From assembly GCA_021651055.1 (NCBI GenBank), contig JAJHOH010000001.1, positions 3,224,001 through 3,288,000 of the forward strand: DNA of 64,000 nt, in the 5' to 3' direction. A program made the translations under genes and the position numbers. Source of the stretch: Candidatus Manganitrophus morganii (GTDB lineage: Bacteria > Nitrospirota > Nitrospiria > SBBL01 > Manganitrophaceae). This document shows, in pieces, positions 1 through 64,000 of the stretch. Numbering within the stretch: the stretch's first letter is position 1; the number at the start of each line of letters is the position of its first letter. The notes beneath the pieces are model-generated. The model was not told the DNA's origin. It saw only the letters and a list, made by a program, of their open reading frames with translations, and ran no database searches.

Positions 1-1
1 G

Positions 2-1642
2 GTCCGGAAGATTTCCGCGCGGATGGTCATGGACAAAATCGCCGAGCAGGCCTGCGCCACCGGCGAGCCGGGGCTTTTCTTCATCGACGTGACCAACCGG
101 ACCAACCCGACCCCGCATATCTCCGACATGGAAGCGACCAACCCCTGCGGCGAGCAGCCGCTCTTGCCGTACGAGAGCTGCAACCTCGGGAGCATCAATC
201 TGGAGCAGCATCTTGTCGAGATTGATAGCCGGTATCAGATCGATTGGAAGAAGCTGGAGAAAAGCATCCGGACCTCGATCCATTTCCTCGACAACGTCAT
301 CGACATGAACCGCTACCCGATCCAGCAGATCGAAGAGATCACCAAGTCGAACCGGAAGATCGGTCTCGGGGTGATGGGTTTCGCCCGGATGCTCTTCAAG
401 CTCGAGATCCCTTATAACTCCGAAGAGGGGATCGAGACCGCCCGGAAGGTGATGGGCTTCATCCGAAAGATCGGCTACGATGAATCGGGCCGTCTCGCCG
501 AGAAACGGGGGACCTATAAGTTCTGGCAGGGATCGCTTCACCAAAAGCGGGGAGAGCGGATTCGCAACTCTTACGTCACCACCGTGGCGCCGACCGGGAC
601 AATCTCGATGATCGCCGACACCTCCGGCGGCTGCGAGCCGGAATTCTCGTTGATCTGGTACAAGAACGTCATGGGGGGGGACCATCTTCCGTACGTCCTC
701 GACTACTTCATCGACGTCGCCAAGCGTGAGGGCTTCTGGAGTGAAGATCTGCTCGAAAAAATCATCAAGAACCACGGCTCGGTCCATGGGATCGAGCAGG
801 TTCCCGGTTATTGGCAGCGGGTCTTCATCACCTCGCACGGCATCTCTCCCGAGTGGCATGTCCGAATGCAGGCGGCGTTCCAGGAGTCGTCCGACTCCGC
901 CGTCAGCAAGACGATCAACCTTCCGTCGCACGCCACCTCCAAGGAGGTGAAGGAGGCCTATCTCTTGGCCTTTAAGCTCGGCTGCAAGGGGATCACCGTC
1001 TATCGCGACGGCGCCCGTCCCGATCAGGTAATGAATGTCGGGGAGTCGAAGAAGGGGGAGAAGAAAGCGGAGTCGGCGGCGATTGCCACCGATGAACATA
1101 TTCTGCAGCCCGATCAGCCGTTGAAGGTGATCGCGCCCCGTCCCCGGCCGGAGATGATGATCGGAACGACCACTCGAAAGCGGACCTCCTGCGGCGATCT
1201 CTACCTGACGGTCAATCAAGACGAGAAGGGGCTGCCGTTCGAAGCGTTCGCGACGATGGGTAAAGCGGGCGGCTGCGAAGGGTCGTTTAATGAGGCGATC
1301 GGCCGTCTGATCTCGCTCTGTCTTCGGGCCGGCGTGACGCCGCGGGATATCGTCAAGCAGTTGATCGGCATCCGCTGCGACAAGCCGTTCGGTCTCGGCA
1401 AGGAGAAGGTCCTCTCCTGCTCCGATGCGGTCGCCAAGATCTTCAACCAGGCGTTCGAGAACAAAGTTCCCGAGAAGCGTTATCCCGACCCGATCGCCCA
1501 GGTCGCGCAAGCGGCGGTCATCGAGGAGGAGATCGTTCAGGAGAAGAAGATCGCCTTCCCCTGCCCCGATTGCGGGTGCGAGCTGGAATTCGCGGAAGGG
1601 TGCGAGAAGTGCCATTTCTGCGGGTATTCGCGATGTTATTAA
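2..1642 (+). CDS. nrdJ: Adenosylcobalamin-dependent ribonucleotide reductase, C-terminal part (5' truncated by window)
   Basis: This is class II ribonucleotide reductase, which uses adenosylcobalamin to reduce ribonucleotides to deoxyribonucleotides for DNA synthesis in the cytosol. The reading frame is open to the window edge, so only about 546 C-terminal residues are visible. The fragment shows the NPCGEQPLLPYESCNLGSIN segment with its active-site cysteine, the later GCKGITVYRDG barrel strand and a TSCGDLYLTVN region typical of the TSCPD domain. The C-terminus is a CPDCGCE...CEKCHFCGYSRC cysteine cluster, likely zinc-binding or a redox-shuttle tail. It depends on B12 and works without oxygen. 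No regulatory element is visible because the 5' end lies outside the window. Identification is firm; the missing N-terminus is a window effect. Confidence 0.95.
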   Translation, partial: VRKISARMVMDKIAEQACATGEPGLFFIDVTNRTNPTPHISDMEATNPCGEQPLLPYESCNLGSINLEQHLVEIDSRYQIDWKKLEKSIRTSIHFLDNVIDMNRYPIQQIEEITKSNRKIGLGVMGFARMLFKLEIPYNSEEGIETARKVMGFIRKIGYDESGRLAEKRGTYKFWQGSLHQKRGERIRNSYVTTVAPTGTISMIADTSGGCEPEFSLIWYKNVMGGDHLPYVLDYFIDVAKREGFWSEDLLEKIIKNHGSVHGIEQVPGYWQRVFITSHGISPEWHVRMQAAFQESSDSAVSKTINLPSHATSKEVKEAYLLAFKLGCKGITVYRDGARPDQVMNVGESKKGEKKAESAAIATDEHILQPDQPLKVIAPRPRPEMMIGTTTRKRTSCGDLYLTVNQDEKGLPFEAFATMGKAGGCEGSFNEAIGRLISLCLRAGVTPRDIVKQLIGIRCDKPFGLGKEKVLSCSDAVAKIFNQAFENKVPEKRYPDPIAQVAQAAVIEEEIVQEKKIAFPCPDCGCELEFAEGCEKCHFCGYSRCY

Positions 1643-1792
1643 GAACTCAGAGTTCGTGTTCAGTCCAGGTCTACGTGTCTGCTTGAGGCGGTCCATTCAA
1701 TTCACCCTCTTGGCACGAAGGTTCGTGAAGTGTAATATACAAGTGAACAATCGCTTTTGACCCGTAGCTTAATAACCCAAGGAGGCCATCGA

Positions 1793-1969
1793 ATGGCGAC
1801 AAAGACAGCGGCAGGAAAGAAGAAAGCGTTCGGCGGGTATGCGGTCAACTTCAACGGCGCGACCGAGTCATTGGAAACGGTTTTCGGGAAAAAGCCGATC
1901 AGCCCGGCGGAGATGACGAAGGTCCTCTGGGCCTACGTGAAGAAGAAAAAAATCGGCGGGAAAGACTAA
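1793..1969 (+). CDS. Small SWIB-like protein (58 aa)
   Basis: A clear Shine-Dalgarno (AAGGAGG) lies just before ATG 1793, so I prefer this start to one 36 bases upstream. The product is a short basic protein with a lysine-rich N-terminus. Its C-terminal half (FGKKPISPAEMTKVLWAYVK) resembles the first half of the SWIB/MDM2 fold, whose pattern is a proline, then a helix with KxLWxYI. Full bacterial SWIB proteins are about 80-100 residues and this one stops before the second half, so it may be a mini-domain. It could be a nucleoid-associated or protein-binding factor. That is inference and no partner is evident nearby. Confidence 0.7.
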   Translation: MATKTAAGKKKAFGGYAVNFNGATESLETVFGKKPISPAEMTKVLWAYVKKKKIGGKD

Positions 1970-2001
1970 GCAGCGCTTTCCAGGAGAACAACAGTTGGGG
2001 G

Positions 2002-2274
2002 ATGATCCCCTCTGAAAAGAGAAGGGCAAACGACGCGTTGTCTAAAATCAGACGGGGAAGTCCGGAACGGTGGGAGTGGGAGCCCCCCTCACCGATAGAG
2101 ATCCATTTTCCTGAAAAGCAGCTTCGTTCGCCGATGACGTTGCGGAAGTTCCGCTTTCTTCGGCATCATCGGGTGGAGCCGTTTGTCCTCGACATCACCT
2201 GCATGGGAAGAGCGGTCCTCTTCACCTGGACAAGTTTGGCGAAGCGAGACGAAGGGAAAGAGCAGAAGAAATAA
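2002..2274 (+). CDS. Hypothetical protein (90 aa), doubtful
   Basis: An open frame between the SWIB-like gene and a rho-independent terminator on the same strand. There is no convincing Shine-Dalgarno before the ATG. The product is rich in Arg, Lys and Pro and has no recognised motif. The downstream terminator at 2295-2330 is the main reason to think this strand is transcribed here. It may be a real small basic protein or just transcribed spacer. Confidence 0.3.
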   Translation: MIPSEKRRANDALSKIRRGSPERWEWEPPSPIEIHFPEKQLRSPMTLRKFRFLRHHRVEPFVLDITCMGRAVLFTWTSLAKRDEGKEQKK

Positions 2275-2294
2275 GTAGGGATGCAGCAGCGATG

Positions 2295-2330
2295 AAGGCC
2301 GAGCCGGTTTGGGTTCGGCCTTCTTTGTTT
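2295..2330 (+). terminator. Rho-independent terminator
   Basis: Inverted repeat AAGGCCGA / TCGGCCTT with a short loop, followed by a T-rich run (TTCTTTGTTT). It ends the plus-strand unit and overlaps the last bases of the convergent radical SAM gene. Confidence 0.8.
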
Positions 2331-3906
2331 AGGAGAGGGCTTTCACGCCTCGCGCCTTCAATTCCGCTTCCAAATTCAGCAGCGCGGCGCGGCCGGTGTT
2401 TCCTTCGAAGATGTTGGCGAGGGAGTCGTCGGCGTAGGCGATGTTCCGTTTGGCGAAGGGGTCGGTCGGGGTGCGTTTTTGATTCTCCCACGCCTTGAGA
2501 CAGGCGCGGGTGATGATCTTTCCGAGCGGCGGCGGATTGTAGAGGAGCTTCTTGATCATCAGCGGGTTCATCGAAAAAGGATTGTAGTTGCGCGGCAGAT
2601 ACCCTTCTTCCACCAGACGATCGGCGAGGCCGGTGTGCGGCTGGATGCCGAGGAAGAAAAGAGCCGGATAAACCTGGGACTCCCCCAGGATCCCGACGAT
2701 CTTTTTGTACGAGGCGACACTCTCCATCAGCGTCTCCTCGGTGTCGCCGGGGGAGTTCAACGAGTAGTTCAAGATGATCTTTCCGTTAAAGCCGGCCTCC
2801 TTCAAATGCCGGCAGCCTTCGTAAAGCTTGTCGAGCCGGAAGCCCATCTTCAATTCGTCCAGCACCTTCTGCGAGCCGGAGGTGATCGCCACCTCGGTAT
2901 CGCCGAGGCCCGACCGGACCATCAACTCCGCCAGCTCCTTCGTGATCAGGCTGGTTCGAATATAGGCCCCCCACTCGATCTTCATCCCGCTTGAGATGAT
3001 CCGCTCCAGGGTCTCGGTGCAGTGGGAATAATACTTCGATCCGGGAATCCACTGCGCGTCGGCGAACCAGAAGCGGCGCGTTCCCCATCGGTCGTAGAAG
3101 GCCTTCATCTCGGCGACGACGTTCTCCGCCGGGCGGGTGTAGACCCGCTTCCCTTCGATGTAGGTGTAGAGGCAGAACTGGCAGTCGTAGGGGCAGCCCC
3201 GCTTGGTCTGAATGCCGATCGGCTCGTCGATGTAGGCCTTGTACTGCGGGAAGATCGATTCGATATAGGCGGGGTCTTGAACGGAGCTGTCGAGCTTGAC
3301 GACCTCTTTCTGCGTCCCGGTGATGATCTGATCTCCCTTCCGGAAGATGCAGCGGTCGTTCATGATGGTTTTCTCTTCATAGAGGTTGAGCAGGGCATCT
3401 TCTCCCTCGCCGATGATCCCGACGACCCCTTCCGGCAGCCGCCGGATGATCGGCTCGGAGAAGACGGAGAAAGCGCCCCCGCCGACGGTCATCTGCACCT
3501 GCGGGAACTCGCGGCGAACCCGCTCCAAATAGGTGAAGTGCTCGCGCAGGTTGCTGTAGTAGATCCAGAGGTGCCGCAGGCCTTGAACCGAGGCGACGAG
3601 CTTTTTAATCGGGTTCATCGAGTAGTAGAAGTCGAAGGCATATTTGAGCGAGCCGTCCCCTTCGTGCGGGGCGAAGAGCTGGATGTCGCGCCAGGAGAAG
3701 GCGATCAGGTCAGGCTTAAAGTCGGAGATTGTTTCCCGGAGGGCGGCATGGCGCTGCGGGCGGGTGACCTGGGAGAGATCGAGGATCCGCTGCGGCGCTT
3801 CGGGATGGTGCTGATGAAGAAAGTGGGCCAGGTAGGTGACGCCGAGAGGATAGACTTTTTTGCAAGGGAGGAAGACGTAGAGAACCGATTTGGGGCGAGG
3901 CATCAT
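2329..3906 (-). CDS. B12-binding-domain radical SAM protein (525 aa)
   Basis: The N-terminal about 180 residues look like a cobalamin-binding Rossmann domain (VLYVFLPCKKVYPLGVTYLA, then a DLIAFSW strand and a GGGAFSVFSEP segment). A radical SAM barrel follows, with the cluster motif CPYDCQFC after IQTKRG. This is the layout of the BchE/MiaB-like elongated B12 radical SAM family, which carries out methylations and rearrangements on many substrates. The substrate cannot be deduced. It stands alone, facing the terminator, with no co-directional partner, and 160 bases separate it from the PEP-CTERM gene behind it. An Fe-S radical enzyme acting in the cytosol is secure; the pathway is unknown. Confidence 0.88.
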   Translation of the reverse strand: MMPRPKSVLYVFLPCKKVYPLGVTYLAHFLHQHHPEAPQRILDLSQVTRPQRHAALRETISDFKPDLIAFSWRDIQLFAPHEGDGSLKYAFDFYYSMNPIKKLVASVQGLRHLWIYYSNLREHFTYLERVRREFPQVQMTVGGGAFSVFSEPIIRRLPEGVVGIIGEGEDALLNLYEEKTIMNDRCIFRKGDQIITGTQKEVVKLDSSVQDPAYIESIFPQYKAYIDEPIGIQTKRGCPYDCQFCLYTYIEGKRVYTRPAENVVAEMKAFYDRWGTRRFWFADAQWIPGSKYYSHCTETLERIISSGMKIEWGAYIRTSLITKELAELMVRSGLGDTEVAITSGSQKVLDELKMGFRLDKLYEGCRHLKEAGFNGKIILNYSLNSPGDTEETLMESVASYKKIVGILGESQVYPALFFLGIQPHTGLADRLVEEGYLPRNYNPFSMNPLMIKKLLYNPPPLGKIITRACLKAWENQKRTPTDPFAKRNIAYADDSLANIFEGNTGRAALLNLEAELKARGVKALS

Positions 3907-4003
3907 TGGGCTCCGTGTTGGAGCAACGATAACATAGTCGAAAACGGAACGGCAAGGTTTTGTTCAGGTCCAACGCTAAATGAAATTGGAATGGGGATGC
4001 AGC

Positions 4004-4036
4004 AAAAAAAGAAACCCCGCGCAGTGGCGGGGTTTC
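4004..4036 (-). terminator. Rho-independent terminator of PEP-CTERM gene
   Basis: Perfect 10-bp inverted repeat (GAAACCCCGC / GCGGGGTTTC). On the minus strand it is followed by seven T residues. It lies 31 bases beyond the stop of the minus-strand gene ending at 4067. Confidence 0.88.
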
Positions 4037-4066
4037 TGATCAAAACAGTGAAATAGCTAAAGGTCG

Positions 4067-4666
4067 TTAACTGCGCAGGCGGCGGCGCATCAGGCCGAGA
4101 CCGGCGAGGCCCATGCCGAGTAGACCCAGCGTGGCCGGTTCGGGAACCTGTGCTTCTCTGATTCCATAGACTGTCAGATGTGAGAGGCCGCGGCCGCCTG
4201 TGTCCCAGTCGCCGCTCGTATCGCCTGAGGTAACCTGATAGGCGGACCAGTAGATGTTCTCCGGCGTTCTCCCATCCTTGAGCACAATGACGATGTCGCT
4301 ATAATTGTCCCAGACGGAATCGTTGAATTGCCAAGTGCCGTTTGGAGCATTGTTATCGGGAGAGACCTGGAGACCGATATCAACCGTTGTGATCAAACCG
4401 CCTGGTGTGTCTTCCTGTTGCAAGTGTTCCCATCCGGTCAATCCGAAGAAGCCGGGGAGATCGGAAGCACTGTCGTTATTGTCGCCCGTTCCACCGTTCT
4501 GGCAGTTATAGCTGCCGTTATTGATACCATTTGGGCTGCCGTCTACATAACCGGCGCTGCAGGGAATCGCGCTTGCGTTGCCCCGCAGGGCAAGCAGCAG
4601 GATGGCTCCCAGATAAACCGCCACCGTCGATCGGGTGAAAGCACGCTTGAATACGAAACGTCGCAT
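4067..4666 (-). CDS. PEP-CTERM sorting-domain protein (199 aa)
   Basis: An exported protein with a basic N-terminus, a hydrophobic signal segment (STVAVYLGAILLLALRG) and AxA-like cleavage. The mature part is low in charge and rich in Asn, Gly, Asp and Ser. The C-terminus is a textbook PEP-CTERM signal: VPEPATLGLLGMGLAGLGL then MRRRLRS. In the known system an exosortase (EpsH/XrtA) recognises this tail, and many targets are exopolysaccharide-associated surface proteins. No exosortase gene is in the window, so it must lie elsewhere. The gene is monocistronic with its own terminator. The middle domain is not recognised. Confidence 0.9.
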   Translation of the reverse strand: MRRFVFKRAFTRSTVAVYLGAILLLALRGNASAIPCSAGYVDGSPNGINNGSYNCQNGGTGDNNDSASDLPGFFGLTGWEHLQQEDTPGGLITTVDIGLQVSPDNNAPNGTWQFNDSVWDNYSDIVIVLKDGRTPENIYWSAYQVTSGDTSGDWDTGGRGLSHLTVYGIREAQVPEPATLGLLGMGLAGLGLMRRRLRS

Positions 4667-5089
4667 CTAATCCTCTTTGCATGTGGTTTTTGTGTTTAAT
4701 TAACAGAACAGATCTATATTAAGATATACAAAATCTGGGCCGATGGGCTCCTACAGCGCGGGGCTTGAATCGTATCCAATTGTTTATCTTAATTAATTTT
4801 AAATTCTATCGCAGGCAAGCCGGACTGGAAAAGACGAATGTGGGAGAATGAGTGTCAATCATTCCGGCGGTTCTTTCGTGTTGTCAGAATCTTGTTCGGA
4901 GGGGATAAGAGGGTATAAACAGATACAGCATTTGAGAATGTCGATGCTTTTTAGCTTGATTTCAAATAGATAGGATTTTTCCGTTTTATTCGGACGGCTC
5001 TTTTCCCATCTTTTTTCCCCGGATGCCGTGTCAGAATTTCCGTCGCATCCCCCGATAGATCGGAGCAACGGTTGGAACTTTTAAGGGGT
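4667..5089. other. Gene-poor, A+T-rich intergenic region
   Basis: About 420 bases between two minus-strand genes. The part nearest the PEP-CTERM gene (4690-4800) is markedly A+T-rich (runs such as TTAATTAATTTTAAATT) and probably contains that gene's promoter, though I cannot fix a -35/-10 pair. I see no convincing coding sequence or RNA fold. Confidence 0.5.
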
Positions 5090-5809
5090 CTACTTTCTCC
5101 CGATGTGAATCGCCACAATCCCACCGGTAAGATTCTCATAGGTCACCTGAGCGAAACCGGCGCTCTCCATCCTTTTCTTCAATCCTTCCTGGTCCGGGAA
5201 TTTTCGGATCGAGTCGGGGAGGTAGGTGTAGACGCCGGTGTGGTCTTTGGAGACCCAGGTGCCGATTTTGGGGAGGAGGGTGAAAGAGTAGAAGTCGTAC
5301 AGTTTGCGAAGGGCCGGGCCCGGCGGCGTCGAGAATTCCAGGCAGACCATCCGGCCACCCGGTTTCAGGACCCGGTGGATTTCACGCAGGGCCTGGTCGA
5401 GGTCCGAAACGTTTCGCATGCAGAAGCCGGTGAGGACTGCCTGGAGCGATCGATCGGGGAGGGGGAGTTGCTCGGCGTTGCCGAGGCTGCAGGCGGTTTG
5501 GCGGAGCCGCCGGGCGGAGAGTTTCCGCCGGCCGATTTGGAGCATCGGCTCGTTCAGGTCGATCGCAATGACCGATCCCTTTTCGCCGACCGCGTGAGCG
5601 GCGAGGATCGAAAGGTCGGCGGTGCCGGCGCCGACATCGGCGACCCGCTCTCCCGTCTGCAGAGAGGCGATCTGGATGGTTCGGACCTTCCACCGGTGGT
5701 GAAGGCCGAAGGAGAGAAGGGTATTGTTCAGATCGTAAAAGCGGGCGATCGAGGAAAACATCTTCTGGACCGTCTTCTCTTTATCGGAATCTGTCGCCGT
5801 CGAAGCCAT
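5090..5809 (-). CDS. ubiE: UbiE/MenG quinone C-methyltransferase
   Basis: A SAM-dependent methyltransferase of the UbiE/MenG family that methylates demethylmenaquinone (or a benzoquinol) at the last step of respiratory quinone synthesis. Family signatures are FYDLNNTLLSFGLHHRWK near the N-terminus, the SAM motif VADVGAGTADLSI and the later GFCMRNVSDLDQALREIHRVLKPGG. I start at ATG 5809 because an AGAGGG site precedes it; a longer frame to 5842 adds 11 residues without such support. Length (239 aa) fits the family. Which quinone is made cannot be read from this gene; menaquinone is likelier if the host is a Nitrospirota-type organism. Confidence 0.9.
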   Translation of the reverse strand: MASTATDSDKEKTVQKMFSSIARFYDLNNTLLSFGLHHRWKVRTIQIASLQTGERVADVGAGTADLSILAAHAVGEKGSVIAIDLNEPMLQIGRRKLSARRLRQTACSLGNAEQLPLPDRSLQAVLTGFCMRNVSDLDQALREIHRVLKPGGRMVCLEFSTPPGPALRKLYDFYSFTLLPKIGTWVSKDHTGVYTYLPDSIRKFPDQEGLKKRMESAGFAQVTYENLTGGIVAIHIGRK

Positions 5810-6016
5810 ATCGCCCTCTTGAAGTCTGCCAATGGGTAACATTCGGTTCCCACTCTTGTCAAGCCGGAAATATCCTACCGTAGCCTTTCCCTCCCTCCGG
5901 GCTGTTCATCGCCCCGCTTCTCGGTTAAAATAAGGCGTTTCCGCCGACCGGATTAGAAATAGCATGGAATAAAACAGCCCGCCCGGCGGTTTAGGGAGGA
6001 AGGGCGCCGCATCCAT

Positions 6017-6598
6017 ATGAAGAACAAAGATCCGCGGGAATTCGAAGAGACCACTTTACCCTTTCTCGATTCGCTCTATCGCTACGCCGCTCTTTTGACC
6101 GGCGATCGGGACCAGGCGGAGGATCTGGTGCAGGAGACCTATCTGCGCGCCTGCCGCTTCTTCGACCGGTATGAAAGGGGGACCCACTGCAAGGCATGGC
6201 TGATGACGATCCTGCGGAACATTTTCATCAATCAGTATCATCAACGGTCGCGGGAGGTATTGGTCTCGGAGTTCGATGAGCCGGGCGACTTTGAGTCGCT
6301 CTCTCCGCTGGGGGTATCGCGGGAAGACGGCTCCCTCAAGAACAGGACTGCGAGGCATGATTTAAAAAAGGCATTGGACGCCCTTCCGGCCCACCTTCGG
6401 GAGGTGGTTCTTTTGAAAGATGCGGAGGGGTTCGACTACAAGGAAATCGGCCGCCTGATCGGCGTCCCGCTGGGGACGGTGATGTCCCGTCTCTTTCGGG
6501 CGAGAAATCAGCTGAAGCGGCTTTTGAAAGATTATGAAACCGGACCGGTTTCCGCGGCGGATCGGCCCGACGTTTCGGGAGGAAAGAGCGATGTATGA
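6017..6598 (+). CDS. ECF-type RNA polymerase sigma factor (193 aa)
   Basis: An extracytoplasmic-function sigma-70 factor. Region 2 is clear (FLDSLYRYAALLTGDRDQAE, DLVQETYLRAC, then THCKAWLMTILRNIFINQY) and region 4 carries the helix-turn-helix (LPAHLREVVLLKDAEGFDYK, EIGRLIGVPLGTVMSRLFRA). A GGAGGA site lies about 15 bases upstream of the ATG, which is rather far. The stop codon overlaps the start of the downstream anti-sigma gene by 8 bases, so the two are translationally coupled. It probably directs transcription of a small envelope- or redox-stress regulon and may include its own operon. A target promoter motif could not be defined. Confidence 0.93.
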   Translation: MKNKDPREFEETTLPFLDSLYRYAALLTGDRDQAEDLVQETYLRACRFFDRYERGTHCKAWLMTILRNIFINQYHQRSREVLVSEFDEPGDFESLSPLGVSREDGSLKNRTARHDLKKALDALPAHLREVVLLKDAEGFDYKEIGRLIGVPLGTVMSRLFRARNQLKRLLKDYETGPVSAADRPDVSGGKSDV

Positions 6599-7421
6599 TT
6601 GCCAGACGATGACGAAACTGCTCTATCCCTACCTGGATAATGAGCTCGATGTGAAAGAAGCGCTCCGGGTGCAGATCCATCTCGACGAATGCGCCCGCTG
6701 CCGCGGCCTCTTCGAAAAAGAGCGGATCTTTCTGGAAGCGCTGCGGGAGGGGTTCCCGGCCGAGCGCGCCCCGGCGTCGCTCCGCGGGGGGATTCGGGAG
6801 GAGATCGCCGATGAGGTTCCCGCGGAGGAGGTCCGTTTCCGATGGGGATCACGCTTCGGCGCCGGGTGGGGTTCTGCCGTGCGGGTCGCCTCTCTCCTGG
6901 CGGTCTTTTTCCTCTTCGGCGCGGGGGGATTCTTTTTGTTTTCAAAACCAGCGGAGCACCCCGAGGCGTTGACTTGGGTCGATCTGGCGGTCGAGGCCCA
7001 TGCGGCGGTGGTTGAAGATCAGAAGGGATTGGACGTGCGGGAGAGCGATCCGGCCGCCCTCTCGGCCTGGTTTGAGGGAAAAGTCGATGTCCCCTTTACC
7101 TTGCCGGCAGGGAGCGATTCGATCGAAATGATCGGGGGGAGGATTGAGCAGGTCGGCGCCCTTCGGGTGCCGCTGATCGTTTTCCGGACCGGCGGCGAGC
7201 TCTCCTCCCTGCTTCTGGGGCCGCCGCAGCCGATGGCGGTCGGCGACAAGGCGGCCGAGCGGGGAACGCTTTCCTTCTACACCCTTCGCCATCACGGCTA
7301 CGATGTGATCGCCTGGAGCGACGCCAACGTCAGTTATCTTCTGGTGGCGAACCACCTTCGCGCAGCGAAGGAGGGGTGCCTCCTCTGCCATGCCGATGAA
7401 CCGGGGCGAAACTTAATGTAA
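6591..7421 (+). CDS. Zinc-finger anti-sigma factor with C-terminal CXXCH motif (276 aa)
   Basis: The start is ATG 6591, preceded by GGAGGAAAG, inside the end of the sigma gene. The cytosolic N-terminus holds the zinc anti-sigma signature H30-xxx-C34-xx-C37. One transmembrane segment follows at about residues 97-118 (VRVASLLAVFFLFGAGGFFLF). The periplasmic domain of about 150 residues resembles the C-terminal part of many membrane anti-sigma factors (AWFEGKVDVPF, IGGRIEQVGALRVPLIVF, GYDVIAWSDANVSYLLV). Odd feature: the protein ends with GCLLCHADEPG, where C263-LL-C266-H267 matches the CXXCH motif for covalent haem c. It faces the periplasm, where cytochrome c maturation occurs. It probably holds the ECF sigma factor inactive until a periplasmic signal arrives; a haem role is inference. 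Confidence 0.88.
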   Translation: MYDCQTMTKLLYPYLDNELDVKEALRVQIHLDECARCRGLFEKERIFLEALREGFPAERAPASLRGGIREEIADEVPAEEVRFRWGSRFGAGWGSAVRVASLLAVFFLFGAGGFFLFSKPAEHPEALTWVDLAVEAHAAVVEDQKGLDVRESDPAALSAWFEGKVDVPFTLPAGSDSIEMIGGRIEQVGALRVPLIVFRTGGELSSLLLGPPQPMAVGDKAAERGTLSFYTLRHHGYDVIAWSDANVSYLLVANHLRAAKEGCLLCHADEPGRNLM

Positions 7422-7445
7422 AAGAGCCTGAGTTAACCGATAAAT

Positions 7446-7480
7446 AGAAAGGGGGCCTTTCGGCCCCCTTTCTATTTTCT
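7446..7480. terminator. Strong bidirectional rho-independent terminator
   Basis: Perfect 12-bp inverted repeat (AGAAAGGGGGCC / GGCCCCCTTTCT) with a TTTC loop and T-rich flank (ATTTTCT). It sits between the converging anti-sigma and peroxidase genes. Confidence 0.9.
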
Positions 7481-7489
7481 GATCTGATG

Positions 7490-7551
7490 GTAGGGGCGAT
7501 CCTTGTGATCGCCCCTTTTCTTATCGAATCGGATCTTAGATTCGCCCCTAC
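7490..7551. repeat. Palindromic repeat of the GTAGGGGCGA type
   Basis: An outer inverted repeat GTAGGGGCGA (7490-7499) / TCGCCCCTAC (7542-7551) encloses a second hairpin, GGGGCGATC / GATCGCCCC. A related hairpin occurs at 13545-13571. The right end supplies the last codon and the stop of the peroxidase gene, so the element has become part of its 3' end. Such short dispersed palindromes are usually REP- or MITE-like. Confidence 0.65.
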
Positions 7552-8600
7552 TGCGGAAACTCCTCCGGCGCCTTCACATGTTGCCACCCTTCTCCGTTGA
7601 GCGTTCTCAAGAAGGCGACCAGGTCCTTCTCCTCCTGCGCGGTCAACTCGAGCGGAAGGATCAGCTCGCTCAGGAACGGATTTTTGATTCCCCCTTTGTT
7701 GTAGAAGGCGACCACCTCTGCCAAAGTACCAAACCGGCCGTCGTGCATATACGGCGCGGTGTTTGCGATCTCTCTCAACGTCGGGGTTTTGAACGCCCCG
7801 ATCTCGCTCTTGTCGTTGGTCACCATGTACCGGCCGAGGTCGACATTCCCGCTGTCCCAGCCGAGGCCGAGATTGTGGAATTTCTCGTCGGTGAAGTTGA
7901 AGCCGGAGTGGCATTTGGTGCAGCGCGCTTTATTCCGAAAGAGGACCAGCCCCCGCTTGGCCGAATCGGAGATGGCGTTTTCATCCCCGCCGATATCGTA
8001 CCGGTCGGCGGGGCTGTTTCCGGAGATCAGCGTCCGTTGGAAGCTCGCGATCGCCTTCGCGACGCCGTCCATCGTGATATCGGTTCCGAAGACTTTTTTA
8101 AACTCCTTCCGGTAGCCCTCGATTTTCTTCATCTTGGCGAGCATCTGGTCGTAGTCGGCGAAACCGTGCTCGATCGGGTTGGTGAAGGGACCGATCGACT
8201 GCGCTTCGAGCGTCGCCGCCCGTCCGTCCCAGAACTGGATCTGGCTGAAAGCGCGGTTGATCGCAGTCGGGGCGCTCCGTCCCCCCAGTTGGCGTCGGAT
8301 GCCGGCGGAGACCGGCTGCCCGTCGGTGAAGGCGAGCGCCGGCATGTGGCAGGTGGCGCAGGAGATGCTGTTGTCTCCCGAGAGGCGTTTGTCGAAAAAG
8401 AGAAGCCGTCCCAGCGCGATCTTCTCCGGCGTCATCGGATTGTCGGAAGGGACATGGAACGATTCTTCATCGAGTCCCAACGGAATGGCGGGGCGGGCTT
8501 CTTTTTTGGAAGGTTCGGCGGCCGTGGTGATTTGAATGAGGAAAAAAGCGGTGAAGGCGACCACCGCCCAGATTCCAAACAATTTCTTTTGATGGCTCAT
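7548..8600 (-). CDS. Di-haem cytochrome c peroxidase / MauG family protein (350 aa)
   Basis: A periplasmic di-haem protein of the bacterial cytochrome c peroxidase/MauG family; members reduce H2O2 or carry out protein oxidations using electrons from small cytochromes. Two haem c motifs are visible, CATCH (with MPALAFTDG) and CTKCH (with SGFNFTD), plus the family segments GRLLFFDKRLSGDNSISC and FKTPTLREIANTAPYMHDGR. I start at ATG 8600, with AGGAGAAGAGGG upstream and a good signal peptide (LFGIWAVVAFTAFFLIQITTA). The gene runs toward the sigma/anti-sigma pair and ends inside a palindromic repeat. Telling CcpA from MauG needs the axial ligands checked. Confidence 0.92.
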   Translation of the reverse strand: MSHQKKLFGIWAVVAFTAFFLIQITTAAEPSKKEARPAIPLGLDEESFHVPSDNPMTPEKIALGRLLFFDKRLSGDNSISCATCHMPALAFTDGQPVSAGIRRQLGGRSAPTAINRAFSQIQFWDGRAATLEAQSIGPFTNPIEHGFADYDQMLAKMKKIEGYRKEFKKVFGTDITMDGVAKAIASFQRTLISGNSPADRYDIGGDENAISDSAKRGLVLFRNKARCTKCHSGFNFTDEKFHNLGLGWDSGNVDLGRYMVTNDKSEIGAFKTPTLREIANTAPYMHDGRFGTLAEVVAFYNKGGIKNPFLSELILPLELTAQEEKDLVAFLRTLNGEGWQHVKAPEEFPQ

Positions 8601-8762
8601 ATCCCTCTTCTCCTGGTTGATCGGTTTTTTGACAATTTTACCCTCCCTTTTCAACTCCTGCCGTTAAAACAGGCGAGTGAGGGTTTTTATTCCAGGAAAA
8701 ATCGAATTTTCTTAAGTATTGAAATCAAGGAGCGCTTGGATCTGTCGGCGAACGCAGAAGGG

Positions 8763-9008
8763 CTACCAGGCGATGACCCGGTCATATTCGATGATGAGCC
8801 GGGCGATATCGTTATAGTCGACCGGACGGAAAGCGCGTTCAATCCCTCGGGCATTCAGGTCTTCTCGGCAGGCATACGTTTCCACCGGAAAGACCCCCTT
8901 TGTCAGGACCGCGTCCTGAATCAAGAGGACGGCGGCCCGGGGGTCGCTTTGAATCGCCTCGAAGGCGAGGGGATCGATCGTCTTTCGAAGGATGTGCAGG
9001 GTCTTCAT
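8763..9008 (-). CDS. DsrH/TusB-like protein (81 aa)
   Basis: A small protein of the DsrH/TusB family, the third subunit of the DsrEFH (TusBCD) sulfur-relay heterohexamer. The start MKTLHILRKTIDPLAFEAI and the pattern LLIQDAV...GVFPVETYACREDLNARGI match DsrH-like folds, including a cysteine at the usual central position. Its ATG overlaps the stop of the DsrF-like gene by four bases (ATGA), so translation is coupled. The trio may accept persulfide sulfur in the cytosol. No dsrC or tusE, dsrAB or tusA is visible nearby, so the biochemical pathway is open. Confidence 0.75.
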   Translation of the reverse strand: MKTLHILRKTIDPLAFEAIQSDPRAAVLLIQDAVLTKGVFPVETYACREDLNARGIERAFRPVDYNDIARLIIEYDRVIAW

Positions 9009-9352
9009 CGAAACGGAATCACCACCTCGGCGGCTGAGACGAGTTGAAAGGCCTCTTGATACGAGATCCGTTTTACCCCTTCCGGAAGTGATTGCACCCC
9101 GCGATCGGCCAGCGCCCCCGCTTCGGCATAGAGCCGAACGCGGACCTTCGGGAAGTATTCAAGATAGGTTTGGATCGACGGCTGTCCGATCATCTCCGCT
9201 TTCAGCGGCAGCAGATTGAAGACGCCGTCTCCCATCAACAGAAGCGACACTTCATTGTCGGCGAGCGAAAGACCCATCGTCATCCGAAACCCCTCGCTGC
9301 TTCGAAGGGTGTTGAACGGGCCGTCTTGAACGAGGACGAGGATCTTCTTCAT
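9005..9352 (-). CDS. DsrF/TusC-like protein (115 aa)
   Basis: The second gene of the trio. The sequence MKKILVLVQDGPFNTLRSSE, then GLSLADNEVSLLLMGDGVFN, fits the DsrE/F alpha-beta fold with the MGDGV loop. It lacks a cysteine at the DsrE active-site position, as DsrF-type subunits often do. It lies three bases downstream of the DsrE-like gene and overlaps the next by four, which indicates one transcript. A structural subunit of a DsrEFH-type complex is the likely role. Confidence 0.78.
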   Translation of the reverse strand: MKKILVLVQDGPFNTLRSSEGFRMTMGLSLADNEVSLLLMGDGVFNLLPLKAEMIGQPSIQTYLEYFPKVRVRLYAEAGALADRGVQSLPEGVKRISYQEAFQLVSAAEVVIPFR

Positions 9353-9355
9353 GAA

Positions 9356-9724
9356 TCAGGCTCCGAAGGCGAGGAATCGATCCGACCCGGCGACGATCCG
9401 GGAGAGCGCATGCTGCGAAAGCCAGCCGATCCCGGAGACCGCATCGGCCTCGAAGATCCCCCGCCCCTCCGCAGACTGTGTGCAGAGGGAGACGGCCAAT
9501 CCCTCCTTCATCAGCTTTTCAAGATGCGCGGAGGGGCTGTTCGGCAGGTCGATCCGGACGATGTGATAAATCCCATCATCCATCAGAAAAAGGGAGACCC
9601 GGTGTCCCGCGGCAAGCAATTCCTCGATCAGCCGGAAAACAGTATGACGGTTCTGATGTTCCGGGCTGGTCGTCATCAAAAACCCAATGGCCAGTTGCCG
9701 TTTATCGATGGGATGATTTTCCAT
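9356..9724 (-). CDS. DsrE/TusD-like protein (122 aa)
   Basis: The first gene of a three-gene operon. The fold signature is IGFLMTTSPEHQNRHTVFRL...HRVSLFLMDDGIYH, and a single central cysteine (AVSLCTQSAEGRGI) sits at the persulfide-carrying position of DsrE/TusD. Together with its two neighbours it should form a DsrEFH-like sulfur-transfer complex acting in the cytosol, in either sulfur oxidation or tRNA thiolation. The absence of other dsr or tus genes in the window means the process cannot be assigned. Confidence 0.8.
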   Translation of the reverse strand: MENHPIDKRQLAIGFLMTTSPEHQNRHTVFRLIEELLAAGHRVSLFLMDDGIYHIVRIDLPNSPSAHLEKLMKEGLAVSLCTQSAEGRGIFEADAVSGIGWLSQHALSRIVAGSDRFLAFGA

Positions 9725-9788
9725 GGAAGTAGAAAAGTTTTATCACGGAGAGGGGGGGAAGTCAACGCGGCGTTCCGCTTCAAACATC

Positions 9789-9817
9789 TTGACATAAACC
9801 AAATGAAATCCTTTAAT
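9789..9817 (+). promoter_or_regulatory. Sigma-70-type promoter for the peptidase fusion gene
   Basis: TTGACA at 9789-9794, a 17-base spacer, then TTTAAT at 9812-9817. This is 30 bases upstream of the ATG at 9848, with a TTGGAG site in between. Confidence 0.7.
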
Positions 9818-9847
9818 GTTGGGAGGGACTTTCTTTGGAGACAATCA

Positions 9848-12800
9848 ATGAAACGCTGTGGATACCTCATTTTTGCTTTACTTGTCCTGATTCTGATCCC
9901 TGCCTCCCTCCGCGCCCAGGTCCACCACGAAATCAAAATCACCCTCCACCCCGAAGCGCACCGGATTGACGTCGAGGATCGGATCACCCTGCCGGAAGAG
10001 CGGGTCCCGTCCGGCGGTGAAATTCCCTTTCTCCTTCACGAAGGTCTCGCCCCCGCCTCCTCTACATCGGGGGTCGAGATCGTCCGGGCCGAGAAACCGT
10101 CCAAAGAGATGCTCGGCGTCGATCCGGAGGAGATCGGCATGAAGCTTCCGATGGAAGAGTACCGCGTCGTCTTCCCCGACGGGAAACGGGAGTTCGTCCT
10201 GAAATATCAGGGGATCATCGACCATCCGGAAGAAGCGGGGGAGGAGTATGCCCGGAGTTTCGGCGAGACGCCGGGAGCCCTCTCCTCGGAGGGGGTCTAT
10301 CTGGCCGGGTCGACTTTCTGGTACCCCTGGTTCGACGGGGGCCGGATCACCTTTACGGTCGAGGTTCAATCCCCGAAGGGATGGGAGGTGATCAGCCAGG
10401 GGGAGCGGAAGAACCATCAGCGGGACGAAAGCGGGAGCGCGGTCCGCTGGGAGTCGCCCGAGCCGCAGGAGGAGATCTTTCTCGTCGGCGGGCCGCTGAC
10501 CGAGTACCGCAAAGCCGGCCCGGTCGAAGCGATGGCCTTTCTCCGGAAGCCCGATCCGGAGTTGGCCGAAAAATATCTCGGGGTGACGGGGCAGTATATC
10601 GAGATGTACCAAAAGTTGATCGGTCCCTATCCGTACAAGAAGTTCGCCCTGGTCGAGAACTATTGGGAGACCGGTTACGGGATGCCGTCGTTCACGCTGC
10701 TCGGCTCGCAGGTGATCCGCCTGCCGTTCATTCTCCACTCTTCTTATCCGCACGAAATCCTCCACAATTGGTGGGGCAATGGCGTCTACGTCGATTTTCA
10801 GAGCGGCAACTGGAGCGAGGGGCTGACCGCTTACCTGGCCGATCATCTCATTTCGGAGCAGCGGGGCGGGGGAGCGCAAGCGCGGCGGGCGTCGCTTCAG
10901 AAGTACGCCGACTATGTCGCGGAGGGGAAAGATTTTCCGCTGACCGCCTTCCGCGGCCGTCACAGCGCGGCGAGCGAAGCGGTCGGCTACGGCAAGACGC
11001 TGATGCTCTTTCACATGCTCCGCCGGAAGCTGGGGGACGATCTCTTCGTCCGCGCCCTTCAGAAATTTTATCGCGACCACCGGTTCAAGCGGGCCGGGTT
11101 TGCCGACCTGCAGCGGGCTTTTTCCGCCGCCGCGGGAAAAGATCTTCAAGCCGAGTTCGACCAGTGGGTGACGCGGGCCGGGGCGCCGGCCCTCCGCGTC
11201 GGCGAGACGACGGCGAAGGAGGAGGAGAACGGTTTCCTCCTGACCGTGACGTTGGAGCAGATCCAGGCCGGTCCGCCCTACCGATTGAGCGTCCCGATCG
11301 CCGTCACCTTGGAGGGTCAAGAGAGGGTCCATCCGATCACCGTCGACATGGACGCGAAGCAGCAGACCTTTTCGCTCTCTCTCCCGGCCCGGCCGCTTCG
11401 ATTCGACATCGATCCGGAGTTCGACCTCTTCCGGCGGCTCGATCGGAACGAAATTCCCCCCGCTCTCTCATTTGCCTTCGGGGCGGAGAAGGGGTTGATG
11501 ATCCTCCCGTCGTCGGAGTCGAAAGAGCTGCTCGAGGGGTATCGTCGATTGGCCGAGGCCTGGAGTAAGACACAGTCGGCAGAAATCGAGATCAAACTCG
11601 ACAGCGAGCTCGAGGCCCTTCCCTCCGACCGGGCGGTCTGGATCCTCGGCTGGAACAACCGATTTAAAATGACGATGATCGGCGCCCTCGCCGACTACCA
11701 TTTGGAGATCAGCGGGGTTCAACCGAAAGAGGGAGCCGACGTCGAGCGGTCGCGGTTGAAGGTCAGCAATGTCACGATCCCACTCCAGAATCACAGCCTC
11801 GTCTTCACCACGCGGCATCCGGCCAATCCGGCGAGATCGCTCTCCTGGATCGCGACCGACCGGCCCGACGCCCTTCCGGGCCTGGCGCGAAAGCTTCCCC
11901 ACTACGGTCCTTACAGTTATCTCGCATTCGAGGGGGAGGAGCCGACCAACGTGGTCAAGGGGCAGTGGCCGGTGATCCACTCCCCGATGACCCTCTATCC
12001 CCTGAACAGCCGGGGGGAGCGGGTTGAAATCGACCGCGCGACCCTCCCCCCCCGGCAGGCGCTGGCGACCCTTCCCGCCGTTTTCTCCGATGCGAGGATG
12101 ATGGAGGATATCCGGTTCCTTTCCGCGGAGACGTTGCGGGGCCGCGGGTTTGGAAGCCCGGAGCTCGATCAGGCGGCGGAGTACATTGCAGACCAATTCC
12201 GCAAGGCCGGTTTGAAACCGGGGGGCGATTTGGAAGGAAGCTATTTCCAGAGCTGGAAAGAGCGAGGGGGGGATCCGGAGCAAGAGACCATGTTGAAGAA
12301 TGTCATCGGCATCCTTCCCGGGAGCAGGCCGGAGTGGGCCGGTCAGAGTGTTGTGGTCGGGGCTCACTACGATCATCTTGGCGAGGGGTGGCCCGACATC
12401 CACCAAGGGGATAAGGGAAAGGTCCACCCCGGCGCCGACGACAACGCGAGCGGCGTGGCGATTCTGCTGGAACTGGCGCGGGTCTTGGCAAAGGAGAAAC
12501 CGCCCGAGCGGACGGTGATCTTCGTCGCTTTTTCCGGCGAGGAGGCGGGACGCCGGGGGTCGAAGCGCTTCGTCGCCCATTCCAAAAACTTCCCGCCGGA
12601 GAAGATGATGGGGATGGTGAATCTCGATGCGGTCGGCCGGCTCGGACAAAATAAGCTCCTTGTCTTCGGGACCGGCTCGGCCGAAGAGTGGATTCATCTC
12701 TTCAACGGGGTCGGTTTTGTCACCGGGGTGCCGATTCAGTCGGCTCAGAAAGATCTCGGGACGAGCGACCAGGTCAGCTTCGCCGATGCCGGCGTCCCGG

Positions 12801-13261
12801 CGATCCAGCTCAACAGCGGTCCGAATCTCGATTACCATCGTCCCTCCGACACCGCCGACAAGATCGATCAGGCGGGCTTGATCAAGGTCGCCTCGGTCCT
12901 CAAGGAGGCGATCGCCTACCTGACCACCCGGCCCGGTTCGCTCACTTCTCTCCTCCCGCAGCGGCGCGCCGGGGAGCCGCCGGTCCCGGCTCCCGGACGG
13001 AAGGTCAGTCTCGGGACGATCCCCGACTTCGGTGATCAGGGAAAAGGGATCTTGCTGGAAGGGATCATCCCCGGCTCCCCCGCCGACCAAGCGGGGCTTC
13101 AAAAGGGGGACCGGATCGTCCGGATCGGCGCCGTCCCGATGACGAACCTCCGCGATTTTTCCGAATTCCTCAAGACGCTCCATCCGGGAGATCGGATCTC
13201 GATCTTTTTCCTTCGCGACGGAAAAGAGGAGATTGCCGAAGCAACCGTGAAAGAGCGATAG
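9848..13261 (+). CDS. Secreted M1-like / M28 metallopeptidase fusion with C-terminal PDZ domain (1137 aa)
   Basis: The start is ATG 9848, chosen for the TTGGAG site and the signal peptide MKRCGYLIFALLVLILIPAS. Domain order: an M1-type gluzincin domain at about residues 25-400 with H302-E-I-L-H306 and E324 in the WSEGLTAYL helix; a linker of about 300 residues; an M28 aminopeptidase domain at about 750-1020 with H840 (GAHYDHLG), GADDNASG, FSGEEAGRRGSKRF, a NLDAVGR strand and LDYHRPSDTAD; then a PDZ domain at about 1040-1135 (IPGSPADQAGLQKGDRIVRI). Both metal sites look intact. M1 and M28 enzymes each remove N-terminal residues, so the fusion may be a periplasmic or secreted peptide scavenger. 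The linker contains no motif I recognise. Confidence 0.9.
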   Translation: MKRCGYLIFALLVLILIPASLRAQVHHEIKITLHPEAHRIDVEDRITLPEERVPSGGEIPFLLHEGLAPASSTSGVEIVRAEKPSKEMLGVDPEEIGMKLPMEEYRVVFPDGKREFVLKYQGIIDHPEEAGEEYARSFGETPGALSSEGVYLAGSTFWYPWFDGGRITFTVEVQSPKGWEVISQGERKNHQRDESGSAVRWESPEPQEEIFLVGGPLTEYRKAGPVEAMAFLRKPDPELAEKYLGVTGQYIEMYQKLIGPYPYKKFALVENYWETGYGMPSFTLLGSQVIRLPFILHSSYPHEILHNWWGNGVYVDFQSGNWSEGLTAYLADHLISEQRGGGAQARRASLQKYADYVAEGKDFPLTAFRGRHSAASEAVGYGKTLMLFHMLRRKLGDDLFVRALQKFYRDHRFKRAGFADLQRAFSAAAGKDLQAEFDQWVTRAGAPALRVGETTAKEEENGFLLTVTLEQIQAGPPYRLSVPIAVTLEGQERVHPITVDMDAKQQTFSLSLPARPLRFDIDPEFDLFRRLDRNEIPPALSFAFGAEKGLMILPSSESKELLEGYRRLAEAWSKTQSAEIEIKLDSELEALPSDRAVWILGWNNRFKMTMIGALADYHLEISGVQPKEGADVERSRLKVSNVTIPLQNHSLVFTTRHPANPARSLSWIATDRPDALPGLARKLPHYGPYSYLAFEGEEPTNVVKGQWPVIHSPMTLYPLNSRGERVEIDRATLPPRQALATLPAVFSDARMMEDIRFLSAETLRGRGFGSPELDQAAEYIADQFRKAGLKPGGDLEGSYFQSWKERGGDPEQETMLKNVIGILPGSRPEWAGQSVVVGAHYDHLGEGWPDIHQGDKGKVHPGADDNASGVAILLELARVLAKEKPPERTVIFVAFSGEEAGRRGSKRFVAHSKNFPPEKMMGMVNLDAVGRLGQNKLLVFGTGSAEEWIHLFNGVGFVTGVPIQSAQKDLGTSDQVSFADAGVPAIQLNSGPNLDYHRPSDTADKIDQAGLIKVASVLKEAIAYLTTRPGSLTSLLPQRRAGEPPVPAPGRKVSLGTIPDFGDQGKGILLEGIIPGSPADQAGLQKGDRIVRIGAVPMTNLRDFSEFLKTLHPGDRISIFFLRDGKEEIAEATVKER

Positions 13262-13494
13262 GGAGCGCGTCGCCGGTCGATTCCGGCGCCGGCCCAATGC
13301 GGCGCGCACCGTTTGGGATCGGATTCCGTCCAGATTGGCCAGGAATGCGCTTGTGAAAGCGCGCCTTCCTGGCACTCCTTCGGCAATGGACCTCTTACAA
13401 CGCTGTGCCGACGCCTCCATCGACCGGCGACGCTGGAGGTGGAGAGAAAAGAAATCGATCCCTCTACACTCCTTTCCCGTGGCACATCCACGCG

Positions 13495-13523
13495 TTGACC
13501 CAACCGAAGGCACATGATAAAAT
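13495..13523 (+). promoter_or_regulatory. Sigma-70-type promoter for uvrA
   Basis: TTGACC at 13495-13500, a 17-base spacer, then TAAAAT at 13518-13523. No LexA-like box is evident around it. Confidence 0.6.
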
Positions 13524-13544
13524 CGCTGGTTCGAATTATTCAAT

Positions 13545-13571
13545 GTAGGGGCGAACCTTGTGTTCGCCCTC
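13545..13571. repeat. Short palindromic repeat in the uvrA leader
   Basis: GGGGCGAAC / GTTCGCCC with a CTTGT loop, preceded by GTA. It is the same family as the element at 7490-7551, in single-hairpin form. It lies between the promoter and the start codon, so it would be transcribed as a leader hairpin. Confidence 0.6.
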
Positions 13572-13583
13572 TTATAGGATTTT

Positions 13584-16403
13584 ATGAAAGACCAAAAAAT
13601 CGTCATCAAAGGGGCGCGGGAGCACAACCTCAAGAACATCGATCTGGAAATTCCGCGCGATCAGCTTGTGGTAATCACGGGACTTTCCGGCTCGGGGAAG
13701 TCGTCGCTCGCCTTCGACACGATCTATGCCGAGGGGCAGAGGCGCTATGTGGAATCTCTCTCGGCCTATGCCCGGCAGTTTTTGGAGCAGATGGACAAGC
13801 CCGACGTCGATACGATCGAAGGGCTCTCTCCGGCGATTTCGATCGAGCAGAAGACAACGAGCAAGAACCCCCGCTCCACCGTCGGAACGGTCACGGAGAT
13901 CTACGACTACTTCCGGCTTCTCTTCGCCCGGATCGGCCGGCCTTTCTGCTTCAAGTGCGGCAAGGAGATCACCGCTCAGACGATCCAGCAGATGGTCGAC
14001 ACCGTCATGCAGTTTCCGAAGGGGGAGAAGATCCAGATCCTCGCCCCCATTGTCCGGGGGAGGAAGGGGGAGTATAAAAAAGAGCTTCTCGCCATCCGCC
14101 AGAAGGGGTTTGTCCGGGTCCGGATCGATAGGAAGATGATCGATCTCTCTCAGGAAGAGCACCCGATCCAGGACAAAAACAAGAAACATACGATCGAGGT
14201 GGTGGTCGACCGTTTGGTCGTCAAAGAAGGGCTGGAGCGGCGGCTCGCCGATTCGTTGGAATTGGCGGCCAAAATGGGGGAGGGGATCGTCTTTCTCCTT
14301 AAGGACAAAGAAGAGATCCTCTTCTCCGAGCACCTTGCCTGCGTCGATTGCGGGGTGAGCTACCCGGAGATCGAGCCGCGCATCTTCTCGTTCAACTCGC
14401 CGCATGGGGCCTGTTCCTCCTGCGACGGCCTCGGCACCACCCTTGACATCGACCCCGACCGGGTCATTTCCAACAAGCAGCTCTCCATCCGCGAAGGGGC
14501 GATCCGTCCCTGGGAGCGGCGCAGCTCGATGTTTTATTATCAAATGCTCGAAGCGCTCGCCGAGCACTACAACTTCGACCTGCGCGCCCCCTTCCAGGAG
14601 CTCGCTCCCGACCATCAGAAGATCCTTCTCTACGGCTCCGGCACGGACGAGATCCGCTTCTACTATGAAAAAGACGGGCGCCGCGAGTTTTTCCGCCGGC
14701 CGTTCGAAGGGGTGATCCGCAACCTCGAGCGCCGTTACAAGGAGACCGACTCTTCCTATATCCGGGCCGAAATCGAAGAGTTCATGGGGATGAATCCCTG
14801 CCCTGCCTGCAAAGGAAATCGCCTCAAGCCGGAGAGTCTCGCCATCAAGATCGGCGCCAAGTCGATCGCCGAGATCACGACATTCTCCATCCAGGAGGCG
14901 CTTCAATTCATCCTCGATCTGCAGCTGACCGAAAAGGAGCGGGTCATCGCCCAGCGAATCTTGAAAGAGATCCGGGACCGGCTTGGCTTTCTGGCCAATG
15001 TCGGTGTCGAATACCTCACCCTCGATCGGGCGGCGGGGACCCTCTCCGGCGGGGAGGGGCAGCGGATCCGCCTGGCGACACAGATCGGCTCGTCGCTCGT
15101 CGGCGTCCTTTATATTCTCGACGAGCCGAGCATCGGGCTCCACCAGCGGGACAACGTCCGGCTGCTGAACACCCTACGCCGCCTGCGCGACCTGGGGAAT
15201 ACCGTGCTGGTCGTCGAGCACGACCAGGAGACGATCGAGACGGCCGATTGGGTCATCGACATGGGACCGGCCGCCGGAATTCATGGCGGGGAGATCATCG
15301 CGCAGGGGACGCCGAAAGAGATCCTCGCCCACCCCCGCTCTCTGACCGGGAAGTATCTCTCCGGGGAGCGGTCGATTTCGCTGCCGCCGCGCCGCCGAGA
15401 GGCGAAGGGGTTTTTGAAAATCAAGGGAGCGACCGAGAATAATCTCAAGAACATCGAGGTCGAGATTCCGTTAGGGCTCCTCACCTGCGTGACCGGCGTC
15501 TCCGGGTCGGGCAAATCGACGTTGGTCCTGGAGGTTCTTTACAAAAACCTGGCGCAGAAGATCTATCGAAGCAGCGAGCGGCCGGGGAGCTGCCGTGGAA
15601 TCGACGGGATGGATCAGATCGACAAGGTGATCCACATCGATCAGTCGCCGATCGGGCGGACCCCCCGTTCGAATCCTGCGACCTACACCGGTGTGTTCAC
15701 TTTTGTCCGTGATCTTTTCACCCAGCTCCCCGAGTCGCGGATGCGCGGCTATAAGTCGGGACGTTACTCGTTCAATGTCAAAGGGGGCCGTTGCGAAGCG
15801 TGCCAGGGGGATGGGGTGATCAAGATCGAGATGCACTTCCTCCCCGATATTTACGTGACCTGCGAAGTCTGCAGCGGGAAGCGGTATAACCGGGAGACCC
15901 TCGACATCCTCTACAGGGGGAAGAGCATCGCCGATGTCCTCGACATGACGGTCGAAGGGGCCTTGGATTTTTTCCAGGCGATCCCCTCGATCAAGAGCAA
16001 GCTCCTCACCCTTCAGGAGGTCGGTCTCGGCTATGTCAAGCTGGGGCAATCGGCGACGACCCTCTCGGGCGGGGAGGCGCAACGGGTGAAACTTTCCAAG
16101 GAGCTCTCCAAACGTCCCACCGGAAAGACCCTCTATATCTTGGACGAGCCGACGACCGGCCTTCACTTTGCCGACATTCAACGGTTGCTCGATGTTTTGA
16201 ACCGTTTTGCAGAATCGGGGAATACCGTCGTCGTCATCGAGCATAATCTCGATGTGATCCGAAACGCCGACTGGGTGATTGACCTCGGTCCGGAGGGGGG
16301 AACGGGGGGTGGGGAGGTCGTCGCGACCGGCGTTCCGGAGAAGGTGGCCCAGGTAGAACAATCTTATACGGGACAATTTCTACGGAAGATGCTGAAATCA
16401 TAG
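13584..16403 (+). CDS. uvrA: Excinuclease ABC subunit A
   Basis: UvrA is the damage-recognition ATPase of nucleotide excision repair; it loads UvrB onto distorted DNA. All landmarks are present in 939 residues. The N-terminus gives Walker A GLSGSGKS at about 33-40. The first zinc module has CVDCG...CSSC. ABC signature [14 protein letters not shown] is followed by [11 protein letters not shown]. The second Walker A is GVSGSGKST, the second zinc module is CEACQGDG...[10 protein letters not shown], and the last signature is [18 protein letters not shown]. Length matches the family. It is transcribed alone, with its own promoter and a strong terminator. No sign of truncation or recombination. Confidence 0.98.
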
Positions 16404-16426
16404 AATATCGGTGAAGAATCAGAGGG

Positions 16427-16463
16427 AAAGAGGGGCACGGCGGCGCCGTGCCCCTCTTTTTTT
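16427..16463 (+). terminator. Rho-independent terminator after uvrA
   Basis: Perfect 15-bp inverted repeat (AAAGAGGGGCACGGC / GCCGTGCCCCTCTTT), loop GGC, then a run of T. It ends the uvrA transcript. Confidence 0.93.
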
Positions 16464-16553
16464 GTCAAGAATTTCTTGAATTCAGACCCGGAGATAGGTT
16501 ATAAAGGACAATTGCAACCTTTTTTAAATCAGAACATTCTACAGGGGGATCGG

Positions 16554-18338
16554 ATGGTGACAGATTTGGAAGCGAAGCTTGACCCGGCCAAGACGCCGGA
16601 TGCCGTGCGGCAATCGACCGTGGAGAAACTCGTATATAGCACCACGGCGCCGGATCCGAAGATCGTGTCTGTCCTGATACCGATCGTACAAAAAGAGCCG
16701 GTACAGTGGATTCAGAGACTCGAAATGCGGCTCCTCAAGCGGCTTCCTTTCAATCCTGAAACCATCGGCTCGATTGCCTCCCTCCTCTCGGCTCCCCAGA
16801 AAGAGATTCGTCTGGAAACGGCGATCCTTCTGAGAAACATGATCATCCAGCTGGTGACGGAAAAGAAAAAAGACGATCGGAAACTTTTTGAAGAGAAGCT
16901 GCGCGACCTGCTGGTGACGCGCCTCCGGGCCGAAGGGGACGGACACAATCCGGTTTGGATCGAGCTTTACAAGACATTGAGCTACTTCTCTCACGATAAC
17001 GCAACCAATACCGTTCTCATCGAGATGCTCCCGAAAGGGGGCGAGGAAGCCCTGCTCTTCTTCGCGCAGTATATCCAGGGAAAATATCCGCCGGCGGGCC
17101 TCGAGACCCTCTTGGCCGGTGCGGTCTCCTCCAAAGGAGATGACACCGTCATCCACACCATGAGGGCGCTGATCCAGGTCCTTCCGAAAGAGGGCCCTGC
17201 GGTCGGTTATCCGAGCACCGAGGCGGTCATCCGCGCCTTGCTGGTGGGGCTGAAGAGCCTGAGTGAGAACATTCGGAAAGAGGCGGCGATCGCCCTCGCT
17301 TCCCGCGCCAAGGTGGCCCGGAAGGAGAAGCAGTCGATTCCGCTTGAAGAGGAGGTCTGGGAGGCGCTCTTCAATCTCTATCAGACGCGGCTTCCTTCCA
17401 CCACCGCTGTTGACAAAGATCAGGCCAGAGAAGGAATCCGTTATCTTCCGACCAGCGCCGCCCGGCTCGCGAAGCTCTTCGAATTGATGTATCGGGTCCA
17501 GGACGAGCTTCAAAAGCAGAATGTCGTCGGACTGATCGGAACCTTCAAGACTCCGGAAACCCGCGCCGAGCTGATCAAGATGGTGAAGGTGAATTTCACC
17601 GGGCTCCGTCTGGAGGCGCAGAAGACGACGATCGACGCCCTCTCCGGTTTTGTCCCCGACGAGGAGGTTGAGGCGGAGATGGAGAAGCTCCTTGAAGGGA
17701 AGGGGCTCCATGCCGACGTCCAGGCAAAACTGGCCGATAAACTTTTTTCCGAAATCCCGAGCCTCAAGCCCCGATTGCTCCGTTGGCTTCGCCTCGACGA
17801 CAAAAGCAAGCGGCCGGTGTTGGAGCGGTTTGATCTTCCGATGATGCATATCAAAGTCATCGAATCGGCGAAGAAGCTGCCGGGGGACGATGATATTTTC
17901 AAGAAGCTCTGGGAGTTGACGCCGCTTCTGATGATGAACGATGCGAAGGTGAAACTCCATGAGACCCTTCGAGAGTTCCCGCAAGCGGAGAGCGCCCTGC
18001 CGGAACCGCAGATCCTTCCGGCCGATCAGGTGGCGAAAACGCTCATTGCGCTGATCGAGCCGTTGAACAGTGCCCGGATCGTCTTCGACGGTTTTGCCCT
18101 TCCGGCGGAGTTCGGCGGGAGCAAAGAGTTGGAATTCGGGAACTTTCAGCAGGCGAAGGCGCAAGGGCTCGGAATCGGCGCGGCGCAGATGGGGAAGGAC
18201 TTTGTGAAGAAGATGATCGAGGATCTCTTTGCGGGGGACCTGGGTGATGTGGTTCCCGCCGGGGCGAAATTCAAGCTCACGCAGGAAGGAAACGGCCTCT
18301 TCACCCTGGCGGTCGCGACGGCTCCCGCAAAACATTAA
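16554..18338 (+). CDS. HEAT-like alpha-solenoid protein of unknown function (594 aa)
   Basis: The start is ATG 16554, eight bases after AGGGGG; an upstream in-frame ATG adds 26 residues and has no ribosome site. There is no signal peptide or membrane segment, so it is probably cytosolic. The sequence is a long series of paired helices with regularly spaced Leu/Ile/Val, for example MRLLKRLPFNPETIGSIASL and LLVGLKSLSENIRKEAAIAL, consistent with HEAT or armadillo-like repeats. The C-terminal 100 residues differ and are richer in glycine (FGGSKELEFGNFQQAKAQGL). Such proteins usually act as protein-binding scaffolds. No catalytic motif is seen. It stands alone between two terminators, so context does not help. 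Confidence 0.7.
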   Translation: MVTDLEAKLDPAKTPDAVRQSTVEKLVYSTTAPDPKIVSVLIPIVQKEPVQWIQRLEMRLLKRLPFNPETIGSIASLLSAPQKEIRLETAILLRNMIIQLVTEKKKDDRKLFEEKLRDLLVTRLRAEGDGHNPVWIELYKTLSYFSHDNATNTVLIEMLPKGGEEALLFFAQYIQGKYPPAGLETLLAGAVSSKGDDTVIHTMRALIQVLPKEGPAVGYPSTEAVIRALLVGLKSLSENIRKEAAIALASRAKVARKEKQSIPLEEEVWEALFNLYQTRLPSTTAVDKDQAREGIRYLPTSAARLAKLFELMYRVQDELQKQNVVGLIGTFKTPETRAELIKMVKVNFTGLRLEAQKTTIDALSGFVPDEEVEAEMEKLLEGKGLHADVQAKLADKLFSEIPSLKPRLLRWLRLDDKSKRPVLERFDLPMMHIKVIESAKKLPGDDDIFKKLWELTPLLMMNDAKVKLHETLREFPQAESALPEPQILPADQVAKTLIALIEPLNSARIVFDGFALPAEFGGSKELEFGNFQQAKAQGLGIGAAQMGKDFVKKMIEDLFAGDLGDVVPAGAKFKLTQEGNGLFTLAVATAPAKH

Positions 18339-18363
18339 ATTTGGATCGAAAAATTTGAATGAT

Positions 18364-18390
18364 GAAGGGCTCCAGAGATGGAGCCCTTTT
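18364..18390 (+). terminator. Rho-independent terminator
   Basis: GAAGGGCTCC / GGAGCCCTTTT with a six-base loop, ending in TTTT. It follows the HEAT-like gene and lies immediately before the AAAGGAG of the rhodanese gene. Confidence 0.8.
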
Positions 18391-18407
18391 CATTAAAGGA
18401 GTCACCC

Positions 18408-18794
18408 ATGGCGCACAGTCCCGGTTTTCTCAAGCTGGTCGAGGAGGCGAAAAAACGGATTAAAGAGTGCACGATTGCGGAAGTGAAGGGGAGGTTGGAG
18501 GCGGAAAGGCCGTTTCACTTCATCGATGTCCGGGAGGACCACGAATGGGGGAAGGATCACGCGGCCGGCGCAAGGCACCTGGGGCGGGGAATTTTGGAGC
18601 GGGATATTGAAGGATTGATCCCCGATAAGAAGGCAGAGATCGTCGTCTACTGCGGGGGAGGGTATCGGTCGGCTCTGGCGGCCGACAACCTGCAGAAGAT
18701 GGGATATACGAATGTGGTGTCGATGGACGGGGGGATCAAAGCATGGCGAGCGGCGGGGTATCCGATGGAGAAGCAAGATGGATCGGTCAATTAG
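18408..18794 (+). CDS. Rhodanese-like domain protein (128 aa)
   Basis: A single-domain rhodanese, the family that carries sulfane sulfur on a loop cysteine. Motifs in order are FHFIDVREDHEWGKDHAAGA, the active-site loop YCGGGYRSA with the catalytic Cys, and MDGGIKAWRAAGYP near the C-terminus. AAAGGAG precedes ATG 18408, which is preferred to a start 30 bases upstream. There is no signal peptide, so it acts in the cytosol. It could supply sulfur to the DsrE/F/H-like trio or to NfuA-linked Fe-S assembly, but neither is adjacent, so this is conjecture. Confidence 0.9.
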   Translation: MAHSPGFLKLVEEAKKRIKECTIAEVKGRLEAERPFHFIDVREDHEWGKDHAAGARHLGRGILERDIEGLIPDKKAEIVVYCGGGYRSALAADNLQKMGYTNVVSMDGGIKAWRAAGYPMEKQDGSVN

Positions 18795-18863
18795 GAATCG
18801 TTCCATGAGGAATGAAGAATCAAAGTCAAAAGTCCCAGGTTTTTAATTCCTAATTCGTAATTG
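18795..18863. repeat. Intergenic AATTAGGAATT-type repeat
   Basis: The spacer between two convergent genes is framed by ATTAGGAATC on the left and AATTCCTAATTCGTAATTGTC on the right, forming an imperfect inverted repeat. The same words occur at 34085-34177. Confidence 0.5.
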
Positions 18864-20108
18864 TCACTTGCTGAACGGGACAATCTCAAATTTCAGCTTC
18901 CGGTGGGCTTCTCGGAGGGCGGCTTCGACCTGTTCAGCTTGCGGGGCGTGGGCAAAGATAAAGCCGAGGTAGCGTCTTCCTTCCGGAAGGGGGATCACCT
19001 TCTGTTTGCGGTGGATCGTGATCTTTACATCGACGATCCCCGGCACCTTTTTCGCCTCTTCGACTCCTTGATAATTGAGCAACGTTCCCGCGGCCGGGAT
19101 CGGGATCATCATCACCCCGGCGGCGGGGCGCTCCCGCTCGAGCGATTCGATCGGCATGCCGAGGGCATGGCGAAGGATGATCTCTTCCAAGGTGAGGCCG
19201 ACGCCGAATCGAAGCGCGCGGGAGCAGATCCCGCCGATCGATCGGGCGGCCAATTCAATGATCCAGGGGCCTCTCTCATTGACCCGAAGCTCGGCATGAA
19301 TCGGCCCCTCCTTCAACCCGAGCGCCGCCGCGGCCCGGCCGGTGCATTCGGTGATCGCCTCTTGCATCGAGGGGGGGAGGCGCGAGGGGGTCACATAAAT
19401 TGTCTCCTCGAAGAAAGGCCCATCGAGCGGGTCGGGCTTATCGAAGAGCGCCAAGGCCGAAAGATGTCCTTCCCGAAGCAGTCCTTCCAGCGCGACCTCT
19501 TTTCCCGGTATAAAATCCTCGACCAAAATCTGCTTGGCGGCATCGCCGCCGAGGCGTTTTACCTCCGGCTCTTTTAGAATGCGGCTCAACCAATAAAAAG
19601 CGGCGACAAACTCATCGGGATGATTCGCCCGGATCACGCCGCGGCTGGCGGAGAGAAAGGTCGGCTTCAAGACGCAAGGATAAAAGACCTTTTGTGAAAG
19701 GACCTCCGGCGGATCGTCGGTCGAGAAGAGCTGGAACGGAGGGGTCGGGAGCGAGGCGGCGGTCAAGACCTCGCGGAGGCGATGTTTGTCCTTTGCGGCG
19801 GCGGTCGCCGAGACCGGGTTGTAGGGGAGCGAGAGCGCTTCCGAGATCGTTGCGGCCAGAACGATCGACTCTTCATCGGCCGACACAACAGCATCGATCG
19901 GATGATCCTTGGCGAAGTCGGCCACTTTTTCGGCGGCCCCTTTTAAATCGGCGAAATCGAGGGTGATCGTTTTTCCGGGGACGACCGATTCGAGGGCCTG
20001 CCGCTCATTCGAGCCGACGACGACCGCCACGCCGAGGCGCTCCGCGGCAATGAGAAAGTCGGCCGCGCGATACGACGTGCTCGGGAGAAGGAGAAGAAGC
20101 CGTTTCAT
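18864..20108 (-). CDS. ATP-grasp domain protein (414 aa)
   Basis: A carboxylate-amine/thiol ligase-type ATP-grasp enzyme. The N-terminal about 100 residues form a pre-ATP-grasp Rossmann domain (MKRLLLLLPSTSYRAADFLI). The middle part shows the ATP-grasp segments CVLKPTFLSASRGVIRA, ILVEDFIPGKEVALEGLL and the metal-binding stretch HAELRVNERGPWIIELAAR-S-IGG. The C-terminus is like that of biotin carboxylase-type or L-amino-acid ligase-type members. The acid and amine substrates are not predictable from sequence. It lies upstream of no obvious pathway gene. The stop is near the AT-rich repeat that separates it from the rhodanese gene. Confidence 0.85.
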   Translation of the reverse strand: MKRLLLLLPSTSYRAADFLIAAERLGVAVVVGSNERQALESVVPGKTITLDFADLKGAAEKVADFAKDHPIDAVVSADEESIVLAATISEALSLPYNPVSATAAAKDKHRLREVLTAASLPTPPFQLFSTDDPPEVLSQKVFYPCVLKPTFLSASRGVIRANHPDEFVAAFYWLSRILKEPEVKRLGGDAAKQILVEDFIPGKEVALEGLLREGHLSALALFDKPDPLDGPFFEETIYVTPSRLPPSMQEAITECTGRAAAALGLKEGPIHAELRVNERGPWIIELAARSIGGICSRALRFGVGLTLEEIILRHALGMPIESLERERPAAGVMMIPIPAAGTLLNYQGVEEAKKVPGIVDVKITIHRKQKVIPLPEGRRYLGFIFAHAPQAEQVEAALREAHRKLKFEIVPFSK

Positions 20109-20249
20109 GGAACCCTCCGAAAAATGAGGGGAGAGCTTGGGAACGGATGATGGTTGATTGTGTGATGCCCCGGCTTGGTTCGGCCGAAGCGGGCCGTCCG
20201 ACCCAGGCCGTTCATTTTCGTTGGGTTGGAACTGGAGCAGGGAGAGTCG

Positions 20250-20867
20250 TTATTTTCCGGGGGTGTAATAAGGATTGGTCCCGCCGGCATGATCGGTGAC
20301 ATCAACCACATCTTTGATTTCGGGAATCGCTTTCTTGATCGCGACGACGACGCCTTGCTTGAGCGTGACATTGGACATCCCGCAACCCTGGCAGCCCCCT
20401 CCCAGCCGAATGTAGGCGATCTCCTCCTTCACATCGACCAAGGTGATATACCCTCCGTGCGCGGCCACGCCAGGATTGATCTCGGTTTCGATGACCTGTT
20501 GGACCGCTTTCGCTTGGGGACTCTCCAAATTGGGGGGGGTCGCCGGCGTCGCCGGTTTCGATTCGATGACCTTGGGATTATCGACCTTAAAGCCGGTCTG
20601 CTGGAGGCCGGTGATGAAGTCGATCTTCACATCTTCGAGAAGGTTCGCATGGCGCGACTCCATGAATAACTTAATTCCATCGACTTCGACCACCGTGTCG
20701 CTCAACTCCGTTTTTCCCTGCTCAACGAAGGCAAGGGCATACTCCGGGCTCGGGGAGATCGACTTGACCACCAGCCGGAGTCCTTCGATCTTCTTCCCAT
20801 GGTTGGTTTCTTGATCTTGCTTCAGGACGGCGATTCTCTTCTTTGCAATCTCGGTTATCTGGATCAT
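20250..20867 (-). CDS. nfuA: NfuA-type Fe-S cluster carrier (205 aa)
   Basis: NfuA delivers 4Fe-4S clusters to client enzymes. The N-terminal about 100 residues are an A-type (HesB/IscA-like) domain, here without the usual cysteines, as known for NfuA. The C-terminal NifU domain has the bridging motif CQGC in RLGGGCQGCGMSNVTL. AAGGAG lies upstream of ATG 20867; the open frame continues much further but without coding character. Radical SAM, TusD-like and other Fe-S or sulfur proteins in the window could be clients. Neighbouring gene spacing suggests a separate transcript, reading away from the promoter region of the surface-protein locus. Confidence 0.9.
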   Translation of the reverse strand: MIQITEIAKKRIAVLKQDQETNHGKKIEGLRLVVKSISPSPEYALAFVEQGKTELSDTVVEVDGIKLFMESRHANLLEDVKIDFITGLQQTGFKVDNPKVIESKPATPATPPNLESPQAKAVQQVIETEINPGVAAHGGYITLVDVKEEIAYIRLGGGCQGCGMSNVTLKQGVVVAIKKAIPEIKDVVDVTDHAGGTNPYYTPGK

Positions 20868-21199
20868 TTTTGGATCGATCTCCTTCTTGACGTTCCTAAG
20901 AAGCCTCAATTGATTATTAGGCCGATAATACCATAGTTCGGACCCCTTTGACAGCCCCAAAATGCGTCTACGAAACAGGCGATCAGAGGGCGCCCGGGTG
21001 CGATTGCCTACTTGAAGATTCGAATAAGAATGAATGGCCGCTACGGAAAAGCGCGTGGAAGGAAAGTAAGAGATGTTGCGCTTCTGTTTCGACGACCGCG
21101 CATGATTTGAAGCGAGTACAATATGAACTTGCTGAAACTCCGAGAGAAGATTTCTTGTGATCTGGAATACACACCTCCTCACGTAAGGTGAGTGTCCGA
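20868..21199. other. Intergenic region upstream of nfuA and of the first riboswitch promoter
   Basis: About 330 bases between two divergent transcripts. The nfuA promoter is probably here, reading left. I see no convincing gene or structured RNA; frames present have no Shine-Dalgarno and no recognisable protein. Confidence 0.4.
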
Positions 21200-21228
21200 T
21201 TGACAGTGAACAAATCGGATGATATAAA
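21200..21228 (+). promoter_or_regulatory. Near-consensus sigma-70 promoter for the first riboswitch locus
   Basis: TTGACA at 21200-21205, exactly 17 bases, then TATAAA at 21223-21228. Transcription would start near 21235, about 40 bases before the first aptamer. This is one of the best promoters in the window, and it suggests that control is at the RNA level rather than by weak initiation. Confidence 0.85.
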
Positions 21229-21275
21229 CTCCGGCAACAACATCATCATACAAGGCAATTGAAATATTCGTTCAT

Positions 21276-21371
21276 CCTTTGCTCAGAGCAAACTCTCCGA
21301 AAGGAGAGGGCGCAGAGCAACGGGGCTAAAGAAGAGACACTCCTCTTCCATGCCCGCCGAGCCGCCAAAGG
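21276..21371 (+). promoter_or_regulatory. GEMM-I riboswitch aptamer, copy 1 (predicted 3',3'-cGAMP-binding, GEMM-Ib)
   Basis: The conserved GEMM-I core is present: CTCAGAGCAAAC, a stem CTCTCC-GAAA-GGAGAG with GAAA tetraloop, GGCGCAGAGC and GGGGCTAAA (tetraloop receptor). A second short arm (GAAGAG / CTCTTC) follows, and the closing stem is CCTTTG / CAAAGG with GCTC / GAGC. Aligned on the V. cholerae Vc2 aptamer, A18 is position 21285 and the nucleotide equivalent to G20 is A at 21287. In established work A at this position characterises the 3',3'-cGAMP-binding subclass. The 3' strand of the closing stem is also the 5' arm of the next terminator. Confidence 0.88.
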
Positions 21372-21394
21372 GAATCCCGTTGGCGGCTTTTTTA
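21361..21394 (+). terminator. Terminator of riboswitch copy 1 (expression platform)
   Basis: GCCGCCAA / TTGGCGGC hairpin followed by TTTTTTATTT. Its 5' arm overlaps CAAAGG, the 3' strand of the aptamer closing stem. Ligand binding should hide it and permit read-through (ON switch). Confidence 0.88.
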
Positions 21395-21451
21395 TTTGCG
21401 ATTGCGTGTGATCGCGGGGATGAGCGAATGAGCGGTCCTGTTTCAATCTGA

Positions 21452-21643
21452 CCTTTGCTCAGAGCAAACCCATCGAAAGGTGGGGACGCAGAGCAACGGG
21501 GCTAAAGAAAGGGTGTAGGGGGTAGGGTATAGGGGGTAGTGAGAGGGGATAGGGTTTGGATTTTCTACACCCTACACCCTGGTTTATCACACCCGATACC
21601 CTTTCCTCTTCGCCTTCTTCCATGCCCGCCGAGCCGCCAAAGG
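21452..21643 (+). promoter_or_regulatory. GEMM-I riboswitch aptamer, copy 2 (predicted cGAMP-binding, with about 100-base arm extension)
   Basis: The same core as copy 1, with A at the Vc2-G20 position (21463). The GAAA stem is CCCATC-GAAA-GGTGGG, compensatory relative to copy 1, so the stem is supported by covariation. The second arm is enlarged by about 100 bases: GAAAGGGT pairs with ACCCTTTC, and the interior holds GGGTGTAGGG-type repeats facing CTACACCCTACACCCTG. The closing stem CCTTTG / CAAAGG is the same as in copy 1. It lies 81 bases after copy 1, in tandem and before the same gene. Confidence 0.87.
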
Positions 21644-21666
21644 ATTTTCTATTTGGCGGCTTTTTT
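21633..21666 (+). terminator. Terminator of riboswitch copy 2
   Basis: GCCGCCAAA / TTTGGCGGC then TTTTTTATTT. The AAAGGAGG ribosome site of the downstream gene begins only a few bases later, so read-through is needed to transcribe the gene. Confidence 0.88.
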
Positions 21667-21687
21667 ATTTGGAAAAGGAGGTCCATT

Positions 21688-24354
21688 GTGAGTGACGCTA
21701 AGAAGGTTGGCCTGATCTTTGGTGTCTTCATTTTTTCTTTTCTCTTTTTTAGCACGACCGTTTTTGCCGGGGATGCAACGTTGACATGGAACACGAACAC
21801 AGAGGCCGATCTGGCCGGCTATCGCGTTTATTTCGGGACCGCTTCACGGACATATGGGCCTTCGATCAATGTCGGTAAGGCGACATCGTACACCCTTACC
21901 GGCCTTGCCAACCGAACCCATTTTTTCGCTGTGACCGCCTATGACACCGCCGGGAATGAAAGCGCTTTCTCCGTCGAAGTGTCGAAGAGTATCACCACCC
22001 CCGATACGGTGACCCCGGTGCTCTCCAGCATCAACGCGGGGAGCATTGCCGCCAACAGCGCGGTGATTACATGGGGAACCAATGAGCCGACCGATACGCA
22101 GGTGCAGTACGGCACAACGACTTCTTATGGCTCATCCACGACGCGGGTGACCACCTTGGTCACAGTCCATAGCCAAACCTTAACGGGTCTGCTCCCCTCG
22201 ACCCTTTATCACTACCGGGTATTGAGCCGAGATGCCGCCGGCAATCTCGCAACTTCGCTGGACAACACTTTTACCACCCCCGCCCCCGCACCTCCCCCTT
22301 CCTCTTCCACGCCGGCGACGGTGAGGTTGAGTCCGGCGGCCGACACCTTCTTGAATGTGGATACCTCGGCCAACAGCACCTCGACGACACTGAACACCTA
22401 CACCTGGCCTGCGAACCGGATCGCCAACGCGGTGTTGATGAAGTTTGCTTTGAGTACCCTTCCGGCCGGGGCCGTGATCCAGAGCGCGACGTTGAATCTG
22501 GCGCTGGTGGAGAGCGATACCACGTCCGATGCTACCTATAATGTTGCGGTGCACAAGCTGATCAACCGGAACCCCGATCTGACGCGAGCCACCGGTGCTA
22601 CCTACGACGGCACCAACGCTTGGGCGGCGAACAGCTGCTGTAATAATAATTATCCGCTGGCGCAGGCCGACATCTCGGCGGCCTACGATACCGAGGCGAT
22701 CAACAAGACATTGGGAAATAAAGTGTGGGACATCACCGCGATGGTGCGGGAGTGGATGAGCAGCCCTGCGAGTAACTTCGGGCTGCTGGTCAACTCCGAT
22801 GCCACCAAAGGGGCCGACCGCTACCGCACCTTTGCCAGCATGGAGCATCCGACCGCAAACCTTCGGCCGTATCTGAGCATCACTTATTCAGCATCCACTG
22901 CGGATACGTCGGCGCCGACGGCGCCGACGGGCCTGACGGCGACGGCCGCTTCCTCCAGTCAAATCAACCTTTCTTGGAATGTGTCCACCGATAACGTCGG
23001 CGTCACCGGTTATCGAATCTATCGCAACGGCACCCAGGTGGGGACGACGACCTTGCGGAATTACTCGAATGCCGGTTTAGCGGCCGACACAGCCTACAGC
23101 TACACTGTCGCAGCGTACGATGCGGCGGGGAACCTGTCGGCCCAGAGCGCCGCGGTGAGTACAAGGACGCTGCCGCCGCCGGACACGACCGCGCCGGTGA
23201 TCTCGGGAATCCTGGCGGGGAGTATCACTGCCAACGGGGCCCTGATCAGTTGGAGCACCAATGAGCCGGCCGACACCCAGGTGGAGTACGGGACAACGAC
23301 CGCGTATGGGACTTCTACCCCGATTGTCTCCACTCTGGTCACGGCGCATTCCCAGGTGCTGACCGGACTGAATCCCGCCACCACCTATCAATATCGGGTG
23401 AAGAGCAAAGATGCCGCCGGTAATCTGGCGGCCTCCGGAAATGGGACCTTCACGACCGCCCCGCTCCCGGATACAACAGCCCCCTCTGTTCCACAGGGTG
23501 TTGCAGCGAGCATCCTCTCGGCGATCCAGATCAATCTTTCCTGGAGCGCTTCGACCGATAATGTCGGGGTGGCAGGCTATCGGGTTTATCGAAACGGGGT
23601 TCAGGTGGGAACGACCGCAACCCCAGGCTACTCGGACACGGGTCTGTTGGCCGCGACATTGTACAGCTACCGGGTCGCGGCTTATGATGCGGCGGGGAAC
23701 GTCTCGGCGCAGTCTTCCGCCATCAATGCAACCACCGCCCTGCTTTCTCCCCCCCCCTCTTCCACGCCGGCGACGGTGAGGTTGAGTCCGGCGGCCGACA
23801 CCTTCTTGAATGTGGATACCTCGGCCAACAGCACCTCGACGACACTGAACACCTACACCTGGCCTGCGAACCGGATCGCCAACGCGGTGTTGATGAAGTT
23901 TGCTTTGAGTACCCTTCCGGCCGGGGCCGTGATCCAGAGCGCGACGTTGAATCTGGCGCTGGTGGAGAGCGATACCACGTCCGATGCTACCTATAATGTT
24001 GCGGTGCACAAGCTGATCAACCGGAACCCCGATCTGACGCGAGCCACCGGTGCTACCTACGACGGCACCAACGCTTGGGCGGCGAACAGCTGCTGTAATA
24101 ATAATTATCCGCTGGCGCAGGCCGACATCTCGGCGGCCTACGATACCGAGGCGATCAACAAGACATTGGGAAATAAAGTGTGGGACATCACCGCGATGGT
24201 GCGGGAGTGGATGAGCAGCCCTGCGAGTAACTTCGGGCTGCTGGTCAACTCCGATGCGACCAAAGGGGCCGATCGATACCGCACCTTCGCCAGCATGGAG
24301 CATCCGACCGCAAACCTTCGGCCGTATCTGAGCGTCACCTATACGCTTCCGTAG
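21688..24354 (+). CDS. Large exported fibronectin type III / DNRLRE surface protein (888 aa)
   Basis: AAGGAGG precedes GTG 21688, and a signal peptide follows (KKVGLIFGVFIFSFLFFSTT, cleavage near VFAG). Predicted domains in order: FN3 (about 28-110); a purple-acid-phosphatase-like FN3 (about 112-195, ending YHYRVLSRDAAGNLAT); a DNRLRE domain (about 205-400, SPAADTFLNVDTS...GLLVNSDATKGADRYRTF); FN3; PAP-like FN3; FN3; and a second DNRLRE domain to the C-terminus. Both DNRLRE copies contain a vicinal Cys pair (NSCCNNN). No catalytic motif, LPXTG or PEP-CTERM tail is seen. FN3 arrays are common in secreted glycan-binding or adhesive proteins. The gene is controlled by two tandem riboswitches, and a paralogue lies at 26863-30612. 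Confidence 0.88.
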   Translation: MSDAKKVGLIFGVFIFSFLFFSTTVFAGDATLTWNTNTEADLAGYRVYFGTASRTYGPSINVGKATSYTLTGLANRTHFFAVTAYDTAGNESAFSVEVSKSITTPDTVTPVLSSINAGSIAANSAVITWGTNEPTDTQVQYGTTTSYGSSTTRVTTLVTVHSQTLTGLLPSTLYHYRVLSRDAAGNLATSLDNTFTTPAPAPPPSSSTPATVRLSPAADTFLNVDTSANSTSTTLNTYTWPANRIANAVLMKFALSTLPAGAVIQSATLNLALVESDTTSDATYNVAVHKLINRNPDLTRATGATYDGTNAWAANSCCNNNYPLAQADISAAYDTEAINKTLGNKVWDITAMVREWMSSPASNFGLLVNSDATKGADRYRTFASMEHPTANLRPYLSITYSASTADTSAPTAPTGLTATAASSSQINLSWNVSTDNVGVTGYRIYRNGTQVGTTTLRNYSNAGLAADTAYSYTVAAYDAAGNLSAQSAAVSTRTLPPPDTTAPVISGILAGSITANGALISWSTNEPADTQVEYGTTTAYGTSTPIVSTLVTAHSQVLTGLNPATTYQYRVKSKDAAGNLAASGNGTFTTAPLPDTTAPSVPQGVAASILSAIQINLSWSASTDNVGVAGYRVYRNGVQVGTTATPGYSDTGLLAATLYSYRVAAYDAAGNVSAQSSAINATTALLSPPPSSTPATVRLSPAADTFLNVDTSANSTSTTLNTYTWPANRIANAVLMKFALSTLPAGAVIQSATLNLALVESDTTSDATYNVAVHKLINRNPDLTRATGATYDGTNAWAANSCCNNNYPLAQADISAAYDTEAINKTLGNKVWDITAMVREWMSSPASNFGLLVNSDATKGADRYRTFASMEHPTANLRPYLSVTYTLP
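22301..22802 (+). repeat. Near-perfect 500-base internal repeat, copy A (DNRLRE domain)
   Basis: Appears base-for-base identical to 23756-24257, offset 1455 bases; mismatches begin at 22803. It encodes the first DNRLRE domain. Confidence 0.9.
23756..24257 (+). repeat. Near-perfect 500-base internal repeat, copy B (DNRLRE domain)
   Basis: Second copy of the same sequence, encoding the C-terminal DNRLRE domain. Downstream codons then diverge (GCG for GCC, GATCGA for GACCGC). Confidence 0.9.
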
Positions 24355-24420
24355 AAGCGAGAAGGTTGCTGTCGCTGTTCAGGGGAGGGCCAGATCCTCT
24401 GGAAGAAACGCGCGGCAAGG

Positions 24421-24470
24421 GGGACCGGGTGGAACGGATTGAGCGACTAGATCCTGATCCACCCGGTCCC
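24421..24470. terminator. Long inverted repeat, probable convergent terminator
   Basis: GGGACCGGGTGGA (24421-24433) and TCCACCCGGTCCC (24458-24470) form a perfect 13-bp stem with a 24-base loop. There is no strong T-run, so termination is less certain. It overlaps the last codons of the minus-strand binding-protein gene. Confidence 0.5.
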
Positions 24471-25379
24471 TTCATGGCCGAATCGAAACCGGTCGGGATG
24501 GAAGATCTCGGCCAAGATCTCAAGCGACTCGGCAAGGCGGGGACCGGGACGGTTGAAGTACTGATTCCCGTCGAGCAGATAAACCTGTTTCTCGCGGACG
24601 GCTTTCAACGCCGGCCAGGCAGGATGTCCGGTCAACGCGGGAAGCTCCTTCCGGGTCCGCGGAATGTCGAATCCGCACGGTAAGACGAGAAGGACATCGG
24701 GATCGGCTTGAATAAGCGCTTCCCAGGTCATCCAGGGAGAGTGCTTCCCCGCTTCTCCGAAAAGGTTGGTCCCGCCCGCCATCCCGATCAACTCAGGCAT
24801 CCAGTTTCCCCCGGCCATCAGCGGATCGATCCATTCGATGGCCGCGGCGCGCGGCCTCACCGCAAGCCGTTCGTTTTTCTTTGCAATGACCGCTATCCGC
24901 TCCTGCAACTGTTGCACAAGGGCGCGGCCTCGCTCGGAAACCCCCATCGCGTCGGCGACCCGCCGAATGTCGGCCCAAATATCGGAGAGAGAATTCGGGG
25001 CGAGCGGAATGAGAGTGGGGGTTGCTTCTGCCGCGGCGCCGGGGGTGATCCACTCCCGGAGCGCCTGCTCGACCTCCTTCAGGCTGACCGCGCAGACCTC
25101 GCATTGGGTTTGCGTGATAATGTGGGTCGGGCGGAGCTGCATGAGAAGATCGGCGTCCACCCGGTAAATACTCAACGCCTGTTGCAAAAGTCCTTTGACC
25201 CGCCGGTCGATCTCGCCGCTGGTCCCCTCGGTGGCGAATTTCGGCGCCGTGCAGACCGGCAGGCGCGAAACCGAGAGGGGATAGTCGCATTCATGAGACC
25301 GGCCGATCAGTTGATCTTCCAAACCAAGCGCGCACACAATTTCGGTGCTGCTGGCAATCAATGAAACAATTCGATTCAT
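24447..25379 (-). CDS. BtuF-like cobalamin/siderophore-type binding protein without signal peptide (310 aa)
   Basis: A PF01497-type periplasmic-binding-protein fold of the BtuF branch: MNRIVSLIASSTEIVCALGL, the RSHECDYP motif, RPTHIITQTQCEVCAVS and GGTNLFGEAGKHSPWMTWEA. Members bind cobalamin, usually in the periplasm for the BtuCD transporter. Here the fold starts at residue 3, with no signal peptide or lipobox, so it appears cytosolic. It directly follows the DUF72 gene; the stop and start abut (TGA then ATG), so the two are co-translated. There is no btuCD nearby. A role in intracellular cobalamin handling is possible, and nrdJ and the B12 radical SAM enzyme would be users; this is inference. 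Confidence 0.85.
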   Translation of the reverse strand: MNRIVSLIASSTEIVCALGLEDQLIGRSHECDYPLSVSRLPVCTAPKFATEGTSGEIDRRVKGLLQQALSIYRVDADLLMQLRPTHIITQTQCEVCAVSLKEVEQALREWITPGAAAEATPTLIPLAPNSLSDIWADIRRVADAMGVSERGRALVQQLQERIAVIAKKNERLAVRPRAAAIEWIDPLMAGGNWMPELIGMAGGTNLFGEAGKHSPWMTWEALIQADPDVLLVLPCGFDIPRTRKELPALTGHPAWPALKAVREKQVYLLDGNQYFNRPGPRLAESLEILAEIFHPDRFRFGHEGTGWIRI

Positions 25380-26132
25380 TCAGGCCGCCTCCCGTTGGAG
25401 AAGTGATGTCAGTGATTTCCGAAGCGTTTGCGCGTTCCTCGGCGCGTGCGCGCCGGTGTCATTGTTGAAATAAGCATAGATCGCTTTTCCCGACCGGGCT
25501 TCTTTAGCAAGCCAGGCCGCCCAGTCGCGCAGCGCCCGATCGGAGTAGGCCCCTTGATAATGACCGTCGGCCCCGTGAAATCGGGCGTAAACGAACGGGC
25601 CAACCGTCTCCCGCGGGGCGGCCGATTCGTGATGGTCATGAATGCACATCGCCACCCCTTTTGCCTCCATCGCCCGGAAGATCTCATCGGTATACCAGGT
25701 TGGATCTCGAAATTCAACCACTTGCAGCGGGTGGTCCGGGAGGGCCTCCAAAAAGTCGAAGAGTCGCCGCGCGTTCCGTTTTAAATGAGGAGGGAGTTGA
25801 TAAAGGACGGGGCCGAGCTTCGGTCCAAGAAGTCGGGACCGGCTCCAGAAGCGGTGGAGCGGGTCGGCGGGATCTTTCAGCCTTTTGATGTGGGTCAGAT
25901 ATCGGCTGGCTTTCACCGCATAGAGAAAATGATCGGGGACCCGATCGCGCCATTCGGAAAAACTTTTTTCGCTCGGAAGCCGGTAGAAGCTGTTGTTGAT
26001 CTCGACGGTGTCGAATTGCGAGGCGTAATAGTCGAGCCATTTTTTCTGAGGGAGCGATGAGGGGTAGAAGCTCCCTTTCCAATGACGATATTGCCAGCCG
26101 GAACATCCGACACGAACCGCTTGTGCTTGCAT
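25380..26132 (-). CDS. DUF72 (YecE-like) protein (250 aa)
   Basis: A TIM-barrel-like DUF72 protein. Characteristic segments are VRVGCSGWQYRHWKGSFYP, FDTVEINNSFYRLPSEKSFS, AVKASRYLTHIKRL, LGPVLYQLPPHLKRN, VVEFRDPTWY and the C-terminal YAYFNNDTGAHAPRNA. I choose ATG 26132, preceded by AAGGAGG; an upstream in-frame start lacks this. The family is widespread and its biochemical function is not established. It is fused in operon with the BtuF-like gene. Confidence 0.92.
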   Translation of the reverse strand: MQAQAVRVGCSGWQYRHWKGSFYPSSLPQKKWLDYYASQFDTVEINNSFYRLPSEKSFSEWRDRVPDHFLYAVKASRYLTHIKRLKDPADPLHRFWSRSRLLGPKLGPVLYQLPPHLKRNARRLFDFLEALPDHPLQVVEFRDPTWYTDEIFRAMEAKGVAMCIHDHHESAAPRETVGPFVYARFHGADGHYQGAYSDRALRDWAAWLAKEARSGKAIYAYFNNDTGAHAPRNAQTLRKSLTSLLQREAA

Positions 26133-26357
26133 AACCCTCCTTCCTTTCTCCTCGTGAAGCAACGCTTGGGATCGAAGCTCGATCACCTCATTCTAGAACA
26201 ACGGCGTTCATGAAGGCAATGAGGGGAGGGGCCGCGCGGAGCGTCGATCCAATCCGAATCGCCCACGGGTGATCTGTCTCTACAGAGCCGATTTCGGTAT
26301 CGGCCCTTTGAAGGAAATCGAAAGCTGAATAATTTTTCGTCGAGTGTGGAAAACTGA
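26133..26357. other. Intergenic region between DUF72 gene and the second riboswitch promoter
   Basis: About 225 bases. It should contain the divergent promoter of the DUF72 operon, which I cannot place. A small hairpin CCGAT-TTCGGT-ATCGG near 26290 lacks a T-run. No gene is seen. Confidence 0.4.
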
Positions 26358-26387
26358 TTGACTCTTAAATTTTAAATGTGTTATATA
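26358..26387 (+). promoter_or_regulatory. Sigma-70-type promoter for the second riboswitch locus
   Basis: TTGACT at 26358-26363, 18 bases, then TATATA at 26382-26387. Transcription would start near 26394, about 60 bases ahead of the third aptamer. Confidence 0.65.
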
Positions 26388-26399
26388 ACCTCTTATCGA

Positions 26400-26423
26400 C
26401 GTATACCATATATGCTGTATACG
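26400..26423. promoter_or_regulatory. Inverted repeat CGTATAC / GTATACG near the transcription start
   Basis: Two 7-base arms separated by 10 bases, just after the predicted start. It may be a protein-binding site or only a 5' hairpin. Confidence 0.35.
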
Positions 26424-26457
26424 CTTCGAAGGCCGTTCATCCAGGATATCCATCGAT

Positions 26458-26656
26458 CCTTTGCTCAGAGCAAACTTCTCGAAAGGGGAGGACGCAGAGC
26501 AACGGGGCTAAAGAAAGGGTGTAGGGGGTAGGGTATAGGGGGTAGTGAGAGGGGATAGGGTTTGGATTTTTCTACACCCTACACCCTGATTCATCACACC
26601 CGACACCCTTTCCCTTTCCTCTTCACCTTCTTCCATGCCCGCCGAGCCGCCAAAGG
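26458..26656 (+). promoter_or_regulatory. GEMM-I riboswitch aptamer, copy 3 (predicted cGAMP-binding, with arm extension)
   Basis: Core elements are CTCAGAGCAAAC, a GAAA stem CTTCTC / GGGGAG (again compensatory to the other copies), GGACGCAGAGC and GGGGCTAAA. A is at 26469, at the Vc2-G20 position. The second arm carries nearly the same roughly 100-base GGGTGTAGGG-type extension as copy 2. The closing stem is CCTTTG / CAAAGG with GCTC / GAGC. It is the upstream aptamer of the second tandem pair. Confidence 0.87.
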
Positions 26657-26670
26657 AATGGCGGCTTTTT
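26646..26670 (+). terminator. Terminator of riboswitch copy 3
   Basis: GCCGCC / GGCGGC with an 8-base loop followed by TTTTT. The 5' arm overlaps the aptamer closing stem, as in copies 1 and 2. Confidence 0.85.
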
Positions 26671-26736
26671 GGGGAGTCTTTCCGTCGCTCCCCCTCACGG
26701 ACTGAATCAACACTCACCATACATACTCGCATTTGA

Positions 26737-26824
26737 CCTTTGCTCAGAGCAAACCCATCGAAAGGTGGGGACGCAGAGTAACGGGGCTACCGCCATCCGG
26801 CCACGCCCGCCGAGCCGCCAAAGG
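26737..26824 (+). promoter_or_regulatory. GEMM-I riboswitch aptamer, copy 4 (divergent)
   Basis: Conserved CTCAGAGCAAAC with A at 26748, GAAA stem CCCATC / GGTGGG and GGACGCAGAG. The next part then differs from the other copies: GAGTAACGGGGCTACCG replaces GAGCAACGGGGCTAAAG. The CTAAA tetraloop-receptor segment is thus lost or altered. The second arm is short and weak. The closing stem CCTTTG / CAAAGG is kept. A poor A/T hairpin (AAAGGAAA / TTTCCTTT, 26820-26842) takes the place of the GC-rich terminator. It may be a degenerating or differently acting copy. Confidence 0.75.
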
Positions 26825-26862
26825 AAATAGCTCTTTTCCTTTTTCGCGTTTGGAGGTTCGCC

Positions 26863-29800
26863 GTGGCAGATTACCTGAGAAGGTGCAGGCTTCTTCTCGC
26901 CCTTGTTCTTTTTCTCATCCTCAATCATCATACGCTTGCCCTTGCCGGGGAGGCCATCCTGACCTGGGACCCGAACAGCGAAGGAGACCTGGCAGGCTAC
27001 CGGGTCTACGTCGGTCTACTGCCGGGCGTCTACAGCCCTCCGATCGATGTGGGACGGGTGACTTCCTGGACGGTGCCGAACCTGACCGCGGGGCTGACCT
27101 ACCATTTTGCGATCACCGCCTATGATACCGACGGCAACGAGAGCGGTTTTTCGAATGAAGCCCGCAAAACGATCCCTCTGCTAAACGACCTGATTGCGCC
27201 GCTGATCTCGAGTATTACCAACAGCAATCGCACCCTGAGTTCGGCCCTCCTCACCTGGGGCACCGATGAGCCGGCGGATACCCGGATCGAATACGGCACG
27301 ACGACCGCCTACGGGCTGACCACGCCGTTGGTGTCGAGCTTGGTGACCGTGCACAGCCAAACCCTCTCGAATTTACTCCCCGGCACACTCTATCACTATC
27401 GGGTTCTCAGCCGGGATGCGGCGGGCAATCTGGCAACCTCGGCCGATCATGTCTTTACAACATTATCCGATACCACGACGCCGACCGTCCCTGGAAATGT
27501 CAGTGGGGCGGCGCTGTCGACCACTCAGATCAATCTGACCTGGAGCGTTTCCACGGATAACGTCGGGGTGGCCGGCTATCGAATCTATCGCAACGGGGTG
27601 GAGATCGGCGCCCGCAGTGTTCCGACCTTCTCGGATGGGGGACTCACCCCTGATACCCTCTACAGCTATCGGGTGGCGGCCTATGACGCCGCGGGGAATC
27701 TCTCGGCGCAGAGCGCCGCGGCAAGCGTAAGGACATTGGCGCCGGCGGACACCGCCGCGCCGGTGATCTCAGGAATGGGAGCGATCAATATCACCACCGG
27801 CGGAGCCTTGATCAGCTGGAGCACCAATGAACCGTCCGACACGCAGATCCAGTATGGGACCACAACCGCTTTCGGTTCTTTCACCGCGATCGTTCCGACG
27901 CCGGTGACGGCGCACGCGCAGAGCCTGACCGGCCTGCTTCCCGCCACCCTTTATCACTACCGGGTGCGCAGCCGCGATGCGGCGGGAAATTTGGCGGTCT
28001 CCAACAACGGCAGCTTTACCACCGCCGCTCTTCCCGATACCACCCTCCCCTCCGCGCCGACAAACGTCGGGGCGGCCGCCGTCTCGTCTTCACAAGTTCA
28101 GTTGAGTTGGAGCGCCTCGACCGATAACGTCGGGGTCGCCGGCTATCGGATCTATCGCAATGGGGTGCAGGTCGCCAGCAGCACCCTTCCGACCTATCTC
28201 AACACCGGCCTGGCGGCGAACACGGCATATCATTACGCGGTGGCGGCTTATGACGCCGGGGGGAACCTCTCCCCCGCCTCGGCGGCCATTTCCGTCACGA
28301 CCCTCCCTTTGATGCCGACGGTTTCACAGGCGTCGGCTTCCGGCATTACGGCCGCCTCCGCCACCCTCTCCGGGTCGGTCAATCCATCGGGGGCGACCAC
28401 TTCGGCTTGGTTCGAGTATGGGACCACCACGGCTTACGGCAGCAGCACGACCCCGGTGACCCTCTCGGCGGCGAACACGATCTCCGCCGACCTGACCCCC
28501 TTGGCGTCGGGGACCGCCTATCACTTCCGCCTTGTCGCCCGCAATGCGGGGGGAACGGCCTTCGGACCGAACACTTCCTTCAACACGCCGGCCCCTCCGG
28601 CCTCCGCTCCGGCGCCGCCCCCTTCGGGTCCGATCTCCGGCTACAACATGACAGAGGAGCCGTATGCCTGGGCGGAGACTTCGACTCCATTAACATTCAG
28701 CGGAGACGACAACGCGCTTTCCCTCTCGCTTCCATTCTCCTTTCCTTTTTACGGCCAGAGTTATCAGCAGCTCTATATTTCCACAAACGGATTGCTCACC
28801 TTCGGGACGGCCAACACCGCTTACGTTCCCCAGCCGGTACAGAACCCCGTTCCGCCGAATGCCTTCATCGCCCCCTTCTGGCGGGATCTTTATGTCGGAC
28901 TGCGGCAGATCAGCATTGCTTCTTCGGATTCGGAGTTCGTGATTTCCTTCAACGGGGTCAGGGACCTCTGCTGCAGCACGACCCACACCTTCCAGGTGAT
29001 TCTCCGTCCAGACGGAACGATTCTCTTGCAGTATGGGGAGATTGTTTTAAATGTTCCAACCACATTCGGCATTGAAAACCAAGACGGCAGCGCCGGGGTG
29101 CCGCTCCTCTCTGTTACCGCGAACACCGCTTTCCGCTTCACCCCCAATACCGCGCAGGCTCCCCCGCCGGCGACTGATGCGTCGGCGCCGTCGGCGCCGG
29201 CGGGCCTTGCAGCGACGCCCGTCTCCTCCAGCCAAATCAATCTGGCCTGGAACCCATCAACCGACAACGTGGGGGTCTCCGGTTATCGGGTCTACCGCAA
29301 CGGCCTCCAGGTGGGAACGACGACGGTGACGAGTTACGCCAATCCCGGTTTAGGGGCAGATACGACTTACAACTATACCGTCGCCGCTTTTGACGCGGAG
29401 GGAAACCTTTCCGCACAGAGCGCGGGGGCGAGTGCGCGCACGCTGCCGCCCCCCGATACCACCGCTCCGGTGATCTCTGCTGTGGCGGCGGGGAGCATCA
29501 CCACCGGCGGGGCGTTGATCAGTTGGAGTACGAACGAGCCGTCCGACACCCAGGTGGAGTATGGGACGACCACCGCCTACGGCAGCGCCACCCCGATTAT
29601 CTCGACCTTGGTCACCGCCCACTCTCGGAGTCTGTCGGGTCTGCTTCCTTCCACCCTCTATCACTATCGGGTGCGCAGCCGGGATGCGGCGGGCAATCTG
29701 GCGGTCTCAAACAACGGCAGCTTTACCACGGCGGCCGCGCCCGATACGTCCTCGCCGTCGGCGCCGGCGGGCCTGACAGCCGCCGCCGTCTCCTCCAGCC

Positions 29801-30612
29801 AAATCAATCTGGCCTGGAACCCATCAACCGACAACGTCGGGGTCTCCGGTTATCGGGTCTACCGCAACGGCCTCCAGGTGGGAACGACGACGGTGACGAG
29901 TTTCTCAAATACCGGCTTGACGGCCGGTACGGTTTACAGTTACTCCGTATCCGCTTTTGATGCGGCGGGGAATGCCTCGGCCCAGAGCGCCGCGATGAGC
30001 GTCGCCACACCGGCCGCGAGTCAAAGCGCCACGGTGGCGATCAGTCCGGCCGCCGATACCTACCTAAACGTCGACGCCGGGGTCAACAGTACGGAGCCGA
30101 CGCTGAACACCTACACCTGGCCGGCGAATCGGATCGCCAATACGGTGCTGATGAAGTTTAATCTTTCCGGCATTCCGGCCGGTGCCATCATTGAGAGCGC
30201 GACGCTCAACCTCTCGCTGGTGGAGGCGGATACGGAGGCGGAGAGCACTTATACCGTCGCCGTACATAAGATGGCCAACAAGAACCCGGATTTGACCCGG
30301 GCGAACGGGTATACCTATGATGGCGTGAACGGTTGGACGGCGAATGCCTGCTGCGACAGCAACGTTCCGCTGGCACAGGCGGATATTTCATCGGCCCATG
30401 ATACCAAGGCGATCGACAAAGTGCTGGGGAGAAAAAGCTGGAATATTACGATCATGGTACAGCAGTGGATCAATACCCCCTTGACCAACTACGGGCTGCT
30501 GCTGAATTCCGATCCGACAAAAGGAGCCGACCGTTACCGCACTTTCGCCAGCATGGAACATCCGACCGCCTCACTGAGGCCGTCCTTGAGCATCACCTAT
30601 CGGATGCCGTAA
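26863..30612 (+). CDS. Very large exported fibronectin type III / nidogen-like / DNRLRE protein (1249 aa)
   Basis: GGAGG (26852-26856) precedes GTG 26863, and the signal peptide is LLLALVLFLILNHHTLALAG. FN3 and purple-acid-phosphatase-like FN3 modules alternate from about residue 30 to 570. A different beta-rich module at about 585-770 reads LPFSFPFYGQSYQQLYISTN, GLLTFG, IAPFWRDLYVG and IENQDG, resembling nidogen-like (NIDO-type) or C-type sandwich domains. Further FN3-type modules follow, and a DNRLRE domain ends the protein (about 1045-1249) with SPAADTYLNVDAG and RTFASMEHPTA. No enzymatic motif is seen. It is a paralogue of 21688-24354, with the same FN3 repeats, the same C-terminal domain and the same type of tandem riboswitch leader. 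Confidence 0.87.
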   Translation: MADYLRRCRLLLALVLFLILNHHTLALAGEAILTWDPNSEGDLAGYRVYVGLLPGVYSPPIDVGRVTSWTVPNLTAGLTYHFAITAYDTDGNESGFSNEARKTIPLLNDLIAPLISSITNSNRTLSSALLTWGTDEPADTRIEYGTTTAYGLTTPLVSSLVTVHSQTLSNLLPGTLYHYRVLSRDAAGNLATSADHVFTTLSDTTTPTVPGNVSGAALSTTQINLTWSVSTDNVGVAGYRIYRNGVEIGARSVPTFSDGGLTPDTLYSYRVAAYDAAGNLSAQSAAASVRTLAPADTAAPVISGMGAINITTGGALISWSTNEPSDTQIQYGTTTAFGSFTAIVPTPVTAHAQSLTGLLPATLYHYRVRSRDAAGNLAVSNNGSFTTAALPDTTLPSAPTNVGAAAVSSSQVQLSWSASTDNVGVAGYRIYRNGVQVASSTLPTYLNTGLAANTAYHYAVAAYDAGGNLSPASAAISVTTLPLMPTVSQASASGITAASATLSGSVNPSGATTSAWFEYGTTTAYGSSTTPVTLSAANTISADLTPLASGTAYHFRLVARNAGGTAFGPNTSFNTPAPPASAPAPPPSGPISGYNMTEEPYAWAETSTPLTFSGDDNALSLSLPFSFPFYGQSYQQLYISTNGLLTFGTANTAYVPQPVQNPVPPNAFIAPFWRDLYVGLRQISIASSDSEFVISFNGVRDLCCSTTHTFQVILRPDGTILLQYGEIVLNVPTTFGIENQDGSAGVPLLSVTANTAFRFTPNTAQAPPPATDASAPSAPAGLAATPVSSSQINLAWNPSTDNVGVSGYRVYRNGLQVGTTTVTSYANPGLGADTTYNYTVAAFDAEGNLSAQSAGASARTLPPPDTTAPVISAVAAGSITTGGALISWSTNEPSDTQVEYGTTTAYGSATPIISTLVTAHSRSLSGLLPSTLYHYRVRSRDAAGNLAVSNNGSFTTAAAPDTSSPSAPAGLTAAAVSSSQINLAWNPSTDNVGVSGYRVYRNGLQVGTTTVTSFSNTGLTAGTVYSYSVSAFDAAGNASAQSAAMSVATPAASQSATVAISPAADTYLNVDAGVNSTEPTLNTYTWPANRIANTVLMKFNLSGIPAGAIIESATLNLSLVEADTEAESTYTVAVHKMANKNPDLTRANGYTYDGVNGWTANACCDSNVPLAQADISSAHDTKAIDKVLGRKSWNITIMVQQWINTPLTNYGLLLNSDPTKGADRYRTFASMEHPTASLRPSLSITYRMP

Positions 30613-30736
30613 CGGTTGCATGGGTGCAGACGACCCATTGGTCTTATTCGGGGCGAGTAAAAGACGGAAGGCTGGTTCCTGATCAAGGGAGCGGTGTGAG
30701 ACGACAGCGGTCTGACCGGGTCAATTTTCCCGGCCC

Positions 30737-31435
30737 TTACGCGGCCAGCTTTCTCTCCTTGAGGCTCGTGAGAATCGCGCGGGCGGCCTCGTCGGAGATC
30801 GGATCGTATCGGCGGTAGTAACATTCGACCGAATGGAACGAAGGGACCGCGTGAAGCACTATATTCTCCTCGGAGAGCTCGTTGATCCGGGGAAGCTTTG
30901 CTTGAGGACTCACCGGAAGGGCGACGATCCGATGGCCGGCCCCTTCCGCCCGCAGCCACTGAAGCGCTGAAAAGAGGACCGCGCCGCTGGCAATCCCTTC
31001 GTCGACGAGAATCACTCTCCTGCCCCCCAGATCGAAACCCAACGACGTTTTTCTGAATCGCCGGCGCCGTTGAAGGATCTCTTCTTTTTTCGATGTGATC
31101 GTTTCTTGGATGTAGCGGTCCGGAATTTCATAACGGCTGATCACGTCGGAGAGGAGGCAGATCTCTCCCGCCTCGGTCATGGCGCCGAAAAAGAGCCTCG
31201 GATTTCCCGGAATCGGCAGCTTCCGGGAGCGGAACATCACCATCGGCGCGCCGAGCGACAGGGCGATTTCTTTCCCTACGATCACGCCGCCCGGAGAAAG
31301 GGCGACCAGCAGCACTCTCTGATCCCCTCGATAATGGCGCAATCGTTCCGCCAGTGCCCGTCCCGCCTCCTGCCGATCCTCAAAAATCGAGCATGGCTGA
31401 TTCGCCCCATTATTTCGCTTCGTTCTCTTTTCCAT
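30737..31435 (-). CDS. Phosphoribosyltransferase-family protein (232 aa)
   Basis: A PRTase type I fold with the PRPP-loop variant VILVDEGIASGAVLFSALQW and an earlier SPGGVIVGKEIALSLGAPM segment. These belong to a widespread group of PRTase-like proteins often found with dienelactone hydrolase or erythromycin esterase genes. The usual DDxxxTG(T) motif is altered (DEGIASGA), so catalysis on a nucleobase is doubtful. A short N-terminal extension is basic. The substrate is unknown and no neighbours point to a pathway. Confidence 0.82.
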   Translation of the reverse strand: MEKRTKRNNGANQPCSIFEDRQEAGRALAERLRHYRGDQRVLLVALSPGGVIVGKEIALSLGAPMVMFRSRKLPIPGNPRLFFGAMTEAGEICLLSDVISRYEIPDRYIQETITSKKEEILQRRRRFRKTSLGFDLGGRRVILVDEGIASGAVLFSALQWLRAEGAGHRIVALPVSPQAKLPRINELSEENIVLHAVPSFHSVECYYRRYDPISDEAARAILTSLKERKLAA

Positions 31436-31511
31436 GAATTCCTTCTTAGCTCTATTCTAGATGGTTCGGCTATAACGGCACAAGACCTCGGGCGGTGTCC
31501 TCCAAATGTGC

Positions 31512-31517
31512 TATAAT
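31512..31517 (+). promoter_or_regulatory. -10 element upstream of the ABC-F gene
   Basis: A perfect TATAAT, 31 bases before ATG 31549. No good -35 is seen at the expected distance. Confidence 0.45.
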
Positions 31518-31548
31518 CAATCGCTTTTTGGACAGGGGAATAAAACGG

Positions 31549-33456
31549 ATGAATCTTCTTGATCTTTCACATGTTTCCAAATCATATGGGTTGAAGCAGG
31601 TCCTGCGGGATGTGACCCTGACCGTCGGGGAATCGGAAAAAGTCGGCTTTGTCGGCCGAAACGGCTGCGGAAAAACGACCCTCTTCCAAATCATTGCAGG
31701 GATTGAGCCGCCCGACGGGGGAGAGGTCTCCTATAAGCGGGGAATTTCGATCGGCACCCTCCCGCAAGACCCCGTTTTGACGGAGCACTGGACCGTCGCT
31801 GAAGAAGTGGCGTCCGCGCTGGTCGAAATTCACCAAAAGCGCGATCGTTACCAGGCGATCGGCGAGGCGATGCGGGGGGCGACCCCGGCGGAGATGGAAA
31901 AGCTCCTCAAGGAGCAGCAGGCGCTCGGAGAGTGGTTCGATCACCACCAGGGATGGCAGATCGATCATCGGGTGGATGAGGTTCTGCTGCAACTCGGCAT
32001 CGCGGACCGCAATCAGAAGATAGAAATGCTCAGCGGTGGGATGCGGAAACGGGTGGCGTTGGCGAAGCTGGTCTTACAGTCGCCCGATCTTCTCTTGCTT
32101 GACGAGCCGACGAACCACCTCGATGCGGCGACGACCGCCTGGCTGGAGGCGTTCTTGATCGGCTATCCAGGGGCGGTCATGTTGATCACCCATGACCGCT
32201 ACTTTCTCGATCGCGTCGCCCGGCGAATCTTCGAGATCGAATCGGGAGGGGTCTACAGTTATCTCGGGGGCTATCTCGACTATCTGGAGGGGAGGGCCGA
32301 CCGGTTGCTTCATGAATCGCGCGACCAGGGAAGGCTGATCACCCTGCTGCGCCGCGAGTCGGAGTGGATGCGGCAGGGGGCCAAGGCCCGGACGACCAAG
32401 TCGAAAGCCCGGATCGACCGGTTTTATACGATGCAGGAGCAGCGGAAAGATCACGTTGAACGGGACATCGGACTTCGTCTTGAAACCGACCAACGGCTGG
32501 GGCACACGATTTTGGAGTTGGACGCCCTTTGCAAATCATTCGAGGGACGGACATTGATCCGGGACTTGAGCCTCAAGCTGAAGGCGGGGGACCGGATCGG
32601 GATCATCGGGTCGAACGGCGCGGGGAAAACCACCCTGCTGCGGATGATTCTGGGGGAGGAACTTCCGACCGCCGGCCGGATCGTCCGCGGAAAAAACACC
32701 AAGATCGCCTACTTCGATCAGAAGCGGGAATCGATCGATCCCGGTCTCAAAGTGGAGGAGGCCCTCGGGGAGGGGGACTGGGTGACGGTGGGGGAGCAGC
32801 GGCGGCACAAAACCGGTTATCTCGCCGATTTTCTCTTCGAGCATCACGATCAAAAGCGGTTCATCCGAACGTTGTCGGGAGGGGAAAAGGCGCGCCTGAT
32901 TTTGGCGAAGATGATGCTGGAGAGCGCCAACTTTCTGATCCTCGACGAGCCGACGAACGATCTCGACATCCCGACCCTTCAGCTTTTCGATGACGCCCTC
33001 GTCGGCTACAACGGCTGCGTTCTCATGGTGACCCACGACCGGTTTTTTCTCGACAAGGTCGCCACCGGCATTTTGAGCTTCGAAGGGGAGGGGCGCGTCC
33101 GCTACACCGAGGGAAATTATGAAACCTATCTGACCCGTCTCAAAAATGAAGAGGCAGCGACGAAGGAGAGCGGGAAACTGCCTCGTCCGGCCGTATCTTC
33201 TCCAGAGATCGCTTCCGTGGCCGAAAGGAAGGGACTCAGCTTTAAGGAAAAGAAAGAGCTCGAAGGGATCGAGCGGGAGATTGAGAAGCTGGAGGGAAGG
33301 AAGCGGGAGTTGGAGATCTTTTTTGCGAATCCGTCCGCGCATGCGAAGGGATCGACGGGAGTGGCCGACTGGGCCAACGAGCTATCCCAAATCGAGACAA
33401 GCTTGGCGGAAAGAATCGCCCGGTGGGAGGCGTTGGAGAGCAAGCGGGCGGGATGA
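31549..33456 (+). CDS. uup: Uup-like ABC-F ATPase (635 aa)
   Basis: A cytosolic protein with two ABC ATPase domains and no membrane part. The first has Walker A GRNGCGKTT and signature LSGGMRKRVALAKL; the second has Walker A GSNGAGKTT and signature LSGGEKARLILAKMML. Both have a Walker B with DEPTNHLD or DEPTNDLD. The C-terminal about 80 residues form a charged coiled coil (KKELEGIEREIEKLEGRKRE) as in Uup, rather than the shorter EttA tail. ABC-F proteins act on ribosomes or, for Uup, in replication fork processing. The start is ATG 31549, preceded by AGGGGAA. Confidence 0.88.
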   Translation: MNLLDLSHVSKSYGLKQVLRDVTLTVGESEKVGFVGRNGCGKTTLFQIIAGIEPPDGGEVSYKRGISIGTLPQDPVLTEHWTVAEEVASALVEIHQKRDRYQAIGEAMRGATPAEMEKLLKEQQALGEWFDHHQGWQIDHRVDEVLLQLGIADRNQKIEMLSGGMRKRVALAKLVLQSPDLLLLDEPTNHLDAATTAWLEAFLIGYPGAVMLITHDRYFLDRVARRIFEIESGGVYSYLGGYLDYLEGRADRLLHESRDQGRLITLLRRESEWMRQGAKARTTKSKARIDRFYTMQEQRKDHVERDIGLRLETDQRLGHTILELDALCKSFEGRTLIRDLSLKLKAGDRIGIIGSNGAGKTTLLRMILGEELPTAGRIVRGKNTKIAYFDQKRESIDPGLKVEEALGEGDWVTVGEQRRHKTGYLADFLFEHHDQKRFIRTLSGGEKARLILAKMMLESANFLILDEPTNDLDIPTLQLFDDALVGYNGCVLMVTHDRFFLDKVATGILSFEGEGRVRYTEGNYETYLTRLKNEEAATKESGKLPRPAVSSPEIASVAERKGLSFKEKKELEGIEREIEKLEGRKRELEIFFANPSAHAKGSTGVADWANELSQIETSLAERIARWEALESKRAG

Positions 33457-33465
33457 GGTGCGCTT

Positions 33466-34104
33466 TTGATCAGAAATATGGGCGATCACGGCGGTTTTGA
33501 ATCGGCGCGCCGGGCGCTCGCCGGGGCCGATCCGGTTCTGTCCGTATTTATCGAGGCGGTCGGTCCCTGTCGCCTCGCCCCCGCGCCCGATCCGTTCGTC
33601 TCCTTGGTGGAGGCGATCGTCTCGCAGCAGCTCTCGGTGAAAGCGGCCGATACGATTTTCCAACGTCTGGTTTCGATCTGCCCGCGCAGGTCGGTTACAC
33701 CGAAGGCGATCTTTTCAACGTCGGAAACGGCGCTCCGTGCGGCCGGTCTTTCGCGGCAGAAGATCGGTTATATGAAAGATCTGTCGGCGCGGTGGATCGC
33801 CGGCGAGATCCGCCCGAAGGAATTTCATTCCCTTCCCGACGAGGAGATCATCGCCCGGCTGGTCGCGGTGAAGGGGATCGGCCGGTGGACGGCGGAGATG
33901 TTTTTGATCTTTGCTTTGAATCGGACCGATGTCTTGCCGGTGGGCGATCTCGGATTGAAGAAGGCGGTTCAGCGGGCCTACAGGCTGCGGAAAATCCCCT
34001 CCCCCGAGAGAATTCAGAAGATCGCCCGGCCGTGGCGGCCCTACCGATCGATTGCGACCTGGTATCTCTGGAGGAGCTTGAATCAATTAGGAATTAAGAA
34101 TTAG
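33466..34104 (+). CDS. HhH-GPD DNA glycosylase, AlkA-like (212 aa)
   Basis: A base-excision repair glycosylase for alkylated bases. The helix-hairpin-helix is LVAVKGIGRWTAEMFLIFAL, followed by LPVGDLGLKKAVQRAY, with the catalytic Asp in VGD. Another family segment is PFVSLVEAIVSQQLSVKAAD. Only the core catalytic domain is present, as in DNA-3-methyladenine glycosylase 2 short forms; there is no N-terminal TATA-like domain. GAGG at 33455-33458 sits 7 bases before TTG 33466, so the start is TTG; an in-frame ATG (33478) is too far. It is likely coupled to the ABC-F gene, nine bases upstream. Confidence 0.88.
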   Translation: MIRNMGDHGGFESARRALAGADPVLSVFIEAVGPCRLAPAPDPFVSLVEAIVSQQLSVKAADTIFQRLVSICPRRSVTPKAIFSTSETALRAAGLSRQKIGYMKDLSARWIAGEIRPKEFHSLPDEEIIARLVAVKGIGRWTAEMFLIFALNRTDVLPVGDLGLKKAVQRAYRLRKIPSPERIQKIARPWRPYRSIATWYLWRSLNQLGIKN

Positions 34105-34177
34105 GAATTACGAATTGGAATTCGATTGGGAATAGTTTTTGCCCCTGGTTTTAATTCCTCATTCTTAATTCCTAATT
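34085..34177. repeat. AATTAGGAATTA-type palindromic intergenic repeat
   Basis: Left arm AATTAGGAATTAAGAATTAG (34085 on) and right arm TTAATTCCTCATTCTTAATT (34151 on) are near-complementary. The left arm overlaps the last codons of the glycosylase gene. Related words flank 18795-18863. Confidence 0.65.
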
Positions 34178-34186
34178 GTCCCCTTC

Positions 34187-35062
34187 CTACATTCTCGGAT
34201 CGCCGTGGCCTTCTCCGCCTCCCCCGCCGCCACCGAAGAGCGATTCCTTCTTAAGGCCCGCGGGCGGGATGAATTGGTCGGAGGGGATCTCCTCTTTTTT
34301 TAGGATGACGAGGTCTTGTTCGACGCCGACGGTTCCGTCGGGGCCGATCATCGCGACATGGGCGGGAATGCCGGGGGATTGGGCGAGGTCTCCGAAAATT
34401 TGATTCTGCTGATTCCCCCCCTGCGTGCCGAGCTTTCTGAAGAATTGATCAAGGGCGTCAAAGGCCCGGAAATCGTCGACCGAAAGGCCGGCCTCTTTCC
34501 AAGGGATGAAGCAGGCCTCTTCGATCGGTTTTCCATTCGCCAAGACACGGTGCGGCTTGCACGAGAAGCCATGTTTCGTCTTTTTTGTATCGCCGGTCGG
34601 CTCAAAGGTCAGTTTGGGCGCTTCGGTCGGCTTTGCTCTCATCCCTTCCAATCGCTCTTCCATCTCTTTGCGCTGATCGGGGGGGAGCGCCTTCAGCCGC
34701 TCCTTCATCTGCTGTTCCATCTGCGCCTGCATCTCTTTGATCCGGTTCGCGTCGGCCTCGGTCACCTCGGTGTAGCGCTTCCCCTTCGGGTCGATCGTCC
34801 AAAGGGTCTGCTTCTCCCCGTCGAAGATCATGACCGACCCGTGGGGATCTTCGGCGCGGAGCTTTTTGCCGTCCAGCGTGAATCGGCTCGCGGAGGGGGT
34901 CTCTCTGGTGGCCGGTCCATTTTCTGGGCCATTCGAAGCATTCGCCTCGAAGCTGAGGATGACCCCGGCCCCGGCGGTCGCGGGCAAGAAGATCGCAAGG
35001 GTGAGAAAGAGCGCGCCAAGGCGGGGGGCCGCCGATCTTCGATGATCGTGATCAGTCTGCAT
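34187..35062 (-). CDS. DUF4412-like exported protein (291 aa)
   Basis: The start is ATG 35062; it overlaps the stop of the aldolase gene by 11 bases and has GAAAGAGG upstream. A signal peptide follows (LGALFLTLAIFLPATAGA). The stretch MIFDGEKQTLWTIDPKGKRY then EVTEADANRI is typical of DUF4412, which occurs in periplasmic or secreted proteins. After a charged helix (EMQAQMEQQMKERLKALPPD) there is a section with two cysteines (FSCKPHRV and EEACFIPW) that could form a disulfide. The C-terminus is a glycine run. The function is unknown. Pairing with a glycolytic-type aldolase is odd and gives no hint. Confidence 0.72.
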   Translation of the reverse strand: MQTDHDHRRSAAPRLGALFLTLAIFLPATAGAGVILSFEANASNGPENGPATRETPSASRFTLDGKKLRAEDPHGSVMIFDGEKQTLWTIDPKGKRYTEVTEADANRIKEMQAQMEQQMKERLKALPPDQRKEMEERLEGMRAKPTEAPKLTFEPTGDTKKTKHGFSCKPHRVLANGKPIEEACFIPWKEAGLSVDDFRAFDALDQFFRKLGTQGGNQQNQIFGDLAQSPGIPAHVAMIGPDGTVGVEQDLVILKKEEIPSDQFIPPAGLKKESLFGGGGGGGEGHGDPRM

Positions 35063-36506
35063 TCGGATTGACCTCTTCTTTCTTCGCCGGCTGCGCGGCG
35101 GCCTTCGTTTCGGCCTCGGCCGCGGCGATTTCGTCGCGGATGGCGAACGAAACCTCGACCGGCTTGACCCACTGGGTGACCACTTTCTTCGTGCCGACGA
35201 CATTCAGCTTGTTAAAAAGGAAGGTGAACTTGTCTTCCAAGACCTGGCCGATCTTCTGTCGAAGATCGGTTGGAAGATTCCAGAAGCGTTTCTTGAACGG
35301 TCCGAGCGCTTTCTTCCGGGTCTTGTAGATGAACTGCTCGTCGGTCTGCCCCGATTTCATCTCGTCCTTGCATTCCTCCCGCAGGTAAGCGTAGATCTCT
35401 TCTTTGAATGGAGCGGGGAGCTGCTCGTAGATCATATTCTGGAATTCCGTGGCGAGGTGAATCTCGGCGGTCCCGGTTTTCGGGAAGCGGTCGAAGACCT
35501 CCGCCGGCAGGGTCGAGGCGCCGTGCTGCACCGCGCCGGCGAGGCCGTACTCTTCGCGCGCTACTTTTGATATCGATTCCAACACGCCGAAATCGAGCTT
35601 CACCTTGGCGACGGTGCCGTCGGGCATCGGGACGCCGCCGTGGCTGGTGCCGGTCTGAACCGAGATCTTGCTGATCCCTTTGGCGCCCGGTTTCATCTTC
35701 TGCAATGTTGTAAGATAGTTGTCGAGGTAAACCTTGAATTCCTCCACGGTTGAATTTTTTCCGCCGACTTCCCCGATCTCCCCGCCGACCGAGATGGTGA
35801 CCCCCTTTGGCTCCAGCGACCGGACATAGGCAGTCAGATCCGCGCCGACCTCGAAATTGTCCCGCTGCTGCTCGACGACGTTGGGGCGGTCGAGATCGAC
35901 CAGGGTGGAGGAGTCGATGTCGATGTTGAAGAAGCCGGCGGTGATCGCCTCCTTCATTAGCTTGCGGACGCCGTCCACTTCTTTCTGGCGGTTCTCTTTA
36001 AACTTCTTGGCGTTCAATTGGATGTGGTCCCCCTGAATGAAAAGGGGGCCCTGATAACCTTCCTGGATGGCGGCCGCGGTCATGACGGCGGCATATTCGG
36101 CGGGAGACTGATGGGTGTAGCCCATTTCGGACTTGGCGATCTCCAGGAGAAAGGCGCCGACGTTATTCCGGTTGGCCGAGCGGATCAACGCGCGGGCGGT
36201 ATCGTACGCCATCCCGCGGACGTTGACCGCCGGCGCGGTGAAGCCGTCGACCTCGCCCCGGCCCATCGCTTCATACAGCGGCTGAATCGAAGCGAGGTGA
36301 ACGCCGAGCTGGGGCGCGGCCATTTTGATGACCCATCGGGCGGTGGCGCGCATGTCGGGCTTCTCATGAAAAACGGCGGTGTGGACGAGCCGATCGATGA
36401 GCGCCCCGCGCACCCGGCCCGGATCGAGCACCTTCACCTGCCCATTCGAAATCTCAATGATGCCTTTAATCGTATCGCCGAGCTGGCTCATCGTTTCGAA
36501 TTGCAT
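35052..36506 (-). CDS. Class II fructose-bisphosphate aldolase-family protein (484 aa)
   Basis: A zinc-dependent TIM-barrel aldolase of the ketose-bisphosphate family. Features are FIQGDHIQLN (a zinc-ligand His), a stretch with SVGGEIGEVGGKNSTVEE, SKISVQTGTSHGG and AVQHGASTLP. It is longer than standard fructose-bisphosphate aldolases (about 340 residues), with about 100 extra C-terminal residues containing KKRFWNLPTDLRQKIGQVLE, as in the long class II subgroup. AAGGAGA precedes ATG 36506. It likely cleaves or forms a ketose bisphosphate in central carbon metabolism; the exact substrate is uncertain. The last 11 bases overlap the DUF4412 start, and a transcript of these two genes is implied. 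Confidence 0.85.
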   Translation of the reverse strand: MQFETMSQLGDTIKGIIEISNGQVKVLDPGRVRGALIDRLVHTAVFHEKPDMRATARWVIKMAAPQLGVHLASIQPLYEAMGRGEVDGFTAPAVNVRGMAYDTARALIRSANRNNVGAFLLEIAKSEMGYTHQSPAEYAAVMTAAAIQEGYQGPLFIQGDHIQLNAKKFKENRQKEVDGVRKLMKEAITAGFFNIDIDSSTLVDLDRPNVVEQQRDNFEVGADLTAYVRSLEPKGVTISVGGEIGEVGGKNSTVEEFKVYLDNYLTTLQKMKPGAKGISKISVQTGTSHGGVPMPDGTVAKVKLDFGVLESISKVAREEYGLAGAVQHGASTLPAEVFDRFPKTGTAEIHLATEFQNMIYEQLPAPFKEEIYAYLREECKDEMKSGQTDEQFIYKTRKKALGPFKKRFWNLPTDLRQKIGQVLEDKFTFLFNKLNVVGTKKVVTQWVKPVEVSFAIRDEIAAAEAETKAAAQPAKKEEVNPNAD

Positions 36507-36603
36507 CCGTTGTCTCCTTATTCAGTAGGGTTTGATTGGGATGATCGTCAGAGGAAAATTGATTTTAGCTTAGCAAAACCGATGGGAAAGATCAATGTCG
36601 GTT

Positions 36604-38268
36604 TCAGGAGAGCCGCGCTTTCTTGGCGGCGGCGCCGATGTACTTGCGCGCCATCGGGGAGAGGTCGTTCGGCTGGATGGCGACCTCGATGATGACGAAC
36701 GAGGTCAGCTTTTCCGCCTTCAGGAGGGCGTCGCGCAGCTCCGGAACCGTTCCGGCTTTAAATCCGACCCCGCCCCACAACCGCGCCAGCTCGGCGTAGG
36801 GCCAGTCGGGGATCGCCAGCAGCGTCTCCCGCTCGGCGATCGGCCGGAAAATGCCCCACCCTTTGTTGTTGAGGAGCAGCACGATCGGGTTGAGCCGGTG
36901 GCGGGGGGCCTGCGAGATCTCATGTCCCGTCATCTGAAAGGCGCCGTCGCCGCAGAGGATCAGCGGGCGAAGCCCGGTCCCGATCTGCGCCCCCAATCCG
37001 CCCGGAATCGCGAATCCCATCGACGCGTAATATCCCTGCGCGAGGTAGACGCTGCTGCCGACCTTCAGGTCGATTCCGGCAAAGAGGGAGTCCCCCGACT
37101 CGGTGATCGCCATGAACTCTTTTCGCTCTGTGAGGAAGTCGTTCACCTCGTGCAACACCTCCGCCATCTGGATCGGCCGGTTCGAAGGGCCTTTCGCGGG
37201 GCGCTTCGGGAGATTGTCATGGTAGGTCACTTTTTCTTTGTGGCGGGGGAAGGGCAACTTGAGGAGCGCTTTGATAAAGTCGTTGATCTGCACGTCGGTA
37301 TAGGTGTGAAAGCTGATGTGGACCCGGTTCTCGACGGCCCAGATCGACTTCTCGCGGGGGATCTCCGGCGGCTGAATGCCGAGGTCCATGTCGGTCAGAA
37401 GGGTCCCGAGGCTCAGGACCAGATCGGCCTGCGCGACCCGCTTGTGGATGGCGGGATGGCTCAATGCGCCGATATAAACCCCCATCGCCAGCGGATGGTC
37501 CATCGGAAAGGCCCCTTTCGCGAGGACGTTGGTCAGCACCGGCGCGCCGATCGCCTCGGCGAGGCGAACCATCTCCTTCGCCAGCCCGAAGCGCCGGACT
37601 TCAATCCCGACGATGATCACCGGGCGTTTCGCCTGCTTGAGCCGGGCGATCGTCTCCCGCGCCGCCTCGATCACCTTTCGTTTGTCGGAAGGAACCCCGG
37701 TGAACTTTCCATCCCACTCCAGAATCCGCTTGGGAACGGAGATCATCATATCGACCTTGTCCCGATGGATCTCCAGGTAACCGGGCCGTCTCTCCCGGAG
37801 GATCGCCTGGATCACTTCGTCGATCTCTTCGGCGGCCCGGTTCGGATCGTCGATGATCTTCGCGGCACAGGTCAGCTCTTTATAGATGTGGAGCTGGGAT
37901 TCGATCTCTTTGGCTTGATGATGGATGAGGACGCCGAGCTTTCGTTCTTCTTCGCCCGGTCCGCCGGAGATCACCAGGATCGGCACCTTCTCGGAGAAGG
38001 AGCCGGCGACCGGGTTGACCATGTTGAGCCCGCCGGCGCCGTAGGTGACGCAGACGACGCCGAGTTTTCCGGCGCTCCGCGCGTAGCCGTCGGCGGCGAA
38101 GCCGACCCCCGGCTCATGGGAGAAGGTGATTACCTTCAATCCTTGCGGCTTCCCGAATTGGAGGAAGAGCTTGATGACGAGGTCTCCGGGAATGCCGAAG
38201 AGGTGATCGACTCCGATTTTTTTCAGGTAGGCGATCAAGAAATCGCCGAGCTTCATCTGCGGCTGCAT
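36604..38268 (-). CDS. Thiamine-diphosphate-dependent 2-oxoacid decarboxylase-like protein (554 aa)
   Basis: A three-domain ThDP enzyme of the pyruvate/indolepyruvate decarboxylase group. The N-terminal pyrimidine domain carries the catalytic Glu in TFSHEPGVGFAADGYARS and a His-His pair (GVLIHHQAKE) as in PDC/IPDC. The C-terminal domain carries the ThDP motif GDGAFQMTG...NNKGWGIF. The length is right for the family. Substrate is not fixed; an aromatic or branched 2-oxo acid is as likely as pyruvate. It acts in the cytosol. About 100 bases separate it from the aldolase, on the same strand, so they may be co-transcribed. Confidence 0.85.
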   Translation of the reverse strand: MQPQMKLGDFLIAYLKKIGVDHLFGIPGDLVIKLFLQFGKPQGLKVITFSHEPGVGFAADGYARSAGKLGVVCVTYGAGGLNMVNPVAGSFSEKVPILVISGGPGEEERKLGVLIHHQAKEIESQLHIYKELTCAAKIIDDPNRAAEEIDEVIQAILRERRPGYLEIHRDKVDMMISVPKRILEWDGKFTGVPSDKRKVIEAARETIARLKQAKRPVIIVGIEVRRFGLAKEMVRLAEAIGAPVLTNVLAKGAFPMDHPLAMGVYIGALSHPAIHKRVAQADLVLSLGTLLTDMDLGIQPPEIPREKSIWAVENRVHISFHTYTDVQINDFIKALLKLPFPRHKEKVTYHDNLPKRPAKGPSNRPIQMAEVLHEVNDFLTERKEFMAITESGDSLFAGIDLKVGSSVYLAQGYYASMGFAIPGGLGAQIGTGLRPLILCGDGAFQMTGHEISQAPRHRLNPIVLLLNNKGWGIFRPIAERETLLAIPDWPYAELARLWGGVGFKAGTVPELRDALLKAEKLTSFVIIEVAIQPNDLSPMARKYIGAAAKKARLS

Positions 38269-38416
38269 ATGGTTTTAACGATACCCAAAGTCGGGGGGAA
38301 AGGCAAGTTTCGATTACAGCGTCGGACGGCGGTTAAAGAAAAGCTTGACTCCGTTTTTCAAATCCATATGATGGGGGGATCAACGTACGGTGAACTGATA
38401 AGGAGTGCTGAGAAAG

Positions 38417-39913
38417 ATGCTGCAGCCGATCTTGATCGCCAAAGGAGAACACGACCTCACCCTGCTTCCGAAGATGGCGAACCGCCACGGCCTCATCGCC
38501 GGGGCGACGGGGACCGGGAAGACGGTCACGCTCCAGACGCTCGCCGAGCGGTTCAGCCGGATCGGGGTGCCGGTTTTCATGGCCGACGTGAAGGGGGATC
38601 TCTCCGGGATCAGCGCGCCGGGGGAGGAACATCCGAGAATCATGGAGCGGGTCCGGCAGTTGGGGCTCGCCGACTTTCGCTTCGCCCCCTGTCCCGTCGT
38701 CTTCTGGGATGTCTTCGGCCGGCTCGGCCACCCGCTTCGGACGACGATCTCGGAGATGGGTCCGCTTCTGTTGAGCCGACTCCTCAATCTGAATGAAACC
38801 CAGAGCGGTGTGCTGACCCTCGTCTTTAAAATCGCCGATGATGACGGTCTTCTTCTCCTCGATCTGAAGGACCTTCGCGCTATGCTCCAGCATGTCGGCG
38901 ACAACGCCAAACGTTTCGCCACCCAATACGGCAATGTCTCCGCCGCCAGCATCGGCGCCATCCAGCGCGGCCTCCTGGCATTGGAGGAACAGGGGGGAGA
39001 TCAATTCTTCGGGGAGCCGGCGCTGAATCTCGATGATCTGATGCAGACCGATGAAAAGGGACAGGGGGTCGTCAATATCCTCGTCGCCGACAAGTTGATC
39101 CATGCGCCGAAGCTTTACGCCACCTTTCTTCTCTGGCTCTTGGCGGAGCTCTTCGAGCATCTGCCGGAGGTCGGCGATCTGGAGAAGCCGAAGCTGGTCT
39201 TCTTCTTCGACGAGGCGCACCTTCTCTTCAGCGATGCGCCGAAGGCGCTGCTGGACAAAATCGAGCAGGTGGTCCGGCTGATCCGGTCGAAAGGGGTCGG
39301 CGTCTACTTCGTCAGCCAGAATCCGCTCGACATCCCCGAAGCGGTCCTCGGACAGTTGGGGAACCGCATCCAGCATGCGCTGCGCGCCTTCACCCCGCGC
39401 GATCAGAAGGCGGTGAAAGCGGCGGCGCAAACGTTCCGGAGCAACCCGAAGCTCGATGTCGAGGCGGCGATTATGGAACTGGGGGTCGGGGAGGCGCTCG
39501 TCTCGCTGCTTGATGAAAAAGGCCGGCCCGGCATCGTCGAGCGGGCGTTGATCGTTCCGCCGGAAAGCCGGATCGGCCCGATCTCCCCGGAGGAGTGCCG
39601 GCGGATGATTCAACGGTCGGTCCTTTTCGGACACTATGAAGAAGCGGTCGATCGCGAATCGGCCTACGAGAAGCTGAAGGCGCGCGCAGAGCAGACGGTC
39701 TCGCCTGTATCTGTGGAATCGGAGTCTGATCCAGAGGGATCGTGGACCGATGTTCTGACCGGTTCGGCCGGGAAACGGGGGCGTTCCCGGGAGGGGATCG
39801 TCGAGTCGATGGCAAAGAGCGCGGCCCGGGCGATCGGCAGCCAGCTCGGCCGGCAGATCATGCGGGGATTATTCGGATCGATGACGGGAGGAACGACGCG
39901 AAGAAGAAGGTAG
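38417..39913 (+). CDS. HerA-like DUF853 ATPase (498 aa)
   Basis: A P-loop ATPase of the HerA/FtsK superfamily, DUF853 (YjgR) type. Walker A is [10 protein letters not shown] in [15 protein letters not shown], Walker B is [13 protein letters not shown], and the Asn sensor is [13 protein letters not shown]. The long C-terminal region is helix-rich and ends in a basic stretch (TTRRRR). AAGGAG lies 11 bases before ATG 38417, and an upstream GTG would encode four more residues. The family is often linked to DNA translocation but has no established function. It is followed within 23 bases by a helical protein with possible self-assembly motifs. Confidence 0.88.
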
Positions 39914-39935
39914 TTCGAAACGAAAGGAGCGAGAG

Positions 39936-40397
39936 ATGGATCCGATTTCGATCATTGTGACCGCCCTGGCGACGGGCGCGGCGGCCGGACTCAAACCGAC
40001 GGCGGCGAAAGTGATCCAAGACGCCTATGCCGGGATCAAGGCGCTGATCCAGCGCAAATATGGCGAGACAGGCGTTGCATTGCTGGAGAAAGATCCCGCT
40101 TCGAAGGCGAAACGGGAGGTGGTGAAAGAAGAGCTGGAGAAGAGCGACGCGGGGGGGGATCCGGAACTTCTGACCCAGGCGAAGGCGCTCCTCGATGCCG
40201 TCCAACAACATGCGCCGGAGGCGGCCGGAAAAATCGGCGTCGACCTGGAAGAGATCAAGGGGGCGTCGCTTCGGATCGGCGACATCATCGCCGCGGGCGC
40301 CGGGGTGAAGGTCCGAAAGGCGGAGATCGCCGGGGATATCGAGATCAAAGGGGTGCGGGCCGGAGAGGTCTCCGAAAACCCTTCAAAGCGGCAGTAG
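39936..40397 (+). CDS. Helical protein with C-terminal beta-repeat tail (153 aa)
   Basis: The N-terminus, MDPISIIVTALATGAAAGLK then AYAGIKALIQRKYG, is a short amphipathic helix pair of a type found at the start of several bacterial signalling proteins. The C-terminal 50 residues contain short beta-type repeats, LRIGDIIAAGAGVKVRKAEI and AGDIEIKGVRAG, resembling amyloid or RHIM-like signalling tails. No catalytic residue is seen. AAAGGAG precedes the ATG. It lies 22 bases downstream of the HerA-like gene, so both are likely on one transcript. Amyloid or conflict-type function is inference from pattern only. Confidence 0.7.
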   Translation: MDPISIIVTALATGAAAGLKPTAAKVIQDAYAGIKALIQRKYGETGVALLEKDPASKAKREVVKEELEKSDAGGDPELLTQAKALLDAVQQHAPEAAGKIGVDLEEIKGASLRIGDIIAAGAGVKVRKAEIAGDIEIKGVRAGEVSENPSKRQ

Positions 40398-40444
40398 GCC
40401 AATGGCCGGAACCTGCTGTCGCTGATTGTGGCCCGGCCGTCGAT

Positions 40445-41395
40445 TTGGAACGGGTGTCGGCCCGCGACGTCGATGTTCATGTCGGCTCGCGGAATTACCT
40501 TATCTTGCGGGGGGTCGATCCCTACCGCGATTTTTTGAACGATCCCGCCGGTCCATTGGACCTCTCGTTTCACGGGATCGAAGAGATCAGCAGCCTCCGA
40601 AAGAAGCTCCTTCAAATCGACGCCTTGAAGGAGCCGGTCTCGATCACGGTCCACGGCACCCTCTTTCCCTGCGCCCTTCTCTCCTCCGGCTGGTGGGAGC
40701 GGCGGTCGCAGGCGATCTCCTCCGAGCTCGATTGGAAAAATCCCCTTCAGAAGTGGCTCTTCATCGGCTTCGACCTTTGGGGGCCGTCGTGGGACTTTTC
40801 CTGGGATCTCGATTCGATGGGGGATTGGGGGCATACCCATTTTATCGCGCAGATCGGGGAGGGGGACGAAGCGAACTCCCTCCCGGTGGTCCTTCCCCGC
40901 GCCAAGGCGGAAAAGCTCCGCGAAAAATTCAAGGAAGGGTGGGGCGGGGTCGAAGTCAACCTCCGGGGGCTGCTCGGCCACCGGCGCCAGTTCGCGAAAG
41001 AGCCGGGGCCGCTCGGCCTCTTCGGCGGGCTCCTCGATTATTGCATCTGGCTGAACGAGGAGAACAAGGAGCATAAGATCACCCTTCTGGCCGACCGGAC
41101 CGATATTTATTCGGGATATCTCTGGAAGTGTGTGGTGCCGAAGAAGTGGTTCGACACGAACCGGTTTCTCTGTCTCAGCGACGTCTTCTTTCTTTGGGAG
41201 CATACGAACTTCACCGAGAAAGACGCGGTCCGATACAACCTCGACAGCCTGGAGCGAAAGGTGGAATATGTCCGGAAGCTCGAAGGAGAGCTCGTTCTCC
41301 TTCAGAAGTCTTCCGCATTGGTGCCGGGCGAGCCGATCTGGTCGACGCAGGAGATCTACGATCTGCTGACCCGAAAGAAGGGAGAGGAGATCTGA
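40445..41395 (+). CDS. Hypothetical protein (316 aa)
   Basis: An open frame, probably initiated at TTG 40445 or GTG 40454; no clear Shine-Dalgarno is seen. The product has aromatic-rich segments (LFIGFDLWGPSWDFSWDLDS, EHTNFTEKDAVRYNLDSLER) and no signal peptide or membrane helix. No domain is recognised. It lies 47 bases after the helical/beta-repeat protein and before a small monooxygenase-like gene, possibly one transcript from the HerA-like gene onward. Confidence 0.6.
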   Translation: MERVSARDVDVHVGSRNYLILRGVDPYRDFLNDPAGPLDLSFHGIEEISSLRKKLLQIDALKEPVSITVHGTLFPCALLSSGWWERRSQAISSELDWKNPLQKWLFIGFDLWGPSWDFSWDLDSMGDWGHTHFIAQIGEGDEANSLPVVLPRAKAEKLREKFKEGWGGVEVNLRGLLGHRRQFAKEPGPLGLFGGLLDYCIWLNEENKEHKITLLADRTDIYSGYLWKCVVPKKWFDTNRFLCLSDVFFLWEHTNFTEKDAVRYNLDSLERKVEYVRKLEGELVLLQKSSALVPGEPIWSTQEIYDLLTRKKGEEI

Positions 41396-41414
41396 GTTTG
41401 GGGAGGAGGGAAAG

Positions 41415-41714
41415 ATGGTCGTCGTGGTTTTTCGATCGCGTTTAAAGGCGGGGGGCGAAGCGGAGCTGGGAAAGGTCGGAATGCGGATGTACGAGCTCGC
41501 CTCCGCGATGCCGGGCTTCCTCTCTTACAAGGACTTTGTCGCGGAGGACGGGGAAAACGTCTCGATCATCGAATTCGATTCCATCGAGAACGTCGACGCC
41601 TGGCGGGAGCATCCCGAACATCGAGAAGCGCAACGGCGGGCGCGAACGGAGTTCTTTACTGAATATCAAATTCAAGTCTGCACGCCGGTGAGGGAGAGAG
41701 CGTTCAAAGGATAG
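41415..41714 (+). CDS. Antibiotic biosynthesis monooxygenase (ABM) family protein (99 aa)
   Basis: A ferredoxin-like small protein of the ABM family. The stretch MVVVVFRSRLKAGGEAELG then MPGFLSYKDFVAEDGENVSI, and the C-terminal EHREAQRRARTEFFTEYQIQV, are typical. GGAGGAGGGA lies before the ATG. Members range from quinone monooxygenases to haem-degrading enzymes; no haem-binding His/Asn signature is evident. It is 20 bases from the previous stop. Confidence 0.82.
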   Translation: MVVVVFRSRLKAGGEAELGKVGMRMYELASAMPGFLSYKDFVAEDGENVSIIEFDSIENVDAWREHPEHREAQRRARTEFFTEYQIQVCTPVRERAFKG

Positions 41715-41727
41715 GCGAGGACGCTTC

Positions 41728-42867
41728 CTACTTGCACTGCTGGACCGTCTCCAGGACGATCTCGGCGGCCTGGTTCATTTCGTCGATCGCGAGCCACTCC
41801 TTGACGGTGTGGATGTCGTGCATGCCGGTGCCGAGGTTGGCGACGGTGATTCCCTTTTTGTTGAAGACGTTGGCGTCGCAGCCGCCGCCGGTCGCATGGG
41901 TCCGCACCTTGTAGGAAAGGGCCTGGGCCGCGCGCATCACCGCCTGAACGATCGGAGCGTTTTCGGGGACGTTCATCCGGTCGTAGTCGCGCCAGATCTT
42001 CTCTTCCACCCGGCCGGAGATCCGCTTTCCATCCAAATCGACCCAGAATTTCTCGGCGGCTTTTCGGAAGCACTCCTGCATATGCCCGTTCTGCGCCGCC
42101 AGCTTCTCCTCGTCGTGGCTCCGTGTCTCCGCTTTGACATAGACGTAGTTCGGGACAATGTTGGTCGCCGATCCCCCCTGGATGATCCCGATGTTGGCGG
42201 TCGTCTCCGGATCGATCCGGCCGAGCTTCATTTGACTGATCGCATCGGCGGCGATCTGAACGGCGGAGAGCCCCCGCTCGGGACAGACGCCGGCGTGTGC
42301 TTCGAGCCCATGGACTTTGAATTCAAGACGGTCGGCGGAGGGGGACTTCGTAAAGAGAATGTTGACGTTGTCGCAATCGAGGACCAGCCCGTCGCGCGAT
42401 TTCAGTCGGCCGAAGTCGAGGTGCTTGGCGCCGAGGAGGCCGAACTCCTCGCAGATGGTGAAGGCGATTTCGATCTCGCCGTGGGGGAGCTTCTTTTCCC
42501 GAAGGGTCCTGAGAACTTCGACGATGATCGAGATCCCCGATTTGTCGTCCCCGCCGAGGATCGTCGTTCCGTCGCTCCGGATCTTTTTCCCCTCGACGAT
42601 CGGCTTGATCCCTTCTCCGGGAACCACGGTGTCCATGTGGGCCGAGAGAAGGAGCGGCCGCCTTGCTGGATCGGTGGCGGGGAGGCGGGCGATCAGATTG
42701 CCGATCTCGCCCCCGACCACTTCGCCGGCCTCGTCGAATTCCACCTTGGCTCCCAGCGCCTCCAGCTCTTTTTGAAGGACGAGGGCGACCGCCTTCTCTT
42801 TTTTGGAGAGGCTGTCGATCTGAACGAGCTTAAGGAAATGATCGGTCATTCGTTGTGTGTTTAGCAT
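41728..42867 (-). CDS. M20-family (PepT-like) metallopeptidase (379 aa)
   Basis: A cocatalytic zinc peptidase of the M20 family, closest in pattern to PepT-like enzymes. Metal and catalytic positions are visible: LLLSAHMDTVVPG (His, Asp), TTILGGDDKSGI (bridging Asp), TICEEFGLLGAKHLD (general-base Glu) and the C-terminal GMHDIHTVKEWL (His). The dimerisation domain lies between about 200 and 300. It acts on short peptides in the cytosol. The minus-strand gene is preceded by AAGGGG and ATG 42867; an internal ATG six residues later is an alternative. Likely in one unit with the hydrolase gene upstream. Confidence 0.9.
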   Translation of the reverse strand: MLNTQRMTDHFLKLVQIDSLSKKEKAVALVLQKELEALGAKVEFDEAGEVVGGEIGNLIARLPATDPARRPLLLSAHMDTVVPGEGIKPIVEGKKIRSDGTTILGGDDKSGISIIVEVLRTLREKKLPHGEIEIAFTICEEFGLLGAKHLDFGRLKSRDGLVLDCDNVNILFTKSPSADRLEFKVHGLEAHAGVCPERGLSAVQIAADAISQMKLGRIDPETTANIGIIQGGSATNIVPNYVYVKAETRSHDEEKLAAQNGHMQECFRKAAEKFWVDLDGKRISGRVEEKIWRDYDRMNVPENAPIVQAVMRAAQALSYKVRTHATGGGCDANVFNKKGITVANLGTGMHDIHTVKEWLAIDEMNQAAEIVLETVQQCK

Positions 42868-42905
42868 GGGAGCCCCTTCATCATTCTATTTGGAAAATAG
42901 CCTTT

Positions 42906-43628
42906 TTATGATCGCAGGTATTTCTCAAGGAAGGCGAGGGTTCTCTTCCACGCGTCCTTCGCGGCCTTTGGATTGTAGACCTCTCTCCGGCTGTCGTTGA
43001 AGAAGGCATGGGGGGCGCCGGCATAGGTTTTTACCTCGCCCGGTTTTTTGAATTTCTTCAGCGCCTCCTTCAGCCGTTGGACCGCTTCCTTTTGAATCCA
43101 GCCGTCTTCTTCCCCGTAGATGTAGAGGATCGGCGCCGACAATTTTTCGATCTCTTCGTTTGTCGGGATCTCGCCGTAGAATGGGACGGCGCATCGAATC
43201 TCTCCGGTCCGGCAGGCGAGCTGCAGGGTGAAGGAGCCGCCGATGCAAAACCCGATCACGCCGATTTTTGCGGGATCGGCCTCCGGCAGGGTCTTCAGGT
43301 AACGGAGGCCGCCCATCAGGTCGGCGACGGTTTTGCCCGGATCGAGCGCGCCCGACAACTTGGCCGCCTCCGCTCCGTTCTGCGTCACGACGTGGCCGAG
43401 CCGGGAGTAAAGATCGGGGGCGAGGACGGCGAAATGCTCCTTCGCGAGCCGTTGGGCGACCCCTTTGATGTGGTCGTTGAGCCCCCACCACTCCTGGATC
43501 AGGATCAACCCCGGATAACGGCCGGTGTGTTTCGGGCGGCAGAGGAAAGCGGAGAGAATCGTCCCGTCGGCCGGGTATTCCACCATGGAGGAGTTCAGGT
43601 CGTCGTCGGTCAGAATTTGGGCGGCCAT
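42906..43628 (-). CDS. Dienelactone hydrolase family protein (240 aa)
   Basis: An alpha/beta hydrolase of the dienelactone (carboxymethylenebutenolide) hydrolase family. The nucleophile is a cysteine in GVIGFCIGGSF, with Asp in IYGEEDGWIQ and His in AGAPHAFFND, completing a Cys-Asp-His triad. The N-terminus has no signal peptide. GAGAGGA lies upstream of ATG 43628. Substrates range from dienelactones to esters, so the annotation is by fold. It lies 38 bases upstream of the M20 peptidase gene on the same strand. Confidence 0.92.
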   Translation of the reverse strand: MAAQILTDDDLNSSMVEYPADGTILSAFLCRPKHTGRYPGLILIQEWWGLNDHIKGVAQRLAKEHFAVLAPDLYSRLGHVVTQNGAEAAKLSGALDPGKTVADLMGGLRYLKTLPEADPAKIGVIGFCIGGSFTLQLACRTGEIRCAVPFYGEIPTNEEIEKLSAPILYIYGEEDGWIQKEAVQRLKEALKKFKKPGEVKTYAGAPHAFFNDSRREVYNPKAAKDAWKRTLAFLEKYLRS

Positions 43629-43670
43629 GATCCTCTCCTTATGATCGACGAGGAAGCCTGACGATGGGCG

Positions 43671-44651
43671 CTAGTTGGAATCAATCTCCCTCGATTGAAG
43701 GTAGGTCAAGACGATCTGGATCACCTGGTCGGGATGAAGCCGGCTGAGGTGCCGCCGCCCCGTCTCGTCGGTGTATTTTAAAGCGGAGGTCATCGATTGG
43801 GCGGCGTAGCCCCCCGCCATCCATTTTCCCTCCCGGAGTCCCTCGTGGCGGTTGAGGTGTTCGGCGAGTGGCTCCATCGGAATCGGCTGGATCGGCGGAC
43901 GGGTGACCGTCTCGGCCCAGGCGTAGTAGCGGTATTCGAGCTCATAACCGAACCCCCCTTCTTCCCGTTCCCGGTCTTCGATCACCAGGAAAAGATTTCC
44001 CTGGCAGTGATGATCGATCGCCTGCCGGGCCGGCCGCTGCTCGTCGATGATGACGGAAAGCCCCTCCTGCTCGTGCTCCTCGACGCCGATGATCCCTTTC
44101 TCGAAGAGCTCCATCGATTGAACGATGCTGTCGTAGGATTCCCGCCAGAGGGGGCGGTATTCGTCTTTGCGCCGGAAGAGATCGGGGAGCATCGGCATCA
44201 ACGTTTTATAGAGGAAGGCTTCTTTCGGGCCGGGGTAGGCTGAAAGCTGAGAGAGGATCGGGCTTTCACCGGAAGCGGCCAGCCCCTCGATGAGCAGGTT
44301 CATCTGAACCCCTTCTTCCGAAGAGAAGGAAGAGAAGTCGCCCGCCTCGGCGGCGGCGATCAACCGCCCCGCCATCGGCTCCGCCTTCCTCGGATTAAGA
44401 AGGGTCCAGACCGAGAGGAGCCCGTCGGTATCGAAATGGTTGTTCGTGATAATGCTGACCTGCGGAAAAAATTGCTTTTGATTCGGATGGGAGAGATAGC
44501 GCAGGACGATTTCGGTGGAGGTGTCGGCCTTGAGGGGAGCGGGGGTCTGATTCCCCTTCCAGTGGCTCAAATGATGGCTTTGAGGGACGAGCCCGTCGAC
44601 CGAGATCTTGGGAACCCCCTTCATCGCCTCTTCGTAGAAGTAAAAGACCAT
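43671..44651 (-). CDS. Hypothetical protein with NNHFDTDG motif (326 aa), possibly DUF6687
   Basis: A cytosolic protein of unknown function. The section ITNNHFDTDGLLSVWTLLNP has an HxDxD-like metal-binding look reminiscent of DHH phosphoesterases, and a second His pair occurs at RQAIDHHCQGNLF. Both could bind metal. The rest matches nothing I recognise with certainty; assignment to DUF6687 is from memory and unverified. Gene order (hydrolase, peptidase downstream on the same strand) suggests a small operon reading left. Confidence 0.65.
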   Translation of the reverse strand: MVFYFYEEAMKGVPKISVDGLVPQSHHLSHWKGNQTPAPLKADTSTEIVLRYLSHPNQKQFFPQVSIITNNHFDTDGLLSVWTLLNPRKAEPMAGRLIAAAEAGDFSSFSSEEGVQMNLLIEGLAASGESPILSQLSAYPGPKEAFLYKTLMPMLPDLFRRKDEYRPLWRESYDSIVQSMELFEKGIIGVEEHEQEGLSVIIDEQRPARQAIDHHCQGNLFLVIEDREREEGGFGYELEYRYYAWAETVTRPPIQPIPMEPLAEHLNRHEGLREGKWMAGGYAAQSMTSALKYTDETGRRHLSRLHPDQVIQIVLTYLQSREIDSN

Positions 44652-44975
44652 ACCCTAATAAATCGCCCTGTCGCCGCTATTTGAGATGGAGTATGGAATC
44701 GCCATTGACGGCCTGCATCGAATGGCGGTTCCTATTGAGGGGCTTGGCCGGTCCCCGTTCTCCGGAGATCGGTCTAAACGAATGGTTTACTATATCAAAA
44801 TTTGAATCATAATTGAAGGCCTTTGCTTAAAAATATGAAATTGACCCATTGGCGGGGCGTCGGCGGGCCCAAAAGTGCTTGCCATCGGAAAAAGGGGCGT
44901 GATATCCTCTCGCATGAGAGGACCCCTTGGTGCGGTCCTCATTCCTTTTTCCGGCGGTGGCCCGGCGGTGGCGAG
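44652..44975. other. Intergenic region between divergent genes
   Basis: About 320 bases. The right half holds a possible promoter (TTGCCA with ATATCC 17 bases on, near 44879-44907) and a hairpin GAGGACC / GGTCCTC at about 44917-44939 with T-rich sequence after it, perhaps a leader structure. The left half should contain the divergent promoter. No gene is seen. Confidence 0.4.
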
Positions 44976-45494
44976 ATGATACATCCCTTTCAAGAAAAGT
45001 TTCCCAAATTCCCTTCGACCGTTTTCATCGAAGCGTCGGCGCAGGTGATCGGTGACGTGGAGATGGGGGCGTACAGCTCGGTCTGGTTTGGGTCGGTGGT
45101 CCGGGGGGATGTGAATTACATCCGGATCGGCGACCGGACCAATATCCAGGATCTTTCGGTTCTGCATGTGACCCGGAAGACCCATCCCCTCGTCATCGGC
45201 AGTGAGGTGACGGTCGGACACCGTGTGACGCTGCACGGCTGCACGGTGCGGGATCGGGTGCTGGTGGGGATGGGGGCGATTTTGCTCGACGGCGCCGAGG
45301 TGGGGGAGGGATCGATCATCGGCGCGGGGGCGCTGGTGACGGAGGGGGTGAAGATCCCCCCCGGCTCGCTGGCCCTGGGAGTGCCGGCCCGGGTGAAGCG
45401 GCCGCTGACGCCGGAAGAGAGCGCCTTTCTCTCCCAGTCGGCACGCAACTATGTCGACCTGGCGCAGATCTATTTAAAACAGACCTCCAAATAA
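44976..45494 (+). CDS. Gamma-carbonic anhydrase-like left-handed beta-helix protein (172 aa)
   Basis: A hexapeptide-repeat trimer of the gamma-carbonic anhydrase family (YrdA/CaiE-like). Repeats run from ASAQVIGDVEMGAYSSVWFG through VVRGDVNYIRIGDRTNIQD and SVLHVTRKTHPLVIG to TVGHRVTLHGCTVRDRVLVG. The zinc-ligand histidines are in LHV, VGHRV and LHGC. Catalytic carbonic anhydrase residues are not assured. A weak GAG-type ribosome site is near ATG 44976; the frame is open further upstream without coding character. It is cytosolic and in line with the next gene, 11 bases on. Confidence 0.9.
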   Translation: MIHPFQEKFPKFPSTVFIEASAQVIGDVEMGAYSSVWFGSVVRGDVNYIRIGDRTNIQDLSVLHVTRKTHPLVIGSEVTVGHRVTLHGCTVRDRVLVGMGAILLDGAEVGEGSIIGAGALVTEGVKIPPGSLALGVPARVKRPLTPEESAFLSQSARNYVDLAQIYLKQTSK

Positions 45495-45505
45495 AGGGGA
45501 GCGAT

Positions 45506-45874
45506 TTGTTCCGTGGCATTCTGATCCGGTGGCTGGTGAACGCGGGGGGGTTGTTCTTGATCTCGTATGCCCTGGAGGGGATCGAGGTCGAGGGAGCGCT
45601 CCCCGCGCTGATTGCGGCGGCGGTCCTCGGGATCATCAACGCGATCATCCGCCCGATCCTTCTCATTTTGACCCTCCCGATCAACATCTTGACCCTTGGC
45701 CTCTTTACCTTGGTCCTCAACGGCGCGATGTTGGCGCTGGCCGCTCAGGTGGTTCGGGGATTTACGGTCTCGGGCTTCTGGTCGGCGGTGCTCGGCGCGC
45801 TTCTCCTCTCCATCCTCAGCAGCGTCATGTCTTTCTTCATCGAGGATATCGCGCGGCCCCGATCCGAATATTAA
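45506..45874 (+). CDS. Phage-holin-like (PF04020-type) small membrane protein (122 aa)
   Basis: A four-helix membrane protein of the type labelled mycobacterial phage holin, superfamily IV. Hydrophobic segments are LVNAGGLFLISYALEGIEVE, ALIAAAVLGIINAIIRPILL, ILTLGLFTLVLNGAMLALAA and FWSAVLGALLLSILSSVMSF. The conserved NAIIRPILLILTLPINILTL is typical. The function in bacteria without phage context is unknown. The start is TTG 45506, preceded by AAAGGGGA. It is probably co-transcribed with the gene before it. Confidence 0.88.
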   Translation: MFRGILIRWLVNAGGLFLISYALEGIEVEGALPALIAAAVLGIINAIIRPILLILTLPINILTLGLFTLVLNGAMLALAAQVVRGFTVSGFWSAVLGALLLSILSSVMSFFIEDIARPRSEY

Positions 45875-45902
45875 AAAAGCGGGCCGAGTTTTCCCGGCCC
45901 GC
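45873..45902 (-). terminator. Rho-independent terminator (minus strand)
   Basis: GCGGGCCG / CGGCCCGC hairpin; on the minus strand it is followed by six T residues. It ends the minus-strand unit that starts with the basic small protein at 47113. Confidence 0.8.
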
Positions 45903-45923
45903 CGTTGTCCCGCTTCAATTGGT

Positions 45924-46460
45924 TTAAGCCACTTCCCTCCGGGAAACCCCTTCTTCTCCGGTCGTCGAGATGTCCCTTGCGCCGCTTTCTCTGAAAATTT
46001 CTTTGGCGCGATCGACCTCTTCGGATGTTTCGCAATGGACGGAGATTAAGATTCCCCCTTCTTTGACCTTTGCCTCATACTGCTTGGCCTCGTATTCCGG
46101 CATTCCGAGCCCGATCAGTCCTCCCGCAATCCCCCCGGTCGCGGCGCCGATGGCGGCGCCGCCGAGCGCCGCCATGATGGGGCCCGCGGCGATAAAGGGG
46201 CCGACTCCCGGGATGGCAAGTGAGCCGATCCCGACCAGCCAGCCGGCGACCCCGCCGATCACCCCGCCGGTGGTTGCGCCGGTGGCGACCCCTTCCGGGG
46301 CTTTGGTCGCTTTTTTGTGAATGAAATCCCGAACCCCTTCCTTATCGGGGGTCAGGACCGAAATATCGGTCGGCGCGAACCCCGCGGCGTTGAGACGATT
46401 GAGGCAGCTCTCCGCCTGATAGGGACTATCGAAAATGCCAACGACTGCTTTCTTCGCCAT
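45924..46460 (-). CDS. General stress protein 17M-like protein with Gly-rich core (178 aa)
   Basis: The N-terminal YflT/Gsp17M-type domain (AVVGIFDSPYQAESCLNRLN) is followed by a Gly/Ala-rich helical hairpin region (GATTGGVIGGVAGWLVGIGS, AALGGAAIGAATGGIAGGLI) and a C-terminal alpha/beta piece (GGILISVHCETSEEVDRAKE). The Gly-rich part may insert in membranes. Members are general stress proteins of unknown mechanism. GGAGATCACGG lies before ATG 46460. It is the last gene of a minus-strand group with a BON protein and a lysine-rich small protein. Confidence 0.82.
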   Translation of the reverse strand: MAKKAVVGIFDSPYQAESCLNRLNAAGFAPTDISVLTPDKEGVRDFIHKKATKAPEGVATGATTGGVIGGVAGWLVGIGSLAIPGVGPFIAAGPIMAALGGAAIGAATGGIAGGLIGLGMPEYEAKQYEAKVKEGGILISVHCETSEEVDRAKEIFRESGARDISTTGEEGVSRREVA

Positions 46461-46471
46461 CCGTGATCTCC

Positions 46472-46864
46472 TTATCTCATCGTGGAGGATTTCACCTCCA
46501 GCTCATTTTCAACTTTTCCCGCCCCGGCGATCTGCTCCGCCTTCCTGGCGATCTTCTCTTTTTCGGCCGGGCTGTTGACCGGTCCGCGAAGGGTTACCTT
46601 TCCCTCCTGCGTGATAATTTTTACATTCTTCGCCGTGGTGGAGAGGGAATCATCTTCCGTGATCTCTTTCCGAATTTTCCGGGTGGTCTCGACGTCGGCG
46701 GGGTCGGTGCCTTGCATCTCCGGCGTCACGGCCGAGGAGCCCCGGTCCCTCTGGTTGATCTCGCTGTTGTCCGGCGCGACGGACGGACCTTCCTTCTCCA
46801 CCGCATCGGCCGGCCCGCCGGTCAATACAAAGAGAACTGCAATGATCCAAACGATTCGCTTCAT
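46472..46864 (-). CDS. BON-domain periplasmic protein (130 aa)
   Basis: A small exported protein. The signal peptide is MKRIVWIIAVLFVLTGGPAD, then a low-complexity acidic linker, then one BON domain: IRKEITEDDSLSTTAKNVKI, TLRGPVNSPAEKEKIARKAE. BON domains bind phospholipids or other envelope components; OsmY is the best-known relative. It sits in the middle of the minus-strand stress group. Another BON protein is at 53201-53485. Confidence 0.88.
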   Translation of the reverse strand: MKRIVWIIAVLFVLTGGPADAVEKEGPSVAPDNSEINQRDRGSSAVTPEMQGTDPADVETTRKIRKEITEDDSLSTTAKNVKIITQEGKVTLRGPVNSPAEKEKIARKAEQIAGAGKVENELEVKSSTMR

Positions 46865-46882
46865 TTCAACATCCTCCCGTTG

Positions 46883-47113
46883 TTACGAGCGGATCTTTTT
46901 CAACAGGGTGTTCCCCAAAGATCCGGCCCGCTCTCCGATCACCTGCACCCCCTGTTCGATGACCTTGGCTCCCCGCTTCAGCATCTTCTTCGCTTTCGGT
47001 GTCGCCTTTTTAATCTGGTATCCGAGCCCGCTTCTTCTGGGGGATGCTTTTTTCCGGCCGGGCGATTTCGCGACCGTTTTTTTTCGTCTGACCTGCCTTT
47101 TCTTCTCCGGCAT
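46883..47113 (-). CDS. Lysine-rich small protein (76 aa)
   Basis: AAGGAGG precedes ATG 47113, which is preferred to an upstream start. The N-terminal half is a run of basic residues (KKRQVRRKKTVAKSPGRKK), like small nucleic-acid-binding proteins or a signal for nucleoid association. The C-terminal half is a short amphipathic helix (AKKMLKRGAKVIEQGVQVIG). No known family. It is the first gene of the group that continues into the BON and Gsp17M-like genes. Confidence 0.6.
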   Translation of the reverse strand: MPEKKRQVRRKKTVAKSPGRKKASPRRSGLGYQIKKATPKAKKMLKRGAKVIEQGVQVIGERAGSLGNTLLKKIRS

Positions 47114-47514
47114 AATGGTCCTCCTTCTATTCATAATATTCATATGGGTTCAGTTGGGAATATTCCCAATGAGGAGGTTGAGTGCAATTCATAGACCGTC
47201 GCGGAGCGGCGGTTTTCAAGGACGATATGGGCCGATAGGGGTAGGAACGCAGGTAACGAGGGGACATCTCCAGCAGTGGAAAGGAATGAATATGTATATT
47301 TTGCACAGTCATGATCGGACATAATGAAAGGGAATACAAAAAGGATGAGATTGGGATGGTTGCTTGCGATTTTGGGATATTACCTGTGAAAAAAAGGAAC
47401 AAGTCGAGGTCGAGAGTCTTGCATGCGGGACCCTGAATTGCAAAAGACATCTATGTTATAATGAATTATTCCAAAATGAAGCGTTCATCGCTTTCTCTCC
47501 TTTGGAGGCCGCTC
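47114..47514. other. Intergenic region between divergent genes
   Basis: About 400 bases. The right end holds the ftsH promoter. A hairpin CCGTCGC / GCGGCGG with TTTT after it is near 47193-47216; it could be a weak terminator or a leader structure for a transcript I cannot identify. I see no gene. The minus-strand promoter should be near the left end. Confidence 0.4.
47454..47462 (+). promoter_or_regulatory. Extended -10 promoter for ftsH
   Basis: TGTTATAAT, a perfect extended -10 hexamer, 52 bases before ATG 47515. No clear -35 box, which is normal for this class. Confidence 0.65.
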
Positions 47515-49401
47515 ATGCCGCAGAAAAAAGAATTTCCAGGTTGGACACTTTTCGTTATCCTTTTCATCGTCACTGTGCTCCCCTTTTTCTTCTTCACCCC
47601 TCAGGCCCGTCAGACCTCCTACAGCGATTTTAAGCGCCTCCTTCGAGAGGGAAAGATCAAGGAGGTGGTGATCTCCAGAGACGCGATCGAAGGGGTGAAG
47701 GTCGAGCCGTCTGGCAAGGAGGAGCCGTTCAGCACCGTGCGTGTGGACGACCCCAATCTCACCTCGGAGCTGGAAGACCAGAATGTCCAGGTCACGGGGG
47801 AGATTCAGAGCGGCTGGCTCAGAGACATCATCCTCTTTTGGGTGCTGCCGTTCGCGGTCATCCTCTTTATCTGGAGCCTCTTCGCAAGAAGAATGGCGGG
47901 AGGAGGGGGAGGGCAAGGATTTATGACCTTCGGCCGGGCCCGGGCCAAGGTCTTCGCCGAGAAAGATATCCAGGTCAGCTTCAACGACGTTGCCGGCGCG
48001 GATGAGCCGAAAGAAGAGCTGATGGAGGTGGTCGAGTTTCTCCGCCAGCCGCAGAAGTTCCAACGTCTCGGCGGACGGATCCCGAAGGGGGTTCTGCTGG
48101 TCGGCCCTCCCGGCACGGGAAAGACCCTCCTGGCGCGCGCGGTCGCCGGGGAGGCGAAGGTCCCCTTCTTCTCGATGAGCGGCTCCGAGTTCGTCGAGAT
48201 GTTCGTCGGAGTCGGCGCGGCGCGCGTCCGGGATCTTTTCGCGCAGGCGCAGGAGAAGGCCCCCTGCATCATCTTCATCGATGAGCTTGACGCCCTGGGA
48301 CGGGCGCGCGGCGCCGGGATGCTCGGAGGCGGCCATGCGGAGCAGGACCAGACCCTCAATCAGCTTCTGGTGGAGATGGACGGGTTCGATCCTCGAAAGG
48401 GGGTCATCATCATGGCGGCGACCAACCGCCCGGAAATCCTCGATCCGGCGCTGCTCCGGCCGGGACGTTTCGACCGCCAGATCCTGGTCGATCGTCCCGA
48501 CGTTCGCGAGCGGGAGGAAATTTTGAAAGTCCACACCCGCAACGTCAAGCTCGATCCGAGGGCCGATATCAAATTGCTCGCCACCCGGACCCCGGGATTC
48601 GTCGGGGCCGATCTGGCCAACGTCGTCAACGAGGCGGCGCTCCTGGCGGCGCGCAGCAACAAGGACCATGTGGAGATGGATGATTTCGAAGAGGCGATCA
48701 ACCGGATGACGACCGGCCTGGAGAAGAAAAAGCGGGTGATGAGCAAGAAGGAGAAGGAGTATGTCGCTTATCACGAATCGGGGCATGCCCTGGTGGCGGC
48801 GCTGGTGCCGAACGCCGATCCGGTCCATCGGATTTCGATCATCCCCCGCGGCATCGCCGCCCTCGGCTACACCCTTCAACTCCCGACGGAGGACCGTTAT
48901 CTGATGACGAAGAGCGAGCTGCACGATCGGCTGGCGGTGTTGCTGGGAGGGCGGGTGGCCGAGGAGATCATCTTCGGCGAGATCTCGACCGGCGCGCAAA
49001 ATGATCTGACCCGCGCGACCGACATCGCCCGGAGCATGGTCCGCGAATTCGGGATGAGCGAGAAGCTGGGGCTGGTCTCCTTCGAGCGGCCGCGCCGGAT
49101 GCTGCCGGTGGACGGCGCCCCTCCCGGCGCCAAAGATTACAGCGAAGATCTGGCCAAGGCGATCGATCAAGAGGTCAAGGAGATCATCGACCGGACCTAC
49201 GCCCGCGTTCATCACCTCCTCGAGAATCATCGCGGCGAGCTGGAGGCGATCGCAAAACTTCTTCTTGAAAAAGAGGTGATCGAGGGGGAGGCGCTGCGAG
49301 GGATTGTTCGCGGAAGCGGCAAACCGAAGAAAGACGAAGACGCCCGCCCGATCGATCTGACCTTTCCCGAAGCGCCGCGCCCGCGGGCGGTCGGGGAGTA
49401 G
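47515..49401 (+). CDS. ftsH: ATP-dependent zinc metalloprotease FtsH
   Basis: A membrane AAA protease that removes misfolded membrane proteins and short-lived regulators. GGAGG at 47504-47508 fixes the start at ATG 47515. TM1 is near residues 10-27 ([18 protein letters not shown]) and TM2 near 102-122, with a small periplasmic domain between them. The AAA module has Walker A GPPGTGKT (about 196), Walker [13 protein letters not shown] and the arginine-finger region RPGRFDRQI. The zinc-protease motif HESGH is at about 420, with a later Asp ligand. Its 628-residue length is normal. FtsH is usually essential and responds to stress. Confidence 0.97.
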
Positions 49402-49411
49402 CGAGGAACCG

Positions 49412-49825
49412 ATGCCGGAAATCAACGCCCTTCTCCAAGGGCTGTTCATCGAAGAGCGGCAGTTGAATTCAGCCTATACCGCTTATCTGCCGCTGCTTCA
49501 TCCGCCGGTGTTGCGCGAGAAGATTCGCGGGTGGGTCGGGGAGGGGTGGAAACATATCGAAGGGCTGGAGAAGGAGATCGAGAAGCGGGGGGCTGTTGCA
49601 GGCCGATCGGCGGCGCCCGCGCCGACTCATCCCGCGTCGGATGAGACGCACGACCTTCTCGATTTTTTCTTCCAGAAGGAGGAGCGGCTCTACTACTCCT
49701 ACCGGGAAGCGCTGAAGCGGACCGAGGAGGAGGATCTCCGCGCCCTTCTCTTCCGCCACCTCGAAGAGCAAAAGGGGCACCTCGCCGGAATTCAGAATCT
49801 CTATGCTGAGTTCCTCTATTACTAA
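49412..49825 (+). CDS. Ferritin-like helical-bundle protein (137 aa)
   Basis: Four amphipathic helices with conserved Glu/His pairs: NALLQGLFIEERQLNSAYTA, EGWKHIEGLEKEIEK, FFFQKEERLYYSYREAL and LLFRHLEEQKGHLAGIQNLY. The spacing of E and H (EER, KHIE, EER, HLEEQKGH) suggests a di-metal rubrerythrin- or ferritin-like site. There is a proline/alanine linker between helices two and three. It lies 10 bases after ftsH, so it is probably co-transcribed. Metal binding is inferred. Confidence 0.68.
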   Translation: MPEINALLQGLFIEERQLNSAYTAYLPLLHPPVLREKIRGWVGEGWKHIEGLEKEIEKRGAVAGRSAAPAPTHPASDETHDLLDFFFQKEERLYYSYREALKRTEEEDLRALLFRHLEEQKGHLAGIQNLYAEFLYY

Positions 49826-49865
49826 TATTTTTGACAAATCGTATCCCGAAGAATAAAATTTCTCT

Positions 49866-50321
49866 ATGTCGACCGGCCGTTCCAATCTTTTGACTGTTCG
49901 CGCCCACACCCTCCTCTGTCTGCAAGGGTTTCGCGGCGAGGGGTACAGTCCCGCCTTCGTCGAGAACATGGGGGCGATTCACCGCCGTCTCTCGACCGAT
50001 CCGAAGACCGCCGTTCGGGTGATCGCCCGGCCCGATGAGATCTGCAGCGCCTGTCCTCATCTCCATCCGGACGGCTGTCATCTGAAGGGGCCCGGTTTTG
50101 AAGCGGCGATGAATCGTCAGGACCAAGCGGTGATGGCGCGATTGGGCATCTCGGAAGGGGAGGTCCTCCCGTGGGGAGAGATCCTTCGCCGGATCGCCGC
50201 GCGCATCGAAGGGGGCGATCTCGACGCGATCTGCGGAAGCTGCCCCTGGCTGCCGCTGGGGTATTGCCGGGAAGGGATCGATGCGTTGAGTTTGGTTCAA
50301 CCTCAAGAGAGGTTGTCATGA
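49866..50321 (+). CDS. DUF1284 protein (151 aa)
   Basis: The N-terminus TVRAHTLLCLQGFRGEGYSP is typical of DUF1284. The protein has two cysteine sets, CSACPHLHPDGCHLKG and CGSCPWLPLGYC, with CxxC spacing like an Fe-S or zinc site. The function is not known. The stop codon overlaps the start of the DJ-1-like gene by four bases (ATGA). It begins 40 bases after the ferritin-like gene. Confidence 0.85.
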   Translation: MSTGRSNLLTVRAHTLLCLQGFRGEGYSPAFVENMGAIHRRLSTDPKTAVRVIARPDEICSACPHLHPDGCHLKGPGFEAAMNRQDQAVMARLGISEGEVLPWGEILRRIAARIEGGDLDAICGSCPWLPLGYCREGIDALSLVQPQERLS

Positions 50322-50866
50322 AGCGCGTGTTGATTCTTTTGGCCCCCGGGTTCGAAGAGATCGAGGCGGTCACGATCATTGACATTCTCCGCCGGGCCGG
50401 CGTCGCGGTAACGGTCGCCGGAACGGTAGAAGGGGCGATCGAAGGCTCCCGGAAGGTGAAGCTCCTCGCCGATCTTTCGATCGACAAGGTCGCCGGCGGC
50501 GATTATGAGATGATCGTGTTGCCCGGCGGACAGCCCGGCACAAACAACCTCGCCGCGGATGAACGGGTCGGGCGGATCTTGAAGGAGGCGGCGGCGAAAG
50601 AGAGATACATCTCGGCGATCTGCGCCGCGCCGTCGATCCTCGCCTCGGCCGGTTTCCTCGACGGAAAGAAAGCGACGAGCCATCCTTCGGTGCGGGAGCG
50701 GATGCACGGGGCCGATTATTCCGAGGCGCGGGTGGTCGTCGACGGCAGATGGGTGACCAGCCGCGCTCCCGGCACGGCGATGGAGTTTGCTTTTGAATTG
50801 GTCCGGCGGCTGGTCGGAGAAGAAAAAGTCAAAGAGGTGAACCAGGGGGTCATGGCGCGGTTGTAG
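50318..50866 (+). CDS. DJ-1/PfpI family protein (182 aa)
   Basis: A DJ-1/ThiJ superfamily protein. It has the reactive cysteine nucleophile in ISAICAAPSILASAG (at the elbow) with the conserved Glu near the N-terminus (LLAPGFEEIEAVT) and a GG loop (LPGGQPGTNNL). Such proteins act as glyoxalases, deglycases or stress chaperones; DJ-1-type function is plausible but not shown. The start is ATG 50318, overlapping the DUF1284 stop. No signal peptide. Confidence 0.92.
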   Translation: MKRVLILLAPGFEEIEAVTIIDILRRAGVAVTVAGTVEGAIEGSRKVKLLADLSIDKVAGGDYEMIVLPGGQPGTNNLAADERVGRILKEAAAKERYISAICAAPSILASAGFLDGKKATSHPSVRERMHGADYSEARVVVDGRWVTSRAPGTAMEFAFELVRRLVGEEKVKEVNQGVMARL

Positions 50867-50891
50867 GGCGGTTTCGGCGGAGAGATTTTCC

Positions 50892-51668
50892 ATGTTGGAT
50901 GCGTATGTGGCGAAGGGGCTCGGCGAGTATATCGTGATGATGCAGCCGATCATTCCGATCTTCCATCTCGCCTACGTTATTCTGGTCAATCGCCTTGTTT
51001 TGTTCGGAAATCAGTTCCGCTCCCCTTTCGAGTGGTTCGTCACCCTCCATTATGTGATGTTTCTTTTCTTCCCCTTCGGCTGGCTCTGGGTGCAGCTCGG
51101 CAAGTTAGGCCCCGCCTCCTTCGGCCGGATCGTCGAGAGCGGCATCCCATTCTGGATTCCGGGGATCAGCTTCGGTCTTTCCGGTCTTCATTTTATGTTG
51201 ACCAGTCTTTTGATCTTCCTTTGGTTCTCGGAGGCGAAGGCGCCGCAAAACGATTTTGATTTTCGGAAGGTCCGATGGTGGAGCTACCTGGTTCTTCCCC
51301 TGGTCCTTTGGGGATTCGTTTATCCGTTTCAGCAGGCGGCGCAGCCGGGTGAATTTGTCTTCCTCGGCATCAAAGGGCTCTGGGGTTCGCCGTTCGGCGC
51401 TCTCATGAATCCGACCTCCACCTTTCTTTTGGGCCTGCTGACCTTCATCTACCCGCGGGTCAACCTGAAACTTTTCATCGGAAGCGCATCGGTCCTGTTG
51501 GTCATCGCCCTCATCGCGGCGCGATCGACGCCGCTTGATTGGCCGTTGGCGGTCCTCGCCGGGGTCAATCTCTTTTTGGGGGTGATCCTGGCGATCAAGC
51601 GGAGGAAAGCGATCCCCGCCGAAAATCCGGAAGTCATCTCTTCCCCTTCCTCCGCGCCGCCTGCTTGA
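50892..51668 (+). CDS. Multi-pass membrane protein (258 aa), family not recognised
   Basis: At least six hydrophobic segments, for example IPIFHLAYVILVNRLVLFGN, FLFFPFGWLWVQLG, FMLTSLLIFLWFS, SYLVLPLVLWGFVYPF, TFLLGLLTFIYP and LKLFIGSASVLLVIALIAAR. There is no signal peptide cleavage site, and the C-terminus is a short cytosolic Pro/Ser-rich tail. No transporter motif is evident. GCGGAGAGA precedes the ATG. It may be in the same transcript as the DJ-1-like gene, 25 bases upstream. Confidence 0.7.
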   Translation: MLDAYVAKGLGEYIVMMQPIIPIFHLAYVILVNRLVLFGNQFRSPFEWFVTLHYVMFLFFPFGWLWVQLGKLGPASFGRIVESGIPFWIPGISFGLSGLHFMLTSLLIFLWFSEAKAPQNDFDFRKVRWWSYLVLPLVLWGFVYPFQQAAQPGEFVFLGIKGLWGSPFGALMNPTSTFLLGLLTFIYPRVNLKLFIGSASVLLVIALIAARSTPLDWPLAVLAGVNLFLGVILAIKRRKAIPAENPEVISSPSSAPPA

Positions 51669-51746
51669 TTCGCCGGCGCAACTGTGGCACAATCTCACGA
51701 CCGTCGCCGCAGTTCAACCTAAGGCGCGCCTTCCTTTCTTTCAAAT

Positions 51747-51823
51747 GCCCCCGTAGCTCAGGTGGATAGAGCAGCGGTTTCCTAAACCGTTTGCCGGGTG
51801 TTCAAATCACCCCGGGGGCACCA
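51747..51823 (+). tRNA. tRNA-Arg (anticodon CCT)
   Basis: Folds as a standard cloverleaf: acceptor GCCCCCG / CGGGGGC, D arm GCTC / GAGC, anticodon stem GCGGT / ACCGT with loop TTCCTAA (anticodon CCT at 51781-51783), and T arm GGGTG / CACCC with loop TTCAAAT. The CCA end is encoded (51821-51823). It reads AGG codons. Confidence 0.97.
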
Positions 51824-51859
51824 ACTCGATCTATTGATGGTTTCCAATCCGAGGACTCG

Positions 51860-52249
51860 ATGTATCTTTCAATCCCGGCGTTAAAAGAAATTGTCATCGA
51901 CACAATTTCGAAGAAGACAAACATCTCCCGAGATCGCGTCAAAGAAGTTCTAGAATATGATGGTCCCTGGACCGATCATGACCGATTTCTGATGAATACC
52001 TTCATGACCGCGCAACAACACGCGGAAGATTCGGGAGTCGATCTTTCTGCCGCGATGGGTGAGACCGCCGACTTTACCGAGCTTGAAGGCGAAGAATCGC
52101 TCAAGAGCGCTGAAAGGTTGGTCGAGGTTTCGAAAGAGACGGGACAGCCGCTTGAAACGATTGAAGCGATCAATGCCGCTTATTTTGATTTCATCGAGAA
52201 CGTCACCACGATGATAAAGAAGAAGTTTGGAAGGAACAACCCCCCTTAG
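51860..52249 (+). CDS. Acidic hypothetical protein (129 aa)
   Basis: The start is ATG 51860, with GAGGA upstream; the longer frame would overlap the tRNA and is rejected. The protein is helical and acidic (IPALKEIVIDTISKKTNISR, TADFTELEGEESLKSAERLV) and has no recognised domain. It is not tied to the downstream convergent UspA gene. It lies just after the tRNA gene, which is a common landing site for mobile DNA, but no other integration sign is present. Confidence 0.55.
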   Translation: MYLSIPALKEIVIDTISKKTNISRDRVKEVLEYDGPWTDHDRFLMNTFMTAQQHAEDSGVDLSAAMGETADFTELEGEESLKSAERLVEVSKETGQPLETIEAINAAYFDFIENVTTMIKKKFGRNNPP

Positions 52250-52298
52250 TTTCGATCGAGACATCATGCCGGTTCACTTTTTTTATTTCCGGAGAGAC

Positions 52299-52754
52299 CT
52301 ACCCCTTCTTTTCGCGAACAATCAGGACCGGGCAAGGCGCTTCCCGCGTCACCCGCTCGGTGACGCTTCCTAGGAGAAGATGCGTCAGCCCTTTTTTCCC
52401 GTGGGTCCCCAAGGCGATTAAATCGGTCTTGATCTCTTGGGCGGTTCGGATAATTTCAACGTGCGCGAGCCCCTCTTTAAAGAGCGGTGCGACCTGAACC
52501 CCTTCTTTCCGGACGATTTCAGCGGCAACCCGAAGTTCTTCTTCCTGTTCCCTTTTCAGGTTCTGAAGCCACTGGTAGGCTCCCGCATGAGGTCCGCGGG
52601 AGGGGGGTGGGGTATAGGGGAAGAGGGATTCAAAGACATGAAGCAGGGTGATTTTGGCTTTCAGGTTTTGGGCGAGATAAACAGCCTCTTTGAGCGCTTC
52701 GGTTGCATAAGATGAAAAGTCCGTCGGCACCAAGATCTGTTCTATTCTGGTCAT
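52299..52754 (-). CDS. Universal stress protein (UspA family, 151 aa)
   Basis: A UspA fold with the ATP-binding signature GTHGKKGLTHLLLGSVTERV near the C-terminus and EQILVPTDFSSYATEALKEA at the N-terminus. The start is ATG 52754, with GAGGAGGGAG upstream; an upstream open frame adds 50 residues without support. It is the only USP gene here and lies in the stress gene group. A signal peptide is absent, so it is cytosolic. Confidence 0.93.
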   Translation of the reverse strand: MTRIEQILVPTDFSSYATEALKEAVYLAQNLKAKITLLHVFESLFPYTPPPSRGPHAGAYQWLQNLKREQEEELRVAAEIVRKEGVQVAPLFKEGLAHVEIIRTAQEIKTDLIALGTHGKKGLTHLLLGSVTERVTREAPCPVLIVREKKG

Positions 52755-53012
52755 GATCTCCCTCCTCTGTTGGCGGGATGCCTTGAGAACCTGATGCAAT
52801 TCTGAAGTAAATGGGAAGGGGGAGCAATCCTCCGAATGGGGTATGACGTTACCTTGAGCCTCCGGAACAATGTGTGGACGATAAGCAACTAAGGTAATGT
52901 CCATTCGACAGAGTTGACCCGGGAGATCGCAATGTTTTTACATTTAAGGTAAGGTTGACGATTTTAGCAATGTACGATCCCATGTCACTAGAGAAATGAC
53001 GGAAGGAGACCG

Positions 53013-53171
53013 ATGCTTTGGCCGATATTGATTCTGCTTGCCCTTTGGGCGCTTGGTTTCACTTTAAAGTTCGCCGGGGGGATCATCCATCTTCTCCTGG
53101 TCGCAGCCGCCGTTTTATTGCTCGCTCAGCTGCTGATGGGAAGAAAAAGCATCACCGGTCCGCCGCCATAA
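53013..53171 (+). CDS. Lmo0937-type small membrane protein (52 aa)
   Basis: A short membrane protein: MLWPILILLALWALGFTLKF then GGIIHLLLVAAAVLLLAQLL and a short basic tail. Two transmembrane helices with a GG pair between them match the lmo0937 family of bacterial membrane proteins of unknown function. AAGGAGA precedes the ATG at the right distance. Length is normal. It lies 30 bases before the BON lipoprotein gene (or overlaps its very start), so one operon is likely. Confidence 0.85.
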   Translation: MLWPILILLALWALGFTLKFAGGIIHLLLVAAAVLLLAQLLMGRKSITGPPP

Positions 53172-53200
53172 GAAAGTTCGCCGGCGGCCTATCGATCTCA

Positions 53201-53485
53201 GTGCTATTTCTCCTTCTGTTCCTCCCGGCGGGATGTCTGCGGCCTGCATCGCCTCGGCCCGCGCTGGAAGTGGCCCGTGAGGCGGCGCTGGAGACGAAGA
53301 TCCGGGCCTTCATCGCCGCGGAGCCGATGCTCGATCAAGAGAGGGTCCGGGTGGAGATCGACGAAGGAAAGATCGTCCTGAAAGGGAAGGTCGAGCGGGA
53401 GGAGCAGAAGGAAAAGGCGACCGAGGTCGCCGTCCGGGCGGGAGGGGATCTGCCGATCGAAAACGAGATCGTCGTTCAAGGGTAA
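53201..53485 (+). CDS. BON-domain lipoprotein (about 94 aa; start uncertain)
   Basis: A lipobox LPAGC lies early in the frame, followed by a Pro-rich stretch and one BON domain (AALETKIRAFIAAEPMLDQE, RVEIDEGKIVLKGKVEREEQ). I use GTG 53201, which gives a short hydrophobic leader; a few more residues (RKFAGGLSISV) upstream would improve the signal peptide but need an unusual ATA start at 53168. A longer frame upstream overlaps the small membrane protein and lacks coding character. Lipid anchoring to the inner or outer membrane is likely. It is a second BON protein of the stress group. Confidence 0.78.
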   Translation: MLFLLLFLPAGCLRPASPRPALEVAREAALETKIRAFIAAEPMLDQERVRVEIDEGKIVLKGKVEREEQKEKATEVAVRAGGDLPIENEIVVQG

Positions 53486-53542
53486 AGCGCCACGCTCGAT
53501 CTGCTCGTTGAGTTGTTGTTCTTGTCTGTCTGCTCGAGCATT

Positions 53543-54562
53543 TCAGGCCGCCTCTTTCCTCCCCGGTGTTTCTTCGGCGCGCCTGGGAAGCTGCTGAATC
53601 CGGAGCGGCGGCAGGCCGACGATCTCAAAGGTCGCGGAGGCGACGCCGATTCGGGCCTCATCGAACGCTTTGAGGATGTCGCGGCTCATCGCGTCCTTCA
53701 ATTCCCGGACGCCGTAATCCCGGGCGATGAACCGGACCGTCAGCTCCAGCCAGTTGTCGGTCAAGCGAAAATAGACCTTCGGCCGCATGTCGGCCGATTT
53801 CATGAAGTAGCGCCGCTTCATCTCCTCCAACGCCTCCCGTCCCATCTCGCTGATCGAAACGGTGTGGCGCTCCGCCGCGTCGAGCAAGATCCGCTCGGCG
53901 CGGGCCCGGTCGGCGTCGTAGGTGATCGGCACGACCATCTCCTCCCAAAGAAAAGGGAAGTCGCGGGTGTAGTTGAAGACCGGCTCTTCAAAGATCTTGG
54001 CGTTGCTGACGGTGACGACCCGTCCCGTATATTGCCGGCTCTGGACCCACATCGCCGGCTCGTCCCCCTGCACCGGCGGCGGCTGGCCCATCTCCATGAT
54101 CGTCGTCTGGGTAAAGGTCAGCCCCAGCACGTCTCCGCGGACCCCTCCCATCCGGATCCGGTCGCCGACGTTGAAGACCTTCCCTCGCAGAATGACGAAA
54201 TAGCCGGCAATCGCGGTGACGACCTTCTGCAGCGCGAAGGCGAGCGCCGCGGTGATCAACCCCAGGGCGGTGGCGAGCCGGCCCGGATCGTCGAACCAGA
54301 TCGAGGCGAGCCCCAGAATCAGGATCACCGCCGCGGCGAGGCGGATTCCCTGGCGCGCCCAAAACTCAACCTGCTCTTTGCCCCGCCCATGCAGCCACCA
54401 GCGGGCAAGCTTTGTAAAGCTTCGAACCACCAGAACGATCAGGACGATGAAGAGGAGCGAGAAGAGAAGCTTCTTGGCGTTCTCCGCGTTGACGCCGACG
54501 AGCTTCACGCCGAAGATTTCAACCGCCCGGTTCGGTCCGACCAACCTGATAAAATTTTCCAA
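53543..54562 (-). CDS. MscS-family mechanosensitive channel (339 aa)
   Basis: A small-conductance mechanosensitive channel. The predicted TM helices are KKLLFSLLFIVLIVLVVR, IRLAAAVILILGLASIWF and a pore-lining helix with GLITAALAFALQKVVTAIAG and YFVILRGK. The cytosolic vestibule starts at VFNVGDRIRMGGVRGDV. The start is TTG 54562, since GAGGAGG lies five bases upstream. The C-terminal about 40 residues are extra compared with E. coli MscS. It protects the cell on hypoosmotic shock. A 60-base gap separates it from the DUF421 gene upstream; both may be in one unit. Confidence 0.92.
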   Translation of the reverse strand: MENFIRLVGPNRAVEIFGVKLVGVNAENAKKLLFSLLFIVLIVLVVRSFTKLARWWLHGRGKEQVEFWARQGIRLAAAVILILGLASIWFDDPGRLATALGLITAALAFALQKVVTAIAGYFVILRGKVFNVGDRIRMGGVRGDVLGLTFTQTTIMEMGQPPPVQGDEPAMWVQSRQYTGRVVTVSNAKIFEEPVFNYTRDFPFLWEEMVVPITYDADRARAERILLDAAERHTVSISEMGREALEEMKRRYFMKSADMRPKVYFRLTDNWLELTVRFIARDYGVRELKDAMSRDILKAFDEARIGVASATFEIVGLPPLRIQQLPRRAEETPGRKEAA

Positions 54563-54622
54563 AACGACCTCCTCTGACTTGTCGGAGCGGATTGCAATAC
54601 GCCCTTACCGACGGCTCTTCTT

Positions 54623-55189
54623 TTATTCATTCCCCGCCCGTTTCCGTCGGGTGGGCGCGCTCTCCGAAGGCCGCGGAACATTCGAGAGGCTCGATGCTTC
54701 GCCGCGCGCCGGTTTTCGGACGACGCTGAAAGAGCCGTCGGTCTCCAGCACGGCCGCTTCGACCTCCGAAAGATTCGCGATCCCTTCCGCCCGGATCGCC
54801 GCGCGCACTTCCCCTTCGGTCACCCGCTCCCGCCGCATCGCTTCCCCGAGAAACTCCTCCCGGTAAAACAGCAGGGCCGGCTCGCTCTTCACGATCCGCC
54901 GGACAAACGGAGAGTGAACCGAAGCCCAAGCGACGAGATACTGCAAGCCGATGAGAAGAGCGAAGGCAAGAATCCCTTCAACGAGAGCGACATTCTTCGA
55001 GAGGAGAATGGTCGCCAAGGTCGATCCGAGAGCGACGGTCACCACCAGATCGAAGGCATTCATCTTCGACAAGGTCCGCTTTCCGGAGATCCGGAGGAGA
55101 AGAACGAGCGCCGCATAGGCGAGAACGCCGATGATCAGGGTGCGGACGACCCCCATCCAGTTGTCGAAGAAGATTCGGTGCAGGTCCAT
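54623..55189 (-). CDS. DUF421 (YetF-like) membrane protein (188 aa)
   Basis: A DUF421 protein with three N-terminal transmembrane helices (VVRTLIIGVLAYAALVLLL, GSTLATILLSKNVALVEGIL, FALLIGLQYLVAW) followed by the conserved soluble part: KRTLSKMNAFDLVVTVALGS near the membrane, then SEPALLFYREEFLGEAMRRE. The function is unknown; YetF is sporulation-linked in Bacillus. I start at ATG 55189 because GAGG lies 7 bases upstream; an in-frame ATG at 55222 adds 11 residues without such support. The basic C-terminal tail is of low complexity. Confidence 0.85.
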   Translation of the reverse strand: MDLHRIFFDNWMGVVRTLIIGVLAYAALVLLLRISGKRTLSKMNAFDLVVTVALGSTLATILLSKNVALVEGILAFALLIGLQYLVAWASVHSPFVRRIVKSEPALLFYREEFLGEAMRRERVTEGEVRAAIRAEGIANLSEVEAAVLETDGSFSVVRKPARGEASSLSNVPRPSESAPTRRKRAGNE

Positions 55190-55412
55190 CAGCCGAGCCT
55201 CAGGGGCCGCTCCTTCAGCCATAAAGAGCAGGGAAACCGAAGTCCATTTTATTATGGCACGGGGGGGAGAATTCGAACAAGCCGCAGGCTCAGGGTGCGC
55301 TCATTTACAGGGGGATTGTCCGAAAACGCATTTTTCTCGTACCATGAAAGAGAGATGTTTTTCCGAGCGGACGGGGAGGGGCGGATCCGCCGCGTGAATT
55401 AGAGGAGCCTCG

Positions 55413-56774
55413 ATGAAGACGCAATTAAATCAGTTTTGGGATTGGCTTCGCTCCAGCTTCTGGTTTGTGCCGAGCGTCTCGACGCTGATCGCGATCGGCG
55501 TCGCTCGGGCGACCCTTTCGTTTGATTATTCGGAGAAGAACGTCTGGAACTTCATGGAAGAATGGATTTATACCGGCGGCCCGGAGGGGGCTCAGGTCCT
55601 TCTCTCCACCATCGCCGGATCGCTGATCACCGTCGCGGGGGTCGCCTTCTCCGTTACCATCGTCGTTCTTTCCCTCACCTCGACGCAATTCGGCCCGAGG
55701 CTGCTGCGCAACTTCATGCGCGATCTGGGGAACCAAGTGGTCCTCGGCGTTTTCATCGCCACCTTTCTCTACTGTATCTTGATTCTTCGGACGATCCGCG
55801 TCGGCGAAGAGAACGGGTTCGTCCCGCACCTCTCGGTGACCTTTGCCGTCGTCCTGGCGATCCTCAACCTTGCTCTATTGATCTTTTTTATTCATCATGT
55901 TTCCGCCTCAATCCAGGCGACCAGTGTGATCACGGCGGTGGCGCGCGACCTCGATCAAGTCATCGATCAACTCTTTCCGGAAGAGCTGGGGGCGTCGGCA
56001 TCCGAGCAGAAGATGGAAGAGAAGCGGACCGTCGTTCCAGCAAACTTCAAAAGCGAATCGGCGCCGATCTTTTCCGAGACAACCGGTTATCTCCAGGCGA
56101 TTGAAAATGACACGCTGCTGACGCTCGCCTCCGAGAGAAACTTTTTGATCCGGCTGGAGTGCCGGCCCGGCGATTTTATTGCGCAGGGAGACGTTTTGGT
56201 GAGGGTCTGGTCCAAGGATCGGCCCGATCCGGAAGTGTCGCGGGAGATCAATAATACCTTTATCCTCGGAAAGGATCGGACCTTCACGCAGGATCTCTTC
56301 TTCGGCATCGATCAACTGGTCGAGACCGCCGTTCGCGCCCTCTCTCCCAGCACGAATGACCCGTTCACCGCGATGACCTGTATCGATTATATGGGCGCGA
56401 CGCTCTGCCGGCTGGCAGGACGGGCGATTCCGTCCCCTTTTCGGTTCGATCGTGATCATCATCTCCGGGTCATTGCCGAACCGGTGACATTTGTCCAGAT
56501 CCTCGATCGCGCGTTTACCCCGATTCATCATTATGGAAAGAGCGCCCCGATCGTTACGCTGCGCCTTCTGCAGAGACTCGGCACGGTCGGTGCCCGCGTC
56601 GTCCGGGAGGAAGACCGCTCCGCGGTTGTTCGACTTGCAGACCGGATCAAGAGGGAAAGCAGACGCTTCTTGGAGAGCCCGGACCAAGAGGCGGTTGAAA
56701 AACAACACCGTCTTGTCCTCGCCGGATTAAACGAAGCGGATCATCGATGGGGAAGCGCGCGCGCCGAAGGGTAA
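55413..56774 (+). CDS. DUF2254 membrane protein (453 aa)
   Basis: A DUF2254 protein with four N-terminal transmembrane segments (SVSTLIAIGVARATLSFDYS, LLSTIAGSLITVAGVAFSVT, QVVLGVFIATFLYCILIL, FAVVLAILNLALLIFFIHHV) and a cytosolic C-terminal domain of about 250 residues, with ECRPGDFIAQGDVLVRVW, which resembles a biotinyl/lipoyl-like hinge. The family's function is not established; it is predicted to be a channel or transporter. AGAGGAG precedes ATG 55413. It is divergent from the DUF421 gene and has no close partner. Confidence 0.9.
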   Translation: MKTQLNQFWDWLRSSFWFVPSVSTLIAIGVARATLSFDYSEKNVWNFMEEWIYTGGPEGAQVLLSTIAGSLITVAGVAFSVTIVVLSLTSTQFGPRLLRNFMRDLGNQVVLGVFIATFLYCILILRTIRVGEENGFVPHLSVTFAVVLAILNLALLIFFIHHVSASIQATSVITAVARDLDQVIDQLFPEELGASASEQKMEEKRTVVPANFKSESAPIFSETTGYLQAIENDTLLTLASERNFLIRLECRPGDFIAQGDVLVRVWSKDRPDPEVSREINNTFILGKDRTFTQDLFFGIDQLVETAVRALSPSTNDPFTAMTCIDYMGATLCRLAGRAIPSPFRFDRDHHLRVIAEPVTFVQILDRAFTPIHHYGKSAPIVTLRLLQRLGTVGARVVREEDRSAVVRLADRIKRESRRFLESPDQEAVEKQHRLVLAGLNEADHRWGSARAEG

Positions 56775-56854
56775 TGTTGACGGCGACCTGAAGTGGTCGA
56801 TGAAACGTTTTGCGCTTGATGATTCAGTCCTCATTCCGACGCTCCTCCCCGGAG

Positions 56855-57337
56855 CTACTCCTCGCTGAAGAAGAACGTTGCTTCGATCTGCTCAAGCTCC
56901 ATCAAACGGACGATCTTCTGAAGCGCGTCGTGCATCTCCAGGACCTCCTTCTCGGAAAGTGTTTGAAGGCTATAGAGGAGCTTTCCCTGGGAGGGCTCGG
57001 GCGCTCTGTCGACGATCCGCTTTCCGGCCGCGGTCAAATGGACCGTCACCACCCGGCGGTCCGGCGCTTCTCTTTTTCGGACGACGTACCCTTTCGCTTC
57101 CAGCCGGTCGATGATCCCCGACACGGTGGAGATGTGGAGGTACATCTTCTCGCTCAGCTCTCCGACCGACGTGCCCCCTTCTTCCCGGAGGGTTTTCAGC
57201 AGCCAGAGCTGCGGACCGGTCACGCCGAACTCTTTTAAAACCTCCTCTGAATATTGATGGATCGCCTTGAAGATTCTTCGGAAGGATTGGACGATTTTCG
57301 CAATCGCCGTTTTCTTTGAAACTGTTTTCTTTGCCAT
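56855..57337 (-). CDS. MarR-family transcriptional regulator (160 aa)
   Basis: A winged helix-turn-helix repressor of the MarR family. The core is LWLLKTLREEGGTSVGELSE, KMYLHISTVSGIIDRLEAKG, with the wing in VVRKREAPDRRVVTVHLTAA. The N-terminal 25 residues are basic and the C-terminal helix is a dimerisation helix. It is expected to bind a palindrome near its own promoter and to respond to a phenolic or oxidative ligand. No target gene is evident; the neighbour DUF2254 gene converges on it. No strong Shine-Dalgarno is visible before ATG 57337. Confidence 0.9.
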   Translation of the reverse strand: MAKKTVSKKTAIAKIVQSFRRIFKAIHQYSEEVLKEFGVTGPQLWLLKTLREEGGTSVGELSEKMYLHISTVSGIIDRLEAKGYVVRKREAPDRRVVTVHLTAAGKRIVDRAPEPSQGKLLYSLQTLSEKEVLEMHDALQKIVRLMELEQIEATFFFSEE

Positions 57338-57398
57338 GGGTTGAAAGCTGATTCTAATTTTTAGCGAATCTCATTCTATCCGCCGGTCAGAAGCGTAT

Positions 57399-57668
57399 TC
57401 AAAGATGATTTTTGGATCGATTCTTGTCGGCAATGGCCCATAAAATAAGAACAAACGCGATGAAACGGATGATATAGACAAAGCTGTAGACCTCATTTTC
57501 TTTGTTCATGATCAAAAGAACGACCCGTTCGACCGCCAGCATCCAGAACGCGACGGCAAAGATGGAGAAGAGGCGGTCTTCCGTCTTTTTCCAAAATCGG
57601 AGAAAGAAAAGCCCGATCACCCAGCAAGCCATCATGATGGCGCCCGACAGAAATTGAGTCATCTGCAT
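57399..57668 (-). CDS. DUF5985-like membrane protein (89 aa)
   Basis: A small membrane protein with three hydrophobic helices (MQMTQFLSGAIMMACWVIGL, LFSIFAVAFWMLAVERVVLL, VYIIRFIAFVLILWAIADKN). The layout and the R-rich junctions match DUF5985. GGGGGAATC lies upstream. It is the third gene of a minus-strand run after the winged-helix regulator and the second DUF5985-like gene. Confidence 0.8.
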   Translation of the reverse strand: MQMTQFLSGAIMMACWVIGLFFLRFWKKTEDRLFSIFAVAFWMLAVERVVLLIMNKENEVYSFVYIIRFIAFVLILWAIADKNRSKNHL

Positions 57669-57680
57669 CCGATTCCCCCT

Positions 57681-57941
57681 TTATGCGACATCCCAGATCA
57701 GACCGTAAATAAGCAGCATCAGCCCTGCCAGCGCGGCGATGCTCCGCAATATCGACAGGTCGGCGGAATCGGGGATGATGACCAAATCGACATAAAGCAG
57801 GAAATTATTCAGCGTCAGTCCGACGAAGCAAAGGCTGCTCCAGAGTAAAAGCCGTGTTTGGCTTCGAAGATACCCCCGAAACAGCATCAGCGCACACGCC
57901 AGGCTGGTGATTGCGGAGAGGAAGTAAACGGTTGCGGCCAT
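57681..57941 (-). CDS. DUF5985-like membrane protein (86 aa)
   Basis: Three hydrophobic helices (AATVYFLSAITSLACALMLF, LWSSLCFVGLTLNNFLLYVD, LAGLMLLIYGLIWDVA). The start is ATG 57941, one base after the stop of the upstream regulator gene, with GAAAGGAC upstream. The gene belongs to the same family as 57399-57668. Pairing of two such genes is typical of this family; function is unknown. Confidence 0.8.
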   Translation of the reverse strand: MAATVYFLSAITSLACALMLFRGYLRSQTRLLLWSSLCFVGLTLNNFLLYVDLVIIPDSADLSILRSIAALAGLMLLIYGLIWDVA

Positions 57942-57942
57942 C

Positions 57943-58335
57943 TTAGTCGTCCTTTCTGAATTTAAAGGCATCTGAGAAATTACGCAATGTATCGGTTTGT
58001 CTGGAGAAGATCAATTCAATGATCCGCGTCGGACGCTCTCGATAGGCGTCGGCCAGCTCCCGGACCGCCCGATCCAATTCGTCCGTTCTCGGTTTGTAGA
58101 AATAAAGAGGGGGGCGTGATTCTTTCACCGACAATAGCCCCCGCTCGCAGAGATCGGTGAGACGCTTGGTCACCGAGATCGGGCTGCTCCGGATCTCCTG
58201 GCTGACCGATTCGGCGCTCCATTCTCTCGCATGGCTCCGAAGCAGGAGGAGGACCTCCAGCAGCTCGACCGAGTCGATATAGCCCGCGATGAAGCGCTTT
58301 ACGTTTTCTGAGATCCCATCCCCGGCCAAAATCAA
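57943..58335 (-). CDS. Winged-helix transcriptional regulator (130 aa)
   Basis: A small DNA-binding protein with a helix-turn-helix (WSAESVSQEIRSSPISVTKR, LTDLCERGLLSV) and a basic wing (RPPLYFYKPRT). The start is TTG 58335. It is immediately upstream of two DUF5985-like membrane protein genes, so it probably controls that operon. The ligand is unknown. Confidence 0.78.
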   Translation of the reverse strand: MILAGDGISENVKRFIAGYIDSVELLEVLLLLRSHAREWSAESVSQEIRSSPISVTKRLTDLCERGLLSVKESRPPLYFYKPRTDELDRAVRELADAYRERPTRIIELIFSRQTDTLRNFSDAFKFRKDD

Positions 58336-58386
58336 TACTCACTTCAATGAAAAGTGTTTTCCGTATCTCTTCCGAAACAAAGCCGC

Positions 58387-61302
58387 TTATTCCTCGATCC
58401 GCTTGAGGAGGGCGACCGGAAAGGCGCTGAAAATCTGCGCCAGCGGAAGGACCGGCCGGCCCTCAGAGAGGGTCGGATAGAGGATCTCTCCCGTAAAAAT
58501 GTTTTTGTAACTGCGGCGCTCGCTTCCCGGGGAAAGGACAAGCCCGGTCTCTTCCCAGACCGCTTTCCCGATCGGCATGGCGGGCGCTTCGCGGAGAAGC
58601 CGCGCAACGAGGCGCGGGACGACGGCGATCACCTCCGCTTCATTTCCCCTCCGGGCGAAGGCGATCAGGTGTTTTCGCTTCTCCCCGCATCCTTGCAGCG
58701 GCAGGTAATCCCCCTCTTGAAAAAGCGCGGCGTTTGCCTTTCGGAATTGGAGGCCGGTCCGTGTGACGAAGAGCTTGATCCGGCCGTCGGCGCGGTTTTT
58801 CACCAGGTCGTGAATCAGGAGGTCGCGCCCGCCGGTTTCCGCCTGGGACAGCGCTTTCAGCAGCGCGGCGCGGAGCCGGTGATCCACCGGACGGCGGTTA
58901 TCGGGATCGACCAGATTGAGGTCCCAGAGCTCGGTTCCTTGATAAAAATCGGGAACCCCGGGGGCGGCGATCTTAATCACCAATTGGGAGAGGGCGTTGG
59001 AGATGCCGTATTGCGCGATCCGCTCCTGAAAGGGGAGAAAGAGCTCCAAAAAACGATTCGACTCGGTTCGTTGGAGCAGCGCCCGGATGAACGCCTCGAC
59101 CGCCTCCTCGTATTTCCGGTTGGGATTGATCCAGCTGGTGTGGACCTTCGCTTCACGAATGGCCTTGAGCATGTAGGATTGGATCCGCCGGCAGAATGTC
59201 CCGTCGTCGGCCGTCGGGTCGGTCTCGAACGGCCATGCCCCGAGGAGTGTTTGATAGAGAAGATATTCGTCGTTCGGATCGGGCGCGGGCTTCCCTTCGA
59301 TGAATTGTTTCTTTGACTGGTTCCACCCGCTCCAGCTCGTCACGGCGCGCTGCCACGCCCGCGGCATTTCCGAGAGGGCGTTGATTCGCGCCCGGACGTC
59401 TTCGCCCCGTTTCGTGTCGTGCGTGGCGGTCGCCGAAAGCGCCTGCGGCCGGCGCGCCTGCCGCTCCCGCATCCACTGATGGAATGTCTTGGTGTCGATT
59501 CCAAATTGCCCCGGATGCCCGCCGACTTCATTCAAGGAGATCAGCCGGTGGTAGATGTAGAAAGCGGTGTCCTCCACCCCCTTCGCCATCACCGGGCTGG
59601 TCGTCTGCTGGAATTTCATCACGAACCGGCGATGCGCCTGCCGGTCTTCTTCGGAGCCCTCCGCCGGGTACTTCATCAGGAGGAGGTCTCTCACAAAATC
59701 GAAGACCAATTCGGTGACGGCGGGGTTTCTCTGTTTGGCCCGCGCCACCGCCAGGTTCAAATAGGCCCGGTCGCGGTCGGTCACCTGCTCCGGGTCGGTG
59801 ACATAGGTCCGGTAGACGGGAAAGCAGGCGATGATCTCCCGGATCGCGTGGGTGAGACTGTTGAGGGTGAAGTCGCGGGAGCGGCGGTTTTTTTCGGAAA
59901 GGAGGTTCAACTGATGTCCGAGGACATTGATCTCGCTCGCCATCGACACTTCCATCATCAACTTTTTTTTCTCGTAAACGAGATCTTCGAAGGAGGTCCG
60001 CCCGCCGGTGAACCGGCCGTAGAAGTAGTCGAAAGAGCGCTCGTTGTCGCGGTCGACGAAGAGACCGTTCACCAGATTGAGGAAGTCGTAGCCGGTGGTT
60101 CCTTCCACGGGCCACTCTTCGGGGAGGGACTCTCCCCGGTTGAGGATTTTCTCCACGACCAGGTAGAGCGGCCGCTCGCGGGATTCTGAAGAGGGCAAGT
60201 TTGCGCGGGCCCATTCCTGCAGCTTTCTCAGGTAATCTCCGGGGTCATAGAGGCCGTCGACATGATCGATCCGAAGACCGGTGACCGCGCCCTCTTGCAG
60301 CAGCCGGAAGATCAGCGCGTGGACTTTGTCGAAGACGATCGGGTTTTCCATTCGGATCGCTGCCAGCTCATTGATATCGAAGAAGCGGCGGTAGTTGATC
60401 TCCTCGGCGGCGACGCGCCAGTAGGCGAGCCGGTACGCCTGGTCGGCGAGGAGGCGGTCAAGAAGGTCGAAGCTCTTCGGGTTGCCGCGCGTTCCGTTGA
60501 ACTGCCGAAGATTCTCTTCCAAAAAGGCGGCGACCGCCGGACTCTCCTTCACCAGAACGGCGATGCGTTTTTTGACGACCTCCTTTTCCCGATAGCGCTC
60601 GATCACCCGCTGCGTCTCTTGCTCGCTTCGCAAGGGGAGATAGCTTAAGGCGGTGATGATGCTTTGCAGCTCCTGGAAATGGGGATCGGTCCCCCCCTCC
60701 TTCCCGAGAAGGGATTCGAGACGATGCGATAAGATTTGGACCGAGGAACGGGGGGCGATCGGAAGGGTATGGTCGTAGTACGTGACAAAAAAGCCGCCCT
60801 CTTCATAAATCAACGTGATTTCCTGATTCTCCAAAACGGTCCCGTACAGATCGCCCAAAATCGGAAGGAGGACCTTGTCCTCCAATTCCGGTTTGACCGG
60901 CCGCCAATCGATATCGAAGAAAGAGGAGTAGTGAGAACTCGGTCCGTTTTCGAGGAGATCCATCCACCACGGGTTGCACGATTTCGCGATTCCCATGTGA
61001 TTGGCGACGACATCCAGAATCTGACCCATGCCGTGCGATCGCAGCGCCGCGACAAAGGACCGGTATTCTTCCTCCGTCCCGAGCTCCGGATTCAGCGCGG
61101 CCGGATCGGCGATATCATAGCCGTGCAGGCTGCCGTGAACCGCTTTGAGATAGGAGGAGACGTAGCAGTCGGTGATGCCGAGGGTATGCAGGGTGGGAAG
61201 GACGCGCCGGGCGTCCGAGAATCCAAAAGACGGATTGAGCTGAAGCCGGTAGGTCGAAAGGGGAAGATCCGTTTTTCGTGTAGACGGTGAAATACGTTCC
61301 AT
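58387..61302 (-). CDS. treY: Maltooligosyltrehalose synthase
   Basis: TreY turns the reducing end of maltooligosaccharides into a trehalosyl unit; TreZ then releases trehalose, an osmoprotectant. The GH13 barrel is seen: STYRLQLNPSFGFSDARRVL at the N-terminus, ILDVVANHMG, the nucleophile Asp in GLRIDHVDGLYDP, and the TreY-specific EEWPVEGTTGYDFLNLVNGL. The late segment LSATATHDTKRGEDVRARIN is also typical. Its 971 residues are normal for the family. The start is ATG 61302, supported by an AAGGA about 12 bases upstream; a longer frame gives 50 more residues of no family character. TreZ and TreX are not in the window. Confidence 0.93.
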   Translation of the reverse strand: MERISPSTRKTDLPLSTYRLQLNPSFGFSDARRVLPTLHTLGITDCYVSSYLKAVHGSLHGYDIADPAALNPELGTEEEYRSFVAALRSHGMGQILDVVANHMGIAKSCNPWWMDLLENGPSSHYSSFFDIDWRPVKPELEDKVLLPILGDLYGTVLENQEITLIYEEGGFFVTYYDHTLPIAPRSSVQILSHRLESLLGKEGGTDPHFQELQSIITALSYLPLRSEQETQRVIERYREKEVVKKRIAVLVKESPAVAAFLEENLRQFNGTRGNPKSFDLLDRLLADQAYRLAYWRVAAEEINYRRFFDINELAAIRMENPIVFDKVHALIFRLLQEGAVTGLRIDHVDGLYDPGDYLRKLQEWARANLPSSESRERPLYLVVEKILNRGESLPEEWPVEGTTGYDFLNLVNGLFVDRDNERSFDYFYGRFTGGRTSFEDLVYEKKKLMMEVSMASEINVLGHQLNLLSEKNRRSRDFTLNSLTHAIREIIACFPVYRTYVTDPEQVTDRDRAYLNLAVARAKQRNPAVTELVFDFVRDLLLMKYPAEGSEEDRQAHRRFVMKFQQTTSPVMAKGVEDTAFYIYHRLISLNEVGGHPGQFGIDTKTFHQWMRERQARRPQALSATATHDTKRGEDVRARINALSEMPRAWQRAVTSWSGWNQSKKQFIEGKPAPDPNDEYLLYQTLLGAWPFETDPTADDGTFCRRIQSYMLKAIREAKVHTSWINPNRKYEEAVEAFIRALLQRTESNRFLELFLPFQERIAQYGISNALSQLVIKIAAPGVPDFYQGTELWDLNLVDPDNRRPVDHRLRAALLKALSQAETGGRDLLIHDLVKNRADGRIKLFVTRTGLQFRKANAALFQEGDYLPLQGCGEKRKHLIAFARRGNEAEVIAVVPRLVARLLREAPAMPIGKAVWEETGLVLSPGSERRSYKNIFTGEILYPTLSEGRPVLPLAQIFSAFPVALLKRIEE

Positions 61303-61611
61303 TCGAATAGACAATCCTTGGCAATCGGGTTCAGAGGGTGAAGCGGGTTTCTTCTCCTGCGGACCGGAATAGATAAACCGCTTTACAAAAATCGAAGAGT
61401 TGTCTATTATTTTGTATACAAAATAAATGGCCGAGTCAAGAGGAACGTTCATCCTATCCTCCCGAAGCCGTCCGTCCCGGATGGTTCGTTGGGGGTCTCA
61501 TTCGGCGGCGGAGAGGGCTCCGAGTCGATGCGCTTCGACGAAAATTCCCCCCTGTTCTCCTGAACAGTGTATATTCATTTTATCTAAAACCTGCAATCAC
61601 GAGGACCTTTC
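61303..61611. other. Intergenic region between divergent treY and transporter genes
   Basis: About 310 bases that must hold both divergent promoters. The striking element is the 18-bp palindrome at 61408-61425. No gene is seen. Confidence 0.5.
61408..61425. promoter_or_regulatory. Perfect 18-bp palindrome, candidate operator
   Basis: TATTTTGTATACAAAATA reads the same on both strands. The core TTGTATACAA is like sites of GntR/FadR-type repressors. It lies midway between treY and the ion transporter gene, so it could control both. Confidence 0.55.
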
Positions 61612-63429
61612 ATGACGTCTGACCCGAGGAAAAATATTGTCGAGATCCCGCCCCGGTGGTACGTTTTATTCTGTTTTTCGGTCGCGGCGCTGATCGGAAT
61701 CGTCACGCTGAGGAATCCGGCGAGCGCCGATCTCTTGGCGGTCGAAGTTTTTTCCGTCGTGATCGCTTTGTTCATCTTCGGATCGATCCGGTATCGCATC
61801 GATAAAAATGTGATCACGTATGGGGCATTGCCGATTATCCTGGTCACCTTTTTTTCGGCCTGGTGGCCGCAATCCCCACTCCGGGAAGCGATGGCCCAAG
61901 AAGGGAGCGCGGCGCTCTGGGAAGCGGTCCGGCACAATTTCCTCTCCCTGCACGGACTGGAAAAGCTGATCCATGCCGACACCATGCTCTTCATCCTCGG
62001 CCTGACCTTCTTCGTCAGCGTGATCTCTCAAACCCGTCTTCTGGAAGAGATCAGCATCAAGGTCCTCCGCATCTTCGAGGGGCGGGTCCTCTCGACCGTT
62101 TTAGTCATCGGAGCGCTGGTCTCCTTCGCCTCGGGTATTTTGGACGGGGTCTCCATGATCGGCCTGACGATCCGGGTCTTGGTGATCATTTTGGTCATGG
62201 CCAAAATTGATTACCGCGGCATCGAGTTTATGATCATGTCTTCCGTCGTCTTGACGACGGTCTGCGGGATGTGGCTTGCTTATGGGGAGCCCCCCAACCT
62301 GATCATCAAATCAAATCTGAATCTTCCCGACCGTTTTTTCCTGACATATGCTATGCCGATGGCGGTTGTGAGTTTTATCATTGTCGCCCTGTTCATCCGC
62401 CGATGGCTGCGGGGCGTCCTGATTCCCCTCGACGGGCTCGATGTATTGGAGCAAAACGTTCCCGACGTGCGATTCCTGCAGGTGGCCAGAAAAGGGGAAA
62501 CCAAGGAGATGGAGGAGTTGTTGAAGGAATATGCCGGCCGGTTGGGAGAGAAGGGTCGCCAGGTCGAGACGCTCTATCATGAAGGGCATCATCCGATCTC
62601 GGCGATGGTCCGAGCGGAGGTGGATCGAAAGACGCTCCATGCCTTTATTAAAGAGTACCTCGATGAAGAGTTTGTCGAACCGGTCGCCTCCTACTACCGG
62701 CATCGCCGAAAACATGCGCTGCCGAAAGAGCGCGAGCAGGAAATGGTCGAGGCGGGGGTCATCGAGCGCCTCTTGGAGAACACACGGCTCCAAAGATCGG
62801 CGACGCAGAAGTGGGCAAAGCTTGCGTTCCTCGTCTTTATCGGTCTGTTATTTTGGCACGCGAGAGACCACGATGTGCCGCTGTTTCTCTCATCGATGGC
62901 CGGATTTGCCGTTGCGCTGATCGGGATTTTGCCTTATCGGAAGATGCGCCGGCTTGCTTTCCACGAGGGGGCGCATGAATATCGGGAGTATCTCTTCCTT
63001 TTTCCTCTTTTTCTCTTCATCTCGATGTTGACGGCGGTCGGATTTTTTGACCAACTCCGCTCCGCGATCATCGCGGGGGTCGAGACGATCGGGGAGGCGC
63101 ACGTCGCCGCCATCCAGTTTCTGGGGACCGGCGTGCTCTCCGCCATTCTCGACAACAATGTGGTGGCCGATTTCGCTTCAAGGGCTATTGAGGGGATGCC
63201 GCAGATGTTTCTCTTTGCCGCCGCTCAAATTGCAGGCTACGCGACGGGAGGGTCATTGACCCATATCGGGTCGGCCCAGTCGGTCGTCGCTTTTGCTTAT
63301 ATTCTCCGGTATGTCGATCCGCAATTTACCCCGGCGAATTGGATACGGGCCATGTGGAAGATCGTCCTTGCCCTCACGGTCGCCCTCACGGTGATGATTT
63401 ATCTCACGGCCTACGTTGTATCCGCTTGA
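61612..63429 (+). CDS. NhaD/ArsB-type ion transporter with large cytosolic insertion (605 aa)
   Basis: A multi-pass ion transporter of the ArsB/NhaD superfamily. Signature segments are GILDGVSMIGLTIRVLVIIL, CGMWLAYGEPPNLIIKSN and SAILDNNVVADFASRAIEGM, with a two-fold repeat in which NNxV-type loops enter the membrane. Between the two halves there is an insertion of about 130 residues (residues 270-400), highly charged and helical (KGETKEMEELLKEYAGRLGE, VASYYRHRRKHALPKER), which is unusual. It probably exchanges Na+ or another ion with protons. It ends 19 bases inside the convergent histidine kinase gene. Confidence 0.88.
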   Translation: MTSDPRKNIVEIPPRWYVLFCFSVAALIGIVTLRNPASADLLAVEVFSVVIALFIFGSIRYRIDKNVITYGALPIILVTFFSAWWPQSPLREAMAQEGSAALWEAVRHNFLSLHGLEKLIHADTMLFILGLTFFVSVISQTRLLEEISIKVLRIFEGRVLSTVLVIGALVSFASGILDGVSMIGLTIRVLVIILVMAKIDYRGIEFMIMSSVVLTTVCGMWLAYGEPPNLIIKSNLNLPDRFFLTYAMPMAVVSFIIVALFIRRWLRGVLIPLDGLDVLEQNVPDVRFLQVARKGETKEMEELLKEYAGRLGEKGRQVETLYHEGHHPISAMVRAEVDRKTLHAFIKEYLDEEFVEPVASYYRHRRKHALPKEREQEMVEAGVIERLLENTRLQRSATQKWAKLAFLVFIGLLFWHARDHDVPLFLSSMAGFAVALIGILPYRKMRRLAFHEGAHEYREYLFLFPLFLFISMLTAVGFFDQLRSAIIAGVETIGEAHVAAIQFLGTGVLSAILDNNVVADFASRAIEGMPQMFLFAAAQIAGYATGGSLTHIGSAQSVVAFAYILRYVDPQFTPANWIRAMWKIVLALTVALTVMIYLTAYVVSA

Positions 63430-64000
63430 TCTCGGCCATCCTCTTCAGACGCGTCCACCCGTTCATTTCGCTTCTCCGGCGTGTGGTCTTTCCCCCCGGA
63501 GGCCATCACCTGATGGAGGATCTTGCTCAGCTGATCCAATTTGTACGGTTTGGCCATCACCCCCTTGAAGCCGTATTGGGTGTAATCGGCCATGATCGGA
63601 TCGTTGGAGTAGCCGCTGGAGACAATCGCCTTGACGTCGGGATCGACCGCGAGCAGTTTCTGAATGGCCTCTCTCCCTCCGATCTCTCCCGGGATCGTTA
63701 AATCCATGATGACCAGGTCGAACGGATGGCCCGACCCCTTCGCTTCCCGGTAGCGCGCGATCGCCTCGCTTCCGTCTTCGGCAAAACCGACCTCGTATCC
63801 GAGGAAACGGAGCATCTCTCCCAGCACTCTGCGGACCGATTTCTCATCGTCCATGACCAAGATTTTTCCCTTGCCGCGAAGCGGCGCTTCGGTCGTGGCC
63901 GGCGGCTCGACTTCTTTTGACGAAGCCGGCAGGTAAATCGAAAAGGTCGATCCCTTCCCCAGCTCGGAGTCGACGGTCATATGGCCGTCATGTTTTTTGA
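63411..64000 (-). CDS. Hybrid sensor histidine kinase, C-terminal part (truncated by window edge)
   Basis: The frame is open to the window edge. The visible part begins with the end of a HATPase domain (KKHDGHMTVDSELGKGSTFS then IYLPA), followed by a linker and a receiver domain: KILVMDDEKSVRRVLGEMLR with the acidic pair, phospho-acceptor Asp in VIMDLTIPG and the conserved Lys in GVMAKPYKLDQLSKIL. The protein is thus a hybrid kinase, with the receiver at the C-terminus. The input and kinase domains are outside the window, so the signal is unknown. Its 3' end overlaps the transporter gene by 19 bases. Confidence 0.92.
   Translation of the reverse strand, partial: KKHDGHMTVDSELGKGSTFSIYLPASSKEVEPPATTEAPLRGKGKILVMDDEKSVRRVLGEMLRFLGYEVGFAEDGSEAIARYREAKGSGHPFDLVIMDLTIPGEIGGREAIQKLLAVDPDVKAIVSSGYSNDPIMADYTQYGFKGVMAKPYKLDQLSKILHQVMASGGKDHTPEKRNERVDASEEDGRDQADTT

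Follow-up and report, generated by a model that had tools for sequence, protein, structure and literature searches.

The window analysed here, a 64-kb stretch of a 4.29-Mb, single-contig Nitrospirota genome, contains two paralogous genes for exported FN3/DNRLRE proteins, each preceded by a pair of class-I GEMM aptamers (Table 1). The promoter-like sequence upstream of aptamer 1 was not returned by a stricter consensus scan, which demands a T at the last -10 position. The first FN3/DNRLRE protein, which also has a purple-acid-phosphatase-N-like region, would be expected to act at the cell surface. Among named records, those closest to it that share both the RNA and the gene behind it come from Candidatus Manganitrophus sp. 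GAC4 and from Manganitrophaceae MAGs. This lineage is the home of Mn(II)-oxidising chemolithoautotrophs (PMC9040806), a way of life that the host strain itself may share. The GAC4 orthologue of the first gene (L087, reverse strand, from base 1252 of the reverse complement) has a stop after 20 codons, which we take to be a frameshift or an assembly error. The window also contains one tRNA gene, at 51747-51820.

Table 1. Features of the window and GEMM-I aptamers elsewhere in the genome (window coordinates unless marked as genome)
Feature	Position	Strand	Details
Sigma-70-like promoter	21200..21228	+	TTGACA-17-TATAAA; ~45 nt upstream of aptamer 1; sequence read directly
GEMM-I aptamer 1 (clear A20)	21276..21371	+	P1 21276-21281/21366-21371; A20 21287; G48 21315; ligand-pairing C (Vc2 C92) 21365
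Terminator 1 with T run	21359..21394	+	5' arm 21359-21368 takes in J1/3 and P1 3' strand; fold -22.3 kcal/mol, z -4.6
GEMM-I aptamer 2, long P3 (clear A20)	21452..21643	+	P1 21452-21457/21638-21643; A20 21463; G48 21491; C92 equivalent 21637
Hairpin insert (~100 nt), P3 tip of aptamer 2	21508..21612	+	96-99% identical to inserts of three other aptamers in the genome
Terminator 2 with T run	21631..21667	+	5' arm 21631-21644 overlaps aptamer 2 J1/3 and P1 3' strand; fold -18.6 kcal/mol, z -2.7
Exported FN3/purple-acid-phosphatase-N-like/DNRLRE protein gene	21688..24354	+	GTG start; Shine-Dalgarno GGAGG; Pfam fn3 1.9e-25; NCBIfam DNRLRE 5.5e-30
Aptamer 3 (clear A20)	26458..26656	+	A20 26469; P3 insert as in aptamer 2; followed by terminator 26646-26670; RF01051 31.5 bits
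Aptamer 4 (clear A20)	26737..26824	+	A20 26748; RF01051 56.1 bits (cut-off 35)
Second exported FN3/DNRLRE protein gene	26863..30612	+	Paralogue of the first; Pfam/NCBIfam profiles
Clear A20 aptamers	genome 603519, 1017891
Clear A20 aptamer	genome 3011177	-
Degenerate A20-like aptamer	genome 1112713 (L007:1501-1589)		AGCUAC replacing AGCAAA
G20 aptamers	genome 600786, 1017732, 1935127

Two tandem GEMM-I leaders

A preliminary description of this DNA had placed two class-I GEMM aptamers in series at 21276-21666, and this reading is borne out by matches to RF01051 and RF03167 and by the support for individual base pairs. In a covariance-model search with RF01051, the check that it had proposed, aptamer 1 scored 62.8 bits (cut-off 35; E 6.5e-10 over 64 kb). 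Aptamer 2 reached 34.3 bits in the whole-genome search, just below the cut-off, because ~100 nt are inserted in its P3; both of its halves align across their full length with the sister family RF03167 (43.6 bits, E 5.4e-9). The P2 stems are precisely those originally given, CTCTCC/GGAGAG and CCCATC/GGTGGG. Both aptamers also have the reported A at the position of Vc2 G20 (hereafter A20), together with C at the position of C92, the combination expected of GEMM-Ib. The P3 insert of aptamer 2 and the second tandem at 26458-26824 had been missed.

Across 30 related aptamers, 96.8% of the pairs are standard and 19 of 25 pairs show changes on both sides, a level reached by none of 500 shuffles. Compensatory changes support P1, P2 and P3; for example, P1 UUUG/CAAA is replaced by GCUG/CAGC in Gemmatimonadota. 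These relatives were mostly chosen by a pattern fixing A20, G48 and the P2 loop, so these three features carry no evidential weight inside the alignment. The aptamers described here share their J1/2 (CUCAGA), lower P2 (G-C/C-G) and GAAA-capped P2 with the Vc2 c-di-GMP-I riboswitch. They differ from it in having A20/G48 in place of G20/A48, and their expression platforms are a terminator or sequestration of the Shine-Dalgarno sequence.

The insert in aptamer 2 is one of four near-identical P3 hairpins in A20 aptamers, the others lying at genome 603574, 1017946 and 3250514. GAC4 has a shorter insert at two orthologous sites; its counterparts of window 21508 and genome 603574 have no insert. At the window site with the insert, the flanking P3 pair is changed from A-U to G-C, and the two changes together would fit gene conversion from another aptamer. 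Fragments of the insert occur elsewhere in both this genome and GAC4, and fragments of the same GGGTGTAGGGGGTAGGGTATAGGG repeat were seen at genome 1353238, 1410200, 593314 and 1177666. In other relatives the P3 tips bear unrelated extensions, and the site is therefore tolerant. The insert also matched microRNA families of plants and animals, at scores far under the cut-offs of those families, and these matches were dismissed as chance.

In the second tandem, aptamer 3 falls below the RF01051 threshold because of its P3 insert. Aptamer 4 is not followed by a terminator, and in folds of three orthologues its 3' region (J1/3 and P1 strand) can pair with the Shine-Dalgarno sequence (26852-26856) of the next gene; this pairing is clearest in this genome and the GAC4 orthologue, with the GW715 fold less clear-cut. 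Such an arrangement suggests that the first member of this tandem would control transcription and the last translation.

Terminators and a proposed ligand-ON switch

Folding and coordinates also confirm that each of aptamers 1 and 2 has, as first described, a terminator whose 5' arm overlaps the closing stem. Neither terminator was returned by a promoter/terminator scan with strict rules; both are seen by folding. Each begins within GAGCCGCCAAA, which also carries the ligand-pairing C and the P1 3' strand, and since this segment is shared, P1 with bound ligand and the terminator are mutually exclusive. The predicted architecture supports a classic ligand-ON transcriptional design, and we infer the same direction of control in vivo.

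We consider it probable that two serial GEMM-Ib riboswitches gate transcription of the FN3/DNRLRE gene, their ligand most likely being 3',3'-cGAMP made by Hypr GGDEF proteins of the host. When ligand is absent, each nascent leader would end transcription by folding its terminator, in which the P1 3' strand and the ligand-pairing C are tied up. With a cyclic dinucleotide, most likely 3',3'-cGAMP, in the junction, P1 would form, the terminator would be blocked and RNA polymerase would continue. Both aptamers would have to be occupied, and expression should therefore climb more steeply than with a single switch. The sharper response envisaged in the preliminary description would be a fair expectation by analogy with published tandem c-di-GMP-I systems (PMC9481103). 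The elements on which this model is built, namely the aptamers, A20, the terminators with their overlap and the Hypr signatures, come from sequence and folding.

Ligand identity

A20 had been taken as the mark of the cGAMP-binding subclass. The aptamer class, the ON design, A20 itself and two Hypr candidates in the host all speak for this, and a cGAMP reading is well supported; A20 by itself, however, tunes selectivity and does not fix it. Exclusive cGAMP binding would be a further claim. The literature treats the G20 position as a factor in selectivity, not as a hard filter (PMC9262584). In Desulfobacca, a naturally occurring A20 aptamer gained cGAMP binding and lost little c-di-GMP binding (PMC9481103).

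The genome encodes 33 GGDEF domains, two of which have the Hypr Ser. These putative cGAMP synthases, at 2560579(+) and 673028(-), have Ser at the equivalent of GmGacA Ser348, a GGDEF motif, and F or D, not Arg, at the equivalent of residue 304. Ser348, the GGDEF motif and the lack of Arg304 are features reported for cGAMP-favouring Hypr cyclases (PMC6456294). The best PDB match of the protein at 2560579(+) is 6D9M, the Hypr domain of Geobacter metallireducens GacA (174.5 bits versus 126.2 for the next). The remaining GGDEF domains read at the Ser348-equivalent position have D, bar one with N. A GGDEF protein at genome 903923 (L120) has Asn at the Hypr position and a GGEEF motif. A search of the genome for a SMODS/DncV-type gene found none, so the Hypr proteins are the likely origin of cGAMP.

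In a survey of 396 Nitrospirota genomes, 45 of the 62 with A20 aptamers have the Hypr motif, compared with 98 of the 334 without A20 and 25 of the 61 with G20 aptamers only (Fisher 2.4e-10 versus all others and 5e-4 versus G20-only, counting genomes as independent and without correction for phylogeny). The motif was scored by a fixed-spacing pattern, which one of this genome's own two Hypr candidates escapes as well; by this pattern 17 of the 62 A20 genomes lack it, nine of them from one family. In Geobacter, deletion of the Hypr cyclase gene gacA lowers all GEMM-Ib transcripts, including those with tandem leaders, and increases termination near the cGAMP site (PMC6456294).

The same 396 genomes contain 274 aptamers of the common pattern, 124 with A20 and 150 with G20. 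G48 (CGCAGAG) is present in 88 of the A20 aptamers versus three of the G20 aptamers, one of which has a poorly pairing stem. In our mapping, position 48 would correspond to pilM A42, which is listed among the ligand contacts (PMC6274999), and its coupling to position 20 gives the impression that both residues were retuned in concert. We suggest, tentatively and with some doubt, that A20/G48 might constitute a hitherto unseparated GEMM-I subtype (in Nitrospirota, Gemmatimonadota, Eisenbacteria and others) with this second pocket residue retuned, and that Manganitrophaceae might use it to regulate surface proteins through cGAMP, a conserved leader with c-di-GMP and cGAMP as its two inputs being part of this regulon.

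An alternative, which we think unlikely, is that the A20 aptamers sense both messengers or chiefly c-di-GMP and work as ordinary GEMM-I ON switches, G20A merely relaxing specificity so that the total cyclic dinucleotide pool is reported. Their lower P2 and J1/2 are nearer to Vc2 with a G20A change than to pilM (PMC6274999), and published A20 RNAs can retain c-di-GMP binding (PMC9481103). The rarity of the Hypr Ser among the host's GGDEF domains points the same way, and the ~30 ordinary domains, which can supply c-di-GMP, count against cGAMP as the exclusive ligand. However, the same genome keeps a separate set of G20 aptamers, and A20 both co-occurs with Hypr GGDEF proteins and is coupled to G48, a pattern that neutral G20A drift would not explain.

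The near restriction of G48 to A20 aptamers, at a position whose pilM equivalent contacts the ligand, could instead mean that the A20/G48 pair specifies some other cyclic dinucleotide or a linear intermediate. This seems very improbable: the intercalating A47 and the C that Watson-Crick pairs with the G base are kept, as in known GEMM-Ib, and 36 A20 aptamers retain A48, so A20 works without G48. We give even less credence to the view that the leaders are relics of a decaying array that has lost its regulation, aptamer 2 having been broken by its insert. The size of that insert and the truncated gene in the GAC4 assembly might suggest decay, but P1, P2, lower P3, junction and terminator are all intact around the insert, P3-tip inserts are common and varied in relatives, and the leader is almost unchanged between species.

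Known systems, a putative A20 regulon and a mixed tandem

Most descriptions of cGAMP riboswitches concern Deltaproteobacteria with metal-oxide respiration, Geobacter in particular. Judged from its sequence, the leader described here is a genuine, well-formed tandem of the GEMM-Ib type, and the genome has a candidate synthase to match. It resembles the Geobacter examples (pilM and the tandem GSU2885 OmcAHG leader), as known from published descriptions, in its RF01051 fold, A20, ligand-pairing C, terminator over P1, tandem arrangement and the presence of Hypr GGDEF proteins in the genome. It differs in its Nitrospirota host, in G48 and in the large P3 hairpin, and its lower P2 is the Vc2-like one in place of the C15-G40 pair of the solved pilM RNA (PMC6274999). 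The Geobacter regulon consists of cytochromes and pili, whereas here secreted FN3/DNRLRE proteins are found.

Tandem GEMM-Ib leaders were already known from Geobacter (PMC6456294), and 347 doublets and 12 triplets of c-di-GMP-I riboswitches are listed in PMC9481103; like those, the present tandem comprises two complete serial switches with separate expression platforms, but its aptamers are A20. What seems new, at least to us, is the host together with the coupling to G48, the P3 insert and the mixed tandem described below. A riboswitch and candidate synthase in a lineage with Mn(II)-oxidising chemolithoautotrophs suggest that cGAMP may be a wider signal of life on mineral surfaces. If true, the A20/G48 subtype and the Manganitrophaceae regulon would link cGAMP as a signal to bacteria whose life on metal runs in the oxidative direction.

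In total, the genome has 11 RF01051 aptamers (seven clear A20, one degenerate A20 and three G20). Genes downstream of the A20 set encode exported FN3/DNRLRE proteins, an FN3-array protein and a 320-aa exported protein matching no known family; one A20-led operon (L146:444-7197) encodes two exported proteins of unknown family, a TPR protein and a DUF1302 outer-membrane-like protein. Upstream of the FN3-array gene lies a mixed tandem (genome 1017732-1018110), in which the leading aptamer is G20 and has a terminator of its own, and the second is A20. This order is kept in GAC4 (L108) and GW715 (L084), hence in three Manganitrophaceae genomes, and a mix of G20 before A20 is not among the two-input gates described in the sections of PMC9481103 considered. 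Provided that both are ON switches, the mixed tandem could possibly act as an AND gate for c-di-GMP and cGAMP; in folds of its G20 leader the terminator is separate from P1, which is compatible with both AND and NOT-A-AND-B logic. Together with the A20/G48 coupling, this leader offers concrete RNAs with which to study ligand choice by GEMM aptamers and their integration of two messengers.

No NCBIfam sorting model matched the C-termini of the FN3-array proteins (L144:4478-6718 and L145:5613-9602). These consist of a Cys-containing, Gly-rich stretch, a hydrophobic segment and a basic tail, and resemble a CTERM-type sorting signal.

Follow-up and report, generated by a model that had tools for sequence, protein, structure and literature searches.

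Tandem GEMM-Ib riboswitches in the leader of an exported FN3/DNRLRE gene of Candidatus Manganitrophus morganii: probable ON control by cGAMP at transcription and then at translation

Introduction

The closest described counterparts of the locus considered here are the GEMM-Ib riboswitches of Geobacter, which combine the GEMM-I fold with adenine at position 20 (A20), occur in tandem (e.g. upstream of OmcAHG), act as terminator-based ON switches and go together with Hypr GGDEF enzymes (PMC6456294). A Geobacter A20 aptamer is ~1200-fold selective for cGAMP, and in the GEMM-Ib aptamer Gmet_0970 the A20G replacement turns selectivity from cGAMP to c-di-GMP (PMC6456294). The cGAMP-class aptamers can also bind c-di-GMP, via a protonated adenine (PMC9262584), and A20 is a position of selectivity rather than a hard filter. 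Tandem c-di-GMP-I riboswitches (347 doublets and 12 triplets) likewise place two GEMM-I aptamers before one gene, with a pseudo-cooperative response expected, and in Desulfobacca acetoxidans a doublet of AdoCbl and c-AMP-GMP aptamers, near c-di-GMP aptamers, forms a two-input leader (PMC9481103).

How does a tandem GEMM pair of Candidatus Manganitrophus morganii compare with these systems? The genus Manganitrophus belongs to the Nitrospirota, and its species live as Mn(II)-oxidising chemolithoautotrophs (PMC9040806). The window is the whole stretch of 64,000 nucleotides that was analysed (G000:C1:3224001-3288000), taken from the 4.29 Mb single-contig genome designated G000. Unlike the Geobacter riboswitches, those of Manganitrophus occur in the Nitrospirota, precede FN3/DNRLRE genes, can carry large P3 inserts and have a second platform that is predicted to be translational. 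They differ from the c-di-GMP-I tandems in having A20 instead of G20 and a last aptamer that seems to act on translation; and, in contrast to the Desulfobacca doublet, mixed doublets of Manganitrophus bring c-di-GMP-type and cGAMP-type inputs together in a single leader. We consider it probable that positions 26458-26842 hold a tandem GEMM-Ib pair in the leader of an exported FN3/DNRLRE gene, through which cGAMP turns expression ON at transcription and then at translation.

The two leaders and their genes

The second pair and its gene consist of the following elements:

26358..26386 (+), promoter-like element: -35 TTGACT at 26358-26363, 17-nt spacer, -10 TTATAT at 26381-26386
26458..26656 (+), aptamer 3 (GEMM-I), first of the second pair: A20 at 26469; P1 26458-26463 with 26651-26656; 31.5 bits
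26514..26630 (+), P3 insert of aptamer 3: imperfect inverted repeat, a predicted extension of the P3 stem
26645..26670 (+), intrinsic terminator of aptamer 3: GCCGCC...GGCGGC and a T run, using the P1 3' strand
26737..26824 (+), aptamer 4 (GEMM-I), second of the second pair: A20 at 26748; P1 26737-26742 with 26819-26824; RF01051 56.1 bits
26800..26868 (+), predicted translational platform: 3' part of aptamer 4 against the Shine-Dalgarno sequence GGAGG (26852-26856) and the GTG start at 26863 when P1 is absent
26863..30612 (+), FN3/DNRLRE gene, 1249 aa: hydrophobic N-terminus, FN3 repeats, one C-terminal DNRLRE domain

The first pair and the paralogous gene comprise:

21200..21228 (+), promoter-like TTGACA-17-TATAAA: kept in the orthologues of G002 and G004; negative in the strict consensus scan
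21276..21394 (+), aptamer 1 (GEMM-I) and terminator: A20 at 21287; RF01051 62.8 bits; P1 and terminator mutually exclusive
21452..21666 (+), aptamer 2 (GEMM-I) with P3 insert 21508-21617 and terminator: A20 at 21463; 34.3 bits
21688..24354 (+), paralogous gene, 888 aa: FN3 and two DNRLRE domains

The Rfam model RF01051 (GEMM-I; gathering score 35 bits) matches aptamer 1 at 21277-21369 (62.8 bits, E 6.5e-10) and aptamer 4 at 26738-26822 (56.1 bits, E 2.9e-8). In the genome search aptamers 2 and 3, starting at 21453 and 26459, remain below the gathering score (34.3 and 31.5 bits) because each has an insert of ~110 nt within P3; their counterparts in another Manganitrophus species (G002) are insert-free and score above it, and the counterpart of aptamer 2 in G004 is insert-free too. 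Position 20 is A in all four aptamers, which is the sequence mark of GEMM-Ib: they belong to the cGAMP class, with cGAMP as the ligand that their sequence predicts. A preliminary description of this DNA had reported a second promoter, two more aptamers of the same class and a second large exported FN3/DNRLRE gene, and all three stand. The 1249-aa protein has FN3 domains and a DNRLRE match above the curated cut-off (signal peptides were judged by eye), and the 888-aa protein is ~70% identical to it over 483 aa. DNRLRE (NF033679) scores of 104.6 and 60.5 bits compare with a cut-off of 34, and the three such domains detected in the genome are all encoded by these two FN3 genes. The proteins may be located at the cell surface, and their domain content suggests a role in attachment.

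Four A20 aptamers within 5.6 kb had been described as an unusual concentration pointing to a dedicated regulon. Their number and their A20 residues are as described, but the aptamers at 21453, 26738 and genome position 603519 hardly differ over their initial ~50 nt, and the cluster is therefore best read as the duplication of a leader-gene unit, not as independent recruitment.

The P3 insert has four near-complete copies in the genome (window 21508-21617 and 26514-26630; genome 603574 and 1017946), all within P3 of A20 aptamers, together with scattered shorter partial copies. A sister copy of the 26514-26630 insert folds better than its shuffles (z -3.0). A role for the insert within the sensor was considered and rejected, given its absence from G002 and the partial copies across the genome. 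Two other leaders of the genus (L190 and L193) have longer P3 sequences unrelated to the ~110-nt insert; P3 therefore seems to be insert-tolerant.

A strict consensus scan reported neither promoters nor leader terminators at either leader; by inspection, the -10 hexamers deviate from the scan rule and the terminator stems absorb part of the T run. Leader promoters were judged by conservation instead, and leader terminators by folding. Sequence comparison shows the promoter before the second pair (TTGACT-17-TTATAT/TTATAA) to be common to five Manganitrophus genomes; its hexamers are retained in all five, and the flanking sequence has diverged in two of these.

Predicted switching by aptamers 3 and 4

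In aptamers 1-3 the 5' arm of the terminator is the P1 3' strand. The terminator forms with a probability of ~1 in free folding, which drops to 0 once P1 is enforced, and the same values are obtained for the A20 leaders L075, L072, L191 and L198. Since P1 is thus predicted to exclude the terminator, a ligand-stabilised P1 should yield read-through, the behaviour of an ON switch. At low cGAMP the P1 3' strand of aptamer 3 would fold into the intrinsic terminator; binding of cGAMP would stabilise P1 and allow transcription to continue.

What might aptamer 4 do? Aptamer 3 has its terminator; after aptamer 4 the GCCGCC...GGCGGC-T element that follows the other three is absent, in the window and in the orthologous leaders L181, L182 and L184. 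In the free folds of these four orthologues the 3' part of aptamer 4 pairs with the Shine-Dalgarno sequence and the GTG start. The Shine-Dalgarno G residues are near-fully paired and the bulged A is free; the first two of these G residues are 0.20-0.26 unpaired in L184, and in L182 the start codon is 0.4 unpaired at its middle base. With aptamer 4 enforced, the start becomes 0.85-0.91 unpaired in the window and part-exposed in the other three, and the Shine-Dalgarno sequence is released only partially. This translational model is built from minimum-energy folds, with a gap of ~17 kcal/mol to overcome. Without ligand, the 3' part of aptamer 4 would mask the Shine-Dalgarno sequence and the start codon, and ligand on aptamer 4 would free both.

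Aptamer 3 could be the sole regulator and aptamer 4 (26737-26824) a decaying duplicate that no longer switches, as its missing terminator in all four orthologues and an alteration in P3 might suggest: the expected tetraloop-receptor site reads CUACC/CCACG instead of the CUAAA/CCAUG of the other copies, and the affinity of aptamer 4 may be reduced as a result. Yet aptamer 4 still scores 56 bits, its P1, P2 and A20 are preserved in G002, G003 and G004, and its 3' part is complementary to the Shine-Dalgarno sequence and start in each of the four orthologues; decay is unlikely, if by no means far-fetched. We give very little credence to aptamer 4 being a terminator switch like the others, working through a weaker hairpin (AAAGGAAA...UUUCCUUU) ahead of the Shine-Dalgarno sequence, since this A/U hairpin with its short U run is found in the window and L181 but is missing in L182 and L184, where the pairing with the Shine-Dalgarno sequence and start is retained. 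According to the preferred two-level reading both switches would be ON, aptamer 3 at transcription and then aptamer 4 at translation, and a steeper response would be expected than from a single switch. Because aptamer 4 seems to act on translation start, measurement of read-through across each terminator, as first proposed for this locus, would miss it.

Candidate cGAMP synthases and conservation of A20 aptamers

The absence of a cGAMP synthase, together with a lack of riboswitch conservation in close relatives, had been named as grounds for giving up cGAMP regulation; neither was borne out. The genome encodes 33 GGDEF domains, and the Hypr position (PleD D344) was examined in 30: it is Ser in two and Asn in one, and in two others the motif was not resolved. 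Both Ser proteins are GAF-GGDEF proteins with an intact GGDEF motif, P0001 (genome 2559919-2561070; NDQYGHLMGS) and P0002 (673004-674107; NDQFGHLTGS). Like Geobacter GacA (GSU1658 / Gmet_1914), they have Ser at the D344 position and the GGDEF motif, and a GAF domain, which also appears in the name of the GacA structure entry 6d9m. That structure is the best match of both among solved structures, clearly for P0001 (172.8 bits for GmGacA, Ser aligned to Ser, against 124.5 for the next chain) and narrowly for P0002 (92.6 versus 85 bits). The nine nearest named homologues of P0001 (at least 53% identity, all Nitrospirota) have Ser without exception, the closest records being from Candidatus Manganitrophaceae and Manganitrophus, and the more distant readable ones have Asp, except for two P0002-like Manganitrophus copies. 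P0001 and P0002 are candidate Hypr-type cGAMP synthases, and one or both would supply the cGAMP; in contrast to GacA, there are two such proteins in the Manganitrophus genome, with predicted activity. The Asn protein is encoded at L021 (G000:C1:903923; NDTHGHLMGN). In Manganitrophus sp. GAC4 (G004:C1:1813052-1814205) the GacA-like gene is split by a frame change and contains one in-frame TGA; the gene is either broken or wrongly sequenced.

The riboswitch doublet before FN3 genes is conserved in the genus: G002 and G004 each have both FN3 genes with the A20 aptamers, G003 has the second gene with its doublet, and G005 has one doublet and one further A20 aptamer upstream of related FN3 genes. 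Across 116 genomes of the class, a strict A20 pattern matched 14, all of which belong to the 29 genomes encoding a GacA-like protein (at least 53% identity); it matched none of the other 87 and had no match in 15 of the 29. The one-sided p of this co-occurrence is 1.9e-10, uncorrected for shared ancestry. Beyond Manganitrophus, the placement of A20 aptamers upstream of FN3 genes is seen in G015, G016, G019 (three copies) and G038 (two copies); by family, it occurs in three others of the class.

Might the A20 aptamers answer in the cell mainly to c-di-GMP from ordinary GGDEF proteins, with A20 merely tuning affinity? Most of the 33 GGDEF domains have the canonical Asp, and the protonated adenine allows cGAMP-class aptamers to bind c-di-GMP (PMC9262584). 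We nevertheless think this improbable, in view of the selectivity of the Geobacter A20 aptamer (PMC6456294), the finding of A20 aptamers solely where a GacA-like protein is found, and the presence in the same genome of G20 aptamers that precede related genes, which suggests that the two classes are kept distinct. cGAMP remains the ligand that we favour for the window aptamers.

Mixed G20-A20 leaders

Control of the FN3 genes is not purely of the cGAMP type. One FN3 paralogue (L071a) is preceded by a G20, c-di-GMP-type, aptamer alone, and another, of 1322 aa, has at L072 (G000:C1:1017732-1018140) a G20 aptamer and, ~160 nt farther downstream, an A20 aptamer; both have terminators of their own. 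The five loci with the G20-then-A20 arrangement (L072, L186, L190, L193, L194) belong to four of the six Manganitrophus species, and the order is the same at each; outside the window's genome these loci are in G003, G004 and, twice, G005. The reverse order was not found among 41 relatives, and no further real case of G20-then-A20 was recognised outside the genus among 269 genomes of the class: two matches were rejected since the GEMM core is absent from them, and a reversed control pattern matched a comparable number of genomes, three. In the phylum of Desulfobotulus, 26 of 395 genomes gave pattern matches, but the printed sequences all lacked a GEMM core. The tandem-riboswitch catalogue of 2022 has no pair of c-di-GMP-type and cGAMP-type aptamers (PMC9481103).

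In truncated transcripts of the mixed doublets the GGGC of the binding pocket is paired with the 5' arm of the terminator (a 4-bp GGGC/GCCC pairing), and on this weak support their G20 aptamers lean towards being OFF switches. A clearer case than the mixed doublets is the G20 aptamer before a lipoprotein-like gene at L074 (G000:C1:1935127), whose free fold forms an 8-bp antiterminator, which suggests a c-di-GMP OFF switch. If the G20 aptamer is indeed OFF and the A20 aptamer ON, the mixed leader would be a two-signal RNA gate, 'NOT c-di-GMP AND cGAMP', that reports the balance of both cyclic dinucleotides; we put this forward tentatively, as a reading that is a little more likely to be wrong than right.

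Discussion

The proposal of a dedicated cGAMP-regulated surface-protein regulon gains from the A20 tandems, their conservation in the genus, the Hypr candidates and the co-occurrence of A20 aptamers with GacA-like proteins, but "dedicated" does not hold. In the window's genome one A20 aptamer heads an operon for two small exported proteins, a TPR protein and a DUF1302 protein (TPR/beta-barrel). In G003, another Manganitrophus species, an A20 riboswitch lies directly 5' of a gene whose product carries 16 CxxCH haem motifs (L191:2249-3707), and in G022 and G034 A20 aptamers are upstream of 14-, 12- and 7-heme cytochrome genes. The regulon thus extends beyond surface proteins. With the 16-heme protein of G003 as query, no cytochrome under A20 control was found in the window's genome.

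The cGAMP pathway known from iron-reducing Geobacter probably operates in another phylum too. A Geobacter-type pathway of Hypr GGDEF and GEMM-Ib would extend across several families of the Nitrospirota class, the Mn(II)-oxidising genus included, and would probably act on surface proteins and multiheme cytochromes. Whether cGAMP is a general signal for mineral life or a peculiarity of Geobacter thus becomes a testable question, and the mixed c-di-GMP/cGAMP leaders would let the cross-talk of the two messengers be read in one RNA.

Three minor observations concern the same genome. FN3 paralogues at L071:3478-5718 and L072:2634-6602 have tails without an NCBIfam match, which are Gly-rich/Cys, hydrophobic and basic and resemble a C-terminal anchoring signal. 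A GEMM match of 47.2 bits at L073 (G000:C1:1112713) has GAGCTACCC replacing the usual GAGCAAAC. The window also contains a tRNA gene at 51747-51820 (64.5 bits).
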